From Natrarchaeobius halalkaliphilus (GTDB taxonomy: Archaea; Halobacteriota; Halobacteria; Halobacteriales; Natrialbaceae), in contig NZ_REFY01000005.1 in the NCBI RefSeq assembly GCF_003841485.1, positions 1 through 64,000 of the forward strand: 64,000 bases of DNA, read 5' to 3'. Shown in pieces: positions 1-64,000 of the stretch. Within the stretch, counting starts at the first letter, position 1, and each line of letters begins with the position of its first letter. The notes beneath the pieces were generated by a model, which ran no database searches, was not told the origin of the DNA, and saw only the letters and a program-made list of their open reading frames with translations. The translations under genes and the position numbers were made by a program.

Positions 1-881
1 TCAGCTTCGGTTTCGCCGTAGTTGAGATCGCGGACGAGATCGCGGATGTGGACGACGCCCTGGACGTTGTCGAGGCTCCCCTCGTAGACGGGAATGCGGG
101 CGTGACCGCTCTGGATACAGATGCTGATAGCCTCGTCGATGGCGGCGTCTTTTGGGACGGCGGTCATGTCGAGTCGGGGGGTCATGACCTCTTTGACGAT
201 GGTGTTGTTGAACCGGAAGATGCGCGTGAGCATCTCGTGTTCTTCTTCCTCTAAGACGCCCTCGCGCTCACCGGATTCGATCATCTCCTGGATTTCGTCG
301 CGGGTGACGTAAGGGGATTCGATCGCGCCGGTGGAGCCGGTGAGTCTGTTGACCTGGCGGGTGAGGTAATCGAAGAGGACGATCAGCGGAAAGAGGAAGT
401 ATTCGGTGGCTTTGAGCGGTTTGGAGATGCGGATCGCCCAGGATTCGGTGTTTTCGACGGCGTAAGATTTGGGCACGCTCTCGCCGAAGAGAAGGACGAT
501 CGCGGTGATGCCGAAGGTCGCGAGGATAACGCCGAGCAGGCCACCGAAGTGAATCGAGAGCACCGCGGTGGCGATCGAGGACATCGCGATGTTGACGATG
601 TTGTTACCCACGAGGATCGTCACCAGCAGCCGATGAGGGTCGTCTTTGAGCCGTTTGACCAGCGCCGCCCCCTCGGTACCGTCCTCGACCATCCCCTCGA
701 GACGGTGTTTGGGAAGGTTGAACATGGCGATCTCGGACGAAGAGAAAAAGCCCGAGAGTGCGATGAGAACGACGACCGCGAACCCGCCCAGGAGCGTCAC
801 GGTCGACTCCGCGATTTCGAAACCCACCACGGGAACGTCGTAGGCGGCCACCATCATCTCGAGAGGAAGCGAGCGCGTCAT
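1..881 (-). CDS. CNNM/CorC-type membrane protein with CBS domains (3' end cut by window)
   Basis: The minus-strand frame from an ATG at 881 runs off the left edge without a stop, so the C-terminus is missing. The first ~190 residues form a DUF21/CNNM membrane domain with several hydrophobic segments. A cytoplasmic CBS pair begins near residue 210, with the family motif EVMTPR and a later segment ending HIRDLV. The family (HlyC/CorC, CNNM) is linked to divalent cation export or magnesium and cobalt homeostasis; the exact ion here cannot be told. Full-length members are usually 400-450 residues, so about a third is absent. Family assignment is confident; transport role is from family knowledge only. 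Confidence 0.88.
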   Translation of the reverse strand, partial: MTRSLPLEMMVAAYDVPVVGFEIAESTVTLLGGFAVVVLIALSGFFSSSEIAMFNLPKHRLEGMVEDGTEGAALVKRLKDDPHRLLVTILVGNNIVNIAMSSIATAVLSIHFGGLLGVILATFGITAIVLLFGESVPKSYAVENTESWAIRISKPLKATEYFLFPLIVLFDYLTRQVNRLTGSTGAIESPYVTRDEIQEMIESGEREGVLEEEEHEMLTRIFRFNNTIVKEVMTPRLDMTAVPKDAAIDEAISICIQSGHARIPVYEGSLDNVQGVVHIRDLVRDLNYGETEA

Positions 882-1207
882 TACTGTATAAATCATCAAC
901 ACGAAAACTAATCACTTGCGGTTCGATGAGAAACGACTGACAGCCTTTTACACATTGTCCCTGTTCACGACTCGATCGGGCTGTCTCGTACTGAAGCATA
1001 TCTCATCTCGGCTCACTAAATTGTGTATCATGTGGTAGTCTCGAATCGCACATCACGTGATACTCTCGAGTCAAATATCGCCTCGGATCGCTCTCGAGCA
1101 GTACCGTCCGTACCACAGCGGGACGGGTACGCCGTCCCTGTTCCCCCTCAACGTATCGTTCCGCTGTAGGATGTCTTCTCTGAACCTCATCGCCTCGGGT
1201 GGTCGAA
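882..1207. other. Intergenic region without a gene
   Basis: This 326-base spacer holds the promoter side of the CNNM-type gene (TATA-like TAAATCATC around 888-896 on the + strand) and the 3' end side of the metallophosphoesterase gene. Short open frames exist but have no recognisable protein character. Nothing else seen. Confidence 0.5.
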
Positions 1208-2068
1208 TCAGTCCCCGTTGCTCTCGACCGCTACTCGTTTGAGCTGGAACGTAACTTCGTGTTCGTCTTCGAACTGATCTTCGTCAACGTTGTACGTTTC
1301 CACCGTCGTTCGCCCGTCGGACGCGATCGTCGCGATTCTGAAGCGCGGAACGTGGTCGTCACCGACTTTCGTTCGCTCGATCCCCGGAATGTGAACGTGG
1401 TGGTTTTCCCACTCGTCTCGAGCGTACGTCGTCGTTTCGTGGACGCTCATGTGCGAGTGTCCGGAGAACACGGCGCTGACGTTCGGCATCGAGAGAATGC
1501 GATCGAAGTTCGCCGTTTGCATCGTCCGTCCCTCCGGAAAGACGTTCTGAGGTGCTGCGTGAACGAAGAGTACTGCCGGTAGGTCTTCGTGGGCCTCGAG
1601 TTTCGACTCGATCCAGTCCAGTTCCTCCTCGTCGAAGTCCTTCCCGTTTTTCGATGCCGTTGCAAAGACGAACAGCACGTCGTTGGCCGTCTTCACGTAG
1701 CTAATATCTGGAATCGCGGACGGATCGTCGTTCCACGTTTTTGCGTATTCGAAAAACCGGTCGGTACTCTCCTCGAGTTCCTCGTTGCCGAGAATCGGAT
1801 AGAACGGTGCCTCCAGATCCTGGAGTATCTCGGTAGCGGCTTCGTACTGTACACGCGTCCCCTTGTGAGCGACGTCACCGATTCCGGCGACGAAGTCGAA
1901 CGAACGGTCCTCGGCGAGCCGATTGATCGCGTCGATAGCGCTCTCGAAGTTGTCGAAGACTGGATCGGGCTTGGGCTCGAGATCCCCGACGATCGGCACT
2001 CGTAGTACGTCGCTGTCCTGGCCCGGAGACGACTGGTCGCCTTGTGTGTCGGAATCGTGTACAGTCAT
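1208..2068 (-). CDS. Calcineurin-like metallophosphoesterase with altered metal-site motifs
   Basis: A 286-residue protein with the layout of a calcineurin-like phosphoesterase. The usual first motif DxH reads D29-L-E31, followed by GDVAHKG, then GNEE where GNH(D/E) is expected, then FVHAAP, and a canonical GHSHM near the end. Two of the usual histidines, including the catalytic one of GNH(D/E), are therefore replaced by Glu, which could change metal preference or activity. No signal peptide or membrane segment is visible. It is divergent from the thermosome gene; a TATA-like element (TTTTATGGAATATAG read on the minus strand) lies about 2105-2120. The substrate is unknown. Confidence 0.8.
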   Translation of the reverse strand: MTVHDSDTQGDQSSPGQDSDVLRVPIVGDLEPKPDPVFDNFESAIDAINRLAEDRSFDFVAGIGDVAHKGTRVQYEAATEILQDLEAPFYPILGNEELEESTDRFFEYAKTWNDDPSAIPDISYVKTANDVLFVFATASKNGKDFDEEELDWIESKLEAHEDLPAVLFVHAAPQNVFPEGRTMQTANFDRILSMPNVSAVFSGHSHMSVHETTTYARDEWENHHVHIPGIERTKVGDDHVPRFRIATIASDGRTTVETYNVDEDQFEDEHEVTFQLKRVAVESNGD

Positions 2069-2176
2069 GGATACCTTCTGCTATCAGTTAGCACTTGCCG
2101 GTACAGCTATATTCCATAAAAACCTTTGGTTGTTCTCGTCGTCGATTTGGGACAGTTCGGAGGCCTGAGGCACGTA

Positions 2177-2187
2177 CTTATTTATAG
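2177..2187 (+). promoter_or_regulatory. TATA box of the thermosome gene
   Basis: CTTATTTATAG, centred about 32 bases before the ATG at 2214, fits an archaeal TATA box with a very short leader. Haloarchaeal cct promoters are often heat-responsive; that cannot be judged from this sequence. Confidence 0.6.
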
Positions 2188-2213
2188 AAGCACAATCATA
2201 GCATCGTTCGACA

Positions 2214-3869
2214 ATGAGCAAACGAATGCAACAGGGTCGTCCGATGATCGTAATGGGCGACGACGCACAGCGCGTCAAGGATAAAGACGCCCAGGAGCAC
2301 AACATCCAGGCCGCACGAGCGGTTGCACGGTCTGTCCGTTCGACGCTCGGTCCGAAGGGAATGGACAAGATGCTCGTCGACTCGTCGGGTTCGATCACGA
2401 TCACGAACGACGGTGTCACTATCCTCGAGGAGATGGATATCGACAACCCGACGGCCGAGATGATCATCGAGGTCGCGGAGTCCCAGGAAGACGAAGCCGG
2501 TGATGGAACCACGACGGCGGTCTCTCTCGCGGGCGAACTCTTGAAGAACGCCGGCGAACTCCTCGAACGGGACATTCATCCGACGCCCATCATCACCGGC
2601 TACCATCTGGCTGCCGAACGGGCGTCCGAAGAGATCGACGATATCGCGACTTCGATCGACTCTACTGACGTAGAGCGATTGCACAAGATCGCGGAGACTT
2701 CGATGACTGGAAAGCGAGACGAACTCGACAAGGAACCGCTCGCGTCGCTCGTCGTCGACGCCGTCTCGGCGGTAACGATAGAAGGCGAGGACGGTGAGAC
2801 GAGCGTCGATCGCACGAACCTCCTCGTGGAAACGCAGACGGGTCGACACCCCGCCGACTCCGAGGTCGTTGACGGGGCCGTCGTCAACAAGGATCCAGTC
2901 CACGACAACATGCCGAGGTCGGTCGAAGACGCGAACGTCCTTCTGTTGGACGCGCGGATCGAAGTGACCAGCGCAACGGCCGATCCGGAAATAAGCGCAG
3001 GCGGTCGAGAGGCGCTCCAGGGATTCGTCGACCGAGACGAACGGGAACTCAAAGAGAAGGTGCAGAAGATCGCAGATATCGGTGCCGACGTCGTCTTCTG
3101 TCAGCGCGGCATCGACGACCTCGCACAGCACTATCTCGCACAGGAGGGAATCCTCGCGATTCGCCGCGCCAAAAAGGGGGATCTCGAGATCCTCAATGAC
3201 GTTCTCGATGCGACGATCGTCAACCATCTCGAAGGGGCAGAAGAGGCCGATCTCGGATATGGGGACGTCACCCGCGATGAGGACGACGAACTGTTCTACG
3301 TCGAAGGCGAGGACGCTCACGGCGTCACGCTCGTCTTGCGCGGCTCGACCGACCACGTCGTCGACGAACTCGAGCGTGGCGTAACAGACGCGGTCGATGT
3401 CGTCGCTCGAGCCGTCTCCGACGGTCGTGTTCTGGCCGGTGGCGGTGCACCCGAGGTCGAGGTCGCGTCGCGCCTGCGTGCGTATGCGGACTCCGTCTCC
3501 GGACGCGAACAGCTCGCGATCGAAGCCTTCGCCGACTCGCTCGAACTCGTTCCGCGCGTGCTCGCGGAGAACGCTGGATACGATTCCATCGACACGCTCG
3601 TCGACCTCCGCGGAGCGCACGACGACGGCGAGATTCACGCCGGATTCAACGCGTGGACGGGCTCGATCGAGAACACCTTCGAAGCCGGCGTGCTCGAGCC
3701 GGCCCACGTCAAAGAGCAGGCGCTCACCGCCGCGACGGAGTCGGCCAATCTGGTGCTCAAAATCGACGATATCGTGTCGGCCGGCGATCTCTCGACGGAC
3801 AAGGGCAACGACGAGGAACCCGGCGCACCCGGTAGTGGGATGGGCGGCGGAATGGGCGGCATGATGTAA
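2214..3869 (+). CDS. thsA: Thermosome subunit (group II chaperonin)
   Basis: A 551-residue group II chaperonin subunit, full length for the family. It begins with the conserved [20 protein letters not shown] region, has the ATPase motif GDGTTTAV around residues 97-104, and ends in the Gly/Met-rich tail [11 protein letters not shown] typical of thermosomes. These proteins form double-ring ATP-dependent folding chambers in the cytoplasm, closed by a built-in lid. Haloarchaea usually carry two or three paralogues (cct1-3/thsA-C), so the paralogue letter is uncertain. It is monocistronic, with its own TATA box and T-rich sequence after the stop. Confidence 0.97.
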
Positions 3870-3905
3870 CCTCTTCCCTGACGAGTGGTTTTCGATCAGT
3901 ACGGC

Positions 3906-3932
3906 GTCGTTTTTCCTCGAGTTTTCGTTCTA
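3906..3932 (+). terminator. Possible T-rich terminator after the thermosome gene
   Basis: Several short T runs (GTTTTTCC, GAGTTTTCG) lie 35-60 bases after the stop, the form expected for intrinsic archaeal termination. No strong hairpin is needed in archaea; the call is weak. Confidence 0.35.
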
Positions 3933-4009
3933 TCACTGGCGGTTGAGCGGGTGTCAGGGAAAGTGGGGTGAGTGAAGAACGTCGGGAAAAGTGAGGGACG
4001 TGAAGGATG

Positions 4010-4951
4010 TCAGGGAAGGAGAAGGTAGAGAAAGACGAGATAGCCCGAGACCAGAATCGCGCCGTCGACTCGAGTCAGCTCTCGGTTGCGAATCATCATT
4101 CCGACCAGAACCAGCGTGAAGATCACGAGTACGACCAGTTCGAACTGCAGGGTTGCCGGTGAGACGGTGATTGGGACGATCAGGGACGTAATGCCGATGA
4201 CCGCCAGAATGTTGTAGATGTTCGACCCGATCACGTTTCCGATCGAAAAGCCAGTTTCTCCCCGGATCGCCCCGACGACGGACGCGGCCAGCTCCGGGAG
4301 CGAGGTGCCGAACGCGATCACCGTAATTCCGATGAAGAGATCGGAGAATCCCATCGTCGAGAGCAATCCTCGCCCTCCGTCGATGAGCCACCGTGATCCG
4401 AGCACGAGTGTGAGCATTCCGGCACCGACGAGCGCGAGATTGTGCGCGTTGGATCCCGCGTCCGAAATAGAGTATTCGGTGAGGGCTGGCGGATCCGTCT
4501 GGATATAGTACAGAAGGTAGACTGTAAAGCCACTCAGTACGAGCAAAAAGAGCGTTCCCTCGAATCGGTCGATCCGTCCATCGAGGCTGAACACGAAGAG
4601 CAAGGCGGCGGCGAAGACCATGAACGGAACGTGTCGACGGAGGACCGTGGGACTGACGGACAACGGACGGATCAACGCGGTGAGTCCGAGGACGAGTCCG
4701 ATGTTCGCCACGTTCGAGCCGATGATTGCACCGAGGCCGATGTCCGTCGAGACGCTGAGTGCGCCGACGGTAACGACGAACAGTTCGGGAGCCGTCGTCG
4801 CGAAGGCGACGACCGTCACGCCCACGGTTGCAACGCGAAGGCCGAAGCTGAGTGCAAGCCGGCTGGCACCGGCGACGAGAAGCTCCGCTCCGGCGTACAG
4901 AAACACCAGCCCGAGCACCAGGACGATACCGTTCACGACGAACTCGCTCAT
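4010..4951 (-). CDS. Na+/Ca2+ exchanger family membrane antiporter
   Basis: A 313-residue integral membrane protein with about ten hydrophobic helices and the two inverted alpha-repeats of the CaCA family. Repeat 1 has ATTAPELFVV and GSNVANIGLVLG; repeat 2 has GTSLPELAASVV and GSNIYNILAVIG. The acidic residue in each PE(L) motif is the cation site. It resembles the YrbG/MJ0091 group of calcium/sodium antiporters. An in-frame GTG at 4972 would add seven residues, but the ATG at 4951 lies about 28 bases from a TATA-like sequence (TTAATA, near 4977-4982), which suits a leaderless start. No functional partner is adjacent. Confidence 0.92.
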   Translation of the reverse strand: MSEFVVNGIVLVLGLVFLYAGAELLVAGASRLALSFGLRVATVGVTVVAFATTAPELFVVTVGALSVSTDIGLGAIIGSNVANIGLVLGLTALIRPLSVSPTVLRRHVPFMVFAAALLFVFSLDGRIDRFEGTLFLLVLSGFTVYLLYYIQTDPPALTEYSISDAGSNAHNLALVGAGMLTLVLGSRWLIDGGRGLLSTMGFSDLFIGITVIAFGTSLPELAASVVGAIRGETGFSIGNVIGSNIYNILAVIGITSLIVPITVSPATLQFELVVLVIFTLVLVGMMIRNRELTRVDGAILVSGYLVFLYLLLP

Positions 4952-5133
4952 CCGTTCAGGGTAAGATTTCACCTCATTAATACCTTCCCAATCGGTCTGC
5001 GTTCCCGTACGACGAGTCCGCGCCCCGCTGTCCCTTTATGATATCTCCCTCCGATGGCGGGGAAGTTGCTCTCTCGGGTGGGGGTACGCTAACAAACAGT
5101 TAATTACCTGTAGCCCAAAGCGGAGATCAGATT

Positions 5134-7071
5134 ATGGGTCGCCGAGGGAAGACTGTGGCCGACTCGGATGGCGTTTTTTCGGATATCCGGGTGGAAGACG
5201 AACGCGCGGTGCTTCGGATGTTTCGTCAGTTCGGACGAAAGCGACTGGCCTACTTCGTTCTCGGTGGTCTGGCCACGATTTTCGCTCGAGCCATGGAGCT
5301 CGTTCCGGCGTACATTCTCGCCGTCGCGATCGACTCGTTGTTTTTCGACGAACAGACGTTCGCGATCGTCGGGATTCCTTCGGCGTGGTTGCCGACGGAT
5401 CCCGGTCAGCAACTGCTGCTCATCGCGGCGCTCCTCGGTGGTGCCCACGTGGCCGGTGCCGTCCTCAGCCTGGTCAACAGCTGGGCGTGGAACCTCTTCT
5501 CTCAGCACTTCCAGCACGAGCTTCGGGTGGCGGCGTACGAGGCGATGCAACGCCGTCACATGGGATTTTTCGACAACAAACAAACCGGCGAGATCATGTC
5601 GATTCTCAACAACGACGTCAATCAGCTCGAGCAATTTCTCACTCACACGCTCAACAGGGCGATCCGGATCGTCGTCAGAACCGGGGGGATGGCTGCGGTG
5701 ATGCTGATCGTCAACTGGCGACTGGGTATCCTTCCGACGATAGTGATACCGGCGATCGCCTACGTCAGTTACAAGTTCGTCGTGTTGATACATCCGAAAT
5801 ATCAGGACGTCCGGGCTGCGGTGGGATCACTCAACTCGCGACTGGAAAACAGTATCGGCGGGATTCAGGTCGTCAAGTCGTTCACGAACGAACCGTTCGA
5901 GTCCGATCGTGTCGAGGCCTCTTCGGAGAACTACCTTCGAAAACAGTGGGCGGCGATTCGAATCCGGATCGCGTTTCGCCCGACGATCAAAGTCCTCACG
6001 GCGATCGGGTACGTCGCGACGTTCGTCGTCGGTGGGTGGTGGGTGATGTTCGGTTCGCCGCACCCGTTCTTCCAGGGAACGCTCACGGCGGGAACGCTCG
6101 TCATGTTCTTGAACTACTCGCGTCGATTCATGAACCCGCTTCGGGACTTTGGCGAGGTTTTGAACGACTATCAGTACGCCGAGGCGGCGGGTGAGCGCAT
6201 CGTCGGACTGCTCGATTCCGATCCGCCGATTCGCGACCGGGAGGACGCACACGACCTGACCGACGTCGACGGAACCGTCGAGTACCGCGACGTCTGGTTC
6301 AGCTACGAAACCGAAGACGACGAGGGAGAGACCGTCCTGCAGGACGTCTCGTTCACCGCCGATTCGGGCCAGATGATCGGGCTCGTCGGTTCGACGGGTG
6401 CCGGCAAATCGACCCTTCTGAAACTCTTGTTACGGATGTACGACGTCGATACCGGCTCGATTACGATCGACGGTCACGACGTCCGGGACGTCTCCCTCCA
6501 GAGCCTTCGCGATTCGATCGGCTACGTGAGCCAGGAGCCATACCTCTTTCACGGCAGTATCAGGGAAAACATCGCGTACGCGACCCGGAACCCCTCGGAG
6601 CGTGAGATCGAGAAAGCGGCCCGGACGGCCGGGGCCCACGAGTTTGTCGAGGGGTTTCCCGACGGATACGACACCGTCGTTGGTGAACGAGGAGTGAAGC
6701 TCTCGGGTGGCCAGCGTCAGCGAATATCCATCGCACGGACCGTCCTCAAGGACCCGGATATCATCGTTCTGGACGAGGCGACGAGCCACGTCGACAACGA
6801 GACCGAAGCGATTATTCAGAACAACCTCCACGACCTCATCGCAAACCGGACCTCGTTCATCATCGCACACCGCCTCTCGACGGTTCGGGATGCGGACGCG
6901 ATTTTCGTCCTGGACGATGGCGAACTGGTCGAACGGGGAACGCACGACGAGCTCCTCGAGCGAGGTGGACTGTATTCGACGCTCTGGGAGGTCCACGTCG
7001 GAGAACTCGAGGGCGTTCCCGACGCGCTTGCTGACCGACCGACCGGTTCGGTCGCGAAGGAGAACGAGTAG
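5134..7071 (+). CDS. ABC transporter, fused permease and ATPase (MsbA-like exporter half)
   Basis: A 645-residue ABC half-transporter. Residues ~35-345 form the six-helix exporter membrane domain, and ~380-620 the nucleotide-binding domain with Walker A GSTGAGKST (419-427), signature LSGGQ (523-527), Walker B IIVLDEA (543-549) and the switch IAHRLST. Such proteins dimerise and export lipids, drugs or peptides; the substrate is not evident. The N-terminus before the first helix is short and acidic (VADSDGVFSDIRVEDE). It stands alone, followed by a small acidic hypothetical gene 120 bases on. Homodimer formation is likely because no second half-transporter is nearby. Confidence 0.95.
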   Translation: MGRRGKTVADSDGVFSDIRVEDERAVLRMFRQFGRKRLAYFVLGGLATIFARAMELVPAYILAVAIDSLFFDEQTFAIVGIPSAWLPTDPGQQLLLIAALLGGAHVAGAVLSLVNSWAWNLFSQHFQHELRVAAYEAMQRRHMGFFDNKQTGEIMSILNNDVNQLEQFLTHTLNRAIRIVVRTGGMAAVMLIVNWRLGILPTIVIPAIAYVSYKFVVLIHPKYQDVRAAVGSLNSRLENSIGGIQVVKSFTNEPFESDRVEASSENYLRKQWAAIRIRIAFRPTIKVLTAIGYVATFVVGGWWVMFGSPHPFFQGTLTAGTLVMFLNYSRRFMNPLRDFGEVLNDYQYAEAAGERIVGLLDSDPPIRDREDAHDLTDVDGTVEYRDVWFSYETEDDEGETVLQDVSFTADSGQMIGLVGSTGAGKSTLLKLLLRMYDVDTGSITIDGHDVRDVSLQSLRDSIGYVSQEPYLFHGSIRENIAYATRNPSEREIEKAARTAGAHEFVEGFPDGYDTVVGERGVKLSGGQRQRISIARTVLKDPDIIVLDEATSHVDNETEAIIQNNLHDLIANRTSFIIAHRLSTVRDADAIFVLDDGELVERGTHDELLERGGLYSTLWEVHVGELEGVPDALADRPTGSVAKENE

Positions 7072-7191
7072 TCCGCCTCCGTCGGTCGATGGAAAAAGAC
7101 CGCGTCGAGTCGGGTGGTACGTCGAGCGCTGTCGACGGGAGGATCTCGCTCCGTGGGAAACTGATATGATGGGTCGGGACAAGGTGTGCGT

Positions 7192-7569
7192 ATGAAACGA
7201 TACGAGACGAAGATCGACGATGGGACGTTGTACGTCGAAGGAACTGACGACTGGCTCGTGGTCGGAGAGCTAACTGACGTCTGTGAGCTCGTCGGCGGCG
7301 AGACGTACTCGATCGAGTACGGCCGAGCCGGACGGATGGCGGACTGGGTCGAGACCGACGATCAGGGTAATTTCACCTTCGACGTCCGTGAGACGCTCGC
7401 TGAGTTTACGTTCGACGAGGAGTTCGTTACCCACCTGGAACAGGTCGAGCTAGAGTCGGACGACGACGAGGCGTATCCATACCGGACGGAGTTCTTCGCG
7501 GACATGATGACGACGATCTGGGACGCGAAAGGACCGCTCGAGACGTCGACGGACGACCAGCCGCGGTAG
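7192..7569 (+). CDS. Small acidic hypothetical protein
   Basis: A 125-residue very acidic cytosolic protein (KRYETKIDDGTLYVEG at the N-terminus) with no membrane segment or motif I recognise. Codon use and Asp/Glu content match neighbouring real genes. The ATG at 7192 is chosen over a GTG two codons upstream. It may be co-transcribed with the ABC exporter, 120 bases upstream. It looks like one of the lineage-specific haloarchaeal proteins of unknown function. Confidence 0.7.
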   Translation: MKRYETKIDDGTLYVEGTDDWLVVGELTDVCELVGGETYSIEYGRAGRMADWVETDDQGNFTFDVRETLAEFTFDEEFVTHLEQVELESDDDEAYPYRTEFFADMMTTIWDAKGPLETSTDDQPR

Positions 7570-7580
7570 CAACGACTCCC

Positions 7581-7663
7581 TCATACGGACTGCCGTACGT
7601 CATTTCCGGATCGACCGGGCCGTCCCACGGCCGATTCGGTAAATCGGACAGCGGACCGTATCA
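7581..7663. repeat. Palindromic element, copy 1 (overlaps a stop codon)
   Basis: An ~83-base imperfect palindrome. Its left end reads TCATACGGACTGCCGTACG and its right end, read on the minus strand, TGATACGGTCCGCTGTCCG; internal arms around TTTCCGG and CCGATTCGGTAAA also pair. The TGA of the right end is the stop codon of the IclR gene at 7661. It is related to the elements at 37445-37524 and 43706-43783, which sit in the same relation to a gene end. Confidence 0.65.
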
Positions 7664-8446
7664 GGAATACTGGCTATTGATTTCGATGACGTTCGCCGCC
7701 CGAACGACCATCGACGGCAGTTCCTCGTCGAAGCGCTCACCGATCATTCGACTCGAGGGTCCGGAGAGACTCACCGCGCCGAGGACGCTCCCGTCGTTGT
7801 TGAGCACGGGGGCAGCGACGCATCGGAGCCCGTCGATTCGCTCCTCGTTGTCGATCGCGTATCCACGGTTTCTGATCTCCTCTAGGGTATCGAAAAGCTC
7901 GTCGCGCGATGTGATCGTCGTACTGGTGAAACCGGGAAGTCCGTGTTGGTCGATAATCCCGTCGACGTACGATTCTGGATAGTGTGCGAGCATTGCCTTC
8001 CCGAGGGAGGTGCAGTGGAGATATTCGCGTTTTCCGACCGACGACGCCGTTTTGACCGCTTTCTCCCCGCTGGCTTTGTAGATGTAGACTCCCTGTCCGT
8101 GCTCTTCGGTTGCGAACTGTGAGAGTTCGCCGCTTTCCTGGGCGAGTTCGTCCACTTCCTCCCGGACGACGTCGTAGAATCCGAGCCGATCTCTGACCGT
8201 TTCCGCGAGGTGTAGATACCGCAAACTGAGATTGTATTCGTCGTCTTCTTTGATCAGATACTCGTTTTTGTACAGCGTTGCGAGGTGGCTGTGAACGGTC
8301 CCCTTCGACAGGCCGAGCTCCGTCGAGAGTTCGGTTACACCGGCACCATCGTTGTGGTGGAGAAGATCGATGATGTCGAGCGTCGTTTGAACCGCGCCGA
8401 CCGTTCGCGGCTCGGTTTCCGACGTTGGTTTGTTTGGTTCACTCAT
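7661..8446 (-). CDS. IclR-family transcriptional regulator
   Basis: A 261-residue IclR regulator. Residues ~15-80 are the winged helix (GAGVTELSTELGLSKGTVHSHLATL), and ~90-255 the effector-binding GAF-like domain (YLHCTSLGKAMLAHYPE, GYAIDNEERIDGLRCVAAPV). IclR proteins in haloarchaea commonly control sugar and sugar-acid catabolic genes. The large catabolic island begins 2 kb away, so this may be one of its regulators, but the gene is not directly attached to it. The stop codon is part of a palindromic repeat. The start ATG is preceded by a long spacer shared with the divergent HalOD1 gene. Confidence 0.93.
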   Translation of the reverse strand: MSEPNKPTSETEPRTVGAVQTTLDIIDLLHHNDGAGVTELSTELGLSKGTVHSHLATLYKNEYLIKEDDEYNLSLRYLHLAETVRDRLGFYDVVREEVDELAQESGELSQFATEEHGQGVYIYKASGEKAVKTASSVGKREYLHCTSLGKAMLAHYPESYVDGIIDQHGLPGFTSTTITSRDELFDTLEEIRNRGYAIDNEERIDGLRCVAAPVLNNDGSVLGAVSLSGPSSRMIGERFDEELPSMVVRAANVIEINSQYS

Positions 8447-8621
8447 ATACGGGGATGTGCGTCTACCATCTTTAATCGTTCGGTCTATCCAAACGGATTG
8501 TTCGGATCCGTAGTGTCAGCCGGTACGTCGGTCGAGACGAACGCGGAACCACTGGCGGTGTATCGGTCACGTTTCCTGAAAAAGGTTTTTGTACTCTCTC
8601 GGGAGTGGCAATGTGTAACGC

Positions 8622-8903
8622 ATGGTACCGAGTACAGATCCCTCAACAGTTGAGCCTACCGACCAGATCGACCCAGCCGAATCCGTTTCGATGGCGGTCG
8701 TCCAGCGTGTGGCGACGGCGACGGACAGACCGGCAACCCAGCTACCGCCCCTGTACGACGCGATCGATCCGGAGGCGCTCGATGCCGTTTTCCGGTCTGG
8801 TTCGACGGGCTCCTCGGAAATCGCGATCGAATTTCGGTACGCTGGGTATCGCGTGACGATCGACAGCACGGGACAGATCGAGATGGAGCAGGCTTCCGAA
8901 TAG
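8622..8903 (+). CDS. HalOD1-domain protein
   Basis: A 93-residue protein matching the haloarchaeal HalOD1 output domain: a helix with SMAVVQRVATATDRPATQL, the typical PPLYDAIDPEALDAVF, and a C-terminal beta hairpin (IAIEFRYAGYRVTIDSTG). These proteins are abundant in Halobacteria, either alone or as output domains of response regulators, and their function is unknown. The ATG at 8622 follows a divergent spacer with the IclR gene. No partner kinase is adjacent. Confidence 0.82.
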   Translation: MVPSTDPSTVEPTDQIDPAESVSMAVVQRVATATDRPATQLPPLYDAIDPEALDAVFRSGSTGSSEIAIEFRYAGYRVTIDSTGQIEMEQASE

Positions 8904-8938
8904 CGACTCTACGGGAGACGACGGATAGTGGTGGGCAA

Positions 8939-8946
8939 CATATATA
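8939..8946 (+). promoter_or_regulatory. TATA box of the PHP-domain gene
   Basis: CATATATA lies about 38 bases before the ATG at 8981. This is a good archaeal TATA match and supports the ATG start over a TTG further upstream. Confidence 0.5.
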
Positions 8947-8980
8947 GTTGCGGCCGAGAGATGATGACCTGAATCCCGAC

Positions 8981-9778
8981 ATGATATCACTCGATTTGCA
9001 CGTTCACACGACGTATTCCGACGGATCGGACATACGAGAGATGGTCGCTGCGGCGGACGATGCGGGACTCGACGCGATCGGCCTCGCGGATCACTGTATC
9101 CTCCACGAGGATCGCTTTCGTCGCTGTGATCGGACCGACTTCGACGAGACGTATCCCGAGCGCCGATCCGACATCGAACGACTCCAGTCGGAGTTCGACG
9201 TGACGATCTTAGACGGCGTCGAGATGAACTACGATCCGGCGTACCACGACGAAATTCAGGAGTTCTTAGCGCGCGCGCAGTTCGATTACACGATCGGGAG
9301 CGTCCACTACGCCGACGAGTACCACATCGCGAAGACTGGCTGGTTCGCGAGCGTCGACGAACCCGACCGGGCGGCTGCCGTCGATCACTACGTCGACTGG
9401 CAACTCCAGCTGATCGAATCCGAACTCTTCGACATCGTGGGTCATCTGGACCTCTGTGAACGCTCGAGTGAACTCCGAGGACGAATCACGGACGAGCAGT
9501 ACGACGACCTGCTCGAAGCGCTCGGTCGCTCGAGATCCGTTCCCGAGATCAATGCAGGCCGGGTGTTCGACGACTACGGAGCCGTCCATCCAAACCCCAG
9601 GGTGATAGATCGGTTTCTCGATTCGGGCGTTCGGTTCGTCCTCGGGTCAGACGCTCACAAACCGACGGAGTTGACGAAGCGAGCGGAGTACCTGACGGAC
9701 TTCACTGAGTCACGCGACCTCGAGTGTCTCCCGTTCGAGAACGGTCTCTCCGTCGACGAGGCACTGAAGGCGTACTGA
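8981..9778 (+). CDS. PHP-domain metal-dependent phosphoesterase (histidinol-phosphatase-like)
   Basis: A 265-residue PHP protein. Metal-binding motifs are visible in order: DLHVHTTYSDGSD at the N-terminus, GLADHC, GVEMNYD, GSVHYAD, VGHLDLCER and VLGSDAHKP near the end. The layout fits HisK-type histidinol phosphatases and related cytosolic phosphoesterases; the actual substrate cannot be told. It is a single gene with its own TATA box. I chose the ATG because it starts directly at the conserved HVH region, and the upstream TTG would add only unconserved residues. Confidence 0.88.
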   Translation: MISLDLHVHTTYSDGSDIREMVAAADDAGLDAIGLADHCILHEDRFRRCDRTDFDETYPERRSDIERLQSEFDVTILDGVEMNYDPAYHDEIQEFLARAQFDYTIGSVHYADEYHIAKTGWFASVDEPDRAAAVDHYVDWQLQLIESELFDIVGHLDLCERSSELRGRITDEQYDDLLEALGRSRSVPEINAGRVFDDYGAVHPNPRVIDRFLDSGVRFVLGSDAHKPTELTKRAEYLTDFTESRDLECLPFENGLSVDEALKAY

Positions 9779-10421
9779 TCCCATCGCATCCGATCCGGTT
9801 TGGTCGGTCTTTGGATCCCTCTTTTTCGGTCTGGTAACTGTGGCGTCCGGTCCGCACCGCCCTTCGACCGATTCGATCCTGTGCCTCGTTCCGATCCGAT
9901 GGAGCAGCAATCCTTCACTGCGTGGACCTATTTCGTGCCAGTCAGTTACCCTGTTCGCCTCTCACGAACTCCCGTCACTCGTGTGCTGTTCGAACCGTTG
10001 TGCGATCGGATTACCGAACTCTCATCAGGGTATTTACAACTGTATGGCCGTAATTGTACGGAGGATCGCGAGCGTTTCGGCGCTCGTGATATTACAAGGG
10101 TATGGCTGTATATTATCATGGATTATCGGTTCTATACGATGATCTTCTCGCCATTTTGTTCGGCCAGTACGAACGAAAAACGGCTCCCCTCGAATCGTGT
10201 TGGCGGGTGCCAATCTCGACGACGATCGAATTTTCGGGTGGATACTCCACGATCGGTAATCCGTCCGATTCATTACACGGTGTGTTCGGACGTTGGTCGG
10301 CCGCTCCCCGAACGATTCGAGAGCTGTTACTGATCGTTCGTAACAGTCGAACCAATCACCGGAGCGTCGTGTACCGACTGAACGCAACTTCTTTGACGGT
10401 CCAGCGTAATTCTCTACTCGT
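9779..10421. other. 643-base intergenic region before the catabolic island
   Basis: I see no convincing gene. The region has lower GC than its flanks. It contains the inverted repeat CTGTTAC-9 bases-GTAACAG at 10324-10346, about 76-98 bases before the dehydrogenase start, a possible operator. A pair of similar AT-rich patches (GTATGGCCGTAATTGTAC near 10042 and GTATGGCTGTATATTATC near 10100) is also present. Confidence 0.5.
10324..10346. promoter_or_regulatory. Possible operator (7-bp inverted repeat)
   Basis: CTGTTAC and GTAACAG are perfect inverted arms separated by nine bases, upstream of the island's first gene. Assignment as a regulator site is inference. Confidence 0.25.
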
Positions 10422-11915
10422 ATGGCTGGTCAAGAGCAGACACAACTGACTGCGTCCGTTCCCGACGTCGCACAGAACTACGTTGGCGGTGAATGGACCG
10501 TACCTGCAGATGGAGAGGAACACTCACTCGAGAACCCCGCGACGGGAGACTCGATCGCGACAGTACATTACGCGAGCGCAAACGATGTCGAAACCGTCGT
10601 GGATACGGCAGCCGATGCGTTCGACGACTGGCGTCGTACCCCGCCCGTCGAGCGTATCCAGTATCTATTCGATCTGAAGGCCGAACTCGAGGATCGTCAG
10701 GAGGACATCGCACAGGCGCTGACTCGAGAACACGGGAAGACGCTTTCGGAGGCGCGCGGTGAAGTTCGACGCGGAATCGAGAACGTGGAGGTCGCCTCCG
10801 GGATCCCCAACATGTTCCGAGAGCAAAGCGGGAACGTCGAAGACGTCGCCAGCGGCGTCGACGAACGGTCCGTTCGCGAACCTCTCGGCGTTTTCACGGC
10901 GATCGTTCCGTTCAACTTCCCGGCGATGATCCCGCTGTGGTTCCTCCCGTACGCGGTCGCGACGGGGAACACGTTCGTTCTGAAGCCGAGCGAACGCGTT
11001 CCGCTGAGTTCCCAGATCATTTTCGACGCCGTCGACGCCGCCGGCTTCCCCGATGGCGTCGTCAATCTGGTCAACGGCGACGCGGAGGCGGTGAACGCGC
11101 TGATGGAACATCCCGAAGTCGCTGGCGTCTCGTTCGTCGGTTCCTCGCCCGTCGCGAAGTACGTCTACGAGACGGCGGCTCAGGAGGGCAAACGGGTCCA
11201 GGCACAGGGTGGTGCGAAGAACTACGCCGTCGTAACCGAGAGCGCGTCACTCTCCGAAGCGGTTCCCAACATTATCGGCTCGGTCTACGGCAACGCCGGT
11301 CAGCGGTGTCTCGCGAACGACGTCGTCGTCGGCGTCGGTGACGTCTACGACGATCTGCGCGAGCAGTTGATCGACGGTGCCGAGTCGCTGACCGTCGGAT
11401 ACGGCATCGACGAGGAGACCGACGTCGGTCCGCTCATCACGGGCGACTCCCGCGAGCGCGTGCTGGATCTCATCGACGACGCCCTCGAGGAGGGCGCAGA
11501 GCTCGTCCTCGACGGGCGCGACTACGAACACCCCGAGTACGACGGACACTTCCTCGGTCCGACGTTCCTCGAGGGCGTGACGACCGACATGGAGATCACC
11601 CAGACTGAAATTTTCGGTCCGGTGCTCTGTCTCGCGGACGCCTCGGATCTGGGCGAAGCGATCGAGATGGTGAACTCCACCCGGTATGGAAACGCGTCGT
11701 CTATCTACACGGAACGCGGCGGCGAGGCGAGAACGTACCGCTACGAGGTCGACGCTGGCAACATCGGTGTCAACGTCGGTGTCTGTGCACCGATGGGCTT
11801 TTTCCACTTCGGCGGACGAAAGGATTCGTTCTTCGGAGACCTGCACGCACAGGGAGAAGACGCGGTGAACTTCTACACCGAGAAGACGATTCTCATCGAG
11901 CGATGGAATCAGTAA
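10422..11915 (+). CDS. mmsA: CoA-acylating methylmalonate/malonate-semialdehyde dehydrogenase-type aldehyde dehydrogenase
   Basis: A 497-residue aldehyde dehydrogenase, full length. The catalytic cysteine is C296 in GNAGQRCLAN. Where most family members have the general-base motif ELGGK, this one has VQAQGGAKNY, very like the VQALAGAKNH of Bacillus IolA; loss of the glutamate is characteristic of CoA-dependent methylmalonate-semialdehyde dehydrogenases. The enzyme would convert (methyl)malonate semialdehyde plus CoA and NAD+ to acetyl-/propionyl-CoA and CO2. In the Bacillus inositol pathway IolA does the last step. It heads the catabolic island and is transcribed alone; the aldolase gene converges on it. 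Confidence 0.87.
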   Translation: MAGQEQTQLTASVPDVAQNYVGGEWTVPADGEEHSLENPATGDSIATVHYASANDVETVVDTAADAFDDWRRTPPVERIQYLFDLKAELEDRQEDIAQALTREHGKTLSEARGEVRRGIENVEVASGIPNMFREQSGNVEDVASGVDERSVREPLGVFTAIVPFNFPAMIPLWFLPYAVATGNTFVLKPSERVPLSSQIIFDAVDAAGFPDGVVNLVNGDAEAVNALMEHPEVAGVSFVGSSPVAKYVYETAAQEGKRVQAQGGAKNYAVVTESASLSEAVPNIIGSVYGNAGQRCLANDVVVGVGDVYDDLREQLIDGAESLTVGYGIDEETDVGPLITGDSRERVLDLIDDALEEGAELVLDGRDYEHPEYDGHFLGPTFLEGVTTDMEITQTEIFGPVLCLADASDLGEAIEMVNSTRYGNASSIYTERGGEARTYRYEVDAGNIGVNVGVCAPMGFFHFGGRKDSFFGDLHAQGEDAVNFYTEKTILIERWNQ

Positions 11916-11961
11916 CGGTCCAGTAGCGGATACCCTTCGACGGACTTCGAGAACTGATCGG

Positions 11962-12765
11962 CTATTTATTCGACTGCTGGGCCAGCTCGGTGCGCTCAGC
12001 TATCGCCCGTTCGTATCGGTCCTTTGCGTCTTCGCTCGAGCTCGAGAGGTGAGCAGCATCTTTCCCGACGATCTGGAAGTCGAACCCTTGCTCGACGCGT
12101 CGCTCGATCCGGTCGTTGTCGAGCGTTAGCGTTCCGACCGGCGTCTCGTGTTCCCTTCCGGCATCGAGTACCGTATCGATCGCATCGTGGACCTTGATCG
12201 CGTCGTAATCCCCGAGTTTCTCGAGTGATCCCGAGAGATCCGCCGGTCCAATGAACAGCGCATCGATGCCGTCGACTGCCGCGATCTCCTCGACGTTCTC
12301 GAGACCCGTTTTCGTTTCGATCTGTGCGATCTTGAGAATCGATCCGTTCGCAGTGTTGACGTACCTCTGGAAGTCGAGGCCGTACTTGGCTGCCCGTCCG
12401 CCCGCGATACCGCGGATGCCGTCAGGTGGATACAACGTCGACTCGACGATTCGCTCTGCCTCCTCGGCGGTTTCGACCATCGGTATCATGACGCCGTCGA
12501 CCCCTATGTCCAGGACGCGCTTGATCCTGGTTGGATCGCCGTCCGGAACCCGGACGACCGATCCCGTCTCTTCGTTTCGAGCCTCCGCTGCACGAACGAG
12601 ATGCTCGACGGTCTCGAGGCTCATCGTCGTGTGTTCGGTGTCGATCAAAACGAAGTCGAACCCGAGCATCGCGTTCACTTCGACCACGGTCGGATGGCCG
12701 ATCGATACCCAGTTTCCGACTGGGTACTCACGTTCTTCGATCTTCTGTTTCAGTAGATTACTCAT
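11962..12765 (-). CDS. HpcH/HpaI-family aldolase
   Basis: A 267-residue class II aldolase of the HpcH/HpaI family. The catalytic His is H45 (LIDTEHT), the substrate Arg is R72 (VVRVPDG), and the metal ligands are the Glu of AQIETKTGLEN and the Asp of GPADLSGSL. Relatives cleave 4-hydroxy-2-oxo acids to pyruvate and an aldehyde, for example 4-hydroxy-2-oxoheptanedioate or 2-keto-3-deoxy-L-rhamnonate. Next to a sugar-acid dehydratase and dehydrogenases, cleavage of a 2-keto-3-deoxy sugar acid is plausible. It is convergent with the mmsA-type gene, with 46 bases between the stops. Confidence 0.88.
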   Translation of the reverse strand: MSNLLKQKIEEREYPVGNWVSIGHPTVVEVNAMLGFDFVLIDTEHTTMSLETVEHLVRAAEARNEETGSVVRVPDGDPTRIKRVLDIGVDGVMIPMVETAEEAERIVESTLYPPDGIRGIAGGRAAKYGLDFQRYVNTANGSILKIAQIETKTGLENVEEIAAVDGIDALFIGPADLSGSLEKLGDYDAIKVHDAIDTVLDAGREHETPVGTLTLDNDRIERRVEQGFDFQIVGKDAAHLSSSSEDAKDRYERAIAERTELAQQSNK

Positions 12766-12965
12766 GGTTTAGCTTTCGTGTGTCCTGGTCTGGACCCATC
12801 GTGGAAGGATTCGAGGGGTGATGATACCCGAAGTACACTCCCTCAGAGTTCCATTAGTAGTCCGTACTCTCTCCCCGAGCCGTATAAAAATATTGGTCCC
12901 GGTTACCAGTGCTGTGGATCTTCGTCGACCAACCCGTTCGTTACGGATTCCGATCTCGGTTCCAG

Positions 12966-13715
12966 TCATTCGCGTTCTGCTCCGTTTCCTGCGACGTCGA
13001 CTAGCGCTCCGTCCTCGAGTTTCGGGATCACCGATCTGGTGTTCACGGCCGAACAGTACTCCAGCAGATCCCGGTGTTTGATATCCGGCTGATCGTGATA
13101 CTTCGAGGCCTTCCCCGACGTGACGACCGTTTTGAGCATCTCGAGTTCCGGCTCAGTCGGCGGGTTTTCCTCGAAATATCGATGGAACAGGATCGCACCG
13201 GCGGCGTCCTCCGGTGAGGGTTTTCCGTTCGAGCCGGCGATGACCGCGATCGTCTCCGCGTCGTCGGCTCGAAGGTGATCTGCGATCGCCTTCGCGTTAG
13301 TCATCGAGCTGATGTATATCTCGACGTCGTCACCGCCTCGGGTATCGAGGTCGGTCACTGCTGCTCCTCCGTTCGACGACGTCATCGCGACCGGACGGCC
13401 GTCGACATCGACCGACTGGACGTAGCTGGGTGAATTGTAAAAGTCGTATCCTTCGGTCGGCTCGTAGTCGTCCGTCTTGCCACCACCGATTTTGGCCTCC
13501 GGGTGTTCGTCCCGAAACCCGAACTCGTCACCACGCTCGTCCGTGATGTGGATGTACGATGCTCCGTTGTTCAGCAACTCGACGACCGTCGTCGAAAAGC
13601 TCGCAACGTCGATTACGACGTAGGTTCCCGGCTCTGGATCGGACGGAATCGACGTTTGAGAGGGGATCGTCGCCTCGGCCAACGGACCGTCTAGCTGATA
13701 GGTAGCCTCTGCCAT
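12966..13715 (-). CDS. ComB-like 2-phosphosulfolactate phosphatase family protein
   Basis: A 249-residue protein of the ComB family. It shows YVVIDVASFSTTVVELLNNGA (family form VIDVLRATTT), a GGGKTDDYEPTEGYDFYNSP segment corresponding to the family's substrate loop, TSSNGGAA, and AGSNGKPSPEDAAGA. ComB removes phosphate from phosphosulfolactate in coenzyme M synthesis, but haloarchaea are not known to make coenzyme M. The gene sits in a catabolic island, so a different phosphate ester or a hydrolase role is likely. It is upstream of the aldolase gene on the same strand with a 200-base gap and divergent from the first Gfo/Idh/MocA gene. Confidence 0.75.
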   Translation of the reverse strand: MAEATYQLDGPLAEATIPSQTSIPSDPEPGTYVVIDVASFSTTVVELLNNGASYIHITDERGDEFGFRDEHPEAKIGGGKTDDYEPTEGYDFYNSPSYVQSVDVDGRPVAMTSSNGGAAVTDLDTRGGDDVEIYISSMTNAKAIADHLRADDAETIAVIAGSNGKPSPEDAAGAILFHRYFEENPPTEPELEMLKTVVTSGKASKYHDQPDIKHRDLLEYCSAVNTRSVIPKLEDGALVDVAGNGAERE

Positions 13716-13840
13716 TGACTCTCACGATGTGACTACCACCTCTTAATACTACGTGTTCCCGGGGGTGCTTCATCGGTGAACGATCGGACAGGCCGATGCG
13801 ACCGGAAGCTATAACTCGCGCCTGTCCCATCGTTTGCGTG

Positions 13841-14953
13841 ATGCGAATCGCGATTATCGGTTGTGGGACCATCGCGCAGGTGATGCACCTCCCGTACGCG
13901 GCCGAGCTTCCGGAACTCGAGGTCTACGCCCTCGTCGATCCGGCGGTCGACCGCGCGGAGACGCTCGCCGAGCGAAACGGCGTTCCACACCACTTCGAAT
14001 CAACGGAGGAATTACTCGCCCAGGTCGGCGGCGAACTCGATGCCGCGATCGTGCTGACACCGCCACAGGCACACGCTGACGCGGTCATCCCGATTCTCGA
14101 GCGCGATATCGACGTTCTGGTCGAGAAACCACTCGCGATCTCACCGGAAGATGCCGACCGGATGGTCGAGGCGGCGGACGCGAGCGACTCGACGGCGATG
14201 GTCGCGTACATGAAACGGTATGACCCCGCCTACGAACGCGCCCGCGAGGAGATCGAGAAGATCGAGGAAATCGATCTGATCACCGCCTACGACGTCGATC
14301 CGGATCACGGTCGAATTCTCGACGAGGTGTACGACACCGTCGGCGGCAGCGTACCGGACTCGTTCATCGAGGCGAGTTCACGGAAGCGACGGGACGATGC
14401 CCTCTCTGCGATCGGCGTCGACGACAGCGAGACCGACGGAGACGACGGTCTCGCGGACGATTACGACTGGCACCTGGAACACATCTGCCACGACGTAAAT
14501 GCACTTCGCGGCCTGTTTGGCGACGTCGAGCGGATCGATCACGTCGACGTCTTCGCTGACGGCCGCTACGCGACGGCCCACCTCGTCTACGAGGGTGGAA
14601 ACCGCTGCGTGCTCGATTCCGGTCTCTCGAATCGGAAGTGGTTCGAGGAGTGGCTCAGGGTGGACGCACCGGACAGGGCCGTTACGATCGAGTACTCGAA
14701 TCCCTTCATCAAGAACACCCCGACGGAGGTCTCCGTCAAGCAGGGGATCGAGACGCTGTCCGAAACGACGCACACGCCATCGTACGACGAGAGCTTCAAG
14801 TGCGAGATCAGACACTTCACTCGAGCAGCCGCCGGCGAGGCGGCGGTCGAGACGACCTTTGCGGAAGCCCGCGACGACGTCTATCTCATCGCTGATCTGT
14901 TCAGAGTGTACGACGGCGTCGAACCGCTCGGAACCTATCACACGACGGAGTAA
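13841..14953 (+). CDS. Gfo/Idh/MocA-family NAD(P)-dependent dehydrogenase
   Basis: A 370-residue oxidoreductase. The N-terminal Rossmann fold has IIGCGTIAQ, then LTPPQAHAD and the family signature VEKPLAIS, whose Lys is catalytic. The C-terminal domain carries HLEHICHDVNAL, with the His/Asp usual for proton transfer. Members oxidise inositols and sugars. A Ser/Asp-rich insert near residues 185-205 is unusual. The ATG at 13841 starts at the Rossmann strand; an upstream in-frame start would add unconserved residues. The next gene starts two bases after its stop, so it is co-transcribed with the dehydratase. This could be the first oxidation step for the imported compound. Confidence 0.9.
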   Translation: MRIAIIGCGTIAQVMHLPYAAELPELEVYALVDPAVDRAETLAERNGVPHHFESTEELLAQVGGELDAAIVLTPPQAHADAVIPILERDIDVLVEKPLAISPEDADRMVEAADASDSTAMVAYMKRYDPAYERAREEIEKIEEIDLITAYDVDPDHGRILDEVYDTVGGSVPDSFIEASSRKRRDDALSAIGVDDSETDGDDGLADDYDWHLEHICHDVNALRGLFGDVERIDHVDVFADGRYATAHLVYEGGNRCVLDSGLSNRKWFEEWLRVDAPDRAVTIEYSNPFIKNTPTEVSVKQGIETLSETTHTPSYDESFKCEIRHFTRAAAGEAAVETTFAEARDDVYLIADLFRVYDGVEPLGTYHTTE

Positions 14954-14955
14954 CC

Positions 14956-16188
14956 ATGTACGAAGACTTTGCATCCGATCTGGCCGTAACGATGTGGGCG
15001 GAGTTCGATCAGACGCCCACGCGAAACGAATCGACACCCGAAATAACCGATCTGAACACCATCGTCGTGGACGGGAACTTCCCGTGGACGATCGTCACGG
15101 TCGAGACGGACGAGGGTGTGACCGGTATCGGTGAGGCGTACCCATCACCGGGCGTCCACGAGGTCATTACCGATTACCTTCGACCGGTGCTAGTCGGGGA
15201 GAACCCGCTCGACGTCGAGCGACTGTACTACCTCATGCGTGGCAGCCTCTCCGGACGGGGCTCTCAGTGGGGTATCGGAACGATCGCGATCAGCGGCGTC
15301 GAAATCGCGCTGTGGGACGCCGTCGGGAAGATCCTCGAGCAACCCGTCTACCAGCTTCTCGGCGGAAAAATGCGCGAGGAGGTTCAGGTCTATGCGGACT
15401 GTCACGCGGGCGAGGCGATGGTGTCGTCCGCACAGGAAGGACAGGAAGCGGAGACCTACCAGCCGGAAGCGTACGCGGAGGCCGCACGGATGGCCGTCGA
15501 CGACGGGTTCGACATGATCAAGTTCGACCTCGACGTCCCCTCTGGTCGCGACGTGAACACTCTCTCGCGTCACTTCGACGGCGTAGAGATCGAACACAAG
15601 CGATCGATCGTCGAGGCCGTCACCGACGAGATCGGCGGTGACGCCGAGGTCGCGGTCGACCTCCACTGGAACTTCAGCCCCGAAACCGCAGAACGGCTCT
15701 GTCGTGCGATCGAGCCCTACGATCTCGCGTGGATCGAAGATCCCCTGCCGCCAGAGAACACCGACGCGATGCGTGAACTGAAACGACGCGTGGACGTTCC
15801 GCTTCTGACCGGGGAGAACCGCTACGGTCGCCACGGATTCCGCGATCTCATCGAGGGGCAGGGCGTCGACTTCTTGGCACCCGACGTGCCCAAGGTCGGC
15901 GGTATCGCGGAGACGAAGAAGATCGCTGATATGGCCGAGACCTACTATCAGGCGCTGATTCCGCACAACATCGGCAGTCCGGTTGCGACCGTCGCAACCG
16001 CCCACGTCGGTGCGACGGTGCCGAACTTCGTCGCCCTCGAGTACCACGCACGAGAGGTTCCGTGGTGGGAGGACCTCGTCGCACGGGACGAACCGCTCAT
16101 TCGAAACGGTCGCCTCGAGGTTCCGGATGCGCCCGGACTCGGCATCGAACTGGACTGGGACGTCGTCGAGGAACACCGAAAGACGTAG
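14956..16188 (+). CDS. Enolase-superfamily acid-sugar dehydratase (galactonate dehydratase type)
   Basis: A 410-residue member of the mandelate racemase group of the enolase superfamily. Metal ligands are D235 (VDLHW), E261 (IEDPL) and E287 (GENRY); H237 and H337 (IPHNIG) are acid/base residues. The spacing D-E 26, E-E 26, E-H 50 and His at D+2 equals that of E. coli D-galactonate dehydratase (D183, H185, E209, E235, H285). It should therefore dehydrate a sugar acid to a 2-keto-3-deoxy acid; stereospecificity is unknown. It overlaps in operon terms with the dehydrogenase two bases upstream. The aldolase at 11962 is a plausible next enzyme. Confidence 0.9.
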   Translation: MYEDFASDLAVTMWAEFDQTPTRNESTPEITDLNTIVVDGNFPWTIVTVETDEGVTGIGEAYPSPGVHEVITDYLRPVLVGENPLDVERLYYLMRGSLSGRGSQWGIGTIAISGVEIALWDAVGKILEQPVYQLLGGKMREEVQVYADCHAGEAMVSSAQEGQEAETYQPEAYAEAARMAVDDGFDMIKFDLDVPSGRDVNTLSRHFDGVEIEHKRSIVEAVTDEIGGDAEVAVDLHWNFSPETAERLCRAIEPYDLAWIEDPLPPENTDAMRELKRRVDVPLLTGENRYGRHGFRDLIEGQGVDFLAPDVPKVGGIAETKKIADMAETYYQALIPHNIGSPVATVATAHVGATVPNFVALEYHAREVPWWEDLVARDEPLIRNGRLEVPDAPGLGIELDWDVVEEHRKT

Positions 16189-16385
16189 TCCGGTCGAAGA
16201 GTCGATTCTGCACCGTTCCGTTGGTCTTCGGTTCGACGTCCCATGTGAACCCCGGCCGAACAGATGACAACCGTCGGAGCGGTGGCTCGATCGTCACTCG
16301 ACTCTCGACGGCGTCGATCGTGACGCCGATTCGTTTCGGAAGATCGATACGTTCTCGCCGCCTTGAATACGTCGAGAATACGTCA

Positions 16386-17045
16386 ATGGCTCGATTCCAC
16401 CCCGCGATAGCGGCTCAGACACTCTCGCTCGATCCGTCCGACTGGGACCGGACGTTCGTGATCGGTGACGTCCACGGCTGTCGCGCCACGCTGGAACGGT
16501 TGCTCGATCAGCTCGGAATCTGCGAGAACGATCTCGTCGTCTTCGTCGGCGATCTCGTTCGGCGGGGGCCGGACAATCACGGCGTCGTCGAGATCGTTCG
16601 ATCGGCTCCCAACATGTACTCGGTTCGCGGAAACAACGAAGAGAAGATAATCGCCGCCACGCGGAACGTCGGTAACCTCACGACCGACGACATCGACTGG
16701 CTTCGGTCGTTGCCGGTCGTCATCTCCTGGACGGAAACGATCGTCGTCCACGCGGGAGTTGATCCTCGAAAACCGCTCACGGATCAGACCGTCGAGAACC
16801 TCCTGGACATCGATTTACTGAATCCCGACGACGAATCCAGCCCGTTCTGGTGGGAAGAATACGACGGCTCTCTGCGCATTATTTTCGGCCACGAACCGCT
16901 CGAAGAGCCCCTGATCGATGACACCCTCGTCGGCATCGACACGGGGTGTGTCTACGGCGGATCGTTAACGGCCTACGACTGCCGGAACGACCGGGCGATA
17001 CGTACCGCTGTCGACAACTCCGAGGTCTACGACTGGCGATTCTAG
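16386..17045 (+). CDS. Serine/threonine-phosphatase-like metallophosphoesterase
   Basis: A 219-residue calcineurin-like phosphoesterase with the canonical motifs GDVHGC, GDLVRRGPDN, RGNNE, VVHAG and FGHEP. The GDxHG...GDxxxRGP...GNxE pattern is that of PPP-type phosphatases and ApaH/PrpE-like hydrolases. RGNNE replaces the usual RGNHE. It could act on phosphoproteins or dinucleoside polyphosphates. A long in-frame extension upstream overlaps the dehydratase gene and has no conservation, so the ATG at 16386, directly before the domain, is used. It lies between catabolic genes but need not belong to them. Confidence 0.88.
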   Translation: MARFHPAIAAQTLSLDPSDWDRTFVIGDVHGCRATLERLLDQLGICENDLVVFVGDLVRRGPDNHGVVEIVRSAPNMYSVRGNNEEKIIAATRNVGNLTTDDIDWLRSLPVVISWTETIVVHAGVDPRKPLTDQTVENLLDIDLLNPDDESSPFWWEEYDGSLRIIFGHEPLEEPLIDDTLVGIDTGCVYGGSLTAYDCRNDRAIRTAVDNSEVYDWRF

Positions 17046-17071
17046 GGCGGTGGCGTTCCTCTGGTTTCGTC

Positions 17072-17143
17072 TGCAGTACCGCGTCGATTCGCATCTGCGG
17101 TACTGCGTCGATTCGCATCCGTGGTACCGTGTCGCCTCCGACC
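17072..17143. repeat. Tandem repeat, three 24-base units
   Basis: Units at 17072-17095, 17096-17119 and 17120-17143. The first two differ at only two positions (core TACYGCGTCGATTCGCATC); the third is degenerate. It lies in the 404-base spacer between the phosphatase and the MgtC-like gene; the rest of that spacer holds no gene, only AT-rich promoter-like sequence near 17340-17405. Confidence 0.6.
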
Positions 17144-17449
17144 CGTCTCTGCGATACAGTATCCGTACGCGATGTCCGGCCGGTGCCGATGAACGCACTC
17201 GAGTCTCACAACTCGATGGTGTCACCAGCGCGTCTCGTTCATCGAGCACTGGATCGGTGGCCGTCGTTCCAGACCCCTATTCGGACAGCCGAATATTGTG
17301 TCAAACGTTGCCACACTTACGCAACATACCTGTGCCTCGCTGTTTCACCACTCTTGAGCGATACTATGCCAAACATAGTCATACATACTACTATCAAAAG
17401 GGATAAGTGGCCCGCCCCCGACTCATTCGGTAGACCAGGGAATCACACA

Positions 17450-18715
17450 ATGATACAAGACATAATGGCCGTATTCGAGGTGCCCGAACTCCTCCAACAG
17501 GTGGTGATCGCCATCGCGATCGGCGGACTGATCGGGATCGAACGGGAGAAGGAATCGACTGATAAGTTCGCCGGGTTGCGGACGCTCGCACTGCTGTGCG
17601 GTGCCGGTCCGGTGATGGTGTACTACGCCCAGATATCGGGCTACACCGCAGCAGTTCTGCTCTATCTCGTTCTCGCTGCGATTTTCGCGTTCACGATCGC
17701 CTACATCCGGTTTACGCTCTCGGGCGACGATATCGGATTGACGACGTCAGTTACGGTGTTTTTCGTTGCTCTCCTCGGCGTTATCGTGGGATACGGTCGC
17801 TTCGTCGAAGCGGCAGCGATCACGATCATCGTCGCGTTCTTGCTCGCGGAGAAAGAACAGATGGTCAGCTTCGTCGACAGTCTCACCTACGACGAGCTAT
17901 CGGATGCGATGAAAGTGGGCGCACTGGTGTTCATCCTCTACCCGATTCTTCCCGCCGAACCGGTCGATCCCTACGGCGTCATTAATCTGCAGGAAGTGCT
18001 GGTCTTCGCGATATTCGTCCTGATGATCGAATTCTCCGCGTACGTCTCGATGCGCGTCTTCGGAGGCTCCAAAGGCCTGCAGGTGACTGGACTCCTCGCT
18101 GGGATGGCGAACTCGTTCGCGACGGCCGCCGTGATGGCCCGGATGGCCAACAAGTCGCGAGAGGCGCTCGAGGCTGCGTCCTCGGGGATAATGCTTTCGG
18201 TAATTTCCATGATCATCCGGAACGTCGGTCTCGCGTCGGTCATCGCGTTCGCCATCTTCTGGACGATCTGGATCCCTGCGCTGGCGATGATCGCGATCAC
18301 CGTCGCGATCGCGTACTACCTGCTCAGGACGAGTGACAGCCACGACGACATCGACGTCGACATCGACTCGCCGTTTTCGTTCACGTCGGCGGCCAAGTTC
18401 TCCGCGATATACGTCGCGATTACGGTCGTCGCGGTCGTCTCCCAGGAGCTTCTCGGTGACGTCGGATTGCTCGCTACGGCGTACACGGGCGGACTCATCT
18501 CCTCCGCTGCGGTCGCCGTTTCCGCTGCGACCGTCTACAACTCCGGTGCAGCGAGCGTCGAGGCGGCCGGCGGGATGGTGATGCTCGGGATCATGGCCAG
18601 CCTCTCTTCGAAGATCGTCCTGGTCGAGATCATCAACGGACAGATGCGAAAGAAGGCGATGCTGCCGATGGCCTTCACCGGCGTGGTCGGTCTGGCGGTT
18701 TATTTCCTGGTCTGA
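17450..18715 (+). CDS. MgtC/SapB-like membrane protein with DUF4010 domain
   Basis: A 421-residue integral membrane protein. Residues ~10-135 are the MgtC/SapB domain with the motif IGGLIGIEREK and LRTLALL; the rest is the DUF4010-type domain with at least six further helices (GLQVTGLLAGMANSFATAAVMARM; ISSAAVAVSAATVY). The function of this fused family is not established; MgtC relatives are tied to magnesium and acid stress. A second ATG five codons downstream is possible. It is flanked by catabolic genes but has no obvious connection to them. Confidence 0.88.
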   Translation: MIQDIMAVFEVPELLQQVVIAIAIGGLIGIEREKESTDKFAGLRTLALLCGAGPVMVYYAQISGYTAAVLLYLVLAAIFAFTIAYIRFTLSGDDIGLTTSVTVFFVALLGVIVGYGRFVEAAAITIIVAFLLAEKEQMVSFVDSLTYDELSDAMKVGALVFILYPILPAEPVDPYGVINLQEVLVFAIFVLMIEFSAYVSMRVFGGSKGLQVTGLLAGMANSFATAAVMARMANKSREALEAASSGIMLSVISMIIRNVGLASVIAFAIFWTIWIPALAMIAITVAIAYYLLRTSDSHDDIDVDIDSPFSFTSAAKFSAIYVAITVVAVVSQELLGDVGLLATAYTGGLISSAAVAVSAATVYNSGAASVEAAGGMVMLGIMASLSSKIVLVEIINGQMRKKAMLPMAFTGVVGLAVYFLV

Positions 18716-18792
18716 CCCTGCGGCCGAAGTCGTTTCGGCTCGGTCGCCGCAATCGTGATCGTTTTCACCCGCGACGATAGTGTGTGAGTCGT

Positions 18793-19863
18793 ATGAAGAC
18801 CGCACGCTATCATGGCCCACACGATATTCGTCTCGAGGAGACGGCTCCGCCGGACGTTGGACCGCAAGACGTTCGTCTCGAGGTCGATTCGTGTGGGATT
18901 TGTGGGACGGATCTCCACGAGTACAGGGACGGTCCGATCTTCGTTCCCGACGAACCCCATCCTGTGACCGGCGTCACTGCACCGATCGTCCTCGGCCACG
19001 AGTTCTCCGGCGTCGTCTCCGAGACCGGCACTGACGTCTCGCGGATCTCCCGGGGCGACCGCGTCGTCGTCCACCCGAACGTTCCCTGTCTCGACTGTCA
19101 CTACTGCGAGGAGGGGACGTACCGCCGCTGTAACGCTTCCGTCGCGATCGGTTTGCAGACCGAGACTGGCGGATTTGCAGAGCAGGCGGTCGTATCCGAA
19201 CGGCAGATCCACCGGCTCCCGGACGCCGTCTCGCTGTCCGCGGGAGCGCTCGTCGAGCCGCTCGCCGTCGGCCTACACGCCGTTCGTCGGTCGGACCTTC
19301 GGACGGGCGATACCGCTGCCGTCTTCGGTGCGGGTCCCGTCGGTCTCGCGGTCGCGTGGGCCGCCGCGAACGCCGGTGCAAAGCGCGTGTTCGTCTCGGA
19401 ACCGGCCACGGTCCGACGGCGATGCGCCCTCGAGGTCGGTGCCGACACTGTCGCCGATCCGGTCGAGACGGATCCGGTCGACGTGATTCGATCCGGGACG
19501 ATCGACGGCGTCGACGTCGCGTTCGAGTTCGCCGGCCGCGAGGAGACGATCGACGACGCGATCCGGTCGACGAAACGCGGCGGAACGATCGTCGTCGGGA
19601 GCGTCTGGAATCGACAGCCCGGCGTCGACCTCAACGAGGTGGTCGGCGCGGAACGGGAACTCCGTGGAACGAACTGTTATGGGTTCCCGCCGCGTTCGTT
19701 CAGAACGGAGTTCGACGCGGTGATCAACTCGCTCGCGAACGGCGACGTCGATCCCGACACGTTCATCACCGAACGCATCGCCCTCGAGAGCGTCGTCGAC
19801 GCGGGTTTCGAACGACTGCTCGAACAGGGGACCGACCACGTAAAGATCCTCGTCGAGCCCTGA
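18793..19863 (+). CDS. Zinc-dependent medium-chain alcohol dehydrogenase
   Basis: A 356-residue zinc dehydrogenase of the sorbitol/butanediol/threonine dehydrogenase group. Catalytic zinc ligands are C37 (GICGTD), H69 and E70 (GHEF); structural zinc cysteines are C99, C102, C105 and C113. The NAD-binding motif is GAGPVG. Substrates of the group are polyols, acetoin or sugar acids; in this island a polyol or keto-sugar-acid oxidoreduction is likely. A GTG three codons upstream (18784) is an alternative start. The next Gfo/Idh/MocA gene follows 28 bases downstream, so the two are probably one transcript. Confidence 0.92.
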   Translation: MKTARYHGPHDIRLEETAPPDVGPQDVRLEVDSCGICGTDLHEYRDGPIFVPDEPHPVTGVTAPIVLGHEFSGVVSETGTDVSRISRGDRVVVHPNVPCLDCHYCEEGTYRRCNASVAIGLQTETGGFAEQAVVSERQIHRLPDAVSLSAGALVEPLAVGLHAVRRSDLRTGDTAAVFGAGPVGLAVAWAAANAGAKRVFVSEPATVRRRCALEVGADTVADPVETDPVDVIRSGTIDGVDVAFEFAGREETIDDAIRSTKRGGTIVVGSVWNRQPGVDLNEVVGAERELRGTNCYGFPPRSFRTEFDAVINSLANGDVDPDTFITERIALESVVDAGFERLLEQGTDHVKILVEP

Positions 19864-19891
19864 ACGAAACGTGCCGAGACGATAGTGACTT

Positions 19892-20992
19892 ATGACACTC
19901 AAGATTGGCTTTCTCGGGTACGGAATGATGGCCCGGGCACACGCACACGCGTTGAATCGATTACCGCTGTTCTTTCCGGAAGCGCCGGAGACCGACCGAA
20001 CGATCATCGCCGGCCGTGATCCGGACGGCGTCTCGAACGCCGCCGACCGACTTGGCTTCGACCGATCGACGACGGACTGGCGGGAGGTCGTCCCTGCGGT
20101 CGACGTCCTCTACGTCCTGACGCCGCCGACCGTCCACCGCGAACCGACGGTCGAAGCGCTCGAGTCGGGCGTCCACGTCCTCTGTGAGAAACCGCTTTCG
20201 ACGTCCGTCTCCGCCGGCGAGCGAATGGTCGAGACGGCTGCCGACTCGGACGCCGTCGTCGGCTGTGGTTTCAACTACCGGTTCCTCCCGGCGATTCAGC
20301 TATTGAAACAATTCGTCGAAGAGGGTGAACTGGGGACCATCCGCCACGTCCGGGGCCAATTCCTCCAGAACTGGCAGGCGGACGCGACCGACGCCTGGAC
20401 GTGGAGAAACGACGCCGAGATCGCCGGTGCGGGACGGGTCGCTGACGCTGGCTCACACTCCTTCGATCTCGCCCGGTGGCTCGTCGGGCCGATCGATTCC
20501 GTCAGCGGTCAGCTTACGACGACGATCGATAACCGGCCGGTCGACGGAACGGACGAGCGACGGACGGTGAGCACCGACGACGCCTACGGCGTTCTCGCCC
20601 GGTTCGACTCGGGCGCTCGAGCGATCTTCGACGGCTCGCGGGTCGCGACGGGCCACACGAACACGAACACCATCGAACTCGTTGGCTCGAGGGGAACGGC
20701 CCGGTTCCACTGTGAACGGCTCAACGAACTCGAGGTGTGTCTCGAGGGCGACCGTGGCTTCCGGACGATCAGCGTGACCGATCCGGAGGATCCGTACGTC
20801 GATCGATGGTGGCCCCCCGGACACGGTCTGGGCTGGGAGCACTCGGTGGTTCACGAGAACTACGAGTTCCTGAGCGCGATTCGCGACGACGGGACGTTCG
20901 AACCCGATTTCGAGACCGGCCTCGCGGTGGCTCGGATCGTCGACGCGGTTCGACGAAGCGACGAAACCGGTCGTCGGGTCGCGATTCGATAG
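19892..20992 (+). CDS. Gfo/Idh/MocA-family dehydrogenase (inositol-dehydrogenase-like)
   Basis: A 366-residue oxidoreductase with the Rossmann motif GYGMMARAH, LTPPTVHRE, the catalytic Lys in CEKPLS, and GRVADAGSHSFDLARWL, the D-x-G-x-H-xx-D arrangement seen in inositol dehydrogenases (IolG, IolX, IolW). It should oxidise a cyclitol or sugar with NAD(P)+. It follows the zinc dehydrogenase at 28 bases. Having two Gfo/Idh/MocA enzymes in one island suggests either two epimeric substrates or an oxidation-reduction epimerisation pair. Confidence 0.92.
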   Translation: MTLKIGFLGYGMMARAHAHALNRLPLFFPEAPETDRTIIAGRDPDGVSNAADRLGFDRSTTDWREVVPAVDVLYVLTPPTVHREPTVEALESGVHVLCEKPLSTSVSAGERMVETAADSDAVVGCGFNYRFLPAIQLLKQFVEEGELGTIRHVRGQFLQNWQADATDAWTWRNDAEIAGAGRVADAGSHSFDLARWLVGPIDSVSGQLTTTIDNRPVDGTDERRTVSTDDAYGVLARFDSGARAIFDGSRVATGHTNTNTIELVGSRGTARFHCERLNELEVCLEGDRGFRTISVTDPEDPYVDRWWPPGHGLGWEHSVVHENYEFLSAIRDDGTFEPDFETGLAVARIVDAVRRSDETGRRVAIR

Positions 20993-21102
20993 TTCGGGAC
21001 CGAAACGATTCGACCGTCCGCAACGCGGTCGCTCGGCGGTCGGCTAATTCGTTCGACCTCTCGACCCGTCGCAAAAAGAGTGCGCTGAAATCGATTTCCG
21101 GA

Positions 21103-21918
21103 CTACCGTCGGTCCGTTAGCGAGCGACGTGACGCCTGCCATCGGTCGAAGTTCTGTTTCGCGTGGACCAGCGGTCGCTCGGTTTCGTTTTCGATCTCGA
21201 TCGTGACGTGTCCGTCGTATCCGACGTCTTCTAGGGTACGGACGACTGCGTCGAAGTCGATCTCGCCCTCGCCCAGGTCGGTAAAGGCGCGGAAGTAGTT
21301 GATGACGTTGTCGAGATGGAACTCCCCCGACGTGAGCGCGTCGGTGTGGACTCCGAAGTCGGCCGACGGGGCCACGTCCTTGACGTGAACGTAGGCGATG
21401 TCGTCGGCAAATCGCTCGATTCCAGAGAGCGGATCCGCGTAGGGATAGTAGTGGGCGGTGTCGTACAGCAGCTCGAGCGAGTCCGGTCCCCTGGCGAGCC
21501 AGTCTTCGATCTCGTCGGGTTGTTCGACGTGAGTCGCGCCGTGGTGGTGAAGTGCCGGCGTGAGCCCGGCGTCAGTGGCCGCCTCACAGAACGTCTCGAG
21601 CCAGCCGGCGAACGTCTCGTCGTCGGTTCCGCCGCGCTGTGGCGGAAGGAGCCCGTAGTACTCCGCTCCCATCTCGGCAACGGTCGCGGCGTCGTCAGCG
21701 AACCCCTCGACGTCCTCGTCGGACTCGAACCAGCCACTCATCACGCAGTAGAGCTCGAGGTCGTGTTCTTCCAGGCACGCGCTCACGTGCTCCGGCCCGG
21801 CAGCACGTACCTTCTCGAGGCCAATCTCGACGCCGTCGTACCGACACGCACCGATGTCGGCGATACCGTCCGCCAGCGATTCGTCGTCGTAGAGGATCGT
21901 CGTGTATCCGATACCCAT
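21103..21918 (-). CDS. Sugar phosphate isomerase/epimerase-fold protein (IolE/IolO/IolI-like)
   Basis: A 271-residue TIM-barrel protein of the xylose-isomerase-like family. Strand-end metal residues are visible in YDGVEIGLE, PALHHHGATHVE, LLYDTAHYYPY, YVHVKDVAP and VTIEIENE. Family members in inositol pathways are IolE (inosose dehydratase), IolI/IolH and the Thermotoga epimerase IolO. The ATG at 21918 is used, since the reading frame continues upstream without conserved sequence. It is divergent from the luciferase-like gene, with the 122 bases between carrying both promoters. Confidence 0.86.
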   Translation of the reverse strand: MGIGYTTILYDDESLADGIADIGACRYDGVEIGLEKVRAAGPEHVSACLEEHDLELYCVMSGWFESDEDVEGFADDAATVAEMGAEYYGLLPPQRGGTDDETFAGWLETFCEAATDAGLTPALHHHGATHVEQPDEIEDWLARGPDSLELLYDTAHYYPYADPLSGIERFADDIAYVHVKDVAPSADFGVHTDALTSGEFHLDNVINYFRAFTDLGEGEIDFDAVVRTLEDVGYDGHVTIEIENETERPLVHAKQNFDRWQASRRSLTDRR

Positions 21919-22040
21919 GACGGACCCTTCCGAGTACGATGTGATATATGTTGGGGAGTCTCGCCAACGTCCTCCGGACCGACGACGGATCCGAGAGACG
22001 ACAACGATTTTAACCGCTCCGTCGCAAGTAGGCACATAGC

Positions 22041-23051
22041 ATGGTCAGCATAGACTACATGGCTCACCAGGAGCAGTACGATCCGAACGAGCTCCTCGAG
22101 TACTCCTCGCTCGCCGAAGACGCCGGCTACGACTTCGTCTGGACTTCAGATCACTTCCACCCGTGGTTCCACACCGACGCCGAAGCCGGCTTCGCGTGGT
22201 CGTGGCTCGGAGCTGCCTGTGAACGCCTCGATATCCCGATCGGGACCTGCGTCTCCCCGGCGACCGGCCACTATCACCCCGGTATCATCGCCCAGGCGTT
22301 CGCGACGCTTCAGTCGATGCACGACGAGCGTGTCGTCCTCGGTCTGAGCACCGGCGAAGCGATGAACGAGACTCCGCTGGGCTTCGACTGGCCGGAGTAC
22401 CCCGAACGACGCGACCGACTCGAGGAGTCACTCAGGATCATCCGCGCGCTGTGGGGTGACGAGCAGTGGGTCGACAGCGAGCTGATCGGTGAGGACGGAT
22501 TCGTCACGTACGACGGCGATCGATTCGAACTGAACGAGGCGAAGCTCTACACGAACCCCGAACGCTCCCCGGAAATCCACATCGCGGCCAACGGTCCGAG
22601 CACCGCCCGTCTGGCGGCCCGGTACGCCGACGGATTCATCACGGTCAAGAAAGGCGAGGAGTACACGGATCGGCTCTACCCTGCGATCCGTCGATATGCC
22701 GAGGAGGAAGGCAACGATCCCGACGCCATCGAGACCACGCTACTCGTCATCGCGTCGTACGATCCCGACTACGAGGCGGCCCTCGAGGCCACGCGGCCGT
22801 GGTGGGCGACGACCCAGAACGTCTTCGACCGCGCGATGGCGAACCCGATGCGAATCGAACGGGAAGGTGAGAAGGCGACGCGCGAGCAGGTCGAAGAGAA
22901 GTTTCTCATCGCTGATGAACCCGAGACCATCGCGGCCCAGCTCGAGGAGTACGCGGAGATGGGATTCGACCGCATCGCCATCGGAAACACCAGTCCGGAT
23001 CCGGCGGCGCTGTTCGACGTGATGGGTGACGACGTTATTCCGTCGCTCTGA
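22041..23051 (+). CDS. Luciferase-like F420-dependent oxidoreductase (F420-glucose-6-phosphate dehydrogenase type)
   Basis: A 336-residue TIM-barrel flavin/F420 oxidoreductase. The sequence follows the F420-dependent glucose-6-phosphate dehydrogenase group: FVWTSDHFHPW near residues 31-41, IGTCVSPATGHYHPGIIAQAF, VLGLSTGEAMNE, and IHIAANGPSTARLAARYADG. In FGD-type enzymes a His/Trp/Glu set near DHFHPW and GEAxNE binds F420 and the C1 hydroxyl of the sugar. Coenzyme F420 occurs in haloarchaea. In this island it may oxidise a sugar or cyclitol hydroxyl using F420. The ThDP enzyme gene follows 53 bases later with its own TATA-like box. Confidence 0.88.
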   Translation: MVSIDYMAHQEQYDPNELLEYSSLAEDAGYDFVWTSDHFHPWFHTDAEAGFAWSWLGAACERLDIPIGTCVSPATGHYHPGIIAQAFATLQSMHDERVVLGLSTGEAMNETPLGFDWPEYPERRDRLEESLRIIRALWGDEQWVDSELIGEDGFVTYDGDRFELNEAKLYTNPERSPEIHIAANGPSTARLAARYADGFITVKKGEEYTDRLYPAIRRYAEEEGNDPDAIETTLLVIASYDPDYEAALEATRPWWATTQNVFDRAMANPMRIEREGEKATREQVEEKFLIADEPETIAAQLEEYAEMGFDRIAIGNTSPDPAALFDVMGDDVIPSL

Positions 23052-23078
23052 TCGACCGACGACGACCGCTCGACCGAA

Positions 23079-23086
23079 TCTTTATG
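23079..23086 (+). promoter_or_regulatory. TATA-like box of the ThDP-enzyme gene
   Basis: TCTTTATG lies 20-33 bases before the two candidate ATGs (23104 and 23116), supporting a start in this place rather than upstream inside the preceding gene. Confidence 0.4.
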
Positions 23087-23103
23087 AGAAGCCGCGCGAA
23101 TTC

Positions 23104-24852
23104 ATGGAACGAGACATGCCTGAACTGACTGGTGGCGAAATCATCGCCAGCTATCTCGAGAAAGAGGGTGTAGAGTATCTCGTCGGGATTCCCGGACACG
23201 GAAGTACGAACCTTCTCGATGCGTTCAACGACTCTTCCGTCGACGTTATTCAACCTCGACACGAACAGGGTGCGACGCATCTAGCGGATGGATACGCCCG
23301 CGCGAGCGGCGATCCGCTCGCCGTTTTCACGTCGATCGGCCCGGGCGCGACGAACACGGTGACGGGCGCGGCGACCGCCTACGTCGACTCGATTCCGATG
23401 GTGATCTTCACGGGCGCGCCACAGACTCACGAGTACGGTCAGGGAATCCTCCAGGAACTCGATCGACAGAAACAGGGCGATTTTCCCAGCGTCATGGAGC
23501 CGGTCACGAAGCGGAGCTTCGTCGTCAGGGACGTCGAGCGGCTCCCTCGGATCCTGCGGCGCGCGTTCCAGATCGCCGTTACGGGACGGCCGGGTCCGGT
23601 CCACGTCGACGTGCCGATGGACGTCCAGGGAGCCTCGGCCGACGTCGAGATCCCCGATCCCGCAGAGACCCGGGCACACAGTCGACCGGGTGGCGATCCG
23701 GGCTCGATCGCGGAGGCGGCGGATCTCCTCGCGGAGGCGGAGAATCCGGTGATCGTTCCCGGTGGCGGCTGTATGATCGCTGAAGCGTGGGACGAGGTAC
23801 AGGACCTCGCGGAACACCTGAAAGTACCCGTTATCCCGACCTTTCAGGCGAAGGGAATTATCCCCGAAGACCACGACCTGTTCGTCGGTTACGCCGGATG
23901 GATCGGCTCGAGTGCGGGTAACGAACTCGCGAGCAACGCGGACGTCGTGCTGGCGATCGGCTGTCGGTTCTCGGACCTGCACACGTCGTCGTTCGAACCC
24001 GGCGTTAGCTTCGATATCCCGCCGAGCAAACTCATCCACGTCGACATCGACAACGAGGAGGTCGGCAAGAACTACCCCGTCGAAGTCGGCGTCCTCGGTG
24101 ACGCAAAGGTGGTCACTCAGCAACTTTACGACGCCGTCTCGGATCGAGTCGATGAGGTCAGCACCGAAAACAACGACTACTACGACGAGATCCAGGAGCT
24201 CTGGACGGAGTGGGAAGCACGCGTCGAAGAGCGTCTTTCAGACGACGTTCCGATGAGCATCTCGCGTGCGCTCGCCGGTCTTCGGGAGGCACTGCCTCGC
24301 GAGGGCATCGTCGTCTCGAGTGCGGGCCAACCACAGGAGACGACCAATCCGCAGTTCCCGGTCTACGAACCACGAACGAACATCTCCTGTGGCGGCTTCT
24401 CGACGATGGGATTCGGCGTCTCGGCCGCCATCGGCGCGAAGCTGGCACAACCCGACAAACCGGTCGTCGACATCGAAGGCGACGGGAGCTTCCTGATGAG
24501 CAATCAGGAGGTCGCGTGCGCGGTCGAACACGACATCGACGTGACGTGGCTCGTCCTCAACAACCACGGCTGGAAATCGATTCGGAACCTCCAGGTCGAC
24601 AAGTACGGCTGGGAGCGCGTGCTCAACACGCCGTTCGACGAGGAGAAAAACGTCGACTACGTGAAGATGGCCGAGTCGTTCAACGTCGGCTTCGTCGACC
24701 GCGTCGTCAAACCCGAAAACGTCGTCGAGACGATGGAGCGTGCACTCGAGTACGACGGCCCCGCACTCGTCGAAGTCATCGTGGAGCCGGATAATCCCGA
24801 TTCCGGAGCGATCATCACGGGCGAGTGGGACCTGGCTGACCTCGAGAAGTAG
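23104..24852 (+). CDS. Thiamine-diphosphate enzyme, acetolactate synthase / IolD-like
   Basis: A 582-residue ThDP-dependent enzyme. The cofactor-activating glutamate is E54 in [15 protein letters not shown]; the ThDP/Mg motif runs from GDGSFLM (about 459) to LNNHGW. The middle domain has [10 protein letters not shown]. It is acetolactate-synthase-like overall, but features such as [20 protein letters not shown] and [10 protein letters not shown] parallel the cyclohexanedione hydrolase IolD (FATSS, NNSGFGCINNLQ, NVDYAKVAEG). In an island with inositol-type dehydrogenases a C-C hydrolase or carboligase on a cyclitol derivative is plausible. Glyoxylate carboligase and sulfoacetaldehyde acetyltransferase are alternatives. 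No regulatory subunit gene (IlvN) is adjacent, which argues against branched-chain amino acid synthesis. Confidence 0.82.
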
Positions 24853-24928
24853 TCGGTCCCCGTCCGACAGTACCGGCCACAACGTTCATCTATCCTCCGT
24901 TTCATATCTCTGTCATAACGTCGTAGCC

Positions 24929-27490
24929 ATGGTGTCATCACTCGCGCGGTTCGTTCCGGACAGCATCACGCAACGCTATCTGGCCAAGTTTGGACTCGTT
25001 CTCGTCGCCGTGTTGGTCGTGACGATCTGTGTCGCGCTATTTTTCTACGCCGACATCTCGGGTGCACTTTCCGAAGACGTCCGAACGGACATGCAACTCA
25101 CCGCGGAGGGGGAAGCCGAGGAGCTGGCGCTCTGGGTCGAGGATCACCGTCAGAAGACCCGCCTTCTCGCCGCTCATCACACGCTGACGACCGGGACTGA
25201 CGACGAGATCGAACGAATGCTCGCGGCCGAACTCGAGGAACATCCGGAGACGACGCAGGGAATCCACTACTTCGAGTACGGCGTCGGCGTCCAGAGCGTG
25301 ACGATCGCCCGGAGCACCGACGACGAGATGGTCGGGACCGACGTTCGGTCGCTGGTCGGCACGGCGAGCGTTCACGTCGAGGACGACGGCGAGATTCGCG
25401 AGCGCGGAATCGGTTACCTCGACGAATCGTTCGAGCCGACCTACACGGACACCTTCGATCGGGACGGGGAGTATCTGGTCGGGTTCTTGAGCCCGGTCTA
25501 CGCCGACGACGAGCCGGTCGGAATGGTGATGATAACGATCGACGTCGGGGACCGCGCGTCCATGTTTCACAACCCGGTCGACGGCGGTTCGACGCAGGTC
25601 ATAGACGAAGGCAGCGATGCGATCCTGTTCGCGGAGGACGACGACGTCGTTCTCGAGCCCTATCGCGAGGGAACCAACGAGTCCGTCCTGACACAGGGCT
25701 TCGACGGGGACGCCGATGGATCCGAGGCGTTTCGCGGCTCGGGAGTGATGGAGTACGATGACACCGACGAGATCGTCTCCTACGCGCCCATCGAGGGCAC
25801 CGACTGGCTGCTCGTCTCACACGCACCACACGCGAACGCCTATGCCCTCGCGGATGACGTCCTCACCTCGTTGCTGGCGCTCGTTACCGTCTCCCTCCTC
25901 GGGTTCGTCCTCGTCGGTGTCCTGATCGGGCGGCCGACCGCGACCGTCCTCGACGATCTCGCTGAACAGGCCAACGCGCTGTCGAACGGGGATCTCGAGG
26001 TCGACATCGAATCCACCGATCGATCCGACGAACTCGGTCGCGTCCAGAACGGATTCGCAGATACGCAGCGGTACCTGCGAACAGTCGCCGGACAGGCCGA
26101 CGCGATCTCACACCAGCACTTCGACGATCCGATTCTCGAACGGGACGTTCCGGGCGGCCTCGGCGTCGCCCTCGAGACCATGCGGACGGACCTCTCCGAG
26201 TTCATCACCGAAATCGAGCGCTCACAGCGCGAGGCACAGGCGGCTCGACGCGAGGCACAGGAACTCGCGGACGGTCTCGAACGTCAGGCAGAGCGCGTCA
26301 GCGAGGCGATGGCGAACGCGGCGGACGGAAACCTCACGGAAGAACTCGACGAAGACATCGACAACGACGCCATGCGCGAGATCGCTCGCTCGTTCAACGA
26401 GATGCTCGACCGCCTCGAGGGGACGATCCTCTCGATTCAGGAACTGGCGGACGAGGTGGATGACGTCAGCGAACGAGTCGCCTCCGGCGTCGACGAGATC
26501 GAACGAGCGAGCGAGGAGGTCGGCGCGTCCGCCGACCGGATTTCGACCGGTGCCGATCGCCAGAAAACCCAACTCCAGGACATCCTGACGGAGATGAACG
26601 ATCTCTCGGCTACGGTCGAGGAGATCGCGTCGACGTCCGATGAGGTGGCTGCGCTCTCGGACCGGGCATCCGAACGAACCGCGGATGCGGCCGGCGGCGC
26701 GAGCGAGATCATCGACGAGATGAATCGTCTCGAAGCCCGCATCGACGGGATCGCAGAACAGATCGTCGTGCTGGACGACGAGGTAGCGGAGATCGACGAA
26801 ATCGTCGGACTCATCGACGAGATCGCAGAACAGACGAACCTGCTCGCGCTGAACGCGTCGATCGAGGCTGCGAGCGCCGGCGAGGCCGGCCACGGGTTTG
26901 CCGTCGTCGCCAGCGAGGTCAAAGCCCTCGCGGAGGAAACCGCCGAAGCGACCCAGCGCGTCGATTCGCTCATCACCGGCGTCCAGCAGTCCACGACCGA
27001 GACCGTCGAGGACGTCACCGAAATGCGAGCGCAGGTCGGTGCCAGCGTCGACGCCGTCGAAACCAGCCTCGAGGCGATCGACGACGTCACGGATCAGGTC
27101 GAAGCGGTCAACGACGGGATTCACGAGATCGACCGGGCGACGGACGAGCAGGCACGAGCCAATCAGCAGGTGGTCACGATGGCCGACGAGGTAACGGACG
27201 TCAGCGAACGGACCAGCGCGGAGGTCGAACGCGTGGCCGCGGCGACCGTCGAACAGACGACCGCGGTCTCGGAGCTTTCGTCGGGTGCCCGTTCGCTCGC
27301 GGATTCGGCCGAGCGACTGACCGACTCCCTCGACGTCTTCGCAGTGGACGGAACGTCGACCTCAGATCGTGAATCGAACGCCGGCGACGTCGTTCTCTCC
27401 AGTAACGGCTCACGGGAGACTCACCCGGACAGTGATGCGGAACCGATCGAGTCCGAGACGGATCCGGCACTCTCCGACGACGCGTCATAA
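24929..27490 (+). CDS. Methyl-accepting chemotaxis transducer (halobacterial Htr type)
   Basis: An 853-residue membrane transducer. A first helix at ~17-40 and a second at ~311-333 bracket an extracellular dCache-like sensor of about 270 residues. A HAMP region follows ([21 protein letters not shown]), then a long coiled coil with the signalling tip [20 protein letters not shown] around 628-647 and [13 protein letters not shown]. It would detect an external small molecule, or a binding-protein complex, and signal through CheA/CheW to the archaellum. It sits between the ThDP enzyme and the IolM-like dehydrogenase, which suggests taxis toward the island's substrate. The ATG at 24929 begins at the first helix. 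Confidence 0.95.
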
Positions 27491-27552
27491 CCGGCGGAAA
27501 ATCGATCGGTTGGATGACGGGCGCGACACCGTGTCGACACCGACGTTCGTTA

Positions 27553-28707
27553 TCAGATCTCGAGCAGAACTTTGCCGTCGATCCGTTCCGACGCTCGTTC
27601 GAGTGCGGCTTCTGCGTTCGCTAACGGATAGGTCGTGGTCACGATCGGCAGGTTGTCGACGGAGCCCGATGCCATCATCCGGATAACGCGGGGATAGATA
27701 CGCTGACCGGTGTGGCCCTCCGAGCCGTAGATCTGTGCGGCCGATCCCTGGTACTTTCTGAGTGTGATTTCCGGATCCGATCCGGCGTTGCTGATGTGAA
27801 CGACGTTCGCTCCTTCCGCGAGGCTGTCTTCGATAGCGGGGTACGTCTGCTGGACGGCACCCGCCGTTTCGACGTGGACGTCCGCGCCCTCCCCCCCCGT
27901 CACCTCGTCGATCGTTTCGACTGGATCCCGTTCGATCGGGTTGTACACGTGCTCGAATCCGAGGTCGCGTGCGACGGCACGCCGTTCGTCTGACGGCTCG
28001 AAGGCGATCACCTCGCCCGCACCCGCGCCGCGGGAGACGTTCATCCCGGTAAGTCCGATCGGTCCCGCCCCGTGATAGACGTGGTAGTCACCGGGGAGGA
28101 TTCCGTCCGCTCGCCCGAACAGGCCGTGATACGTAATGGTCGCGGGTTCGATCGTCGCCGCCGCTTTCAAAAGCGCATCCTCGTCGTCGTAGGCCTGTCG
28201 GAGCGGGGAGACGTCCCAGCACAGCTTCTCCGGGACGGTAACGTACTCCGCGAACGCACCTGGTACGGTGAACCCCAGCTGCTCGAAGTACGTACAGTGG
28301 CCTGGACTCCCCTGTCGACACGCGTTACACCGCCCGCAGTAGTCGGTCACCTCCGAGGTGACGAGGTCGCCGTCCTCGAAGAGACGGACGTCCGACCCCG
28401 TTTCGACGACGCGACCGGAGAACTCGTGGCCGATCGTATTCGGAAACTTCGCGTACGCGGAGTAATGCATATAGCCGTCGTCGCCGCTCGCGACCATCGA
28501 CAGATCGCTCCCGCAGATGCCCGCGTATCGAACCTCGACGAGCACTTCCTCCGGACCCGGGGTCGGTCGCGGCCGTTCCTCGAGCGAGAGCGTTGGGTCG
28601 GTCCAGATCTTCGAGGCGTTCATCGCTCGGCCCGTTTGCTGTTCTCTGTCCGTGACGTCGTATTCGGGCTGTGGTTTCCAATCCGCGTCTACAACGAGAG
28701 CACGCAT
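27553..28707 (-). CDS. Zinc-dependent dehydrogenase resembling scyllo-inosose 3-dehydrogenase (IolM)
   Basis: A 384-residue zinc dehydrogenase with a long N-terminus typical of the Thermotoga TM0412/IolM group: MRALVVDADWKPQPEY, then NASKIW and DDGYMHY before KFPNTIGHEFSG. Catalytic zinc ligands are C65, H94 and E95; structural cysteines C124, C127, C130 and C138. The NAD motif is GAGPIG, and the C-terminal YGSEGHTGQRIYPRVIRMMASG also fits that group. IolM oxidises scyllo-inosose to a diketo-inositol. This assignment is from remembered family features and is the strongest single pointer to cyclitol catabolism. It is transcribed toward the transducer and away from the ABC importer. Confidence 0.83.
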   Translation of the reverse strand: MRALVVDADWKPQPEYDVTDREQQTGRAMNASKIWTDPTLSLEERPRPTPGPEEVLVEVRYAGICGSDLSMVASGDDGYMHYSAYAKFPNTIGHEFSGRVVETGSDVRLFEDGDLVTSEVTDYCGRCNACRQGSPGHCTYFEQLGFTVPGAFAEYVTVPEKLCWDVSPLRQAYDDEDALLKAAATIEPATITYHGLFGRADGILPGDYHVYHGAGPIGLTGMNVSRGAGAGEVIAFEPSDERRAVARDLGFEHVYNPIERDPVETIDEVTGGEGADVHVETAGAVQQTYPAIEDSLAEGANVVHISNAGSDPEITLRKYQGSAAQIYGSEGHTGQRIYPRVIRMMASGSVDNLPIVTTTYPLANAEAALERASERIDGKVLLEI

Positions 28708-28925
28708 AATCGTACCATCGAATCAAGACCGTTTGAATGTTGTCGTTCGCTGAGTGTACTTCGTGTCCGGTCTCTTTCGTTGGATAACCGCCTGTGATAG
28801 TGTTCACTTTTGACCGAACTTCCGATCGAAGACTGAATAATAACTGAAATACCTTTTCCTAACCATCAAAATTCCCGGTAAGACTCCACGATTTCGCCCT
28901 CTCTGTGTGTGACACCCTATCACAA

Positions 28926-28933
28926 CATTTATC
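28926..28933 (+). promoter_or_regulatory. TATA box of the first ABC importer operon
   Basis: CATTTATC is centred about 29 bases before the ATG at 28959, as expected for a leaderless haloarchaeal transcript. Confidence 0.5.
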
Positions 28934-28958
28934 ATGGTCGAATATAGAACATATTGTT

Positions 28959-30857
28959 ATGTCTGAGAGGACAGGCCACAGTGGTAATACACGACGAGGG
29001 GTACTGAAAAAGACAGGAGCTGCGATGGCAACCGTGCCGTTCCTGGCTGGCTGCGCCGAGGACGGCTCCGGTGATCCTGGAAACGGTAATGGAAACGGTG
29101 GTGGTGAAGGCTTCGAACAACCGGATAGTGACGAGATCATCGACGCGACGTGGACTCGTGGCATAAACGAGACCATCGACGACATGAGCTGGAACCCGCG
29201 GAGCATTACGCTCAGCCCGATCACGCAGTACGACCTGTACTCGGGGCTGTGGGTCTGGGACTACCTCGAGGGTGGACTCAGCGGCGAACTGGCCAGTAGC
29301 TGGGACATCGACGGCGACGAGGCCTGGGTCGAGTTTTACGACTCGTACTGGCACAACGGCGACCAGTTCACGACGGAGGACGTCGCGATGTCCTTCGACA
29401 TCATGTTCTGGCAGCAGATGAACGCGGGCGACCGGGAGGAACACCCGATCGAATCCTTCCACATCGAAGACGACACGTCCGCGCGAATCGTCTTCAGCGG
29501 TGATCACCCACCGGACTGGCAACACTGGGTCGACATGCCGTGGCGAGGATACGGTATTCTGTACGACAACCGAAACATCACCGGTGATTGGTACGATCAA
29601 CTGGATTCCGTCGATCCGGAATCCGACGATTTCGCGGAACTGTTCGACGATTTCACGACGACCGAGGACATCTACTCGCCCGAGGAAGGTGATTATCCCA
29701 TCGGCAACGGTCCGTTCCAGTACAAAGAACACACGGACACGTCCGTTACCTTCGAGCGGTTCGAGGACTACGCACACGCGGACACGATCAACTTTACGGA
29801 GACCAGGTGGGAATTCCACGACGACCGTGCGATGGCGTTCTTCGAGGGCGAAATCGACGAATCCCGTCACGGCGTTCCCCCAGAGCCGGAGGACATGCAC
29901 CTGATGCCCGACGACTACCAGCTCTACCGTGAAGGGAATCAGCGTGAAACGGACGTTACGTTCAACAACGGTGATGGCGTCCCCGGCGACGACCGTCCCG
30001 TCTACGACCGCGCCATCAGAGAGTCGATCAACTACCTGGTCGACAGAGACGAGTGGTCGGCAATCTTCGGTGAGATCTGGAGTCCGCTCGAAGAACCCGA
30101 GCATCCGATCCCCGAGGGAACCCTTCGGGAACAGCCCCAGGAGTTCCAGGACATGATCCACGACCTCGATCTGGTCAACCGGGAACACGACATCGATACC
30201 GCGATGGAGCGTGTCAACGACTCGGACAACTACTACTACGACGAGGACGAGGAGATGGTCATCTGTGAGAACGGTGACTACCACGTCGACGCGGGCGAGC
30301 AGGCTCACATCGAGATCCTCTCGCGTCAGGACATTCGTGCCGACATCTCCCAGTTGCTCAGTCAGTGGATGGAGGACTTCGGCTGGTCCGTCGATCGTTT
30401 CCCAGTGGACTCCGCGACCGAGTCCGAACGCCGTGAGAACGGGACGTTCGACATCAAGGTCAACACGAGTTCCTGTGAAACGGTTGGCGATCACGCCAGC
30501 GGTCCCGAGATCGAGACGTACGAGGACCGTATTCACTGGTCCAACCCGCTTCCCGTTCCGGAGGTCAACGACTGGGACGGCGAAATCGTCGGCTGGGACT
30601 ACATGGAAGCCTGGGACGAGCACGCCTCGCTCCCGGCGGACGCACCGATCGAAGAGTGGGGTCAGTACTACGTCGAAGCCTCGTGGGCGTGGAACTGGCT
30701 CTGCGGTCGATTCTTCAGCCTCGGTCGGACCGAGCCCGGAGCGATCCGCAACGATCAGTTTTCGATCGACGGCGACAGCACGCTGAACCACATCGACACG
30801 GCACCGAGCCACGGTATCCGATCGCCGGAAACGACGGTCTGGGCACGCGAAGAGTAG
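28959..30857 (+). CDS. Dpp/Opp-family substrate-binding lipoprotein
   Basis: A 632-residue extracytoplasmic solute-binding protein (SBP family 5). The N-terminus has a Tat-like signal NTRRGVLKKTG, a hydrophobic stretch and the lipobox LAGC, followed by a Gly/Asn/Glu linker. The body has SBP5 landmarks: YSGLWVWDYLEGGLSGELASSW, FTTEDVAMSFD, and IRESINYLVDRDEW. Despite the dipeptide name, archaeal members often carry oligosaccharides, and the neighbouring isomerase/epimerase gene supports a sugar-like ligand. It heads an importer set with two permeases and a fused ATPase. Confidence 0.93.
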   Translation: MSERTGHSGNTRRGVLKKTGAAMATVPFLAGCAEDGSGDPGNGNGNGGGEGFEQPDSDEIIDATWTRGINETIDDMSWNPRSITLSPITQYDLYSGLWVWDYLEGGLSGELASSWDIDGDEAWVEFYDSYWHNGDQFTTEDVAMSFDIMFWQQMNAGDREEHPIESFHIEDDTSARIVFSGDHPPDWQHWVDMPWRGYGILYDNRNITGDWYDQLDSVDPESDDFAELFDDFTTTEDIYSPEEGDYPIGNGPFQYKEHTDTSVTFERFEDYAHADTINFTETRWEFHDDRAMAFFEGEIDESRHGVPPEPEDMHLMPDDYQLYREGNQRETDVTFNNGDGVPGDDRPVYDRAIRESINYLVDRDEWSAIFGEIWSPLEEPEHPIPEGTLREQPQEFQDMIHDLDLVNREHDIDTAMERVNDSDNYYYDEDEEMVICENGDYHVDAGEQAHIEILSRQDIRADISQLLSQWMEDFGWSVDRFPVDSATESERRENGTFDIKVNTSSCETVGDHASGPEIETYEDRIHWSNPLPVPEVNDWDGEIVGWDYMEAWDEHASLPADAPIEEWGQYYVEASWAWNWLCGRFFSLGRTEPGAIRNDQFSIDGDSTLNHIDTAPSHGIRSPETTVWAREE

Positions 30858-30928
30858 CCACGGGACACGCTGTCCCGTACCACAACGTATAAGTATTAAA
30901 CTCTACGATTTACACTGACTAAAGGCAT

Positions 30929-31921
30929 ATGAACTGGTACTTGCAACGGACGATACAGATGTTGTTGACCGTCTATGTCGTGATTACGCTCACATTCGTT
31001 CTAACACGAATGTTACCTGGGAGCGCGATCGGGGTTCTCCGAGCACGACTGGAAGATGAGACGGATATGAGTTCGGCAGAGGTCGAAGCGGCGATCCAAC
31101 AATTCATCAATATTCATCCCGACGATCCGATACACATCGCCTACCGGGATTACATGCTCGCGACGTTACAGGGAGACCTCGGCCAGTCCATCTGGTACGG
31201 CAGAAGCGTCAACGAGATCGTTGCTGAAGCGATCCCCTGGACGCTGTTTATCGTGAGCTGGTCCCTCTTTATCGGATTCTTCGTTGGGATTATCCTCGGC
31301 TCGCTGATGGCGTACTACGAGGGTGGAAAGATCGACGTCGGTCTCACGACCTACGGGATGGTCGCTGGATCGATCCCCTACTATATCTTCGCCGTCTTCC
31401 TGTTGATCTTCCTCTCGTACCGAACGGGCATCTTTCCGACCTCGGGGCGAGTCGGAAACGTCGAACATGGATTCAACCTGGCGTTCATGGGGAGCGTCAT
31501 CCATCACGCGGCGTTACCGACCATCTCGATGATTCTCGCGGGATCGATCGCCTCGTTATCGATGCGTGGAAACAGTATCCGTGTCCTCGGATCGGATTAC
31601 CTCCGAGTTGCACGCCTTCGTGGACTCTCCAACAACACGATCATTAGCCAGTACGTTCTCCGGAACGCCGTTTTGCCGATGTATACCAGTTTCATGATCA
31701 AGATCGGCCAGATGTTCGGCGGCGTGATCATCCTCGAGATGATCTTCGGCTATCACGGCATGGGGTGGTTCATGGTCGAGTCCGTGGATACGCGTGATTA
31801 TCCGCTCATGATGGGCTGTTTCATGGTGATCACCATCGCGGTCGTGATCGCCCTCTTCCTCGCGGACCTCACCTATCCCAAGATCGATCCCCGAGTAACG
31901 ACCGAAAACGAGGAGCTATAG
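30929..31921 (+). CDS. ABC importer permease, DppB type
   Basis: A 330-residue inner permease with six membrane helices, an N-terminal TM preceding a periplasmic segment (RMLPGSAIGVLRARLEDE), and the EAA-like loop DYLRVARLRGLSNNTIISQYVLRNAV that contacts the ATPase. It belongs to the DppB/OppB group. A TATA-like TATAAGTATTAAA lies at 30888-30900, so it may have a promoter of its own besides read-through from the binding-protein gene 71 bases upstream. The DppC-type permease follows eight bases later. Confidence 0.94.
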   Translation: MNWYLQRTIQMLLTVYVVITLTFVLTRMLPGSAIGVLRARLEDETDMSSAEVEAAIQQFINIHPDDPIHIAYRDYMLATLQGDLGQSIWYGRSVNEIVAEAIPWTLFIVSWSLFIGFFVGIILGSLMAYYEGGKIDVGLTTYGMVAGSIPYYIFAVFLLIFLSYRTGIFPTSGRVGNVEHGFNLAFMGSVIHHAALPTISMILAGSIASLSMRGNSIRVLGSDYLRVARLRGLSNNTIISQYVLRNAVLPMYTSFMIKIGQMFGGVIILEMIFGYHGMGWFMVESVDTRDYPLMMGCFMVITIAVVIALFLADLTYPKIDPRVTTENEEL

Positions 31922-31928
31922 CACAACA

Positions 31929-33011
31929 ATGTCCAGAGAACATACCGATACGAACGATACTACGTCTGATACCGGAACGCCCGTCGCCGACGGCTCGGGT
32001 GCCCCTGCGAATCCACTCGACGTCCTAGAAACGGAGTCCGACGTTGACACCAGCTTTGGTACGACCCAGAAAATGAAAAAATACCTGCGGATCTACCTCT
32101 GGGAACCCTGGCAGGTCATGCGTCGCGACTGGCGCGCACTCGTTGGCATCTCGATTCTCTCTTCGTACATCATTATCGGCATTCTCGGCTGGTTGTTCCT
32201 CGAGCCCACTCGTATGGGTGACGGGCCGAACCAGCTTCCGTGGTTCCGATCGCTGGCACATCCGCTCGGGACGAACCTGTACGGCGTGGATCTGATGCGA
32301 GAGACGATCCACGCGATCCCGATGATCCTGAAAATGATGTTTGCAGGTGGTGTGTTCACCATCATCATGGGTACAGTCATCGGGACTGTCGCTGGCTACA
32401 AGGGTGGCACGGTCGACAAGGTACTGAGTACGATCACCGACGTGTTCATCAACATTCCCGGTCTCCCGCTCGTCATCGTTCTCGCCGTCGTGTTCACGCC
32501 CGAAAGCGCGTACGCACTCGGCATTCTGCTCACGATCGAGTACTGGGCCGGACTGGCTCGCGCGGTTCGGTCACAGGTTTTGCAGATCCGATACGACGAG
32601 TACACCGAAGCTTCACGAACGATCGGTCTTCCCACCGGTACGATCCTGTTGAAGGACGTGATTCCGCACCTCGCTCCGTACATCACGATCAGGTTCGTCT
32701 CCGCGATGCGAACAGTCCTCTTCTCGGCAGTTGGTCTCTACTTCATCGGTGTCCTTCCGGAAGGTGACACGAACTGGGGAATCATGCTGAGCAACGCCTA
32801 CAACAACGGCGCGATGTACCGGCCACAGCTTCTCCACTGGATTCTGATTCCGTCGATCGCGATCGTCGCCCTTTCGATCGGTATGATCTTGCTCTCACAG
32901 TCGCTCGACCGGGTGTTCAACCCACGCGTCCGTGAGAAACACAAAAAGGACGACGAGGAACTCCTCGAGGAAGAAGAGGACGTCGGTGGCAAAGGCCTGA
33001 CGCTCGGCTAA
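31929..33011 (+). CDS. ABC importer permease, DppC type
   Basis: A 360-residue permease with a cytoplasmic N-terminal extension of ~60 residues and six membrane helices. Features are WRALVGISIL, the DppC-like GTNLYGVDLMRETI, and the EAA loop YDEYTEASRTIGLPTGTILLKDVIPHL. The C-terminus is highly charged (KHKKDDEELLEEEEDVGG). It pairs with the DppB-type permease eight bases upstream. T-rich sequence after the stop suggests the end of the transcript, leaving the ATPase gene separate. Confidence 0.94.
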   Translation: MSREHTDTNDTTSDTGTPVADGSGAPANPLDVLETESDVDTSFGTTQKMKKYLRIYLWEPWQVMRRDWRALVGISILSSYIIIGILGWLFLEPTRMGDGPNQLPWFRSLAHPLGTNLYGVDLMRETIHAIPMILKMMFAGGVFTIIMGTVIGTVAGYKGGTVDKVLSTITDVFINIPGLPLVIVLAVVFTPESAYALGILLTIEYWAGLARAVRSQVLQIRYDEYTEASRTIGLPTGTILLKDVIPHLAPYITIRFVSAMRTVLFSAVGLYFIGVLPEGDTNWGIMLSNAYNNGAMYRPQLLHWILIPSIAIVALSIGMILLSQSLDRVFNPRVREKHKKDDEELLEEEEDVGGKGLTLG

Positions 33012-33017
33012 CGACTG

Positions 33018-33042
33018 CTTTTCTTATCATACTTTTTCTCGC
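33018..33042 (+). terminator. T-rich terminator after the permease genes
   Basis: CTTTTCTTATCATACTTTTT begins within ten bases of the stop and fits archaeal oligo-T termination. No strong hairpin. Confidence 0.4.
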
Positions 33043-33140
33043 TTCGTTTCGTTACCGATCGATCGAATCCCATCGTTCCCCCTTTTGAACGTTAGTCCAA
33101 AGAACGACACGTCTTAGTGGATCCACCGAGATGTCCGACT

Positions 33141-33926
33141 ATGCCATCAGTACCGACCGGATTCAAGGCGCTTCCGGAGCCTGACCTCCAGACCTCGTTC
33201 GAAAGGGCAGACGAGTACGAATTCGACTTTCTCGAGGTTCCACTCCACCCGTTAGCGGAGTGCCGAGAGATCGACGGCCGATCGGAGGACGTTCGCAAGG
33301 CTGCGGCGGACACCGGCGTCGACGTCGTCGCTCATCTGCCGCATAAGCCACGCGACATCGTCTGCGTCGCCTCCGCCCGCGAAGACCGCCGAACCACCGC
33401 GTTCGAGAACGTCGAGCGGTCCATCGAGACGGCGAGTGCGATCGGCGCGTCGAAAGCCGTTCTCCACCTCGAAGCACCGGAGACTCATCTCGCGGACGAC
33501 ACCGAACGAGAGCTGTTCGCCGTTCTCGACTCCCTTAGCGAATACGGTCGAACTCACGGCGTCGAAGTGTGTTACGAAAACCTCTCGAGGCGGTATCCAA
33601 CGCTCGCTGATTTCCCACAGCTACTCGAGCGTACGTCCGCTTCGATCACGCTCGATACGGGACACGCACGGGTCAACGGCTACAGCTCGCCGGAGATCGC
33701 GACGTTCGCCGGTCAACACGCCGGTCGCATCTCCCACGTTCATTTGAACGACACCCGTGGGAGGGCGGACGAACACCTTCCGTTCGGTTCGGGTACGATC
33801 GATTTCGAGTCGATCTTTGCGTCGTTGTTGGAGGGCGGATGGGACGGGACGATGACGACAGAGGTCAAAACTCACGACTTCGATTTCATCCGACTGGGAA
33901 AGGAGAAGCTGGACGAACTCATATAA
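33141..33926 (+). CDS. Sugar phosphate isomerase/epimerase-fold protein
   Basis: A 261-residue xylose-isomerase-like TIM barrel. Metal-site segments are FLEVPLHPL, VVAHLPH, VCYENLSRR, ITLDTGHARVNG, RISHVHLNDTRG and TTEVKTHD. It resembles IolE/IolI and endonuclease-IV-like epimerases. It lies between the permeases and the fused ATPase of the importer, so it likely acts on the imported compound or its product. The ATG at 33141 starts the fold; an upstream frame adds unconserved residues. It is the second such protein in the island and only distantly like the one at 21103. Confidence 0.87.
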   Translation: MPSVPTGFKALPEPDLQTSFERADEYEFDFLEVPLHPLAECREIDGRSEDVRKAAADTGVDVVAHLPHKPRDIVCVASAREDRRTTAFENVERSIETASAIGASKAVLHLEAPETHLADDTERELFAVLDSLSEYGRTHGVEVCYENLSRRYPTLADFPQLLERTSASITLDTGHARVNGYSSPEIATFAGQHAGRISHVHLNDTRGRADEHLPFGSGTIDFESIFASLLEGGWDGTMTTEVKTHDFDFIRLGKEKLDELI

Positions 33927-33937
33927 TATCCGATGGT

Positions 33938-34147
33938 TCAGCTTTTCTCTTCGGAGCCGTCGCTCGGAACGATCTTGTCGACCATGCTGATCTCGAAGTA
34001 GACCGTCCAGAAGACGGCGAAGACGAACGCTAACAGGAGGATCGTTACCCGATCGTTGATCCCGTATGCCATCGTGATGTAGGCTGCACTCAGAACGACA
34101 CCGTAGTTGTACAACAGCACGGACACGCTCGCCCACGTGATTTGCAT
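33938..34147 (-). CDS. Small two-helix membrane protein
   Basis: A 69-residue protein with two hydrophobic segments (residues ~10-27 and 34-52) and a charged tail DKIVPSDGSEEKS. It is not a member of a family I recognise. It runs opposite to its neighbours, inside an importer gene set, and starts divergently from the ATPase gene. Its amino-acid make-up is that of a real membrane protein rather than a shadow frame. It could be an accessory protein or unrelated. Confidence 0.55.
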   Translation of the reverse strand: MQITWASVSVLLYNYGVVLSAAYITMAYGINDRVTILLLAFVFAVFWTVYFEISMVDKIVPSDGSEEKS

Positions 34148-34248
34148 ACGTCCACATGCCGGGGCACCCCCTAAATCTTGTCGACCGAGATGCCCGTGCC
34201 TCGAACGACCTATCGAACCAGTGGCGAGTGGCGTGTCTGGAACGGTAA

Positions 34249-34258
34249 GAATATAATG
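34249..34258 (+). promoter_or_regulatory. TATA box of the fused ATPase gene
   Basis: GAATATAATG lies 29 bases before the ATG at 34283 and decides that start over upstream in-frame ATG and TTG codons. Confidence 0.5.
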
Positions 34259-34282
34259 ATCGAGAGCAGATACCTTGTTAGG

Positions 34283-36448
34283 ATGTCACAGCCTGCAATA
34301 GACCACACTGATCAGTCCCTCGATGAGGACGTCATTATGAGTGTGCGTGATGCGACCGTCAGCTTTGATATGAGTCGTGGTGAATCACGGGTCCTCGACA
34401 ACGTGAGTATGGATCTCCAGCGAAACGAGATCCTCGGCGTCGTCGGTGAGAGCGGATCCGGGAAATCGATGTTCGCCTCGGCGCTCCTCGATGCGATCGT
34501 CGAACCCGGTGAACTCCGCGGTGACGTGATATACAACCCCGAAAACGGCACGCCGTTCGACGTCACGGACCTCAGTGAAGAAGAGCTCAGAGAGTTCCGC
34601 TGGGAGTACGTCTCGATGGTGTTCCAGGGTGCGATGACGTCGTTTAACCCGGTTCGAACCATCAAAACCCATTTTGTCGAGACGCTGGTCGCTCACGATG
34701 CCCACGTCGAAGAGGGGTTAGAGCGAGCGCGGGACCTACTCGTCGACCTCCACCTCGATCCCGATCGCATTCTCGAGTCCTACCCTCACGAACTCAGCGG
34801 CGGCATGTCCCAGCGGGCGTTGATCGCGCTCAGCCTGGTACTGGAGCCGGAGGTGCTGGTCATGGACGAGCCGACGGCTGCACTCGATCTCTTGATGCAG
34901 CAATCTATTATCTCGCTGCTCAAAGACATTCAGCAGAAATACGATCTGACGATCGTCTTCATCACTCACGACCTTCCGCTGATCGCCGGAATGACCGATC
35001 GCCTCGCGGTTCTGTATGCGTTCGAATTTATCGAGGTCGGTCCGTCGATGGATATTCTTACCGGCTCTGTCCATCCGTATACCCGCGCGTTGTTGAAGTC
35101 GGCACCGAATCTGAAGATGCCACTCGACGAGATGCAGCCGATCGAAGGGAACGCGCCAGATCCGGTCAACGTCCCGGCCGGATGTTCGTACCACCCACGC
35201 TGTTCGCTGTCGACCGATCTCTGCGAAGCGGAGGACCCGGAGTTCTACGACGCGGGTGGCGAACAGGAAGTTTCGTGTCATCACTGGGAGGATGCGGCTG
35301 ATGCGGTCCCTCTGGACCTCACGAAGGCCGCCGAGGCGAGTACCGACTTCGCGAGCGGAAAGCAGTCCGGCGAAACGATCCTCTCGATGGACGACGTCGA
35401 GGTCCACTTCGAGGACGGTGGCAGCGGTATTCTTGGGAAGTTCTTCGATCCGCCACAGACGGTTCGTGCCGTCGACGGGATCTCGATCGACATCTCGGAC
35501 AACGACGTCTTCGTGTTGATCGGGGAGAGCGGCTGTGGGAAATCCACGCTCGGCAAAACGTCGGTCGGGATCCAGGAGCCGACCGGGGGAACGGTCGAGT
35601 TCAAAGGCCAGGACATCTGGATGGCACGGAAACGGCTCGGTGATATCGATATTCCGTGGGGCGATATCCGGCGGTCCCTCCAGATCATCCATCAGGATCC
35701 CGCGAGCTCGCTCAATCCGAACCGACGCGTCGAATCGCTGCTGGCCGATCCGTTCAAGCGCTGGCATCGCGACAAAAGCGAAGAGGCACGCCGAAACATC
35801 ATCCTGACGTTGCTCGAGCAAGTCGGGATGTCTCCACCGGAGGACTACATCGATCGGTATCCACACCAGCTCAGCGGCGGCGAGAAACAGCGCGTCGCAC
35901 TCATTCGAGCGTTTACGATGAATCCGGAGCTGATATTCGCTGACGAGCCGGTGAGCGCACTCGACGTCTCGCTCCGGGTCGAGATGATGAACCTCATGAT
36001 CTCGCTTCAGGACATGTTCGATACGTCGTTCCTGTTCGTCTCGCACAGTCTCGCGAACGCACGATACATCACTGGTCGAACTGGCGGACGTATCGGCGTC
36101 ATGTACCTTGGCGAACTGATCGAGGTCGGTCCACCGGAGAAAGTCATTCACGACCCACAGCATCCGTACACGCAAGCGCTACGCTGGGCCACTCCCGAGC
36201 TGACGATGTCGCTCGACAACGACGATGCGCCGATGCGGACGATCGACGTCCCCGACGCCACGAACCCGCCGTCGGGATGTCGATACCATACGCGATGCCA
36301 GTACGCCCGCGAGATCTGTACCAGCGAAAAGCCGTCGATGATGTGTGACGACGAAACCGGAGAGCGAAACGCGGCGTGTTTCCGCGTCGACGAGGAACAC
36401 GAATACTGGGACAGCGAGCCCGTGGAGGGCGTCGAACTCGAGGAATAA
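34283..36448 (+). CDS. Fused Dpp/Opp-type double ATPase
   Basis: A 721-residue protein joining two ABC ATPases in one chain. The N-half has Walker A GESGSGKS (near 54), signature LSGGMSQR and Walker B VLVMDEPTAALD; the C-half has Walker A GESGCGKS (near 414), signature LSGGEKQR (near 530) and Walker B LIFADEPVSALD. Each half ends with the Cys-containing OppD/F tail (CSYHPRCSLSTDLC; CRYHTRCQYAREIC) typical of this group; in some Opp ATPases these cysteines hold an iron-sulfur cluster. It replaces separate DppD and DppF and would energise the permeases at 30929-33011. The second importer in the window keeps two separate ATPases. Confidence 0.95.
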   Translation: MSQPAIDHTDQSLDEDVIMSVRDATVSFDMSRGESRVLDNVSMDLQRNEILGVVGESGSGKSMFASALLDAIVEPGELRGDVIYNPENGTPFDVTDLSEEELREFRWEYVSMVFQGAMTSFNPVRTIKTHFVETLVAHDAHVEEGLERARDLLVDLHLDPDRILESYPHELSGGMSQRALIALSLVLEPEVLVMDEPTAALDLLMQQSIISLLKDIQQKYDLTIVFITHDLPLIAGMTDRLAVLYAFEFIEVGPSMDILTGSVHPYTRALLKSAPNLKMPLDEMQPIEGNAPDPVNVPAGCSYHPRCSLSTDLCEAEDPEFYDAGGEQEVSCHHWEDAADAVPLDLTKAAEASTDFASGKQSGETILSMDDVEVHFEDGGSGILGKFFDPPQTVRAVDGISIDISDNDVFVLIGESGCGKSTLGKTSVGIQEPTGGTVEFKGQDIWMARKRLGDIDIPWGDIRRSLQIIHQDPASSLNPNRRVESLLADPFKRWHRDKSEEARRNIILTLLEQVGMSPPEDYIDRYPHQLSGGEKQRVALIRAFTMNPELIFADEPVSALDVSLRVEMMNLMISLQDMFDTSFLFVSHSLANARYITGRTGGRIGVMYLGELIEVGPPEKVIHDPQHPYTQALRWATPELTMSLDNDDAPMRTIDVPDATNPPSGCRYHTRCQYAREICTSEKPSMMCDDETGERNAACFRVDEEHEYWDSEPVEGVELEE

Positions 36449-36496
36449 CTCGACACCTTCGACTCTGACATCCCGGAAAATCCGTTGATTGGCGGT

Positions 36497-37318
36497 TTAT
36501 TCTCGCTTCACCGCGACCGAATTCGATGCGCGTTCGTACTGATCGAGGATCGCATCGTGGATCTCGCCGTTCGTTGCGACGATGTGAAGCTCTCGTTCGC
36601 CGGCACTGAAATCGAGCGGCTCGTCGTTCAGGTCGGTCACCGTCCCGCCGGCCTCTTCGACGAGTAGCGTTCCCGCGGCGACGTCCCACGGCGACGTGTA
36701 CTTGTCGAACACGCCGTCGAGCGTTCCCTGACCGACGAGCGAGAGATCTGCCGCCCCACAGCCGAGTCGTCTGACTCCCTCCGTCCGCACCGGGTTTCCG
36801 ATGAGTCGCTTGAACAACTCGAGGAACTCCTCGTCGGTCGCGGCCGGCGGCGAGATTCCCATCCCGAGAAACCCCCCCGTCAGTCGTTCGGTGTCAGAAA
36901 CCGCGATTTCCTCTCCGTTGCAGTAGGCTCCTTTCCCCCGGACCGTCGTATACACCTCGTTCATCTCCGGGCGGTTTATCACGCCCGCGTGAATCTCCCC
37001 GTCGATCTCGAGGGCGATCGTGACGCAATAGTACGGAAACGAGTTCACGTAGTTGTGCGTTCCATCGAGCGGATCGACGATCCACCGGTAGGATCCGTCA
37101 CCGTCCGCTCCGGATTCCTCGGTGAAAAACGAGTGATCCGGATGTCGCTCCCGAATGTGCTCTTTTATCACCCGGTCGCACTTGATGTCGATCTCCGACA
37201 CCATATCAGTCGGAGACTTGTGTTCGACGTCGAACTCGGTGTCGAAGTTCTCCGAGAGGATCGTCGCACTCTTTTCGGCCGCATCGACCGCTGTCTGAAG
37301 ATACTCGTCGTCGATCAT
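36497..37318 (-). CDS. Inositol monophosphatase family protein
   Basis: A 273-residue Mg2+-dependent phosphatase of the IMPase/SuhB/FBPase group. Metal motifs are FFTEESG (Glu), WIVDPLDGTHNYVN (DPLDGT) and SPWDVAAGTLLVEEAGG. Members hydrolyse inositol-1-phosphate, fructose-1,6-bisphosphate or related esters. At the end of a possible cyclitol island, release of free inositol is attractive, but haloarchaeal genomes commonly carry several such genes with other roles. It converges with the fused ATPase gene (48 bases between stops). Confidence 0.92.
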   Translation of the reverse strand: MIDDEYLQTAVDAAEKSATILSENFDTEFDVEHKSPTDMVSEIDIKCDRVIKEHIRERHPDHSFFTEESGADGDGSYRWIVDPLDGTHNYVNSFPYYCVTIALEIDGEIHAGVINRPEMNEVYTTVRGKGAYCNGEEIAVSDTERLTGGFLGMGISPPAATDEEFLELFKRLIGNPVRTEGVRRLGCGAADLSLVGQGTLDGVFDKYTSPWDVAAGTLLVEEAGGTVTDLNDEPLDFSAGERELHIVATNGEIHDAILDQYERASNSVAVKRE

Positions 37319-37444
37319 TCTGGCAACACTCTGTCCGAGAGATTACGATGAACCAGTGTAAGTGTTTCCCTGCCCGGATCTGCGAGAACGTCACGACGCG
37401 GCCTGCGAACCACGAATTTCCGACGAAAAGTACCGCCCTCATCC

Positions 37445-37524
37445 GGTCTACTGTAAGTCGTTACCGGAGCGACCGCGAGCCGTCCTGCGGTCGCTCCGGT
37501 AAAAAGTCACAGCAAACCGTATCA
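37445..37524. repeat. Palindromic element, copy 2 (overlaps a stop codon)
   Basis: An ~80-base palindrome. The core is a perfect 16-bp inverted repeat, 37461-37476 and 37487-37502, with a 10-base loop; outer arms ACTGTAAGTC and GCTGTGACTT (minus strand) pair imperfectly. The right end, read on the minus strand, begins TGATACGG, whose TGA is the stop codon of the membrane-protein gene at 37522. Related to the elements at 7581 and 43706. The hairpin could also act as a transcript end. Confidence 0.75.
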
Positions 37525-38232
37525 GTCGAAGCCCATTCGTGATTTCAGCCGCTGTTGATCGGATTTCTTCTGGGCACGGTTATTGAGGAAGTAGCCCATC
37601 AGAGAGAGGAGGAATGCGATCAACGTGAACATGAACAGGATACTCCCCAGTGCGAGCATGTGGTCGATCTGAATCCCAGCGTCGTATGCGCTCTGTGGAA
37701 TCGCTCCGAAGTGGAACACCAGCGGCGTTACGAACACGGAGAGTCCGAGAACGTACATCCCGTATCCCAGCGTCTCGAGCGTGGTCGATTGACGATACAG
37801 AAACGCGGCTGCCGCCACGAAGGCGACGGGCAAGACGACGAGTTCCAGACCGATCCCGCTCGTCACGTACGCCATGTACACACCGAAGATACTCGACGCT
37901 CCAACTACCGTTCCAACTCGACCCCAATCAATGCCGCCTTCGGTGGCATCTCCGTTCGTCTCCTCCGGTCTGTCTGGTTTGACGTACCGGATCGCCGCCA
38001 CGTACCAACACGCTCCGAAAACCAGAAGCGACAATCCCCAGATGCCAGCGATCCCTGCCCAGACGCCATCGCCTATGACGAAGGCGATAAGCGTCATCAC
38101 TCCCCCCCAGAACGTGATTGTCAACGCGGCAGAACTTCTGATCTTATCGAGGATTCGATACACTGGATTGTTGCGAATCGTTCCCATCACGCCCGAACTG
38201 GACGGCTGATTCTGGGTCAACAGCGGACTCAT
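37522..38232 (-). CDS. Integral membrane protein of unknown function
   Basis: A 236-residue protein with six or seven predicted membrane helices (for example ITFWGGVMTLIAFVIGDG, IWGLSLLVFGACWYVAAI, and ILFMFTLIAFLLSLMGYFL near the C-terminus) and a basic tail. I recognise no family. The start ATG at 38232 is followed by a polar N-terminus, so there is no signal peptide. Its stop codon lies inside a palindromic repeat. The 350-base spacer upstream holds the first dispersed 16-bp-unit repeat. Confidence 0.72.
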   Translation of the reverse strand: MSPLLTQNQPSSSGVMGTIRNNPVYRILDKIRSSAALTITFWGGVMTLIAFVIGDGVWAGIAGIWGLSLLVFGACWYVAAIRYVKPDRPEETNGDATEGGIDWGRVGTVVGASSIFGVYMAYVTSGIGLELVVLPVAFVAAAAFLYRQSTTLETLGYGMYVLGLSVFVTPLVFHFGAIPQSAYDAGIQIDHMLALGSILFMFTLIAFLLSLMGYFLNNRAQKKSDQQRLKSRMGFD

Positions 38233-38393
38233 TGGTCTAGGGATGGTCCAGCTATGTAATGAAATTTTTGGTCGTATTGACCCGGCTTTATGGATCGGTA
38301 ACTATCGTCCCGACTTCCTCGAGTACATATCCGTCGCTCAGTCTGCGTTTTTGCTCACGTCGATGTCCCGACTCGTATCTTCCGCTTGATTTT

Positions 38394-38525
38394 CGCGGTT
38401 CTCGCTCGTGTCGTTGGCTCACGGGTCGTTCCTCCCCGTTCGCTTATCCGCGGTTCTCGCTCGTGTCACTCGCTCCGAACCGCGCTCGCTCCGAACCGCG
38501 CTCGCTCCGAACCGCGCTCGCTCCT
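38394..38525. repeat. Dispersed repeat with tandem 16-base units, copy A
   Basis: A ~130-base element. It starts GCGGTTCTCGCTCGTG, contains CTCACGGGTCGTTCCTCC and a second GCGGTTCTCGCTCGTG, and ends in three perfect 16-base units (CGCTCCGAACCGCGCT) at 38471-38486, 38487-38502 and 38503-38518. A second copy lies at 39469-39611 and an inverted one at 41874-41989. It lies in the otherwise empty spacer between two membrane-protein genes. No coding potential beyond repetitive Arg/Ser/Pro translations. Confidence 0.8.
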
Positions 38526-38582
38526 CAGACCCGTGACCGCATAGCCCTACAATTTAAATAATATGAACGTAGAGTGTACGGT

Positions 38583-39227
38583 ATGGCAACAGGCTTCGTA
38601 ACGGACCCAGAGGGGTTTCTCCGGAAAAAAGCGGCAACCGGCCGATTGTGGATTCCATCGCTGTTCGCAGTTCTCGTCGGCATTGCGTTGCTCTCACAAA
38701 CGTGGCTCATCCGTGTTCAACTGGGCGGTGAGTTCCTTCGCGTTATCGACGCACTCATCATCTGGGGTATGTTCCGCGTCATCGAGGGATTCATCATCTG
38801 GATCTATTTCATCGTCGCGTTCTGGGCGATGGGGATCGCCCTCGGTGGAAAGCCGCTTCTGGGTCACGTGATTCGGGTCGCAGGATGGGGCCTCCCACCG
38901 TTCATCATCGCCGGTCTCGTCTGGGGAGCTGGTTACTACTACGCGCTTCGCGATGCAACCCTCCTCGAGTACGATCTCCAGGGAATCGAAGCCGAGTGGG
39001 AACTCCTCGCTGATTACAAGGCACAGGCCGTCGGTGATCCGTACCTCGTCGGCGCGACGCTCCTCGGAAGCGGTGTACTGCTTATCAGTGCGTACATCTG
39101 GGTGAACGGCGTGAAGACTGCCTGCGATCTCGATAAACGAAATGCGACGATCGCGGTCGGCGTTCCACTCGCTCTCTACGTTCTGTACCGGTTCCTCGCT
39201 ATCTACGGAATTCTCCCGGGACCGTAA
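38583..39227 (+). CDS. Yip1-like integral membrane protein
   Basis: A 214-residue protein with about five membrane helices and a start (TGFVTDPEGFLRKKA) common to haloarchaeal YIP1-domain proteins. Other features are WAMGIALGGKPLLGHVIRVAGWGLPP and a charged loop at ~125-150. The family is of unknown function in archaea. The ATG at 38583 is used; a TATA-like TTTAAATAATATG lies about 25 bases upstream (38551-38563). Confidence 0.78.
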   Translation: MATGFVTDPEGFLRKKAATGRLWIPSLFAVLVGIALLSQTWLIRVQLGGEFLRVIDALIIWGMFRVIEGFIIWIYFIVAFWAMGIALGGKPLLGHVIRVAGWGLPPFIIAGLVWGAGYYYALRDATLLEYDLQGIEAEWELLADYKAQAVGDPYLVGATLLGSGVLLISAYIWVNGVKTACDLDKRNATIAVGVPLALYVLYRFLAIYGILPGP

Positions 39228-39745
39228 ATCTCACATCCCGATTGTCGTCTCGGCTTATTTTCTCGCGTTTACGATTCGCGTCCGACACTCGATCGATACT
39301 GATCGATCCGTACAGCATCTTTCGTGGGACTGCTGTGCCGAGTTACCGGCGTCACCGTCACTATCGGTAGTTCTCACGCCGGAACTGACTCACAATTGCC
39401 CGTTTCTGCGGATGATACGTGTGTGATATAGTGATAACTACACCGATTTACACCAGACCACATAGTTTGCGGTTCTCGCTCGTGCCGTTGGCTCACGGGT
39501 CGTTCCTCCCCGTTCGCTTATCCGCGGTTCTCGCTCGTGTCACTCGCTCCGAACCGCGCTCGCTCCGAACCGCGCTCGCTCCGAACCGCGCTTGCTCCGA
39601 ACCGCGCTCCCGTCGTGCGGTCTGGTGTGCATTGACGTGCAGTGGTGACGATAGCAACCGTTGACTGTCTACCAGCTGATTGCACGGTGTCCGTCGGCGG
39701 ACCAGTCAGTACCCCTCGGTGGCTACCGTGTCCCGACCGATGACG
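39228..39745. other. 518-base intergenic region containing repeat copy B
   Basis: Apart from the dispersed repeat at 39469-39611 I see no gene. The open frame across it encodes only the repetitive translation of the 16-base units. Confidence 0.6.
39469..39611. repeat. Dispersed repeat with tandem 16-base units, copy B
   Basis: Nearly identical to copy A across its length. It has four 16-base units (39545-39560, 39561-39576, 39577-39592, and a variant 39593-39608 with one C to T change). Same orientation as copy A. Confidence 0.8.
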
Positions 39746-39949
39746 CTAGTCCCAGTGTGAGTCCCAGCCGAGCACGAGCAGGATAACGATCGCGACCATT
39801 ACCAGTACGACCGGAACGAGCGTAAACACCGCGATAACGTACGATTCGCTTCCTGGCTCGATAAACAGAAACGAAAACCCGAGCAGGAGCAATATCAATA
39901 CACAGATCGCGAACAACGGCCGAAGCATAGAGCGTGTGATTACCCACAT
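39746..39949 (-). CDS. Small two-helix membrane protein
   Basis: A 67-residue protein with two hydrophobic helices (LFAICVLILLLLGFSFLF and VFTLVPVVLVMVAIVILLVL) and a short polar tail. The ATG at 39949 (MWVITRSM) is preferred to one nine codons upstream. No recognised family; composition is convincing for a real small membrane protein. It stands alone in a repeat-rich region. Confidence 0.55.
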   Translation of the reverse strand: MWVITRSMLRPLFAICVLILLLLGFSFLFIEPGSESYVIAVFTLVPVVLVMVAIVILLVLGWDSHWD

Positions 39950-40200
39950 TGTCGAGAGTATGGGAAACCGATACAAATAGCTCTTTGGGAACAGACCGAT
40001 CCCGCTATCCGGTTACGTTGTTGATCCCGTCGAATCTCCCGTCAGAGTCCGCTTCGAAAATCGTGTGTTATATTGGATTGCTCGTGAGTTCGTCCCGAAT
40101 TATGTGCCGCCGTTTCCGTTACACCCACGTCCAATTCTGCGGTTGACCTGGGAAACCGATACCACAGTTCGTCACATTCGCCGTCCGATTGTGGTAACCT

Positions 40201-41271
40201 TCATCGCAGGTAAAACGGTTGCGTAGCCGTGATCGAACCGCCTCGGCCGGAGAGCTCAGCACGCACGTATGCGGGATCGTCGAGCGTCTCGCTAACCACG
40301 GTTTCGCCGGTCGCGACCGCTTCACCGTCAGCGATCCACGTAATCTCGTGTGCACTGGGTGCGGTGATCGTGATCGAGTTTTCGGTCGACTCGATCGATT
40401 CGATAAACGGTGCCTGTGCGTCTCCGTTGTACTGGACGTAGCTTTTCCCATCACGGAGCGCGTCAGTGACGTTCTGTTTGGACAGCTCTGGAACGAGGAT
40501 AACCGTCCTCGAGCGGTTGAATCGCTTGTCGTAGCGCTCTCGTGCTCTCGCGTGATAGTCGTCCCCACCGGAGGCCCAGATCGGTCGGTCGCTTCCGAAG
40601 TGAGTCAGTAACTTATCCCAGAGCTCTCGAGACGGCGCGCGGTCGTCGCCGTTGAACACTTCGAGACCGAGCAGCGCGTCCGACGATTCGAGTACCGGGA
40701 TATAGAGTTCCCAGTCTTCCGTGGCCGTATACTTACTCGGGTGTGCGAGGAAGGTAATACCACCACGGTCTTCGACTTCTCCGAGGACGGTTTCGACGGA
40801 CTGGTCCTTGCCGTGACCGAGGTCGTTGTCCAGACTCACGATATCGTGGAGTTTCTCGACACCTTCTACGTCACCACGGATTTCGCCACCCTGCAGTGCG
40901 ACCATTCCGAGTTCGTCCGCGTCGACGCCCCACTGCGACCACGGCCAGCTCATCTTGTCCAGATCCGCGTCGACTTCGTCGTAGGGTACCCGTTTGTACT
41001 TCTTTCCGTCGACCTGGTATTCGTGTTCCGTGAGCGAAAACACCGTGTAACCCGCGTTTCGGTACTTCTGAATCAGGACGCCCGGACTCGAGGCCTCCGA
41101 GAGATCGTTCTTTCCGATGTGATCGATCGGAACTCCCTCGAGCGCGACGTCCGGTTCGTGTCTCGCTGTGTCTGCACTGAGTTCGTTTCTTGGCTCGTGA
41201 ACGTGAAATTGTGCCAAGTGGTGCTCAGAATTAGACCAGTCTACTTCTTCGTATGGATGAGTGAAATCCAT
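40201..41271 (-). CDS. PHP-domain-containing protein
   Basis: A 356-residue protein with a PHP-type metal-dependent hydrolase domain: AQFHVHEP near residue 22, SLTEHEYQV, ALQGGEIRG, ITFLAHPSKY, LEVFNGDD and ASGGDDYHARA. The C-terminal ~80 residues look like a beta-sandwich (SITITAPSAHEITWIADGEAV), as in extracellular or polymer-acting PHP proteins. No signal peptide is visible. The first His of the usual HxH motif is present. The substrate is unknown. It is monocistronic with an AT-rich upstream region. Confidence 0.83.
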   Translation of the reverse strand: MDFTHPYEEVDWSNSEHHLAQFHVHEPRNELSADTARHEPDVALEGVPIDHIGKNDLSEASSPGVLIQKYRNAGYTVFSLTEHEYQVDGKKYKRVPYDEVDADLDKMSWPWSQWGVDADELGMVALQGGEIRGDVEGVEKLHDIVSLDNDLGHGKDQSVETVLGEVEDRGGITFLAHPSKYTATEDWELYIPVLESSDALLGLEVFNGDDRAPSRELWDKLLTHFGSDRPIWASGGDDYHARARERYDKRFNRSRTVILVPELSKQNVTDALRDGKSYVQYNGDAQAPFIESIESTENSITITAPSAHEITWIADGEAVATGETVVSETLDDPAYVRAELSGRGGSITATQPFYLR

Positions 41272-41873
41272 ATCTCACCTCGTTGCGTATCAAATATAAG
41301 TTTTCGCATTTCCGTACCCCTACTCATCCCGATCACCGGTAGACGCCTGAAACGCTACCGCGCGGGAGTATGTTGAGTTGATGTTTAATCGGTACTGTCA
41401 TGGAACGAATCCCAGTGATAAGTAATTAATTGTTAGATACGAATCACCACCTCTGAACCAGAGTGTTCGCTTCTTGCGAACAAACCGTCCCACTCTTTCG
41501 AGCGCTTCTGTGTCCCGAAGAACACGCTGATCTGGGTCTGGTGATACCGTTTGCTGTTACACTCGGTGACGGGATCCGTCTACTACGATCAGTACACCTC
41601 GTGTTCGCGATGGTTGTTCGCCCCTCCCGAACAGTGGGGATGGCGTAGCGATTCGTCGTGTCTGTGGGATCTGAGCGGAACGGATCTCGTACACCGAGCT
41701 TATTGTGCCGATCTCCAGACGCCCAACGTGTTTGTGGAATTACAGCCGTATGCGTGTATAACCACTCTCGCAGGCCATCCTCTTTCCTTGTCAATACGGA
41801 TATCGAACTTCTCGATACCATCGTCGCCACTGTACGTTTTGGAGGGGATGCTCACACGACCAGAGCGCGGTTC

Positions 41874-41989
41874 GGAGCGAGCGCGGTTCGGAGCGAGCGC
41901 GGTTCGGAGCGAGTGACACGAGCGAGAACCGCGGATAAGCGAACGGGGAGGAACGACCCGTGAGCGAGTGACACGAGCGGGAACCGTGG
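41874..41989. repeat. Dispersed repeat with tandem 16-base units, copy C (inverted)
   Basis: Reverse complement of copies A and B. Three 16-base units (AGCGCGGTTCGGAGCG) at 41874-41889, 41890-41905 and 41906-41921, then GAGTGACACGAGCGAGAACC, GCGGATAAGCGAACGGGGAG and a second degenerate CGAGCGGGAACCG. Confidence 0.8.
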
Positions 41990-42427
41990 ACTGTGCGATT
42001 AGTATGTAGATCGCTGCAGTTGATACTACAAGATCAAGGTGCGACGACAGCAGCTTTCTCAAATCCCATTCACTCGATCAGTCGAAAACTACGTTCGGCC
42101 CTTCCAAACCACTGGGCTTTCTCACACACTCACTCGTCGAACGCAAACCCGTTTAACCGATCCGCTCGGAATGATTCCATCGCATTTTGTGCAACCGAGT
42201 ATCTCACGCTACGGGTGTTCGCTGGCGTATCCGTTCTGAGCTATCGCATCTCTTATCGCACGCCTGGAGTTTGATTCGGTGAACCGCGTCGACGAAGACT
42301 GTGGTCCGATATCGGTGTACGAATACTGTAAATTGATACGGAAACAACGTTCACGTACACCGAACCAGCGATCGTTGCCATACGACTTCGGCTCTCACAG
42401 CACGCGACGAACTGACTAGCATCAGGA

Positions 42428-42438
42428 TTTATATATCC
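42428..42438 (+). promoter_or_regulatory. TATA box of the first UspA gene
   Basis: TTTATATATCC centred 26 bases before the ATG at 42458. An almost identical box precedes the UspA gene at 62780. Confidence 0.6.
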
Positions 42439-42457
42439 GCGGCCCAACCCGTACGCT

Positions 42458-42925
42458 ATGAACCGTGGATTAGTCGTCGTAGACGACAGTGAGACACACC
42501 GAACACTACTTGAGGAAGCGGGTGCCCTTGCAGCTGGCTCAGGCGGCGAACTCGTGATTTTTACGCATCTCAGCAGCGACGAGGTCGAATCTAACCGTGA
42601 GACGATAGAGGCGATAAGCGAGCAGGAAGGTACGACGTACGATTCGGACGTCGCGCTTCAGCCCTCGGAACAGTTCGCAACGTCTCTTGCGGAAGAGACT
42701 CTCTCCGATTTCGGCATCGAGTACGGTGTCGAGACCAGAATCGTCGAAGGCAGTGAGCTGGCGGATGAAATCATTTCGACTGCGTACGAAACCGACTGTG
42801 ATCATGTTTTCCTCGTCGGTCAGAACCGTTCTCCGACTGGAAAAGCCATCTTCGGTGACGTCGTTCAGAACGTGATCCTCAACTTTGATGGCCTGGTAAC
42901 CGTCAATATTGATGAGTCGACATAG
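42458..42925 (+). CDS. Universal stress protein, UspA family
   Basis: A 155-residue UspA-fold protein. The N-terminal strand is RGLVVVDDSETH and the C-terminal nucleotide-loop region is VGQNRSPTGKAIFGDVVQNVI, the G-xx-G-x9-G type motif of ATP-binding members. Residues between ~45 and 80 are more acidic than usual. These proteins are small cytosolic stress or energy-sensing factors in haloarchaea, often in many copies. It is a single gene with a strong TATA box. Confidence 0.9.
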   Translation: MNRGLVVVDDSETHRTLLEEAGALAAGSGGELVIFTHLSSDEVESNRETIEAISEQEGTTYDSDVALQPSEQFATSLAEETLSDFGIEYGVETRIVEGSELADEIISTAYETDCDHVFLVGQNRSPTGKAIFGDVVQNVILNFDGLVTVNIDEST

Positions 42926-43007
42926 CCTCACGTAGCGCCGCGAGCGCTGATCCGAACGCTTTGTAACCAGTATATTATTTAGTCACTGATCTCATCTATC
43001 AACCTAT

Positions 43008-43202
43008 ATGCCAGGACCATCCGATGGACGCCCGTTTTCGGGGATCGATTCGCGAACCATACTGTTCTGGGCTATCGGTATCTCGGTGGGGCTGTTGGCT
43101 GGCCAGTACGTGTTCGGTGGATCACTCTGGCGAACCGTCGTTGCTGCAGTAAGTGCAATCGTCATCCTGCTCGGATATGTGATACTCAAAGAGATCAAAT
43201 AG
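43008..43202 (+). CDS. Small two-helix membrane protein
   Basis: A 64-residue protein with two hydrophobic segments (ILFWAIGISVGLLAGQYVF and TVVAAVSAIVILLGYVILK) and a Lys at the C-terminus. It starts at an ATG 82 bases after the UspA gene, behind an AT-rich promoter-like stretch (TATATTATTTAG at 42970-42981). No known family. Confidence 0.55.
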   Translation: MPGPSDGRPFSGIDSRTILFWAIGISVGLLAGQYVFGGSLWRTVVAAVSAIVILLGYVILKEIK

Positions 43203-43705
43203 GTATTCTGAATTACAATCAAATTTAGTTGTCAGTACTGTTTCTTATCCCTGTCTGAAAACTCGAAGTACCGATCGATGATCCTGATTCCCTATCGCAT
43301 TCTCGTCTCCTGAAAGAACAGCTTTCAGTGATCGAAACTTTTCACCATATATTTTTAAGCTCTCTCATGAGTATCCGTCTAAACTATCGCACGTGGAATT
43401 TATCGACCGACCGTAACACAATTCCTGTAACTCTTCTCGTGATCGGCTATTGTATATTCATACTGATATTAATTCTAAATACGAAGTATCCTGTCACGAC
43501 TACTCGACTTGTTTCTCTCTTGTCTTGTCAGTTACGGTCAGCGACCTGATCTTCCCCTCTGGATCCGGTAGCGACGATCAAATACTGTCTGAGCAATATT
43601 GCGGGTACACCGATCACTGCCTCATGTAGTCTCTTGATCGGCTTCTCGGAACGGTCCAGGACTGAACACCGTCGACGGAACCGGACGAATAGTACCCTCA
43701 AACAC
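43203..43705. other. 503-base AT-rich region without a gene
   Basis: I see no gene. The stretch 43330-43550 has an open frame with AT-rich codon use unlike the surrounding genes and is not supported. Confidence 0.5.
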
Positions 43706-43783
43706 GGTCTACTGTCAGTCAGTACCGGGGGATCGCGACCCGTCTGCGGTCTAAACGGTAACTCAGTACAATAATCCGTATCA
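43706..43783. repeat. Palindromic element, copy 3 (overlaps a stop codon)
   Basis: About 78 bases, beginning GGTCTACTGTCAGTCAGTACCG and ending, on the minus strand, with TGATACGGATTATTGTACTG. It aligns with copy 2 along its length; the central arms are degenerate. The TGA is the stop codon of the ATPase gene at 43781. Confidence 0.65.
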
Positions 43784-44824
43784 AACGGCGTTGTTTTCGA
43801 TCGGATAGTGACAGGCGACCTGGTCGCTTGCTTCTTCGCCGTCGTCTCGCTGTTGCAGAAGGGGCTCGTCCCTCTCGCATTTCTCGTCCGCGTACGAGCA
43901 CCAGGACGCGTATCGACATCCCGGTGGAAGATCGATCGGATCAGGGACCTCTCCCTGGACCGACTCTTCTGTGATATCCGTTTGCTTCTGTGTATCGGGC
44001 ACCGACTGAAGCAGCGTTTTCGTATACGGATGCGATGGATAGTGGATGACGTTCCGCGTCTTTCCGACCTCGACGACTTTCCCGAGATACATAATCATCG
44101 TCCGGTCACAGAGGTAGTTGATCGTCGAGAGATCGTGTGAGACGTACAGGATACTCATTTCCATCTCCTCTTTGAACTTCTCGAACAGTTTCAATATACC
44201 CGTTCGCACGCTCACGTCGAGCATCGAGACGGGTTCGTCAGCGATCAGGAAATCCGGCTCGAGAACGATCGCTCGAGCGATGTTCACCCGCTGTCGCTCC
44301 CCTCCGGAGAGCTCCCTCGGGAACGACCCCAGATACTCCTCCGCTGGACTCAGACCGGCGTCGTTTAGCGCCTTGATCGTTCGTTCCGTCCGCTCTTGGC
44401 GATCACCGATCGAGTGGATCTTCAGCGGCTCCGAAACGATCCTCGAGACCGTAAACCGTGGGTTGATCGCTTCGTATGGGTCCTGAAATATCACCTGACA
44501 CTTCCGTCTGAACGTCTTTAGCTCGCTCGAGCTGTACTCCGTTATATCGTCGCCGTCGATGATGATCTCACCGGACGACGGCTCCTGGAGCTGCACGAGG
44601 AGCTCACCGAGCGTGGATTTTCCGCATCCGCTCTGGCCCGCGAGACCGACGATTTCCCCCTGCTGAATCTCGAAGGATACGTTGTCGACGGCTCGCAGGT
44701 ATTCTTTTTCACCGAACAGCCTGCTGATGATACTCTGGTTCGTTTCGTATAGTTTTGAGAGATCGTTTACGTCGATCAGTGCCTGCGAATCGCTGTCGGA
44801 TTCCGGCTTAGTCGTGATGCTCAT
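43781..44824 (-). CDS. ABC importer ATPase, DppF/OppF type
   Basis: A 347-residue ABC ATPase. Walker A is GQSGCGKS (near 70-77), signature LSGGERQR, Walker B FLIADEPVSMLD, followed by the Dpp/Opp tail with CRYASWCSYADEKC. The N-terminus contains an insertion (IISRLFGEKEYLRAVD) common to DppF proteins. It is the last gene of a five-gene importer operon (44824 to 49727 upstream) and partners the DppD-type ATPase 85 bases upstream. Its stop codon belongs to a palindromic repeat. The ligand is unknown but a sugar acid or related compound is suggested by neighbours. Confidence 0.94.
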   Translation of the reverse strand: MSITTKPESDSDSQALIDVNDLSKLYETNQSIISRLFGEKEYLRAVDNVSFEIQQGEIVGLAGQSGCGKSTLGELLVQLQEPSSGEIIIDGDDITEYSSSELKTFRRKCQVIFQDPYEAINPRFTVSRIVSEPLKIHSIGDRQERTERTIKALNDAGLSPAEEYLGSFPRELSGGERQRVNIARAIVLEPDFLIADEPVSMLDVSVRTGILKLFEKFKEEMEMSILYVSHDLSTINYLCDRTMIMYLGKVVEVGKTRNVIHYPSHPYTKTLLQSVPDTQKQTDITEESVQGEVPDPIDLPPGCRYASWCSYADEKCERDEPLLQQRDDGEEASDQVACHYPIENNAV

Positions 44825-44909
44825 CTGTATGTTTTCCGTTCTTGATTCTGATGGTCAAAAGCCTTCCGGTGCTTTCGATGCTGTCTTGTGTGTTCATACT
44901 GGTTTCATG

Positions 44910-45953
44910 TTATGGCGTCTGTTTGGCTTCTGCCTCTCGGGCGTCCTTCCAGGTATCGGGTTCGTTTCCGTGCTCTCTGAACTCCGAACGGCGCTCCGGA
45001 TAGAGACACTCGATCCGGTGCCCGTCCTCGAGTTCGACCGAGCTGGGATCCGTGTGTCGACACTCCTCGGTCGCGTACGGACATCGACCTTCGAACCGAC
45101 ATCCTGTCGGTGGGTCGAGTAGATTCGGCGGGGAGCCCGGTATCTCGATCAGTGCAGAACTGGCGGGAAACTCGTCCATCCGTGGGAACGCGTTCTGTAA
45201 CCCGATCGTGTAGGGATGTGCACTTCGATCGAATACGTCGTCGATCGTTCCGATTTCGGCAATTCGTCCGGCGTACATGACTGCAACTCGATCGGAGATA
45301 TTCGAGACGACGCCCATATCGTGTGTGACGAAGACGATTGCACAGCCGATATCGTCCTGTATCTCCGCGAGCAACTCACAGATCTGGTCCTGGACGATAA
45401 CGTCGAGACCGGTCGTAGGCTCGTCTGCGACGATCAGTGACGGAGAGAGCGCCAGCGACAGTGCGATCGTAACCCGCTGTCGCTGGCCACCCGAAAGTTC
45501 GTGTGGATAATCACCCATCCTGTTCGGATCGAGGTCGACTCGCTTGAACAGCTCCGCACATCGTTCTCTGGCCTGTTCGGTCGAGTTGTCCGTGTGTAGT
45601 TCGATGACCTGGACGACCTGTGCGCCGACGGTGTACACTGGATCGAGTGCTGCCATCGCGTTTTGGGGAATATACGAGATCTCCTTCCAGCGGATATCCG
45701 TCCGGAGCTGCTCTTCGGATACCGTTGCGAGATCGATCCCGTCGTACGTAATCGATCCGGTGCTGATCTCGCCGTTGTTATCGAGGAGCCTGAGAAACGC
45801 TTTCGTCATCGTTGTCTTTCCGCATCCGCTTTCGCCAACGATTCCGAGTGTTTCCCCTTCCTCGATGGTAAACGAGACGTCGTCAACGGCCGTTAGCGGC
45901 CCGTTGTCGGTCCGGTACTCTACCGAGACCCCATCTATGTTAACCAGGCTCAT
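44910..45953 (-). CDS. ABC importer ATPase, DppD/OppD type
   Basis: A 347-residue ABC ATPase with Walker A GESGCGKT, signature LSGGQRQR, Walker B LIVADEPTTGLD and the switch FVTHDMGVV. The DppD-type tail has CRFEGRCPYATEEC, equivalent to the cysteines of the fused ATPase elsewhere in the window. It lies between the DppC-type permease and the DppF-type ATPase on the same strand. Confidence 0.94.
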   Translation of the reverse strand: MSLVNIDGVSVEYRTDNGPLTAVDDVSFTIEEGETLGIVGESGCGKTTMTKAFLRLLDNNGEISTGSITYDGIDLATVSEEQLRTDIRWKEISYIPQNAMAALDPVYTVGAQVVQVIELHTDNSTEQARERCAELFKRVDLDPNRMGDYPHELSGGQRQRVTIALSLALSPSLIVADEPTTGLDVIVQDQICELLAEIQDDIGCAIVFVTHDMGVVSNISDRVAVMYAGRIAEIGTIDDVFDRSAHPYTIGLQNAFPRMDEFPASSALIEIPGSPPNLLDPPTGCRFEGRCPYATEECRHTDPSSVELEDGHRIECLYPERRSEFREHGNEPDTWKDAREAEAKQTP

Positions 45954-46097
45954 TGATTGGGTATTACCTTCGTACTATTTAATTGTTTTTGTTGGTCTGG
46001 AACTCCGTGAAGCCGACGTGCCAGAGGCCGATATCGGCCACACTGCTGGTAGTCGTGTCGGATCGTGTGGGTGGGATGGGTCCCGAACGTACCGTTC

Positions 46098-47015
46098 TTA
46101 CCTGTGCTGAAGTTCGGGATTCGTTATCTCTTCGATGCCTCGAGACATGTAGAAGAACGCAACGACCAGTACCGTGATACTGATTCCTGGCGGGAGCACC
46201 CACCACCATGCGTGCGTGATCGCACCACTGGTGTAGGTCAACTGAAGCATCACGCCCCAGCTGATCATCTCGGTGGTGCCCAGTCCGAGGAACGAGATAC
46301 CCGCCTCGAGCAGGATTGCCGCGCCCATGACGAAGACGCCTTCGATGAGAATAATCGGAAGAAGATTCGGTGCGATGTGGACGTACATAATTCTGAGATC
46401 GCTCGCTCCGGACGCTTTTGCGGCTTTGACGAACGGTCGCTCCGAGAGCGAGAGCGTCTGTGATCGAACGACGCGTGCCATCGTTCGCCACAGGATCAGT
46501 ATCATGGCGATGATGACGTTCCAGACGGAGCTCCCGAACAGTAGCGAGACGACGAGCAATAACGGGATCGCAGGAATCGCGTACAGGATATCGACGACAC
46601 GCATGAGAACGAGGTCGACCGTTCCCTTGTAGTACCCCGAGACGAGCCCCACGGTCGTTCCGATCAGCATGACCGCAATCCCCGACAGAAACGCCACCAG
46701 CAGCGACACTCTGCTACCGTAGATCCACTGGCTCAGGATGTCCTGGGAGTGGTGGTTGGTTCCCATGATGTGCTCGGAGCTCGGAGGCTCGAGCATCGAG
46801 TATTCCCCCTGGGCGTCTGCGATGTTTGCCTGTGGTTCGTACGGGGCGAGGAAGGGAGCGAAAATCGCCATAAAGAGCGTTCCGAGGACGATGAGAAGCG
46901 CGATCGCTGCCATTCGGTTGGACAGGAACCGTTGAACGGCCCACTGCGTTCGCTCTTTGTACGTCTCGAGAACGATTCGCTGGTTCTTCGTAAGCGCGTC
47001 TCCGAGCAACGTCAT
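46098..47015 (-). CDS. ABC importer permease, DppC type
   Basis: A 305-residue permease with six helices, the DppC N-terminal pattern (FLSNRMAAIALLIV), MGTNHHSQDILSQWIYGSRVS and the EAA loop ERPFVKAAKASGASDLRIMYVHIAPNLL. The start ATG at 47015 shares one base with the stop codon of the preceding permease gene, so translation is likely coupled; an upstream in-frame start would overlap that gene by 42 bases. Confidence 0.93.
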   Translation of the reverse strand: MTLLGDALTKNQRIVLETYKERTQWAVQRFLSNRMAAIALLIVLGTLFMAIFAPFLAPYEPQANIADAQGEYSMLEPPSSEHIMGTNHHSQDILSQWIYGSRVSLLVAFLSGIAVMLIGTTVGLVSGYYKGTVDLVLMRVVDILYAIPAIPLLLVVSLLFGSSVWNVIIAMILILWRTMARVVRSQTLSLSERPFVKAAKASGASDLRIMYVHIAPNLLPIILIEGVFVMGAAILLEAGISFLGLGTTEMISWGVMLQLTYTSGAITHAWWWVLPPGISITVLVVAFFYMSRGIEEITNPELQHR

Positions 47016-48004
47016 TACTCGACCACCCCCTCGTCTTTCACGCGCGGATCGAGCCACGTCGAGACAATGTCTGCGATGAAATTAAATAGGATCACCATGA
47101 ACGACATCAGGAAGAACGCGCCCTGAACGACGGGATAATCGTGTGCCTGGACGGCGTCCCACATCGTTCGTCCCAGCCCGGGCCACGAGAAGACGGTCTC
47201 GAGAATTACGGACCCGCCGAACGCGTAGCCGATGGCGAGCGCGCCGTAGTGGACGACCGGCAACAGCGAGTTTCGCATCGCGTGTCGATACCGAATCGTC
47301 GATTCGGGAGTTCCTTCTGCTTTTTTCAGCTGGATAAAGTCGTTGCCGAGGACGTCGATCATCGTATTTCTCGTGATCAGTATCGGCCTGCTGATTCGCC
47401 ACAGTGTAAAGATGACGATCGGGAGAATCGCGTGTTGAAGCGTGACGAACGAGAAGACCCGATTCAGTGGTGAACCGGGGATTTCACCGGCGGGCCGCAT
47501 TCCACCGGACGGGAGTATGTTGAGACTGAACGAGAAGACCATCAGCGCGAGCATCCCCGTCCAGAAGATGGGCGCTGCGTAGGTGGTCAGCGCGATCGCT
47601 GTTCCGTAGTTGTCGAGTCGTCCGTTTCGATGCCAGGCGAATAGCGCTCCGATGAACGGGCCGACGATGAACGCGATCATGATCGCGGGAACCGTCAATA
47701 TGAGCGTGTTGATGGTTCGATCGAGGATAAACGGTAGCACTGGCTCGCCGTGTTGGAACGACTGGCCGAGGTCTCCGACCATGAAGTTTCGCATGTAGAG
47801 GAAATACTGCGTATACAGGGGTTCGTCTAAGCCGTACTGTGCCATCAGCTGCTCTTGCTGTTCAGCGGAAAAGCGAGGTGAGATCACCTGGCTCGTAGGA
47901 TCCCCTGGTAAGATGCGAAATAAGAAGAACAGGACCGTAATGACGGCGTACAGGCTAACCGCCATCAGCCCCAGTCGCTTTCCGAGGTAGCTCAGATTGA
48001 CCAT
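47015..48004 (-). CDS. ABC importer permease, DppB type
   Basis: A 329-residue DppB/OppB-type permease. The N-terminal helix is followed by FRILPGDPTSQVISPRFSAEQ, and the EAA loop reads NDFIQLKKAEGTPESTIRYRHAMRNSLLP. It starts four bases after the binding-protein stop and overlaps the next permease by one base, showing a tight operon. Confidence 0.94.
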   Translation of the reverse strand: MVNLSYLGKRLGLMAVSLYAVITVLFFLFRILPGDPTSQVISPRFSAEQQEQLMAQYGLDEPLYTQYFLYMRNFMVGDLGQSFQHGEPVLPFILDRTINTLILTVPAIMIAFIVGPFIGALFAWHRNGRLDNYGTAIALTTYAAPIFWTGMLALMVFSFSLNILPSGGMRPAGEIPGSPLNRVFSFVTLQHAILPIVIFTLWRISRPILITRNTMIDVLGNDFIQLKKAEGTPESTIRYRHAMRNSLLPVVHYGALAIGYAFGGSVILETVFSWPGLGRTMWDAVQAHDYPVVQGAFFLMSFMVILFNFIADIVSTWLDPRVKDEGVVE

Positions 48005-48008
48005 CTAT

Positions 48009-49727
48009 CTACTCGAGAGGGATATATTCGACCTCCGGCTGCCAATCAGTTGGCATGAGTAAGTCACCCTCACCGTTCCATCTGAAGCCTGCTTCTTCTA
48101 GCAGCTCGACGGATCGATCGATGTTGTGCGGATACTCTGCCACGTCGTCATTGTAGTATCGTTCGTTCGCCGGAGCGATGGGATGCTTCGCTTGTTCGCC
48201 CCTTCCCTGGAGCAGAATCTGGAGCATCTCGTCTTGATCGATGGCGTGTGTCAGCGCTTTTCTGAACCGGACATCTCGGAACGGCCCTTCGTTGTTCGGA
48301 ATCCAGATCCCGTGTGCGTCGAGTCCCGGGTTCGAGATGGCTCGGACGTTTTCGATATCGTCCGCCTGGTTCCAGTGTTCGGCACCCATATACTGGGTGA
48401 AGGTCACGTCCCCGTTTTCGATGTCTCCGATAATGGCCGACTGAGAACCGTATAACCTGTAGACGAACTGTTCGAAGTCGAACTCGTCCGCGAGATAGTG
48501 ATCGTGGTTCTTCTCGTAGACGATCTGCGTTCCCGGTTCGTAATCGATGAACTCGAATGGACCGCTTCCGGTCATATCGGGATCGCTCCACTCGGACGGA
48601 TGGTCGTGGTCTGCGATCGCGTCGCTCCAGATGTGTTCCGGCAGGATCGGGATACGGTAGAGCGTGATCTGTACGAACCCGGAGAACGGATTCGACAGAT
48701 TGAACCGGATCGTGTCGTCGTCGAGTATCTCGGAACTCTCGTACGGATCGATATCGCTACCCAGGTACGGGATCCCCTCCTCCTGAATCGAATCGAACGT
48801 GAACGCGACGTCGTCGACCGTGACGGGCTCTCCGTCCTGAAACGTCATGCCGGATCGAAGCGTGACGTCGAGCGTCGTCTCGTCGATCCACTCCCACTCT
48901 TCGCCAGCAGCCGGAATCGGACCTCCGTCCAGCCCGAGACGGACGAGCGGATCGTACGTAAACGCATGGAGCCGAAGGGCGTCGGGCCCGGTAACGTTGA
49001 AGAAGTTCGGGTACGTCTCGAGCGCTTCCGTCGTCCCGAATACCACCTGATCGTCCCCGCCGACGTTCTCGATCTCGGTGAGCGACGGAATGTTGTTGTA
49101 CGCGTACAGCCCCGTCATCTCTTGCCAGTTGTCGAACGAATCAGTGTTGGCTGCGACCAGTGCGTCCGGATGGACGGTGAATATGATCGGAACGTTTTCG
49201 GCCAGGATTTCTTGACAGTTTTGAGCGTACTCGACCCGGCTGCTCTCGTCAGGCTCGTCCCTGAAGTTCTCGACCATCTCGTCGTACTCTTCGCTCTCGA
49301 ACATGGTGTAGTTTCCACCCTCGAGGTTTGCGAACTGCGAGTGGAAGCTGTAGAACAGGTTGTAGTACGGGAACAACCGCTCCGTTCCACCCGTCCACGC
49401 GGCTACCATGAAATCGAACTCCCTGTCGTTGAGTTTGTCCGAGTAGGTTCCGACGTCGACGACTTCCCGGTTCGTTTCGATACCAAGTGCCTGGAGCTGG
49501 CGCTCTGCCAGGTTACCGACCTCGTACCGAAGTGCGTCTTCATCCTGTGCGACGGACGCAAACTCCATCTCTGGCACTGGTTCGTAGTCGTCTTCGTCGT
49601 CAGGCGTTGCACCGAGAGCCTCGTCGTCTCCGCCCCCTGTACACCCCGCCAATCCGACGACTGCTCCGGATGCAGCCGTACTGACGATAAACTCACGTCT
49701 GTTAACACCCTTGATATTGCGTGGCAT
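48009..49727 (-). CDS. Dpp/Opp-family substrate-binding lipoprotein
   Basis: A 572-residue SBP family 5 protein. The Tat-like signal VNRREFIVSTAASG precedes the lipobox LAGC and a Gly/Asp linker. The domain order is unusual: the segment immediately after the linker (EDALRYEVGNLAERQLQALGIETNREVVD and ILAENVPIIFTVHPD) resembles the C-terminal lobe of SBP5 proteins, and the usual N-lobe landmarks (LRSGMTFQDGEPVTVDDVAFTFD) come after residue ~270, with ALTHAIDQDEMLQILLQGRG near the end. This suggests a circularly permuted arrangement. It heads the second importer operon. Confidence 0.88.
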   Translation of the reverse strand: MPRNIKGVNRREFIVSTAASGAVVGLAGCTGGGDDEALGATPDDEDDYEPVPEMEFASVAQDEDALRYEVGNLAERQLQALGIETNREVVDVGTYSDKLNDREFDFMVAAWTGGTERLFPYYNLFYSFHSQFANLEGGNYTMFESEEYDEMVENFRDEPDESSRVEYAQNCQEILAENVPIIFTVHPDALVAANTDSFDNWQEMTGLYAYNNIPSLTEIENVGGDDQVVFGTTEALETYPNFFNVTGPDALRLHAFTYDPLVRLGLDGGPIPAAGEEWEWIDETTLDVTLRSGMTFQDGEPVTVDDVAFTFDSIQEEGIPYLGSDIDPYESSEILDDDTIRFNLSNPFSGFVQITLYRIPILPEHIWSDAIADHDHPSEWSDPDMTGSGPFEFIDYEPGTQIVYEKNHDHYLADEFDFEQFVYRLYGSQSAIIGDIENGDVTFTQYMGAEHWNQADDIENVRAISNPGLDAHGIWIPNNEGPFRDVRFRKALTHAIDQDEMLQILLQGRGEQAKHPIAPANERYYNDDVAEYPHNIDRSVELLEEAGFRWNGEGDLLMPTDWQPEVEYIPLE

Positions 49728-49754
49728 TGCGTTCCAACCGTTGAATCACAACTA

Positions 49755-49764
49755 TTTATATCTT
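49755..49764 (-). promoter_or_regulatory. TATA box of the second ABC importer operon
   Basis: Read on the minus strand, AAGATATAAA is centred about 30 bases before the start at 49727, the expected distance for a leaderless transcript. Confidence 0.55.
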
Positions 49765-49815
49765 GCCATCAATTCGGATACGACCGTTTTCTCCGAAATT
49801 CCTCTGCTATCAGTA

Positions 49816-49825
49816 GATTTAATAC
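49816..49825 (+). promoter_or_regulatory. TATA box of the enolase-superfamily gene
   Basis: GATTTAATAC is centred 27 bases before the ATG at 49848. It fixes this start, although the reading frame continues 450 codons upstream. Confidence 0.55.
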
Positions 49826-49847
49826 TGTGCTCTCTCGAGCACACCTC

Positions 49848-50999
49848 ATGGAAATCACCGACGTAGAGGCCTATGCCGTCAACATGAATGTGATCGATCT
49901 CGAAGATGGTGGACTTTCGCCCTACGTGACAAATCACGGCGCAGTTGAAGACGTCGACCGTATCCTCGTCAAGGTAGACACCGACGAGGGGATTTCTGGC
50001 TGGGGTGAAATGCGCGTGTTCCTTTCTCCGGAGACGACGGTCACTATCATAGAAGACGGCGTTGCTCCGATTATCGAGGGACACTCGCCGTTCGAAGTCG
50101 AAAGCCTTCGCAGGCTGTTATTCATCGAATATACGAATATCGACATGTTTTTCTCGGCCGTCGAAATCGCGTGCTGGGACATCGTCGGCAAGTCACTCGA
50201 GAAACCGATCTACGAGTTACTCGGTGGCTGGACCGCGCCAGGCGTGACGACGCGTCAGATCGAGCAAGATTACGACTACGAACAGCGCGTCGACGTCGCG
50301 TACTGCGTTGGTATCCTCTCTCCGGAGGAGTCAAGAGCGCATGCACGGAAAGCACTCGAAGGTGGCCACAGCGTCTTGAAGACCAAAGCCGGACGCGACT
50401 GGAAAGCGGACGTCGATCGAATCATCGCGATGGACGACGAGGTGGATGGAGCGCTCGAGTTCCGTCTGGATCCGAATCAGGGATGGCGGCTCGATGAAGC
50501 GGTACGCGTCGGTGCAGCCCTGTCCGATGCCGGCGTCTACCTCCAGTACCTCGAACAGCCGATCCGCGTCGATTCTCACGAATCGCTCGCGAGACTTCGT
50601 GAACGGACGTGTCAGCCGATCGGTCCGAACGAGGATACGTACATCGCACACAACCTTCAAAACCTGATCGAGAGCGGCGCACTCGACGTCGCGGTGGTCG
50701 ATATGACTCCTGCAGGTGGAATCTCGGGAGTGCGCCAGCTCGCCGCGATCGCGGAGGACGCCGGAGTGCCACTGGCTCATCACTGCGCGTTCGACCTCGG
50801 AATCCGTACCGCTGCCATCGTCCACACCGTCAGCGGCGTTCCCGGTTTCACCCTGCCGCCTGATTCGGTCTATTATGCGTGGGAAGACGACGTGATCGAA
50901 GATCCGTTCACCGTCGAGGACGGAGCGCTGCCGGTTCCCCAGGAACCAGGGCTTGGCGTCTCCGTCGACGAACAGAAAGTTGCGGAATACGAAATCTAG
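49848..50999 (+). CDS. Enolase-superfamily enzyme, mandelate racemase-like
   Basis: A 383-residue enolase-superfamily protein. K178 and K180 form the KxK motif; metal ligands are D208 (DPNQGW), E236 (EQPI) and E262 (NEDTY). D285 (VVDMTP) and H312 (AHHCAFD) are spaced 27 apart, and E262-D285 is 23, as in mandelate racemase (E247, D270, H297). So it has both a lysine and a His-Asp dyad as acid/base residues, the set used by mandelate racemase and glucarate/tartrate-type dehydratases, and not the terminal lysine of muconate cycloisomerases. Substrate unknown; a hydroxy or sugar acid brought in by the divergent importer is likely. Confidence 0.87.
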   Translation: MEITDVEAYAVNMNVIDLEDGGLSPYVTNHGAVEDVDRILVKVDTDEGISGWGEMRVFLSPETTVTIIEDGVAPIIEGHSPFEVESLRRLLFIEYTNIDMFFSAVEIACWDIVGKSLEKPIYELLGGWTAPGVTTRQIEQDYDYEQRVDVAYCVGILSPEESRAHARKALEGGHSVLKTKAGRDWKADVDRIIAMDDEVDGALEFRLDPNQGWRLDEAVRVGAALSDAGVYLQYLEQPIRVDSHESLARLRERTCQPIGPNEDTYIAHNLQNLIESGALDVAVVDMTPAGGISGVRQLAAIAEDAGVPLAHHCAFDLGIRTAAIVHTVSGVPGFTLPPDSVYYAWEDDVIEDPFTVEDGALPVPQEPGLGVSVDEQKVAEYEI

Positions 51000-51210
51000 A
51001 GGCGACTGACCCCCCGTCCCTGTGAAACCGTTTCATCGGTTTCGACGTAATTCAAACCTATCAGTAGTTACGTTCCGACGAGCAGTCCGTCCATCGGCTG
51101 AATATCGCCTACTCGCTTTGCGTCGTGTTAGAACGGTCTCACTCACCGTCATCGTCAACCCACCGCCCATTGTAAACATTTTTAAAACCCCCACTCCGAT
51201 ACGAGGACGT

Positions 51211-52017
51211 ATGTTTGAGGCTAGCGCTGGCAGCAGGACTGCATGGGGTGGCTGTACGTACGACGAGATCGATGCTATCGCCAACGAAGACGGATCGATA
51301 CTCGTTCTTCCGGTCGGAAGCGTCGAACAGCACGGTAATCATCTGCCCGTCGGGACGGATACGATTCTCGCCAATGAAATCGCCGCACTCGGAGCAGAAC
51401 GGGTTGCCGACGAAATCCCGATCGTTCTCCTCCCTCCGTTCTGGAGCGGTTACTCGCCACACCATCTCACGTTTGGCGGGACCGTTTCGCTCGAGTTCGA
51501 TCAGATGCTCGAGACGCTCGAGGAGATCGCTGAGACGGCACTCGAGAACGGGTTCGATGCGTTCTTGTTCGTGAACGGTCACGGCGGAAACCAACCGGTA
51601 ATCGATAGCGCAGTTAGCACTGTCGGCTCTCAACAGCCAAACGTCGAAACGCTGGGAATAACGTACTTCCAGCTCGCGAAGTCGTTTATCGACGAGATTC
51701 GCGAGAGCGATCCCGGTGGAATGGCTCACGGAGGGGAATTCGAGACGTCGCTCATGCTCTATCTCCGGGAAGAGCTCGTTCACCGGGACGAACTCGAGGG
51801 AACCTACCTCGATGAACCGTACGATCTCGGGACGCGAGATCTCCTCTCCGGTGGCCCGCTCTCCGTCTATCGGGAGTTCGATGCGTACTCCGAGACGGGG
51901 GCGATCGGCGATCCGAAACTCGCTTCCGCTGAAAAGGGAGAACGAATCTACCATCGCCTCGGCGACGAACTAGAGCAGCTCCTATCCGATATCCACCAGC
52001 AGTGTGTCACGGAGTGA
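51211..52017 (+). CDS. Creatininase-family amidohydrolase
   Basis: A 268-residue member of the creatininase family. Metal residues are E39 and H41 (VEQHGNHLP), D50 (TDT), the His of VNGHGGNQ and the Glu of GGEFETS. The family hydrolyses creatinine, formamidopyrimidines and other cyclic compounds; some homologues serve in cyclitol breakdown. A TATA-like TTTTTAAAAC at 51178-51187 supports the ATG at 51211. It lies between the enolase-superfamily gene and an IclR regulator, so it probably belongs to the same catabolic module. Confidence 0.9.
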   Translation: MFEASAGSRTAWGGCTYDEIDAIANEDGSILVLPVGSVEQHGNHLPVGTDTILANEIAALGAERVADEIPIVLLPPFWSGYSPHHLTFGGTVSLEFDQMLETLEEIAETALENGFDAFLFVNGHGGNQPVIDSAVSTVGSQQPNVETLGITYFQLAKSFIDEIRESDPGGMAHGGEFETSLMLYLREELVHRDELEGTYLDEPYDLGTRDLLSGGPLSVYREFDAYSETGAIGDPKLASAEKGERIYHRLGDELEQLLSDIHQQCVTE

Positions 52018-52069
52018 TAGACACGACTTCCGAGTCGGTCCACCAGAGGTCCATCCCCGGGACGACTGG

Positions 52070-52852
52070 TTACTGATACGCGTATTTTATCGAGATGACG
52101 TTCGCTTTATCGTTGAGTTGGGCGATGTAGTTGCCACAGGTGGCGGACGTCATTTTGTTTTTCGGCGCGGTGATTCCAAGCGCTGCGATCGTGTTCCCAT
52201 CCGAGTCCGTCAGCGGTACCGAGACGCTACGGATTCCCATTTTCCTCTCTTCGTCCTCGAGCGTGTATCCCTGCGCTCGGATCGTTTCGACTTCATCAAA
52301 GAGCGCGTGTTTGTCCGTAATGGTGTTCTCCGTCGCTCGGGGGAGTCCGTGTCGCTCGACGATCTCCTCGATCGATTCGTCGCTTTGACTCGCGAGCAGC
52401 GTTTTCCCGAGCGACGTCCAGTGTGTGTGGGTGTACTCCCCGATGTGGATGTTGTCGTTGATCGCGTTCTTGCCTTCGATCTGCCAGAGCTGAACCCGTT
52501 TTCCGTCCTCGAGAACGCCAAGCCCGACCGTCTCTCCGGTAGAATGGCAAATATCGATCATCTCCTGGCGAGCGGCAGCGAACACCTCTCGCTGATCGCG
52601 CACTTTGCTACCGATTTCCAGAAATCGTAGACTGAGCTGGTACGTTCCGTCGTTACCGACGACGTATCCCGTTCCTTTCAACGTTTGTAGATAGACGTGA
52701 ACGGTGCTGGTCGGCATATTCAGCTCCGAAGCAAGCTCCGAAACACCGGCGCTTCCTTGCTCTTTTAGCTCTTCGACTATTCGTAGCCCCTTTTCGAGCG
52801 CCTTTACCCGGCGTTTTCCCGCCCCGTCTGCTTGTGATCCCATGACACACAC
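52070..52852 (-). CDS. IclR-family transcriptional regulator
   Basis: A 260-residue IclR protein. The winged helix has GSAGVSELASELNMPTSTVHVYLQTL; the effector domain includes HWTSLGKTLLASQSDESI and GYTLEDEERKMGIRSVSVPL. It converges with the creatininase gene and is probably the local regulator of the second module. Its own promoter lies in the AT-rich spacer before the MFS gene. Confidence 0.94.
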   Translation of the reverse strand: MCVMGSQADGAGKRRVKALEKGLRIVEELKEQGSAGVSELASELNMPTSTVHVYLQTLKGTGYVVGNDGTYQLSLRFLEIGSKVRDQREVFAAARQEMIDICHSTGETVGLGVLEDGKRVQLWQIEGKNAINDNIHIGEYTHTHWTSLGKTLLASQSDESIEEIVERHGLPRATENTITDKHALFDEVETIRAQGYTLEDEERKMGIRSVSVPLTDSDGNTIAALGITAPKNKMTSATCGNYIAQLNDKANVISIKYAYQ

Positions 52853-53405
52853 CTGTTCGCCAATATTGAAAAGCTTATCGAAAAGACACCTCTACGTCCA
52901 TTCAGTGTGGAAATATAATTCTATAATTTATATTGCCCACGATACGGTAGTTGATTTATATGATTCCACCTCTTTCATCCACCATTACTGGATCCAGTCT
53001 CTGTACTGGTCTCTAATCGTTTTTCTAATCGCCTCACTGCTTATCGATGTGATTTACACTCTCCACTCGGACTAATTACTCGTGTTACCGTTATCAGCGT
53101 GATATCCCGCCCCATAAATTACATTCGTACCTTCGTATAGGATCTCTATGATTGATCGTTCGAGGGGTTCGATATCAGTATCTACCCCTCTCTCACATCA
53201 ATTACAACTCCGTCATTGTAAATAACGGTGGATAGTTGATCCCGTTACATCCAGCTTGAGTGCCAACTGTGCGACCAGCGTGTCCTCCTGTCTCAATACG
53301 ATTGCTGTCGATGCTTTTATCGTTTCTCGTGACATCTGCAGCCGTCTCCCCTTTTCACCCGTTGTAGCATCTATTAAGTACCTGGAAGCGAACTCCTCTA
53401 CAACA
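52853..53405. other. 553-base AT-rich spacer with an IclR remnant
   Basis: Clearly AT-rich between 52860 and 53210, with no gene there. The only coding trace is the truncated IclR-like N-terminus at 53213-53335. Confidence 0.55.
53213..53335 (-). pseudogene. Remnant of an IclR-type regulator (N-terminal helix-turn-helix only)
   Basis: A 40-codon minus-strand frame from the ATG at 53335 reads like an IclR start: KASTAIVLRQEDTLVAQLALKLDVTGSTIHRYLQ, equivalent to the segment ending STVHxxLxTL in intact members. It then meets a stop at 53213 and another four codons later, and the sequence beyond is AT-rich. It looks like the surviving first third of a lost regulator. It could be coincidental, but the helix-turn-helix match is good. 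Confidence 0.45.
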
Positions 53406-54743
53406 ATGTTCGGTCTTTCGGGACGCGAGGTTCGGTTTGCCCTCGTGATTAGCGGAGCACATCTCGGCCAGCACTTCTTGATGCGACTTATTCCGCCACT
53501 GATCCCCGTTCTGGCCGTTGCACTGGAGTACCCGCTGTGGCAGCTCGGACTCTTGATAAGTCTCTTCTCGTTCGGGTCGGGCCTCGCACAGGCTCCGCTG
53601 GGTATCATTTCGGATCGGTACGATCGCCTGTACGTCCTTCCGACGGGGATCACGATCGCCGGTGCTGGCTATGTTCTGTTCGCCGGTGCGACTTCGCTCG
53701 GGGCGGTCGTTCCCGGAATTACGATCTCGGGATACACGTTCACCGGCGCGTTTCTGGTGATGGGTCTCGCGATGTTGATCTCGGGTGTCGGTACTGCCGT
53801 TGTCCACCCGACTGGCTATCCAATGATCACGGACAACGTTTCGTCGGACAACAAAGGAAAAGTCCTGGGCGTCTTCGGCAGTTCCGCGAAGTTCGGTGAT
53901 GCTGCGGCGCCCGCGATCGTCGGGGTACTGATCCTCGTTCTCGTCTGGAGCCAGGTTCTGTTGATACTGGGTCTCGTCGGGATCGTCCTCGGTCTCCTGT
54001 TGTTCCTCGTACTCCGCGGTGACGAATACGACACTGTACCCGCGGCACAACAGAATCCCGATGGCGAGGACGAAACCCCCACCGAGACCATCTGGGATGC
54101 TGACAAACGTACGTATATGTATCCACTGGCGATCATCTACCTGTTTTTCGTCTCCAAGATGTTCTCCGGCGAAGGAGTCAAAACGTTTCTCCCCGCGTTT
54201 CTCGTCGCGGTGTACGCCTACTCATTTGAGCTGATGGACGTCCAGCTCGGTCCCGAGTCCGTCGCGAACTTCTATTTCGCTGCGTTGCTCGTCTTCTCCG
54301 GTGCTCTTCAGTTGGTCATCGGGGGTATCACCGACCGGATCGATACGCGTCTCATCCTGCTAGGTGGCATCAGTCTGGCAGCCGTGGGCTTTCTGGCACT
54401 CTCGCTGCTCGAGTTAGGTCCCGTTTCTCTCCTCGTCGCGTTGTGTCTGGCCGGCGTGGGGATCTACGGGCTGGCTCCCGCCCGAGACGCACTGATCAGC
54501 GACATTTCGCCGCCCGAACTCGAGGGACGGACCTTCGGCTACATCTGGACGGCGATCATGCTCACCGGTGCGGTGATGCCGCCGCTGGTCGGCTACATCA
54601 TGGAAACGATGGGAATGCGCGAGGGATTTCTGGTCCTGACTGGTGGCACCGTCGTCGCCGCCGGGTTCGCCTCTTTGCTCTTTTTCGAGCGCTTTTACGT
54701 GACGGAATCCCCCGTCCACGGCGAACCGAATCCCTCGGACTGA
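53406..54743 (+). CDS. Major facilitator superfamily transporter
   Basis: A 445-residue MFS permease with twelve hydrophobic helices and a central cytoplasmic loop rich in Asp/Glu (~205-230). The loop between helices 2 and 3 has GIISDRYDRLYVLP, and the second half GGITDRIDTRLILLG, the duplicated MFS signature. The family exports or imports small organic molecules. It stands next to the catabolic module and may export or import the same substrate class. The ATG at 53406 starts just before the first helix; upstream in-frame codons overlap the IclR remnant. Confidence 0.9.
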   Translation: MFGLSGREVRFALVISGAHLGQHFLMRLIPPLIPVLAVALEYPLWQLGLLISLFSFGSGLAQAPLGIISDRYDRLYVLPTGITIAGAGYVLFAGATSLGAVVPGITISGYTFTGAFLVMGLAMLISGVGTAVVHPTGYPMITDNVSSDNKGKVLGVFGSSAKFGDAAAPAIVGVLILVLVWSQVLLILGLVGIVLGLLLFLVLRGDEYDTVPAAQQNPDGEDETPTETIWDADKRTYMYPLAIIYLFFVSKMFSGEGVKTFLPAFLVAVYAYSFELMDVQLGPESVANFYFAALLVFSGALQLVIGGITDRIDTRLILLGGISLAAVGFLALSLLELGPVSLLVALCLAGVGIYGLAPARDALISDISPPELEGRTFGYIWTAIMLTGAVMPPLVGYIMETMGMREGFLVLTGGTVVAAGFASLLFFERFYVTESPVHGEPNPSD

Positions 54744-55416
54744 TCGGAACGAGACGGTGCCCGTCCCCGCTGTTCGAGAGCGGGAGTACGTTGATTTTCT
54801 AAGACTACTACACGCTCGCTGATCGTCGGTTCGGAGCGATGTCCAGTTATTTCTACAGTTATAGAGGTTTCCTATAATATCTTATCGTCGTGAAATAATC
54901 GATGTGTCCTCACTGCTTATCGTCCACCAGCAACTCCGCGAGTGACGTTCAGATCGCGTCGTTCGCCAGCCTCGAGAGCAGCCTTCGGAATATATTGGTA
55001 AATACAATAGAACATATATTAGAATGACATCGTTACGCTCTTTCTATTCAACTTTTTCCACTACTACACGCTCATTCCCGACTATATATTGATATTTCTG
55101 ACTATTAACTGCATATACTACTGTTCTATAATAAACCCATAGAGTATATTATATAATCCAATTTGATTGGACCGCGCCTTAATAGGGTCTCTCGAGCTAG
55201 TTCCTACCGAAAAACACCGAAAACAGCTTTTGTATGTAACTATCTCTCACCTGGCTAATTTTCTGTAATATATCTAACTAATCAGTTTGTGCTACTCTGG
55301 TGTACCGCTTTGTATCGTCACGATAGTTCCGATGGAGTGGCTGAATTCTCCGATGGAGTTGCCTTCTTGCAGTCGTTCCGATATCGCCACGGAAACCCGG
55401 TCAAGTTCCAACCCCG
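54744..55416. other. 673-base AT-rich region without a gene
   Basis: Very AT-rich between about 54990 and 55280 (for example TATATTATATAATCC at 55146), far below the GC of nearby genes. No gene seen. It may be decayed foreign DNA or an insertion scar. Confidence 0.5.
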
Positions 55417-56478
55417 TTACGCTACTCTATCCGACGAGCGTGGATACACCGGTCGGAGACAGACGGGTTTCGCAACGGACACTGACGACCCGATCTGGAC
55501 TATCGTCCCATCCGAACCGACCAGTTCGAAGCCGACGATAGTATCGGTGTGTGCGTTTGCAACCCAGAGCGATTCGCCGGACGATCCGAGACAGAAGTTT
55601 CGTGGCCAACTCCCCCCCGTCTCGACGATCTCGAGACGCTCGAGGCCGTTTTCCGTTAGCTCGAAGACGGCGATGCTATCGTGTCCCCGATTGGATCCGT
55701 ACACGAACGATCCCGACGGGTGAACGTGGATGTCGGCCGTGATGTTGTCGCCGTCGAACTCGTTCGGGAGCGTGCTGACCGTTTCGATCGGACTCAGCTC
55801 CCCTGACCGTCGGTCCCATTCGAACGCCGTTATCGTCGAATTGAGCTCGTTGATGAGGTAGGCTCTACTCCCCTCGGAATCGAACTCGATGTGTCGTGGT
55901 CCCGCCCCCTCCTGAACCGACACTGAAGTCCGTTCGCGGAGCGCGCCGGCCGTTCGATCCAGTTCGTAGACGACGACGTCGTCCGTTCCGAGGTCGGGTA
56001 CGTAGACGAAGTCGGTGTCCGGTCCCGGCACGATCGAATGTGGGTGCGGTGCTGTCTGCCGGTCGGGATCGACGCTCGAGCCGCTGTGATGTGTCACGGT
56101 TGGCTCGTTCACGCTTCCATCGTCGTCGATCGGAAGGATCGAGACGGCACCGCCGGTGTAGTGGGCAACGAACAGGTAGTTTCCCGTTCGGTCGAGGCTA
56201 CAATAGCAGGGATCGGCTGGTCCGATCGACTGTCGGTTGATCTCTTCGAGGTCGTTGCCGGTCGTGATTCTGTAGGCCGTAACCGCACCGGTGTCGACTT
56301 CGTTTACCGCGTACAGAAACCGGTGTGTTGGATCGACCGCGAGAAACGACGGATCGTCGGTTGCGGCGACGAGTTCGATGTCGTCGATCGAGCCGGTCGG
56401 TTCGTCGACGCGACATCGGTAGATTCCTTCGCTTTCGGTGTCAGTATACGTGCCCACGAACGCGACGGTTTCGCTCAT
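55417..56478 (-). CDS. Lactonase-family seven-bladed beta-propeller (6-phosphogluconolactonase-like)
   Basis: A 353-residue protein of the YbhE/Pgl lactonase family. The start VAFVGTYTDTESEGIYRCRVD is typical, as are FLAVDPTHRFLYAVNE, PHPHSIVPGPDTDFVYVPDLGTD, GPRHIEFDSEGSRAYLINEL and WPRNFCLGSSGESLWVAN, repeated blade motifs. It hydrolyses sugar lactones in other organisms; a role after dehydrogenases that make lactones is plausible. It is on the same strand as a decayed sugar permease 90 bases upstream, so it was probably once part of a sugar uptake operon. Confidence 0.91.
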   Translation of the reverse strand: MSETVAFVGTYTDTESEGIYRCRVDEPTGSIDDIELVAATDDPSFLAVDPTHRFLYAVNEVDTGAVTAYRITTGNDLEEINRQSIGPADPCYCSLDRTGNYLFVAHYTGGAVSILPIDDDGSVNEPTVTHHSGSSVDPDRQTAPHPHSIVPGPDTDFVYVPDLGTDDVVVYELDRTAGALRERTSVSVQEGAGPRHIEFDSEGSRAYLINELNSTITAFEWDRRSGELSPIETVSTLPNEFDGDNITADIHVHPSGSFVYGSNRGHDSIAVFELTENGLERLEIVETGGSWPRNFCLGSSGESLWVANAHTDTIVGFELVGSDGTIVQIGSSVSVAKPVCLRPVYPRSSDRVA

Positions 56479-56569
56479 ATCGCGTCGTTATCACTCGGCG
56501 TAGAAATCACTATCGATTACGCCGGATACAACGGGTCGGACGGTGCCGATAGTCGAGAACGGTGGGGTG

Positions 56570-56780
56570 TTATTCCTTGACGCTCCCGGACGTGAGGCCG
56601 TCGACGATCGGCTTCTGGAAGAGGACGAAGATCACGATCAACGGAACCGTCGCGACGGTGGATGCGGCCATCATCTGTCCCCAGTACGTCTGTGCTTGCG
56701 TTTCGAACCGCTGGATTCCGATCGAGAACGGGGTGACGTCGCTCGAGGCTTCGTCCGTCCGTACCGTGACGTGGATCGCA
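56570..56780 (-). pseudogene. C-terminal remnant of a CUT1-type sugar ABC permease
   Basis: About 70 codons on the minus strand match the end of MalG/LacG-type permeases: VTPFSIGIQRFETQAQ, TYWGQMMAASTVATVPLIVIFVLFQKPIVDGLTSGSVKE up to a stop at 56570. The frame loses all similarity above ~56780, and no other permease, binding protein or ATPase of the system is present. The gene has been cut, leaving the last two helices. The flanking 56480-57219 region is otherwise empty. Confidence 0.78.
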
Positions 56781-57219
56781 ATCCGCGCTCTGGTGGAGAT
56801 CGCGCTCGTGGAGCGAACCTCACCTCTCGGCACGAAGCTGTCGGATGCACGAGCGACGCTCCCTGCCCTGAACCGTAGCTACGAACGTCCTGGTGATACT
56901 GTTTCCCCTACTTCCACTACTGTTGGAAGAATTTCGTCGTCGTTCGGACCGACGGCTTCGTCTCCGTAGAACCTCGAGCACTGGATTACGAGTGTATGAC
57001 TGTAATATCAAACGCTTCGTTGTTCGCTATCCGAAACGCCACCGAATCGACTAGATCTCTATGGGTCCCAAACTTGATTGGACTGCTGACCGTTCATCAT
57101 TGCTGGATGTACGACACTTCTCCGTTCGGTGTAGGTGATGTGCAACTGGTTCGATGCTGACGATGCCCGCTGTGAGCTCTGTTCCGAGCGCTTTATTACC
57201 ATCCTGGACAGATCGTCTG
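56781..57219. other. Spacer between permease remnant and RidA gene
   Basis: No recognised gene. The TATA-like TTTATTA at 57192-57198 serves the RidA gene. The breakpoint of the lost permease operon must lie near 56780. Confidence 0.45.
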
Positions 57220-57597
57220 ATGATGAAAGAAATCAGTACGAATGCGGCACCGGCGAGTATCGGTCCGTTTTCCCAGGGAATTCACGATGGTGACCGACTG
57301 TTCGTCTCCGGTCAAGGCCCGGTCGATCCGGAGACGGGTGAGATAATCGATGGCGGAATCCGTGACCAGACCAAACGATCGCTCGAGAACATCGAAGCCG
57401 TCCTTCAGGCCGGGAATTCGTCGCTGGAAAACGTCGTTAAAGCGACCGTTTTCGTCCAGAACATGGACGACTACGACGCGATCAATGACGTCTACGGTTC
57501 GTATATGACGGAACCGTACCCTGCGCGGAGTGCCGTTCAGGTCGAGGACCTTCCGATCGACATCGGTGTCGAAATCGAAGTAATTGCGACGGTGTAA
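57220..57597 (+). CDS. ridA: RidA-family reactive intermediate deaminase
   Basis: A 125-residue RidA (YjgF/YER057c/UK114) protein, full length. Motifs: PASIGPFSQGIHDGDRLFVSGQ, DQTKRSLENIEAVL, VKATVFVQNMDDYDAINDVYGSYM and PYPARSAVQVEDLP, with the Arg of PARSAVQV that binds carboxylates. The family hydrolyses enamine/imine intermediates from PLP enzymes to keto acids. Two adjacent ATGs (57220, 57223) are possible starts; the TATA-like box at 57192 fits either. Confidence 0.93.
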   Translation: MMKEISTNAAPASIGPFSQGIHDGDRLFVSGQGPVDPETGEIIDGGIRDQTKRSLENIEAVLQAGNSSLENVVKATVFVQNMDDYDAINDVYGSYMTEPYPARSAVQVEDLPIDIGVEIEVIATV

Positions 57598-57789
57598 CTC
57601 ACGGGCTTCGACCCGCTTTTCGAGTCTCTGCCTCGATTCGATTGACCTGTCTATCCCCATTCGAACCTATCATGACTGGTAACATGCTATTACGTATTAA
57701 ACTATAGAATTTGATAAGTATATGGCATAGCCAGACCGTTCGCACTTCTCCTCTCATCGAAACTTTATTCCTGGCCCACCCTGACTAAA

Positions 57790-57801
57790 GATTTAATAAT
57801 T
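57790..57801 (+). promoter_or_regulatory. TATA box of the ParB-like gene
   Basis: GATTTAATAATT is centred 28 bases before the ATG at 57824. Confidence 0.5.
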
Positions 57802-57823
57802 ACTCTACTATACGTGATAGTAT

Positions 57824-58549
57824 ATGTCTGGAACAACTCGGAACGAGATCGCGATCGACGAGCCGCCGTTCGAGGCGGGCGATATCGTCGTCGACAGGGA
57901 GGACGATTCACCGAGTGAGGCTATCGTCGTCAACGTTCCACCGATCGTTGCCACGGAGTGGACTGTTAACGGCCGAGGACCGCTCGCATCGGACAATCCA
58001 ACGTATCCGGCCGATGATCGGGTCGTCATCGTGATCTATCGGACTACGCTCGACGGCGAGTATCCGTACTACACCGGTGGCTATCCGATTCCGCTCGAGC
58101 GGTCAAATCAGGACGACGTCACGACGTATGCGTTCCCGTCACAGCGGCTTCGGCGGGTCGGGACCCTCTCCCCGATCGAGATCCAGATCTCGAGCATCGA
58201 TCCGTCCCCGTACCACGCTCGAAATTTCACGACCGCACAGAACGGCGATTTCGTCGCTGAAATCACTGAACGAGGCTATCCCGACCCCGCTCCACTCGTA
58301 CGACGATGCGATGGACGATTCGAGATCGTCAACGGTCACAAGCGGATCTGGGCCTGCCACGTCGCCGGATTCGAAACCGTTCCGTGTCACTGTGCGTATC
58401 TCGACGACGAGACCGCAACACGGCTGTGGGCGAGGTGGCACCTCGACACATACGATCGTGCTGAGCGTTCGGCTGCCCGACACCGAATTCGGTCGACTCT
58501 CGGATCTAGAGCCGACGAGATCCTCGAGGATGTTACCCCGAAGATGTAG
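57824..58549 (+). CDS. ParB-like domain protein
   Basis: A 241-residue protein. The C-terminal part (residues ~120-230) has a ParB/sulfiredoxin-like core: ISSIDPSPYHARNF, VRRCDGRFEIVNGHKRIWACHVAGFETVPCHCAYLDDE, close to the VDGHRRLxAAxxAGxxxVP motif. The N-terminal ~110 residues are a haloarchaeal extension with no known domain. There is no ParA gene beside it, so partitioning is not implied; many haloarchaeal ParB-like proteins are chromosomal with unknown roles. It is a single gene. Confidence 0.75.
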   Translation: MSGTTRNEIAIDEPPFEAGDIVVDREDDSPSEAIVVNVPPIVATEWTVNGRGPLASDNPTYPADDRVVIVIYRTTLDGEYPYYTGGYPIPLERSNQDDVTTYAFPSQRLRRVGTLSPIEIQISSIDPSPYHARNFTTAQNGDFVAEITERGYPDPAPLVRRCDGRFEIVNGHKRIWACHVAGFETVPCHCAYLDDETATRLWARWHLDTYDRAERSAARHRIRSTLGSRADEILEDVTPKM

Positions 58550-58777
58550 CTCCCGCGATTCAACGGAGATTCCGGCCACAATACACTATTATATTTCATA
58601 AACTAACATATTACATGTTTCTGTAGTGGCGTTTCTTTGATTGGCATCCGCATTCCACAGCCAACCTTTCCCAGGTACTGTTTCGAACTCCGCGGCTTCG
58701 TTTTGACGCTTCGATCTGACCAGCACCGAAGTGACCCGAACGACTAGGTCATTGTCTCGATAATAATTATCGTAATA

Positions 58778-59125
58778 ATGTTCTATAACCGCGAGGACGA
58801 ACTCGAGGCGCTCTCTCGAGAGCACGCCACGGATCGCTTCTCGTTCGTCGTCATCTACGGCCGTCGCCGCGTCGGAAAGACTGAACTCATCCGAGAGTTC
58901 TGTACGGATCGTTCGCACGTATATCACCTCGCCACTCAGGATTCTGAACCCGTCCAGCGAGAAAAATTCATCAACACACTCGCCGCTTTCCGGCACGAGC
59001 GCGTGCCCAAAACCGACGACTGGGACGATGCGATCGAGTATCTCGGAGAGGTACTCTCCGACGACGACTGTATCGTCGCGATCGACGAGTTCCCATCTCT
59101 CGTGGAATCGTTCGAATCAGGAGGT
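58778..59125 (+). pseudogene. Truncated archaeal AAA ATPase (N-terminal third)
   Basis: From an ATG at 58778, about 115 codons match the start of archaeal ATPase-2 family proteins: MFYNREDELEALSREH, Walker A VIYGRRRVGKTELIREF, and Walker B CIVAIDEFPSLVESFE. Intact members are ~400-480 residues, with a further ATPase part and a C-terminal nuclease-like domain. Similarity stops at ~59125. The frame then runs on, by chance without a stop, into the MscS gene. The rest of the ATPase is gone. Confidence 0.78.
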
Positions 59126-59245
59126 AAAACCGCGGCCGAACGATCGATTCCAGGCGGCGACCGCAGTCTCCGTACGCGGCTCGCCTCACCACGATCGAGA
59201 CCAGACAGTATTTACCACTCGGTTAACTATGCGTTACCGACGCCG

Positions 59246-60439
59246 ATGACGCTTCGATCCGCCGTCTCGTGGTCGTTCGTATCCGGATTCGATCCGGTAT
59301 CGCTCGAGGCGGCGGCTTCCGTGGGAGCACGCGCTGAAGCGCTTTTGGGATCGATCCTGATGGAAGACACCGTTTCGAGCCTCGAACAGAACTGGCTGAT
59401 TGTGGTGATCCTACTGGGTGGATCTGCGCTGTTGGCCCGATTCATTCAAGAACTGAGCCGTCGGTATCTCGACGGCGAAAGTGCGGAAACGACGTTCGGT
59501 CGCGCCGTGTTCGCGGAGATCCATTCCCCCGTCGCAATCTCCATCGCGTTTCTCGGTGTGTATCTGAGCTTGCTCGTGCTCGATTTAGTCGATTCGACGC
59601 CGATCATCGTGGGGCTCATCGCGACTGGATTGGTCCTCCTGTGGGCTCGTGCATCAATTCGAATCGGTCGACGCTGGATCGAGTTCCTACAGGACGGCGA
59701 AACCACACACGAGTTCGCGCCGATGTTCGGCAACCTCTGGACGATCCTCGTCGCTGTCGGTGCTGTCTTGCTTTTGATCTCGATCTGGGACCTCGAGGTG
59801 ACGCCGTTTCTCGCTTCGGCGGGACTTCTCGGAATCGTACTCGGGTTCGCCGCCCAGGACGCCATCGGGAACCTGATCGGAGGCGTTGCGCTGTACTTCG
59901 ACAACACGTACAAGCTCGGGGACGTTATTCGCGTCGACGACGATATGCGCGGAACCGTCACTGACGTCGGCATTCGCAGTACGACGGTCTTGACCGAAGA
60001 CAACCTGCTCGTGACGGTCCCGAACGCGATGTTGAACTCGACGCAGGTCGTAAACGAGAGCGCACCCCAGCGACACATGCGCCTGCGGATTCCGATTACC
60101 ACCGCCTACGGCACCGATCACGAGCTGGTCGAAGAACTCGCCCTCGAGGTCTGTGAAACGTGCCCGCTCGTACGTCAGTCGCCGTCTCCGAAGCTGTTGT
60201 TCCTCGAGTTCGGTGACTCGGCGCTGGTGTTCGAACTCCGAGTGTACATCAACCACCCGCTGGTCGAAAAGCGCGCGATCGACCAGATCAACCGTGGCGT
60301 CTACGAGTCGTTCGATCGCGCCGGAATCACGATTCCGTTCCCTCAGCGGGAACTCAGTTTTCTGGACGACGGGGCGGAGACCACACACCAGTTCGACGAA
60401 CAGCACGTCTCGGACGGATCGCCACCAGAGCGAGATTGA
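59246..60439 (+). CDS. mscS: Small-conductance mechanosensitive channel, MscS family
   Basis: A 397-residue MscS-type channel. Helices lie at ~55-75, 90-115, 120-140 and 160-190 of this version; the pore region and beta domain read FLASAGLLGIVLGFAAQDAIGN, then YFDNTYKLGDVIRVDD and a VPNAMLNSTQVVN segment. It opens under membrane tension after osmotic downshift. The ATG at 59246 is about 33 bases after TATTTAC (59211-59217); an ATG at 59360 (EDTVSSLEQNW) is an alternative. The frame is open back to 58778 through the truncated ATPase, which I take as accidental. Confidence 0.9.
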   Translation: MTLRSAVSWSFVSGFDPVSLEAAASVGARAEALLGSILMEDTVSSLEQNWLIVVILLGGSALLARFIQELSRRYLDGESAETTFGRAVFAEIHSPVAISIAFLGVYLSLLVLDLVDSTPIIVGLIATGLVLLWARASIRIGRRWIEFLQDGETTHEFAPMFGNLWTILVAVGAVLLLISIWDLEVTPFLASAGLLGIVLGFAAQDAIGNLIGGVALYFDNTYKLGDVIRVDDDMRGTVTDVGIRSTTVLTEDNLLVTVPNAMLNSTQVVNESAPQRHMRLRIPITTAYGTDHELVEELALEVCETCPLVRQSPSPKLLFLEFGDSALVFELRVYINHPLVEKRAIDQINRGVYESFDRAGITIPFPQRELSFLDDGAETTHQFDEQHVSDGSPPERD

Positions 60440-60531
60440 TCGTCCGTCTCGAGTCGTGCAGACGGGCGGGTGTCGAACGATAGTCGATTCGATTCGGACG
60501 ATTCAAACCGGTGCGTCCAGTAGGGTTTCGT

Positions 60532-61506
60532 ATGGACGAAGACGACTCTCGAGCGCACGTCGTTCCGGGTAGCGACGAAGAGCTTGATGGAGCGGACGTC
60601 CGCGGCTACGATTTCCGCGGATCGTTCGACTTCGACGCGATGCTGGATTCGTACGCAACGACGGGATTTCAGGCGACACAGCTCGCAGAAGCGATCGATA
60701 TCGCAGAGCGAATGCAGGCGAACGATGCGACGATCTATCTGACGATCACGTCGAACATCGTTTCCTCCGGGTTGCGTGAAGTCGTTGCCTATCTGATCCG
60801 CGAGGGGTACGTCGACGTACTCATCACGACGTCCGGATCGCTGACCGAAGACGTCATCAAAACCGAGAAGCCGTTCAAGATGGGCGAGTGGGACGCCGAC
60901 GAGTCCGAACTTCGCGAACAAGGGATCAATCGGCTGGGAAACATCTTCGTTCCGTCCGATCGATACGTCTGGCTGGAAGAGTACCTCTACGAGTTCTTCG
61001 AGGACTTCTTTGCGGAGGAGAAAGTTCGCACACCGACCGCGTTTGCTCGGGAACTCGGAGAAACCCTCGACGACGAGGATTCGGTTCTAAAACAGGCGGC
61101 GGACAACGACGTTCCGGTCTACTGTCCTGCGCTGACGGACGCAGAAGTCGGGAACTTCCTCTACTATTACCGGCAGGGCTACGATTCGGACGTCGGGATC
61201 GAGATTCTCGACGACTACGATTCGCTGATCGAAGAGGCGCTGCTTTCGGACACGACGGGACTCATCGCGGTCGGCGGCGGCGTTCCGAAACATCACGCGA
61301 TCATGACGAACCTGTTCCGCGGCGGGGCCGACTACGTCGTCTACATCTCAACCGGTATCGAAGGCGATGGTTCACTGTCCGGCGCGCCACCCAACGAAGC
61401 GGTCTCGTGGGGTAAGATCAAAGACGCGGAAAACAACTACACGCAAGTCGAGGCCGAAGCGACTCTCGTCTTCCCACTGCTCGTCGCCAGCGCGTTCAAA
61501 AACTGA
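60532..61506 (+). CDS. dys: Deoxyhypusine synthase
   Basis: A 324-residue deoxyhypusine synthase, which transfers the aminobutyl group of spermidine or agmatine-derived precursors to a lysine of archaeal IF5A. The catalytic lysine is K253 in VGGGVPKHHAIMTNLFRGGADY, matching human K329 (GGGVVKHH). NAD-binding motifs TSNIVSSGLR and ITTSGSLTEDV and the end region SGAPPNEAVSWGKIK are present. The ATG at 60532 is used; seven residues could be added upstream. It is transcribed after the MscS gene with a 92-base gap and is a conserved core gene. Confidence 0.96.
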   Translation: MDEDDSRAHVVPGSDEELDGADVRGYDFRGSFDFDAMLDSYATTGFQATQLAEAIDIAERMQANDATIYLTITSNIVSSGLREVVAYLIREGYVDVLITTSGSLTEDVIKTEKPFKMGEWDADESELREQGINRLGNIFVPSDRYVWLEEYLYEFFEDFFAEEKVRTPTAFARELGETLDDEDSVLKQAADNDVPVYCPALTDAEVGNFLYYYRQGYDSDVGIEILDDYDSLIEEALLSDTTGLIAVGGGVPKHHAIMTNLFRGGADYVVYISTGIEGDGSLSGAPPNEAVSWGKIKDAENNYTQVEAEATLVFPLLVASAFKN

Positions 61507-62779
61507 CCTCGAAACCGATCCTCGAGTACCGATCGATTAGCAGACCAATGGAAACGGCGGCCAGATCGTTCGCTCGAGTGTAACTGTTACGCCCTTCTTG
61601 TAAATCGTTATTCTGTGTGTCCGATACTCGTCTAATTCACTAAGTTGGTTACTGGACCCGCTGTAGAGAGCTGTTTTCGGCTGTCTCCGGACCGTTCAAA
61701 CGGGATTTCGACTCGAGGAGTATACCGTCGACTCTCTCGCTCTAGTGTACGGTGGCGCGTAGTCGCTACTATTGTTTCGTGGTTGACTTCCGAGAATAGC
61801 GAGACCGAACGAATTTAGTATAGCACTATGTACTATATTTTGTAAACAGGCGCTTTTCATAGGTTCGAATGGTACGGATGGCGGCTTCGCGGCACTGCTC
61901 GTAGCTCATCTCGCGCTCGATCTTAGCTGTAACTGGGGGCGCTACGTCCCGTTCGCATAGTCTGTTGGACTCGATAATACTCGATAGCAGTGTGGGAACG
62001 GCTGTACGAGGTAGTACCAGTACAGGCACCAGCTGTCGGCAGGTGAAGTAGAAATATTCACGGAACGTAACTAATTCATTGCGAGTCCCACGCTATCCTC
62101 AGCGAGCGTCATCAGAACTCTCGGATTTCTGACGACACACGAAGGTGCGAGCAAGGGAATACAGCAGCCACACGGTTTCTATGTAAATCGCTACCCGTGC
62201 TCACTTGGCGGTCGAAAGAGGTGGTGAGACGCTCCACACTTTGGCGTCGTCAACCGTGGTTCAAAATGGCTCGTCGTTCCGCCATCACGAACTATCTCCG
62301 GTCTTTCGAACGACGACAAAAAGCGTGAGCGGCGATTGTGATTGAATATCCCGATTTCGCGTAATCGATAGTGATGTCCTCTATTTTCGCAGTAGCCCAG
62401 AATCTGGCATTCAGGTGCGGTGCACGGACGACGGTATCGACTATATTAGATTCACTTTGTTAAATAGCCATTTAGATAAGTGGATGGTATTTTGTCGATT
62501 TTGCGTATATCGGCACGTGTACCGCCTCTTCGGTCCGTAACTCTATTATTAAACCTTATGACGATATATAGAATATGCTGTGCGAAGTGGATATGTTGAG
62601 CGACCGGTAACCTCTAATCCAGTGCTTTCCGATCTCACTACAGGCCCACGAAATATCTCTTTCCCACAGGTGGCTCTACTGTCGAAATGACGATTACAAC
62701 GCACATCGAAATACTCGAGCCAACCGGTTGCTACGTTCAGGTGCAAACTTATATATCCTATTAACGAATGATACGACTC
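61507..62779. other. 1.27-kb region without a recognisable gene
   Basis: Low coding character throughout. A minus-strand frame at 61826-62029 (ending KIEREMSYEQCREAAIRTIRTYEKRLF) has an acidic/basic pattern that might be a remnant, but I cannot name it. The last ~40 bases hold the TATA box of the UspA gene. Confidence 0.5.
62748..62758 (+). promoter_or_regulatory. TATA box of the second UspA gene
   Basis: CTTATATATCC centred 28 bases before the ATG at 62780; shares TTATATATCC with the box before the UspA gene at 42458. Confidence 0.6.
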
Positions 62780-63181
62780 ATGAGTAACGTATTATTGCCG
62801 ATCGACGACGACGAACGGCACGCGAAAGACCAAATTCAAACCGTCTTGAATCTCCCGCTCGAAACCGACGAGCTAACAGTTACCGTGTTACACGTTTTCA
62901 CGGATAATCCGAACAGTGCGTCGATAACGCAACTCAGATCCACGCATCTCATTCAGGAGGCACTCGAGGACGAAGGTATCGCTGTCGAACTGGACGAACG
63001 GAGCAACGACCCGGCGGACGAGATACTATCGTACGCCGAAGACAACGCCGTCGATGTAATCTGTCTCGCTGGGAGGAAGCGCTCGAAGACCGGGAAGTTA
63101 CTCTTTGGCAGCGTCACGCAGGACGTCATTTTGAACACGAATCTACCGGTCCTCATCGCCGGAACTGATTCCGTTGAGTAG
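62780..63181 (+). CDS. Universal stress protein, UspA family
   Basis: A 133-residue UspA protein. The N-terminus SNVLLPIDDDERHA, the middle VLHVFTDN, and the C-terminal AGRKRSKTGKLLFGSVTQDVIL form the complete fold with the nucleotide-binding loop. An ATG at 62768 would add four residues, but the TATA distance and usual N-terminus favour 62780. It is monocistronic. Likely a stress-induced cytosolic protein. Confidence 0.9.
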   Translation: MSNVLLPIDDDERHAKDQIQTVLNLPLETDELTVTVLHVFTDNPNSASITQLRSTHLIQEALEDEGIAVELDERSNDPADEILSYAEDNAVDVICLAGRKRSKTGKLLFGSVTQDVILNTNLPVLIAGTDSVE

Positions 63182-63356
63182 CGGGTCGTTTGCCGCACTT
63201 GAGGACGATCCTCCCGACCCTGAACAGCATTACATCTCGAACCGTCCCGTTGCTGCATCGAATCGACCGTCGGATTTGCGACGGAGCGAAGAACAGTGGC
63301 GATCTACTTCGAGCCGAACAATCGACGTGCGCCCCACCGCGACCGTACAGGCGATC

Positions 63357-64000
63357 CTAAACGAACGCGACTGGCCGGGCCCATCCAGCGCTGGCGTTTT
63401 CGATCTTGATCGGATAGGTCACCAGGTGAATTCCCGTTCGCTGGGGAAGCTCGTCGAAGTTCGCCATCTTTTCGATCTGACAGTATTCTGCCTCGCGTCC
63501 GGCCAGGTGCGCGGGCCATAGTTCGGAGGTGTCCTCCGTCTCCTTGTATCGCTCTCCCATCGTCTCGAACGGTTTGTCGAATCCGTACGCGTCGATACCG
63601 ATCACTTTCACACCCTGATCCACGAGGTGCTTCGTTGCTTTCGCGCCCATTCCCGGGAAGTCGGTGAGATACTCGGAGGTACCCCAGAGCTCGTCCGCAC
63701 CGGTCTCAATGAGGACGATCTCTCCGGCCGAGAGAGTGTGATCGATCGTGGCGAGTTGCTCGTCGATCTCGTGTGGTTGAATCTCCGCTCCGTTGTCTTT
63801 CCAGGTAAAATCCAGCACGACGGCTTCACCACAGAACCAGTCTGTCGGAAGTTCGTCGATTGTCTTCGACGGCTCTCCTTCCGACTCCGGCCCGTAATGC
63901 CACGGCGCGTCGACGTGGGTTCCCGTGTGTGGAATCGCGGTGACTTCCTCCCAGGCGAGACCGCTTCCGCCCGGAAAGTCGTCCGCCGTGATGTCTCCGT
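63357..64000 (-). CDS. Cyclase-family metal hydrolase (kynurenine-formamidase-like), 5' end beyond window
   Basis: A minus-strand frame entering from the right edge and ending at 63357; about 214 residues are visible. The cyclase signature HTGTHVDAPWHYGP lies near 63920, with IDELPTDWFCGEAVVLDFT after it and DFPGMGAKATKHLVDQGVKVIGID downstream. The family includes arylformamidases and isatin hydrolase-like enzymes with a His-rich metal site. Typical length is ~220-260, so only a short N-terminus is missing. The substrate is not determinable. Confidence 0.88.
   Translation of the reverse strand, partial: GDITADDFPGGSGLAWEEVTAIPHTGTHVDAPWHYGPESEGEPSKTIDELPTDWFCGEAVVLDFTWKDNGAEIQPHEIDEQLATIDHTLSAGEIVLIETGADELWGTSEYLTDFPGMGAKATKHLVDQGVKVIGIDAYGFDKPFETMGERYKETEDTSELWPAHLAGREAEYCQIEKMANFDELPQRTGIHLVTYPIKIENASAGWARPVAFV

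Follow-up and report, generated by a model that had tools for sequence, protein, structure and literature searches.

The analysed stretch of 64,000 nucleotides (hereafter the window; Natrarchaeobius halalkaliphilus, contig NZ_REFY01000005.1) contains three copies of a short intergenic repeat. The core of copy 1 lies at 38395..38524 (+ strand), is flanked by divergent genes and has no inverted repeats (TIRs) around it; the cores of copies 2 and 3 are found at 39469..39611 (+, exactly as first reported) and 41864..41986 (-). All three elements listed by the initial annotation are thus real, with coordinates that agree within a few bases. Relative to copy 2 the identity is 98% for copy 1 and 96% for copy 3 (E <= 3.1e-52), and the contig carries a fourth copy at 364 kb. 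Each core carries a tandem array of 16-bp units, which had been described as perfect. According to TRF this applies to copy 1 (38469..38524, +; 3.5 units, 100%) and copy 3 (41863..41913, -; 3.2 units, 100%), but not to copy 2 (39543..39609, +; 4.2 units, 96%), where one change in the fourth unit leaves three perfect ones. Given that the units are contiguous 16-mers without unique spacers, a CRISPR is ruled out.

The full element is larger than originally described, as copies 2 and 3 run on into inverted repeats. Read from the sequence, their cores are the inner part of larger putative MITEs with TIRs of about 41 bp that start with TAGTA (alignment A1 of the TIR arms, 50 sequences). For copy 2 the TIR alignment gives a whole element of 223 bp (39429..39651, +) in which the hairpin cargo described below is enclosed by TIR-L and TIR-R, with both ends reached in 0/5000 shuffles. 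TIR-R (39612..39651, -) is also found by the R1 model in the own genome (E 6.6e-8); TIR-L (39429..39468, +) is degenerate, with 30 columns identical to the TIR-L consensus, and is absent from the own-genome model matches up to E 0.5. Copy 3 extends over 208 bp (41821..42028, -), with a clear TIR-L side (E 2.2e-6, 0/5000 shuffles) and a weak TIR-R side (73/5000 shuffles). In the shuffle test of the window copies no TIR signal was obtained for the flanks of copy 1. A search for flanking duplications, as suggested at the outset, yields TA on both sides of copy 2 (39427..39428 and 39652..39653, read in the sequence; the duplication of TA follows from empty sites in Natrialba), but CA instead of TA around copy 3 (41819-41820 and 42029-42030). 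The earlier idea of a non-autonomous mobile element is supported for copies 2 and 3. As copy 1 is devoid of TIRs, the presence or movement of the core does not depend on the MITE; copy 1 may have arisen by decay of its ends, by gene conversion or by moving on its own. PATEs, which are defined by the lack of TIRs, are ruled out by the TIRs of copies 2 and 3.

The same TIRs occur in a simple form of 84 bp, of which they make up almost the full length, and neither this form nor the MITEs of 208-223 bp in the window contain a transposase gene. Elements with a hairpin array are a subset, with sizes up to 561 bp. At E <= 1e-5 the TIR model matches 47 of 145 Halobacteria, including 31 of the 36 members of the window's family. 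At E <= 0.01 we counted 16, 22, 92, at least 151, 119 and at least 150 matches in six genomes (among the best 150 candidates per genome), showing that the simple form is abundant, with at least 150 TIR matches in some genomes. No match of the simple form was seen among phage records. The model of the hairpin pair (R2) is more widespread within the class (106/145 Halobacteria) and has no match in the ten outside genomes (nine bacterial, one Halorutilus). The repeat itself matches 35 of the 61 genomes searched, the own genome counted, and none of the three copies is present at the syntenic locus of Natrarchaeobius AArcht7. Both observations refute a local duplication restricted to this locus and lacking conservation in relatives, which had been named as the outcome that would speak against dispersed elements. 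The expectation that translations of the repeat are commonly mis-annotated as proteins is not borne out either: six of the seven plasmid records have no listed gene under the whole-element match, although the seventh is without annotation and the PLSDB gene tables are incomplete.

In the empty sites of Natrialba, insertion has taken place at C^TA^G with duplication of the TA. A single TA is present in 7 of 20 aligned stretches (four loci) where the MITE has TA on either side; one further stretch has TG (at a cargo-bearing MITE) and the other 12 are uninformative. By comparison of occupied and empty sites, we show at the level of sequence that the MITEs are mobile. In shortness, inverted repeats, copy number and haloarchaeal host they are similar to the SMR-A and SMR-B repeats and MITEs of Haloquadratum walsbyi (PMC3119063), and it might be argued that they are small mobile repeats of this type, that is, short inverted-repeat elements with an unknown mover and no target duplication. 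The size is alike (about 80-110 bp), as are the marked inverted repeats and the many copies, but SMRs do not duplicate their target and have ends unlike those of any transposon (PMC3119063), whereas the elements described here duplicate TA at the seven aligned empty sites and have an end resembling that of an IS630 element. As the defining traits fail, we rejected this class and regard such an origin as very improbable.

A better comparison is found in the IS630-type MITEs of the ISNma7/ISNamo16 group, which are likewise short and without transposase, and agree in TIRs, TA duplication and CTAG target, and apparently in a few terminal bases; the differences are that here the simple form consists nearly completely of TIR (84 bp) and that a subset contains an expandable hairpin array. 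ISNma7 and ISNamo16 are annotated as IS630-like; like the MITE, they end in TAGTA and duplicate TA. At three loci an element of this kind (ends TAGTAGAC / TAGTAACC) has the CTAG in the arm of a MITE as its site, with the TA duplicated. Based on the TAGTA in common, the TA duplication and this location, the MITEs are probably moved in trans by a transposase of the IS630 family, from the ISNma7/ISNamo16 group. The bases in common are TAGTA plus one to three more (about 6-8 bp), and the mover could therefore also be a different transposase that duplicates TA. In the own genome we saw no more than an ISNma7-like fragment (L180), and hence no active mover. Other IS630-type loci (L182, L188, L183, L189, L174, L177 and L178) showed no convincing ends, which leaves room for a closer parent element. 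In the literature we found no paper containing any of six 14-16-base strings of the element, and none of relevance on ISNma7, ISNamo16 or NmIRS (those retrieved were unrelated or concerned the IS6 family); the accessible part of the N. magadii genome paper does not mention MITE, IS630 or palindrom.

The cargo consists of a pair of hairpins (H1+H2) on the purine-rich strand, located at 38417..38485 (-) in copy 1, 39491..39559 (-) in copy 2 and 41897..41965 (+) in copy 3 (R2 model E 2.5e-15 for each; predicted RNA fold z -3.6 for copy 2). Hairpin 1 reads CGCGGTTC-GGA-GC-GA-NN-[GNA]-NN-GA-GC-GA-GAACCGCG and hairpin 2 reads GC-GA-ACGGG-GA-..-GA-CCCGT-GA-GC. In both, Watson-Crick steps are separated by tandem GA/GA mismatches, and the loops are small and often of the GNA type. 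What is repeated in the 16-bp unit is the 5' half of hairpin 1, and a unit of about 54 bp comprises the 3' half of this hairpin together with hairpin 2. The base pairs of H1+H2 show strong covariation: 97.9% of the cells are paired and 12 of 21 pairs are changed on both sides, either value being reached in 0/500 shuffles; it should be noted that the alignment (A3) was chosen by ourselves and that it also served to derive the pairing, a bias in favour of the structure. For one locus (L018) the predicted fold differs from the proposed structure, and Rfam covariance models gave no match up to E 1 within 38000-42400. Among the earlier suggestions, that of a structured RNA finds support, as regards the cargo, in the covariation and in the position behind stop codons. 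A protein-binding array, also suggested, might be expected, in the form of iteron-like sites for a DNA-binding protein, from perfect tandem units in intergenic DNA. Our data lend it no support, and we dropped this reading as highly improbable, since the number of 16-bp units varies from 1 to 13 (62 loci, four of these duplicates) and the stems of the hairpins covary, with no single motif kept constant.

The orientation of the cargo relative to the TIRs is constant in 41 of 42 cargo-bearing pairs (script search; L045 counted twice, eight repeat loci excluded, and the two ends of the sole exception scored as one type), which favours a single capture over repeated insertion. Hairpin pairs also occur on their own, and in 15 of 40 sampled matches they start at most 3 nt from a sense stop codon; for convergent genes, 0/23 end within 10 nt of the pair. 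None of the three window copies adjoins a stop codon. The adjoining stop is mostly TAG (11/15), and TGA is rare (1/15 against 24/48, p = 0.0025; this test was confined to loci L351-390, with which L321-350 has loci in common). Behind GGMGGMM genes the stop type varies between TAA, TAG and TGA. Stops of GGMGGMM genes are also adjoined by other, unrelated hairpins. Because the stand-alone pairs are located directly behind stops in sense, we think that the hairpin pair acts as an mRNA 3'-end structure, a role that these positions suggest. They might also be plain transcription terminators whose likeness to the MITE cargo arose by chance, a reading that fits both their sense position and the similar placement of the unrelated hairpins. 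This is improbable, as MITE cargo and stand-alone pairs align across the whole of about 70 nt, have the GA steps and small loops in common and are both found by one model.

Alternatively, the hairpin arrays could be an independent REP-like family that an IS200/IS605- or RAYT-type transposase would mobilize in single-stranded form, with their presence in the MITE loop being incidental. Cores without TIRs do exist (copy 1, and hairpin arrays behind stop codons), and the preference for TAG recalls the bacterial GTAG REPs, short palindromes by coding regions that frequently supply a TAG stop codon or lie against one (PMC3733652). Unlike those REPs as described there, the present elements have two hairpins with tandem GA steps, and TIRs in the mobile form. 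GTAG REPs carry a constant GTAG tag; here most cases of TAG before the hairpin are those with a stop codon, hairpins away from genes have no constant tag in the preceding bases, and the stops behind GGMGGMM genes are of all three types. A GGAGCGA..GNA..GAGCGAG cap, for which our pattern selected, is in common with the ends of haloarchaeal IS1341-type elements (sense-overlapping transcripts or guide-RNA ends; compare PMC8303175). The outer stems differ, and the IS1341-type ends are part of a coding element. The pattern scan for the cap motif in genome contigs matched at least 120 stretches, of which L201-L280 (84 matches) were analysed. In favour of a REP-like family, a related purine-rich cap occurs in other haloarchaeal hairpins, which would be putative IS605-type ends. 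Given the nearly constant cargo orientation inside the MITEs, an independent REP-like family is unlikely, though it is the strongest of the alternatives.

Overall, we consider it likely (probability roughly 0.78) that copies 2 and 3 are IS630-type MITEs with a captured and amplified hairpin pair that is likely an mRNA 3'-end structure. MITEs would insert at the TA within CTAG-like targets, duplicating the TA; a haloarchaeal hairpin pair would have been captured into the loop between the TIRs in a fixed orientation; tandem amplification of the 16-bp and ~54-bp units would have followed, with slippage or recombination as the most likely route. The stand-alone pair would serve in mRNA stability, processing or termination, and the MITE would spread it as a captured 3'-end structure. 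More tentatively, and at somewhat less than even odds, the pair may be a class-wide haloarchaeal RNA motif in which Watson-Crick steps and tandem sheared GA pairs alternate below GNA loops, positioned with single-base precision after stop codons as an element of mRNA 3' ends. IS630-type MITEs would have taken up this motif, multiplied its half-arms to form arrays and disseminated it.

This explanation accounts for a class of intergenic repeats that is abundant in haloarchaea, and names their likely mover. Annotators are warned that Arg/Ser/Glu-rich frames across the arrays need not be genes. Control of 3' ends in archaea is still poorly understood, and here mRNA 3' ends are tied to a mobile element in a way that can be tested. 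If the more tentative reading is true, a transposon would furnish ready-made structures for regulation at the 3' end.

The three repeats that the initial annotation had claimed at 38394-41989 are present: copy 1 at 38395-38524 and copy 2 at 39469-39611 on the forward strand, and copy 3 at 41864-41986 on the reverse strand. The 16-bp units were said to be perfect; in copy 2 three of them are, and the fourth carries one change. The proposed count in the genome and its relatives yields a fourth long copy on the same contig (364059-364175) and, in a first search, core matches at E <= 0.01 in 35 of 61 genomes (own genome counted). Local duplication does not explain the origin of the set. In the syntenic region of Natrarchaeobius AArcht7 the neighbouring genes are kept, with none of the three copies at the corresponding places; the copies are therefore lineage-specific.

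Comparison of the flanks of related copies shows that the core is framed by two similar inverted arms of ~41 bp (terminal inverted repeats, TIRs). The suggestion of a non-autonomous mobile element holds for copies 2 and 3 and fails for copy 1: copy 2 has both arms (each 0/5000 shuffles), copy 3 has one clear arm (0/5000) and one weak arm (73/5000), and the flanks of copy 1 contain none in the same test with 5000 shuffles. A sequence-only model of the arm matches at 16 to 151 places per genome in six genomes, 150 candidates being scored in each, and is present in 47 of 145 Halobacteria and in 31 of the 36 genomes of the Natrialbaceae. After removal of eight duplicate loci, a script counted 79 head-to-head arm pairs (locus L045 counting twice), 37 without and 42 with the hairpin array (cargo) between them; as loci were picked because they bear the element, this is not the genomic ratio. 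Cargo-less pairs mostly span 84-86 bp (33 of 37), so the simple miniature inverted-repeat transposon (MITE) is a near-palindrome and the reported arrays occupy its loop. Another imperfect palindrome of ~91 bp (37438-37530) lies at the end of a gene; it has dozens of matches in its own genome (83-98% identity), occurs in all three genus relatives and looks like a second high-copy family of MITE or SMR type.

Flanking duplications, a further proposed check, were found at related MITEs. We compared the joined flanks of 18 Natrialba magadii MITE junctions with the genus (7 genomes, N. magadii included), and twenty stretches were retrieved and aligned. Of the 20, 7 (four loci) carry a single TA at the point where the inserted MITE is flanked by two; one, at a cargo-bearing MITE, has TG instead, and 12 are unreadable (too diverged or deleted). 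The aligned empty sites, which show that the MITE is mobile, point to a CTAG-like target and a duplication of TA, as is usual for IS630 elements.

As for a candidate mover, a Pfam DDE_3 search gave matches in 6/6 genomes; two plasmid copies are annotated as ISNma7 and ISNamo16 (IS630-like). An element of this group lies within the CTAG of a MITE arm at the three loci with junctions read (L169, L171, L187); these IS630-type elements have the ends TAGTAGAC / TAGTAACC and a duplicated TA. This suggests that MITEs serve as insertion targets of the very element that probably moves them. The two share the TAGTA end and little beyond. In the window's own genome only an ISNma7-like fragment was seen (L180), which fits the few, worn MITE copies there.

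The two arms can be told apart, and in 41 of 42 cargo-bearing pairs found by script the cargo is oriented the same way with respect to them (in the exception both ends scored as the same arm type), which we read as a single capture. Its purine-rich strand folds into two hairpins, and the idea of a structured RNA gains support for this cargo. In an alignment of 27 hairpin pairs, 97.9% of cells are paired and both sides have changed in 12 of 21 base pairs; no shuffle out of 500 matches this, and the score collapses when the partner is shifted along. For the window's purine strand the proposed structure is the minimum-energy RNA fold (z -3.6), the other strand being weaker (-1.1); folded as DNA, the two strands give -1.8 and -1.25. 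Locus L024 gives -2.9 and -0.9 as RNA, and for the purine strand of L018 the RNA fold does not predict the proposed structure (-1.25). Hairpin 1 is divided between the two repeat units: its 5' half makes up the 16-bp unit, and its 3' half forms the ~54-bp unit together with hairpin 2. Over 62 loci (four duplicates) the units number 1-13 and 1-6, respectively, and increase together (Spearman 0.61), slippage or recombination being the probable route of amplification. From these comparisons we conclude that copies 2 and 3 are members of an IS630-type MITE family with amplified hairpin cargo. The cap GGAGCGA..GNA..GAGCGAG is also seen in a further class of hairpins from haloarchaea, CTCAAGGAG...TAGGG (L201, L203, L204, L210, L212 and others of L201-L280), presumably IS605-type ends.

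At E <= 1e-5, a covariance model of the hairpin pair has matches in 106 of 145 Halobacteria; it has none in ten other genomes (nine bacterial, one Halorutilus). Stand-alone arrays, and copy 1 with its lack of TIRs, would also fit a less likely alternative in which hairpins may move independently, REP-like. Forty listed matches were sampled regardless of context (33 outside the window's family, 7 inside), with surrounding genes called by a custom gene caller. A sense gene lies upstream in 28 of the 40, and in 15 the hairpin starts at most 3 nt from its stop codon, the last base of the stop being the first of the hairpin model in 12. Convergent genes ended within 10 nt of the hairpin in 0 of 23 cases. 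Adjoining stops are 11 TAG, 3 TAA and 1 TGA, against 15 TAG, 9 TAA and 24 TGA in other genes (TGA 1/15 versus 24/48, p = 0.0025).

To avoid selection by hairpin, genes ending in GGMGGMM, which we take to be thermosome-like, were picked by protein-end pattern (matched in 87 of 145 genomes). We examined 71 such ends (41 from the window's family, one of them in the window, and 30 from elsewhere). At 31 of them a hairpin whose perfect arm measures 6 bp or more begins 0-6 nt past the stop. Controls shifted by 20 nt gave 24, which probably reflect internal stems of these long hairpins, and shifts of 30, 40 and 50 nt gave 3, 7 and 5. Many of the 31 are H1-like (resembling hairpin 1) and others are unrelated; therefore the position behind the stop is in wider use than the H1-like sequence alone. 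Immediately past these stops, within the first ~55 nt, a different, AT-rich hairpin, CTAAATTTTGC...GCAAAATTTAG, occurs in the window's family (L439, L452, L459, L461, L462, L466, L467, L469, L470, L475); L441 has the same outer-stem type with its loop reverse-complemented, as if flipped between the arms. The window's own GGMGGMM end (3849-3869) has no hairpin after the stop.

Our searches of open papers in PubMed Central brought up no account of this MITE or of the hairpin pair with GA steps, including those treating Haloquadratum MITEs, PATEs and SMRs (PMC3119063), GTAG REPs (PMC3733652), the N. magadii genome (PMC3403918) and processing sites near stop codons in two haloarchaea (PMC8303175), and of PMC4572444. 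Overall, we conclude that the hairpin cargo occurs widely among haloarchaea and, given the position behind stop codons seen by comparison, probably functions in the 3' ends of mRNAs.
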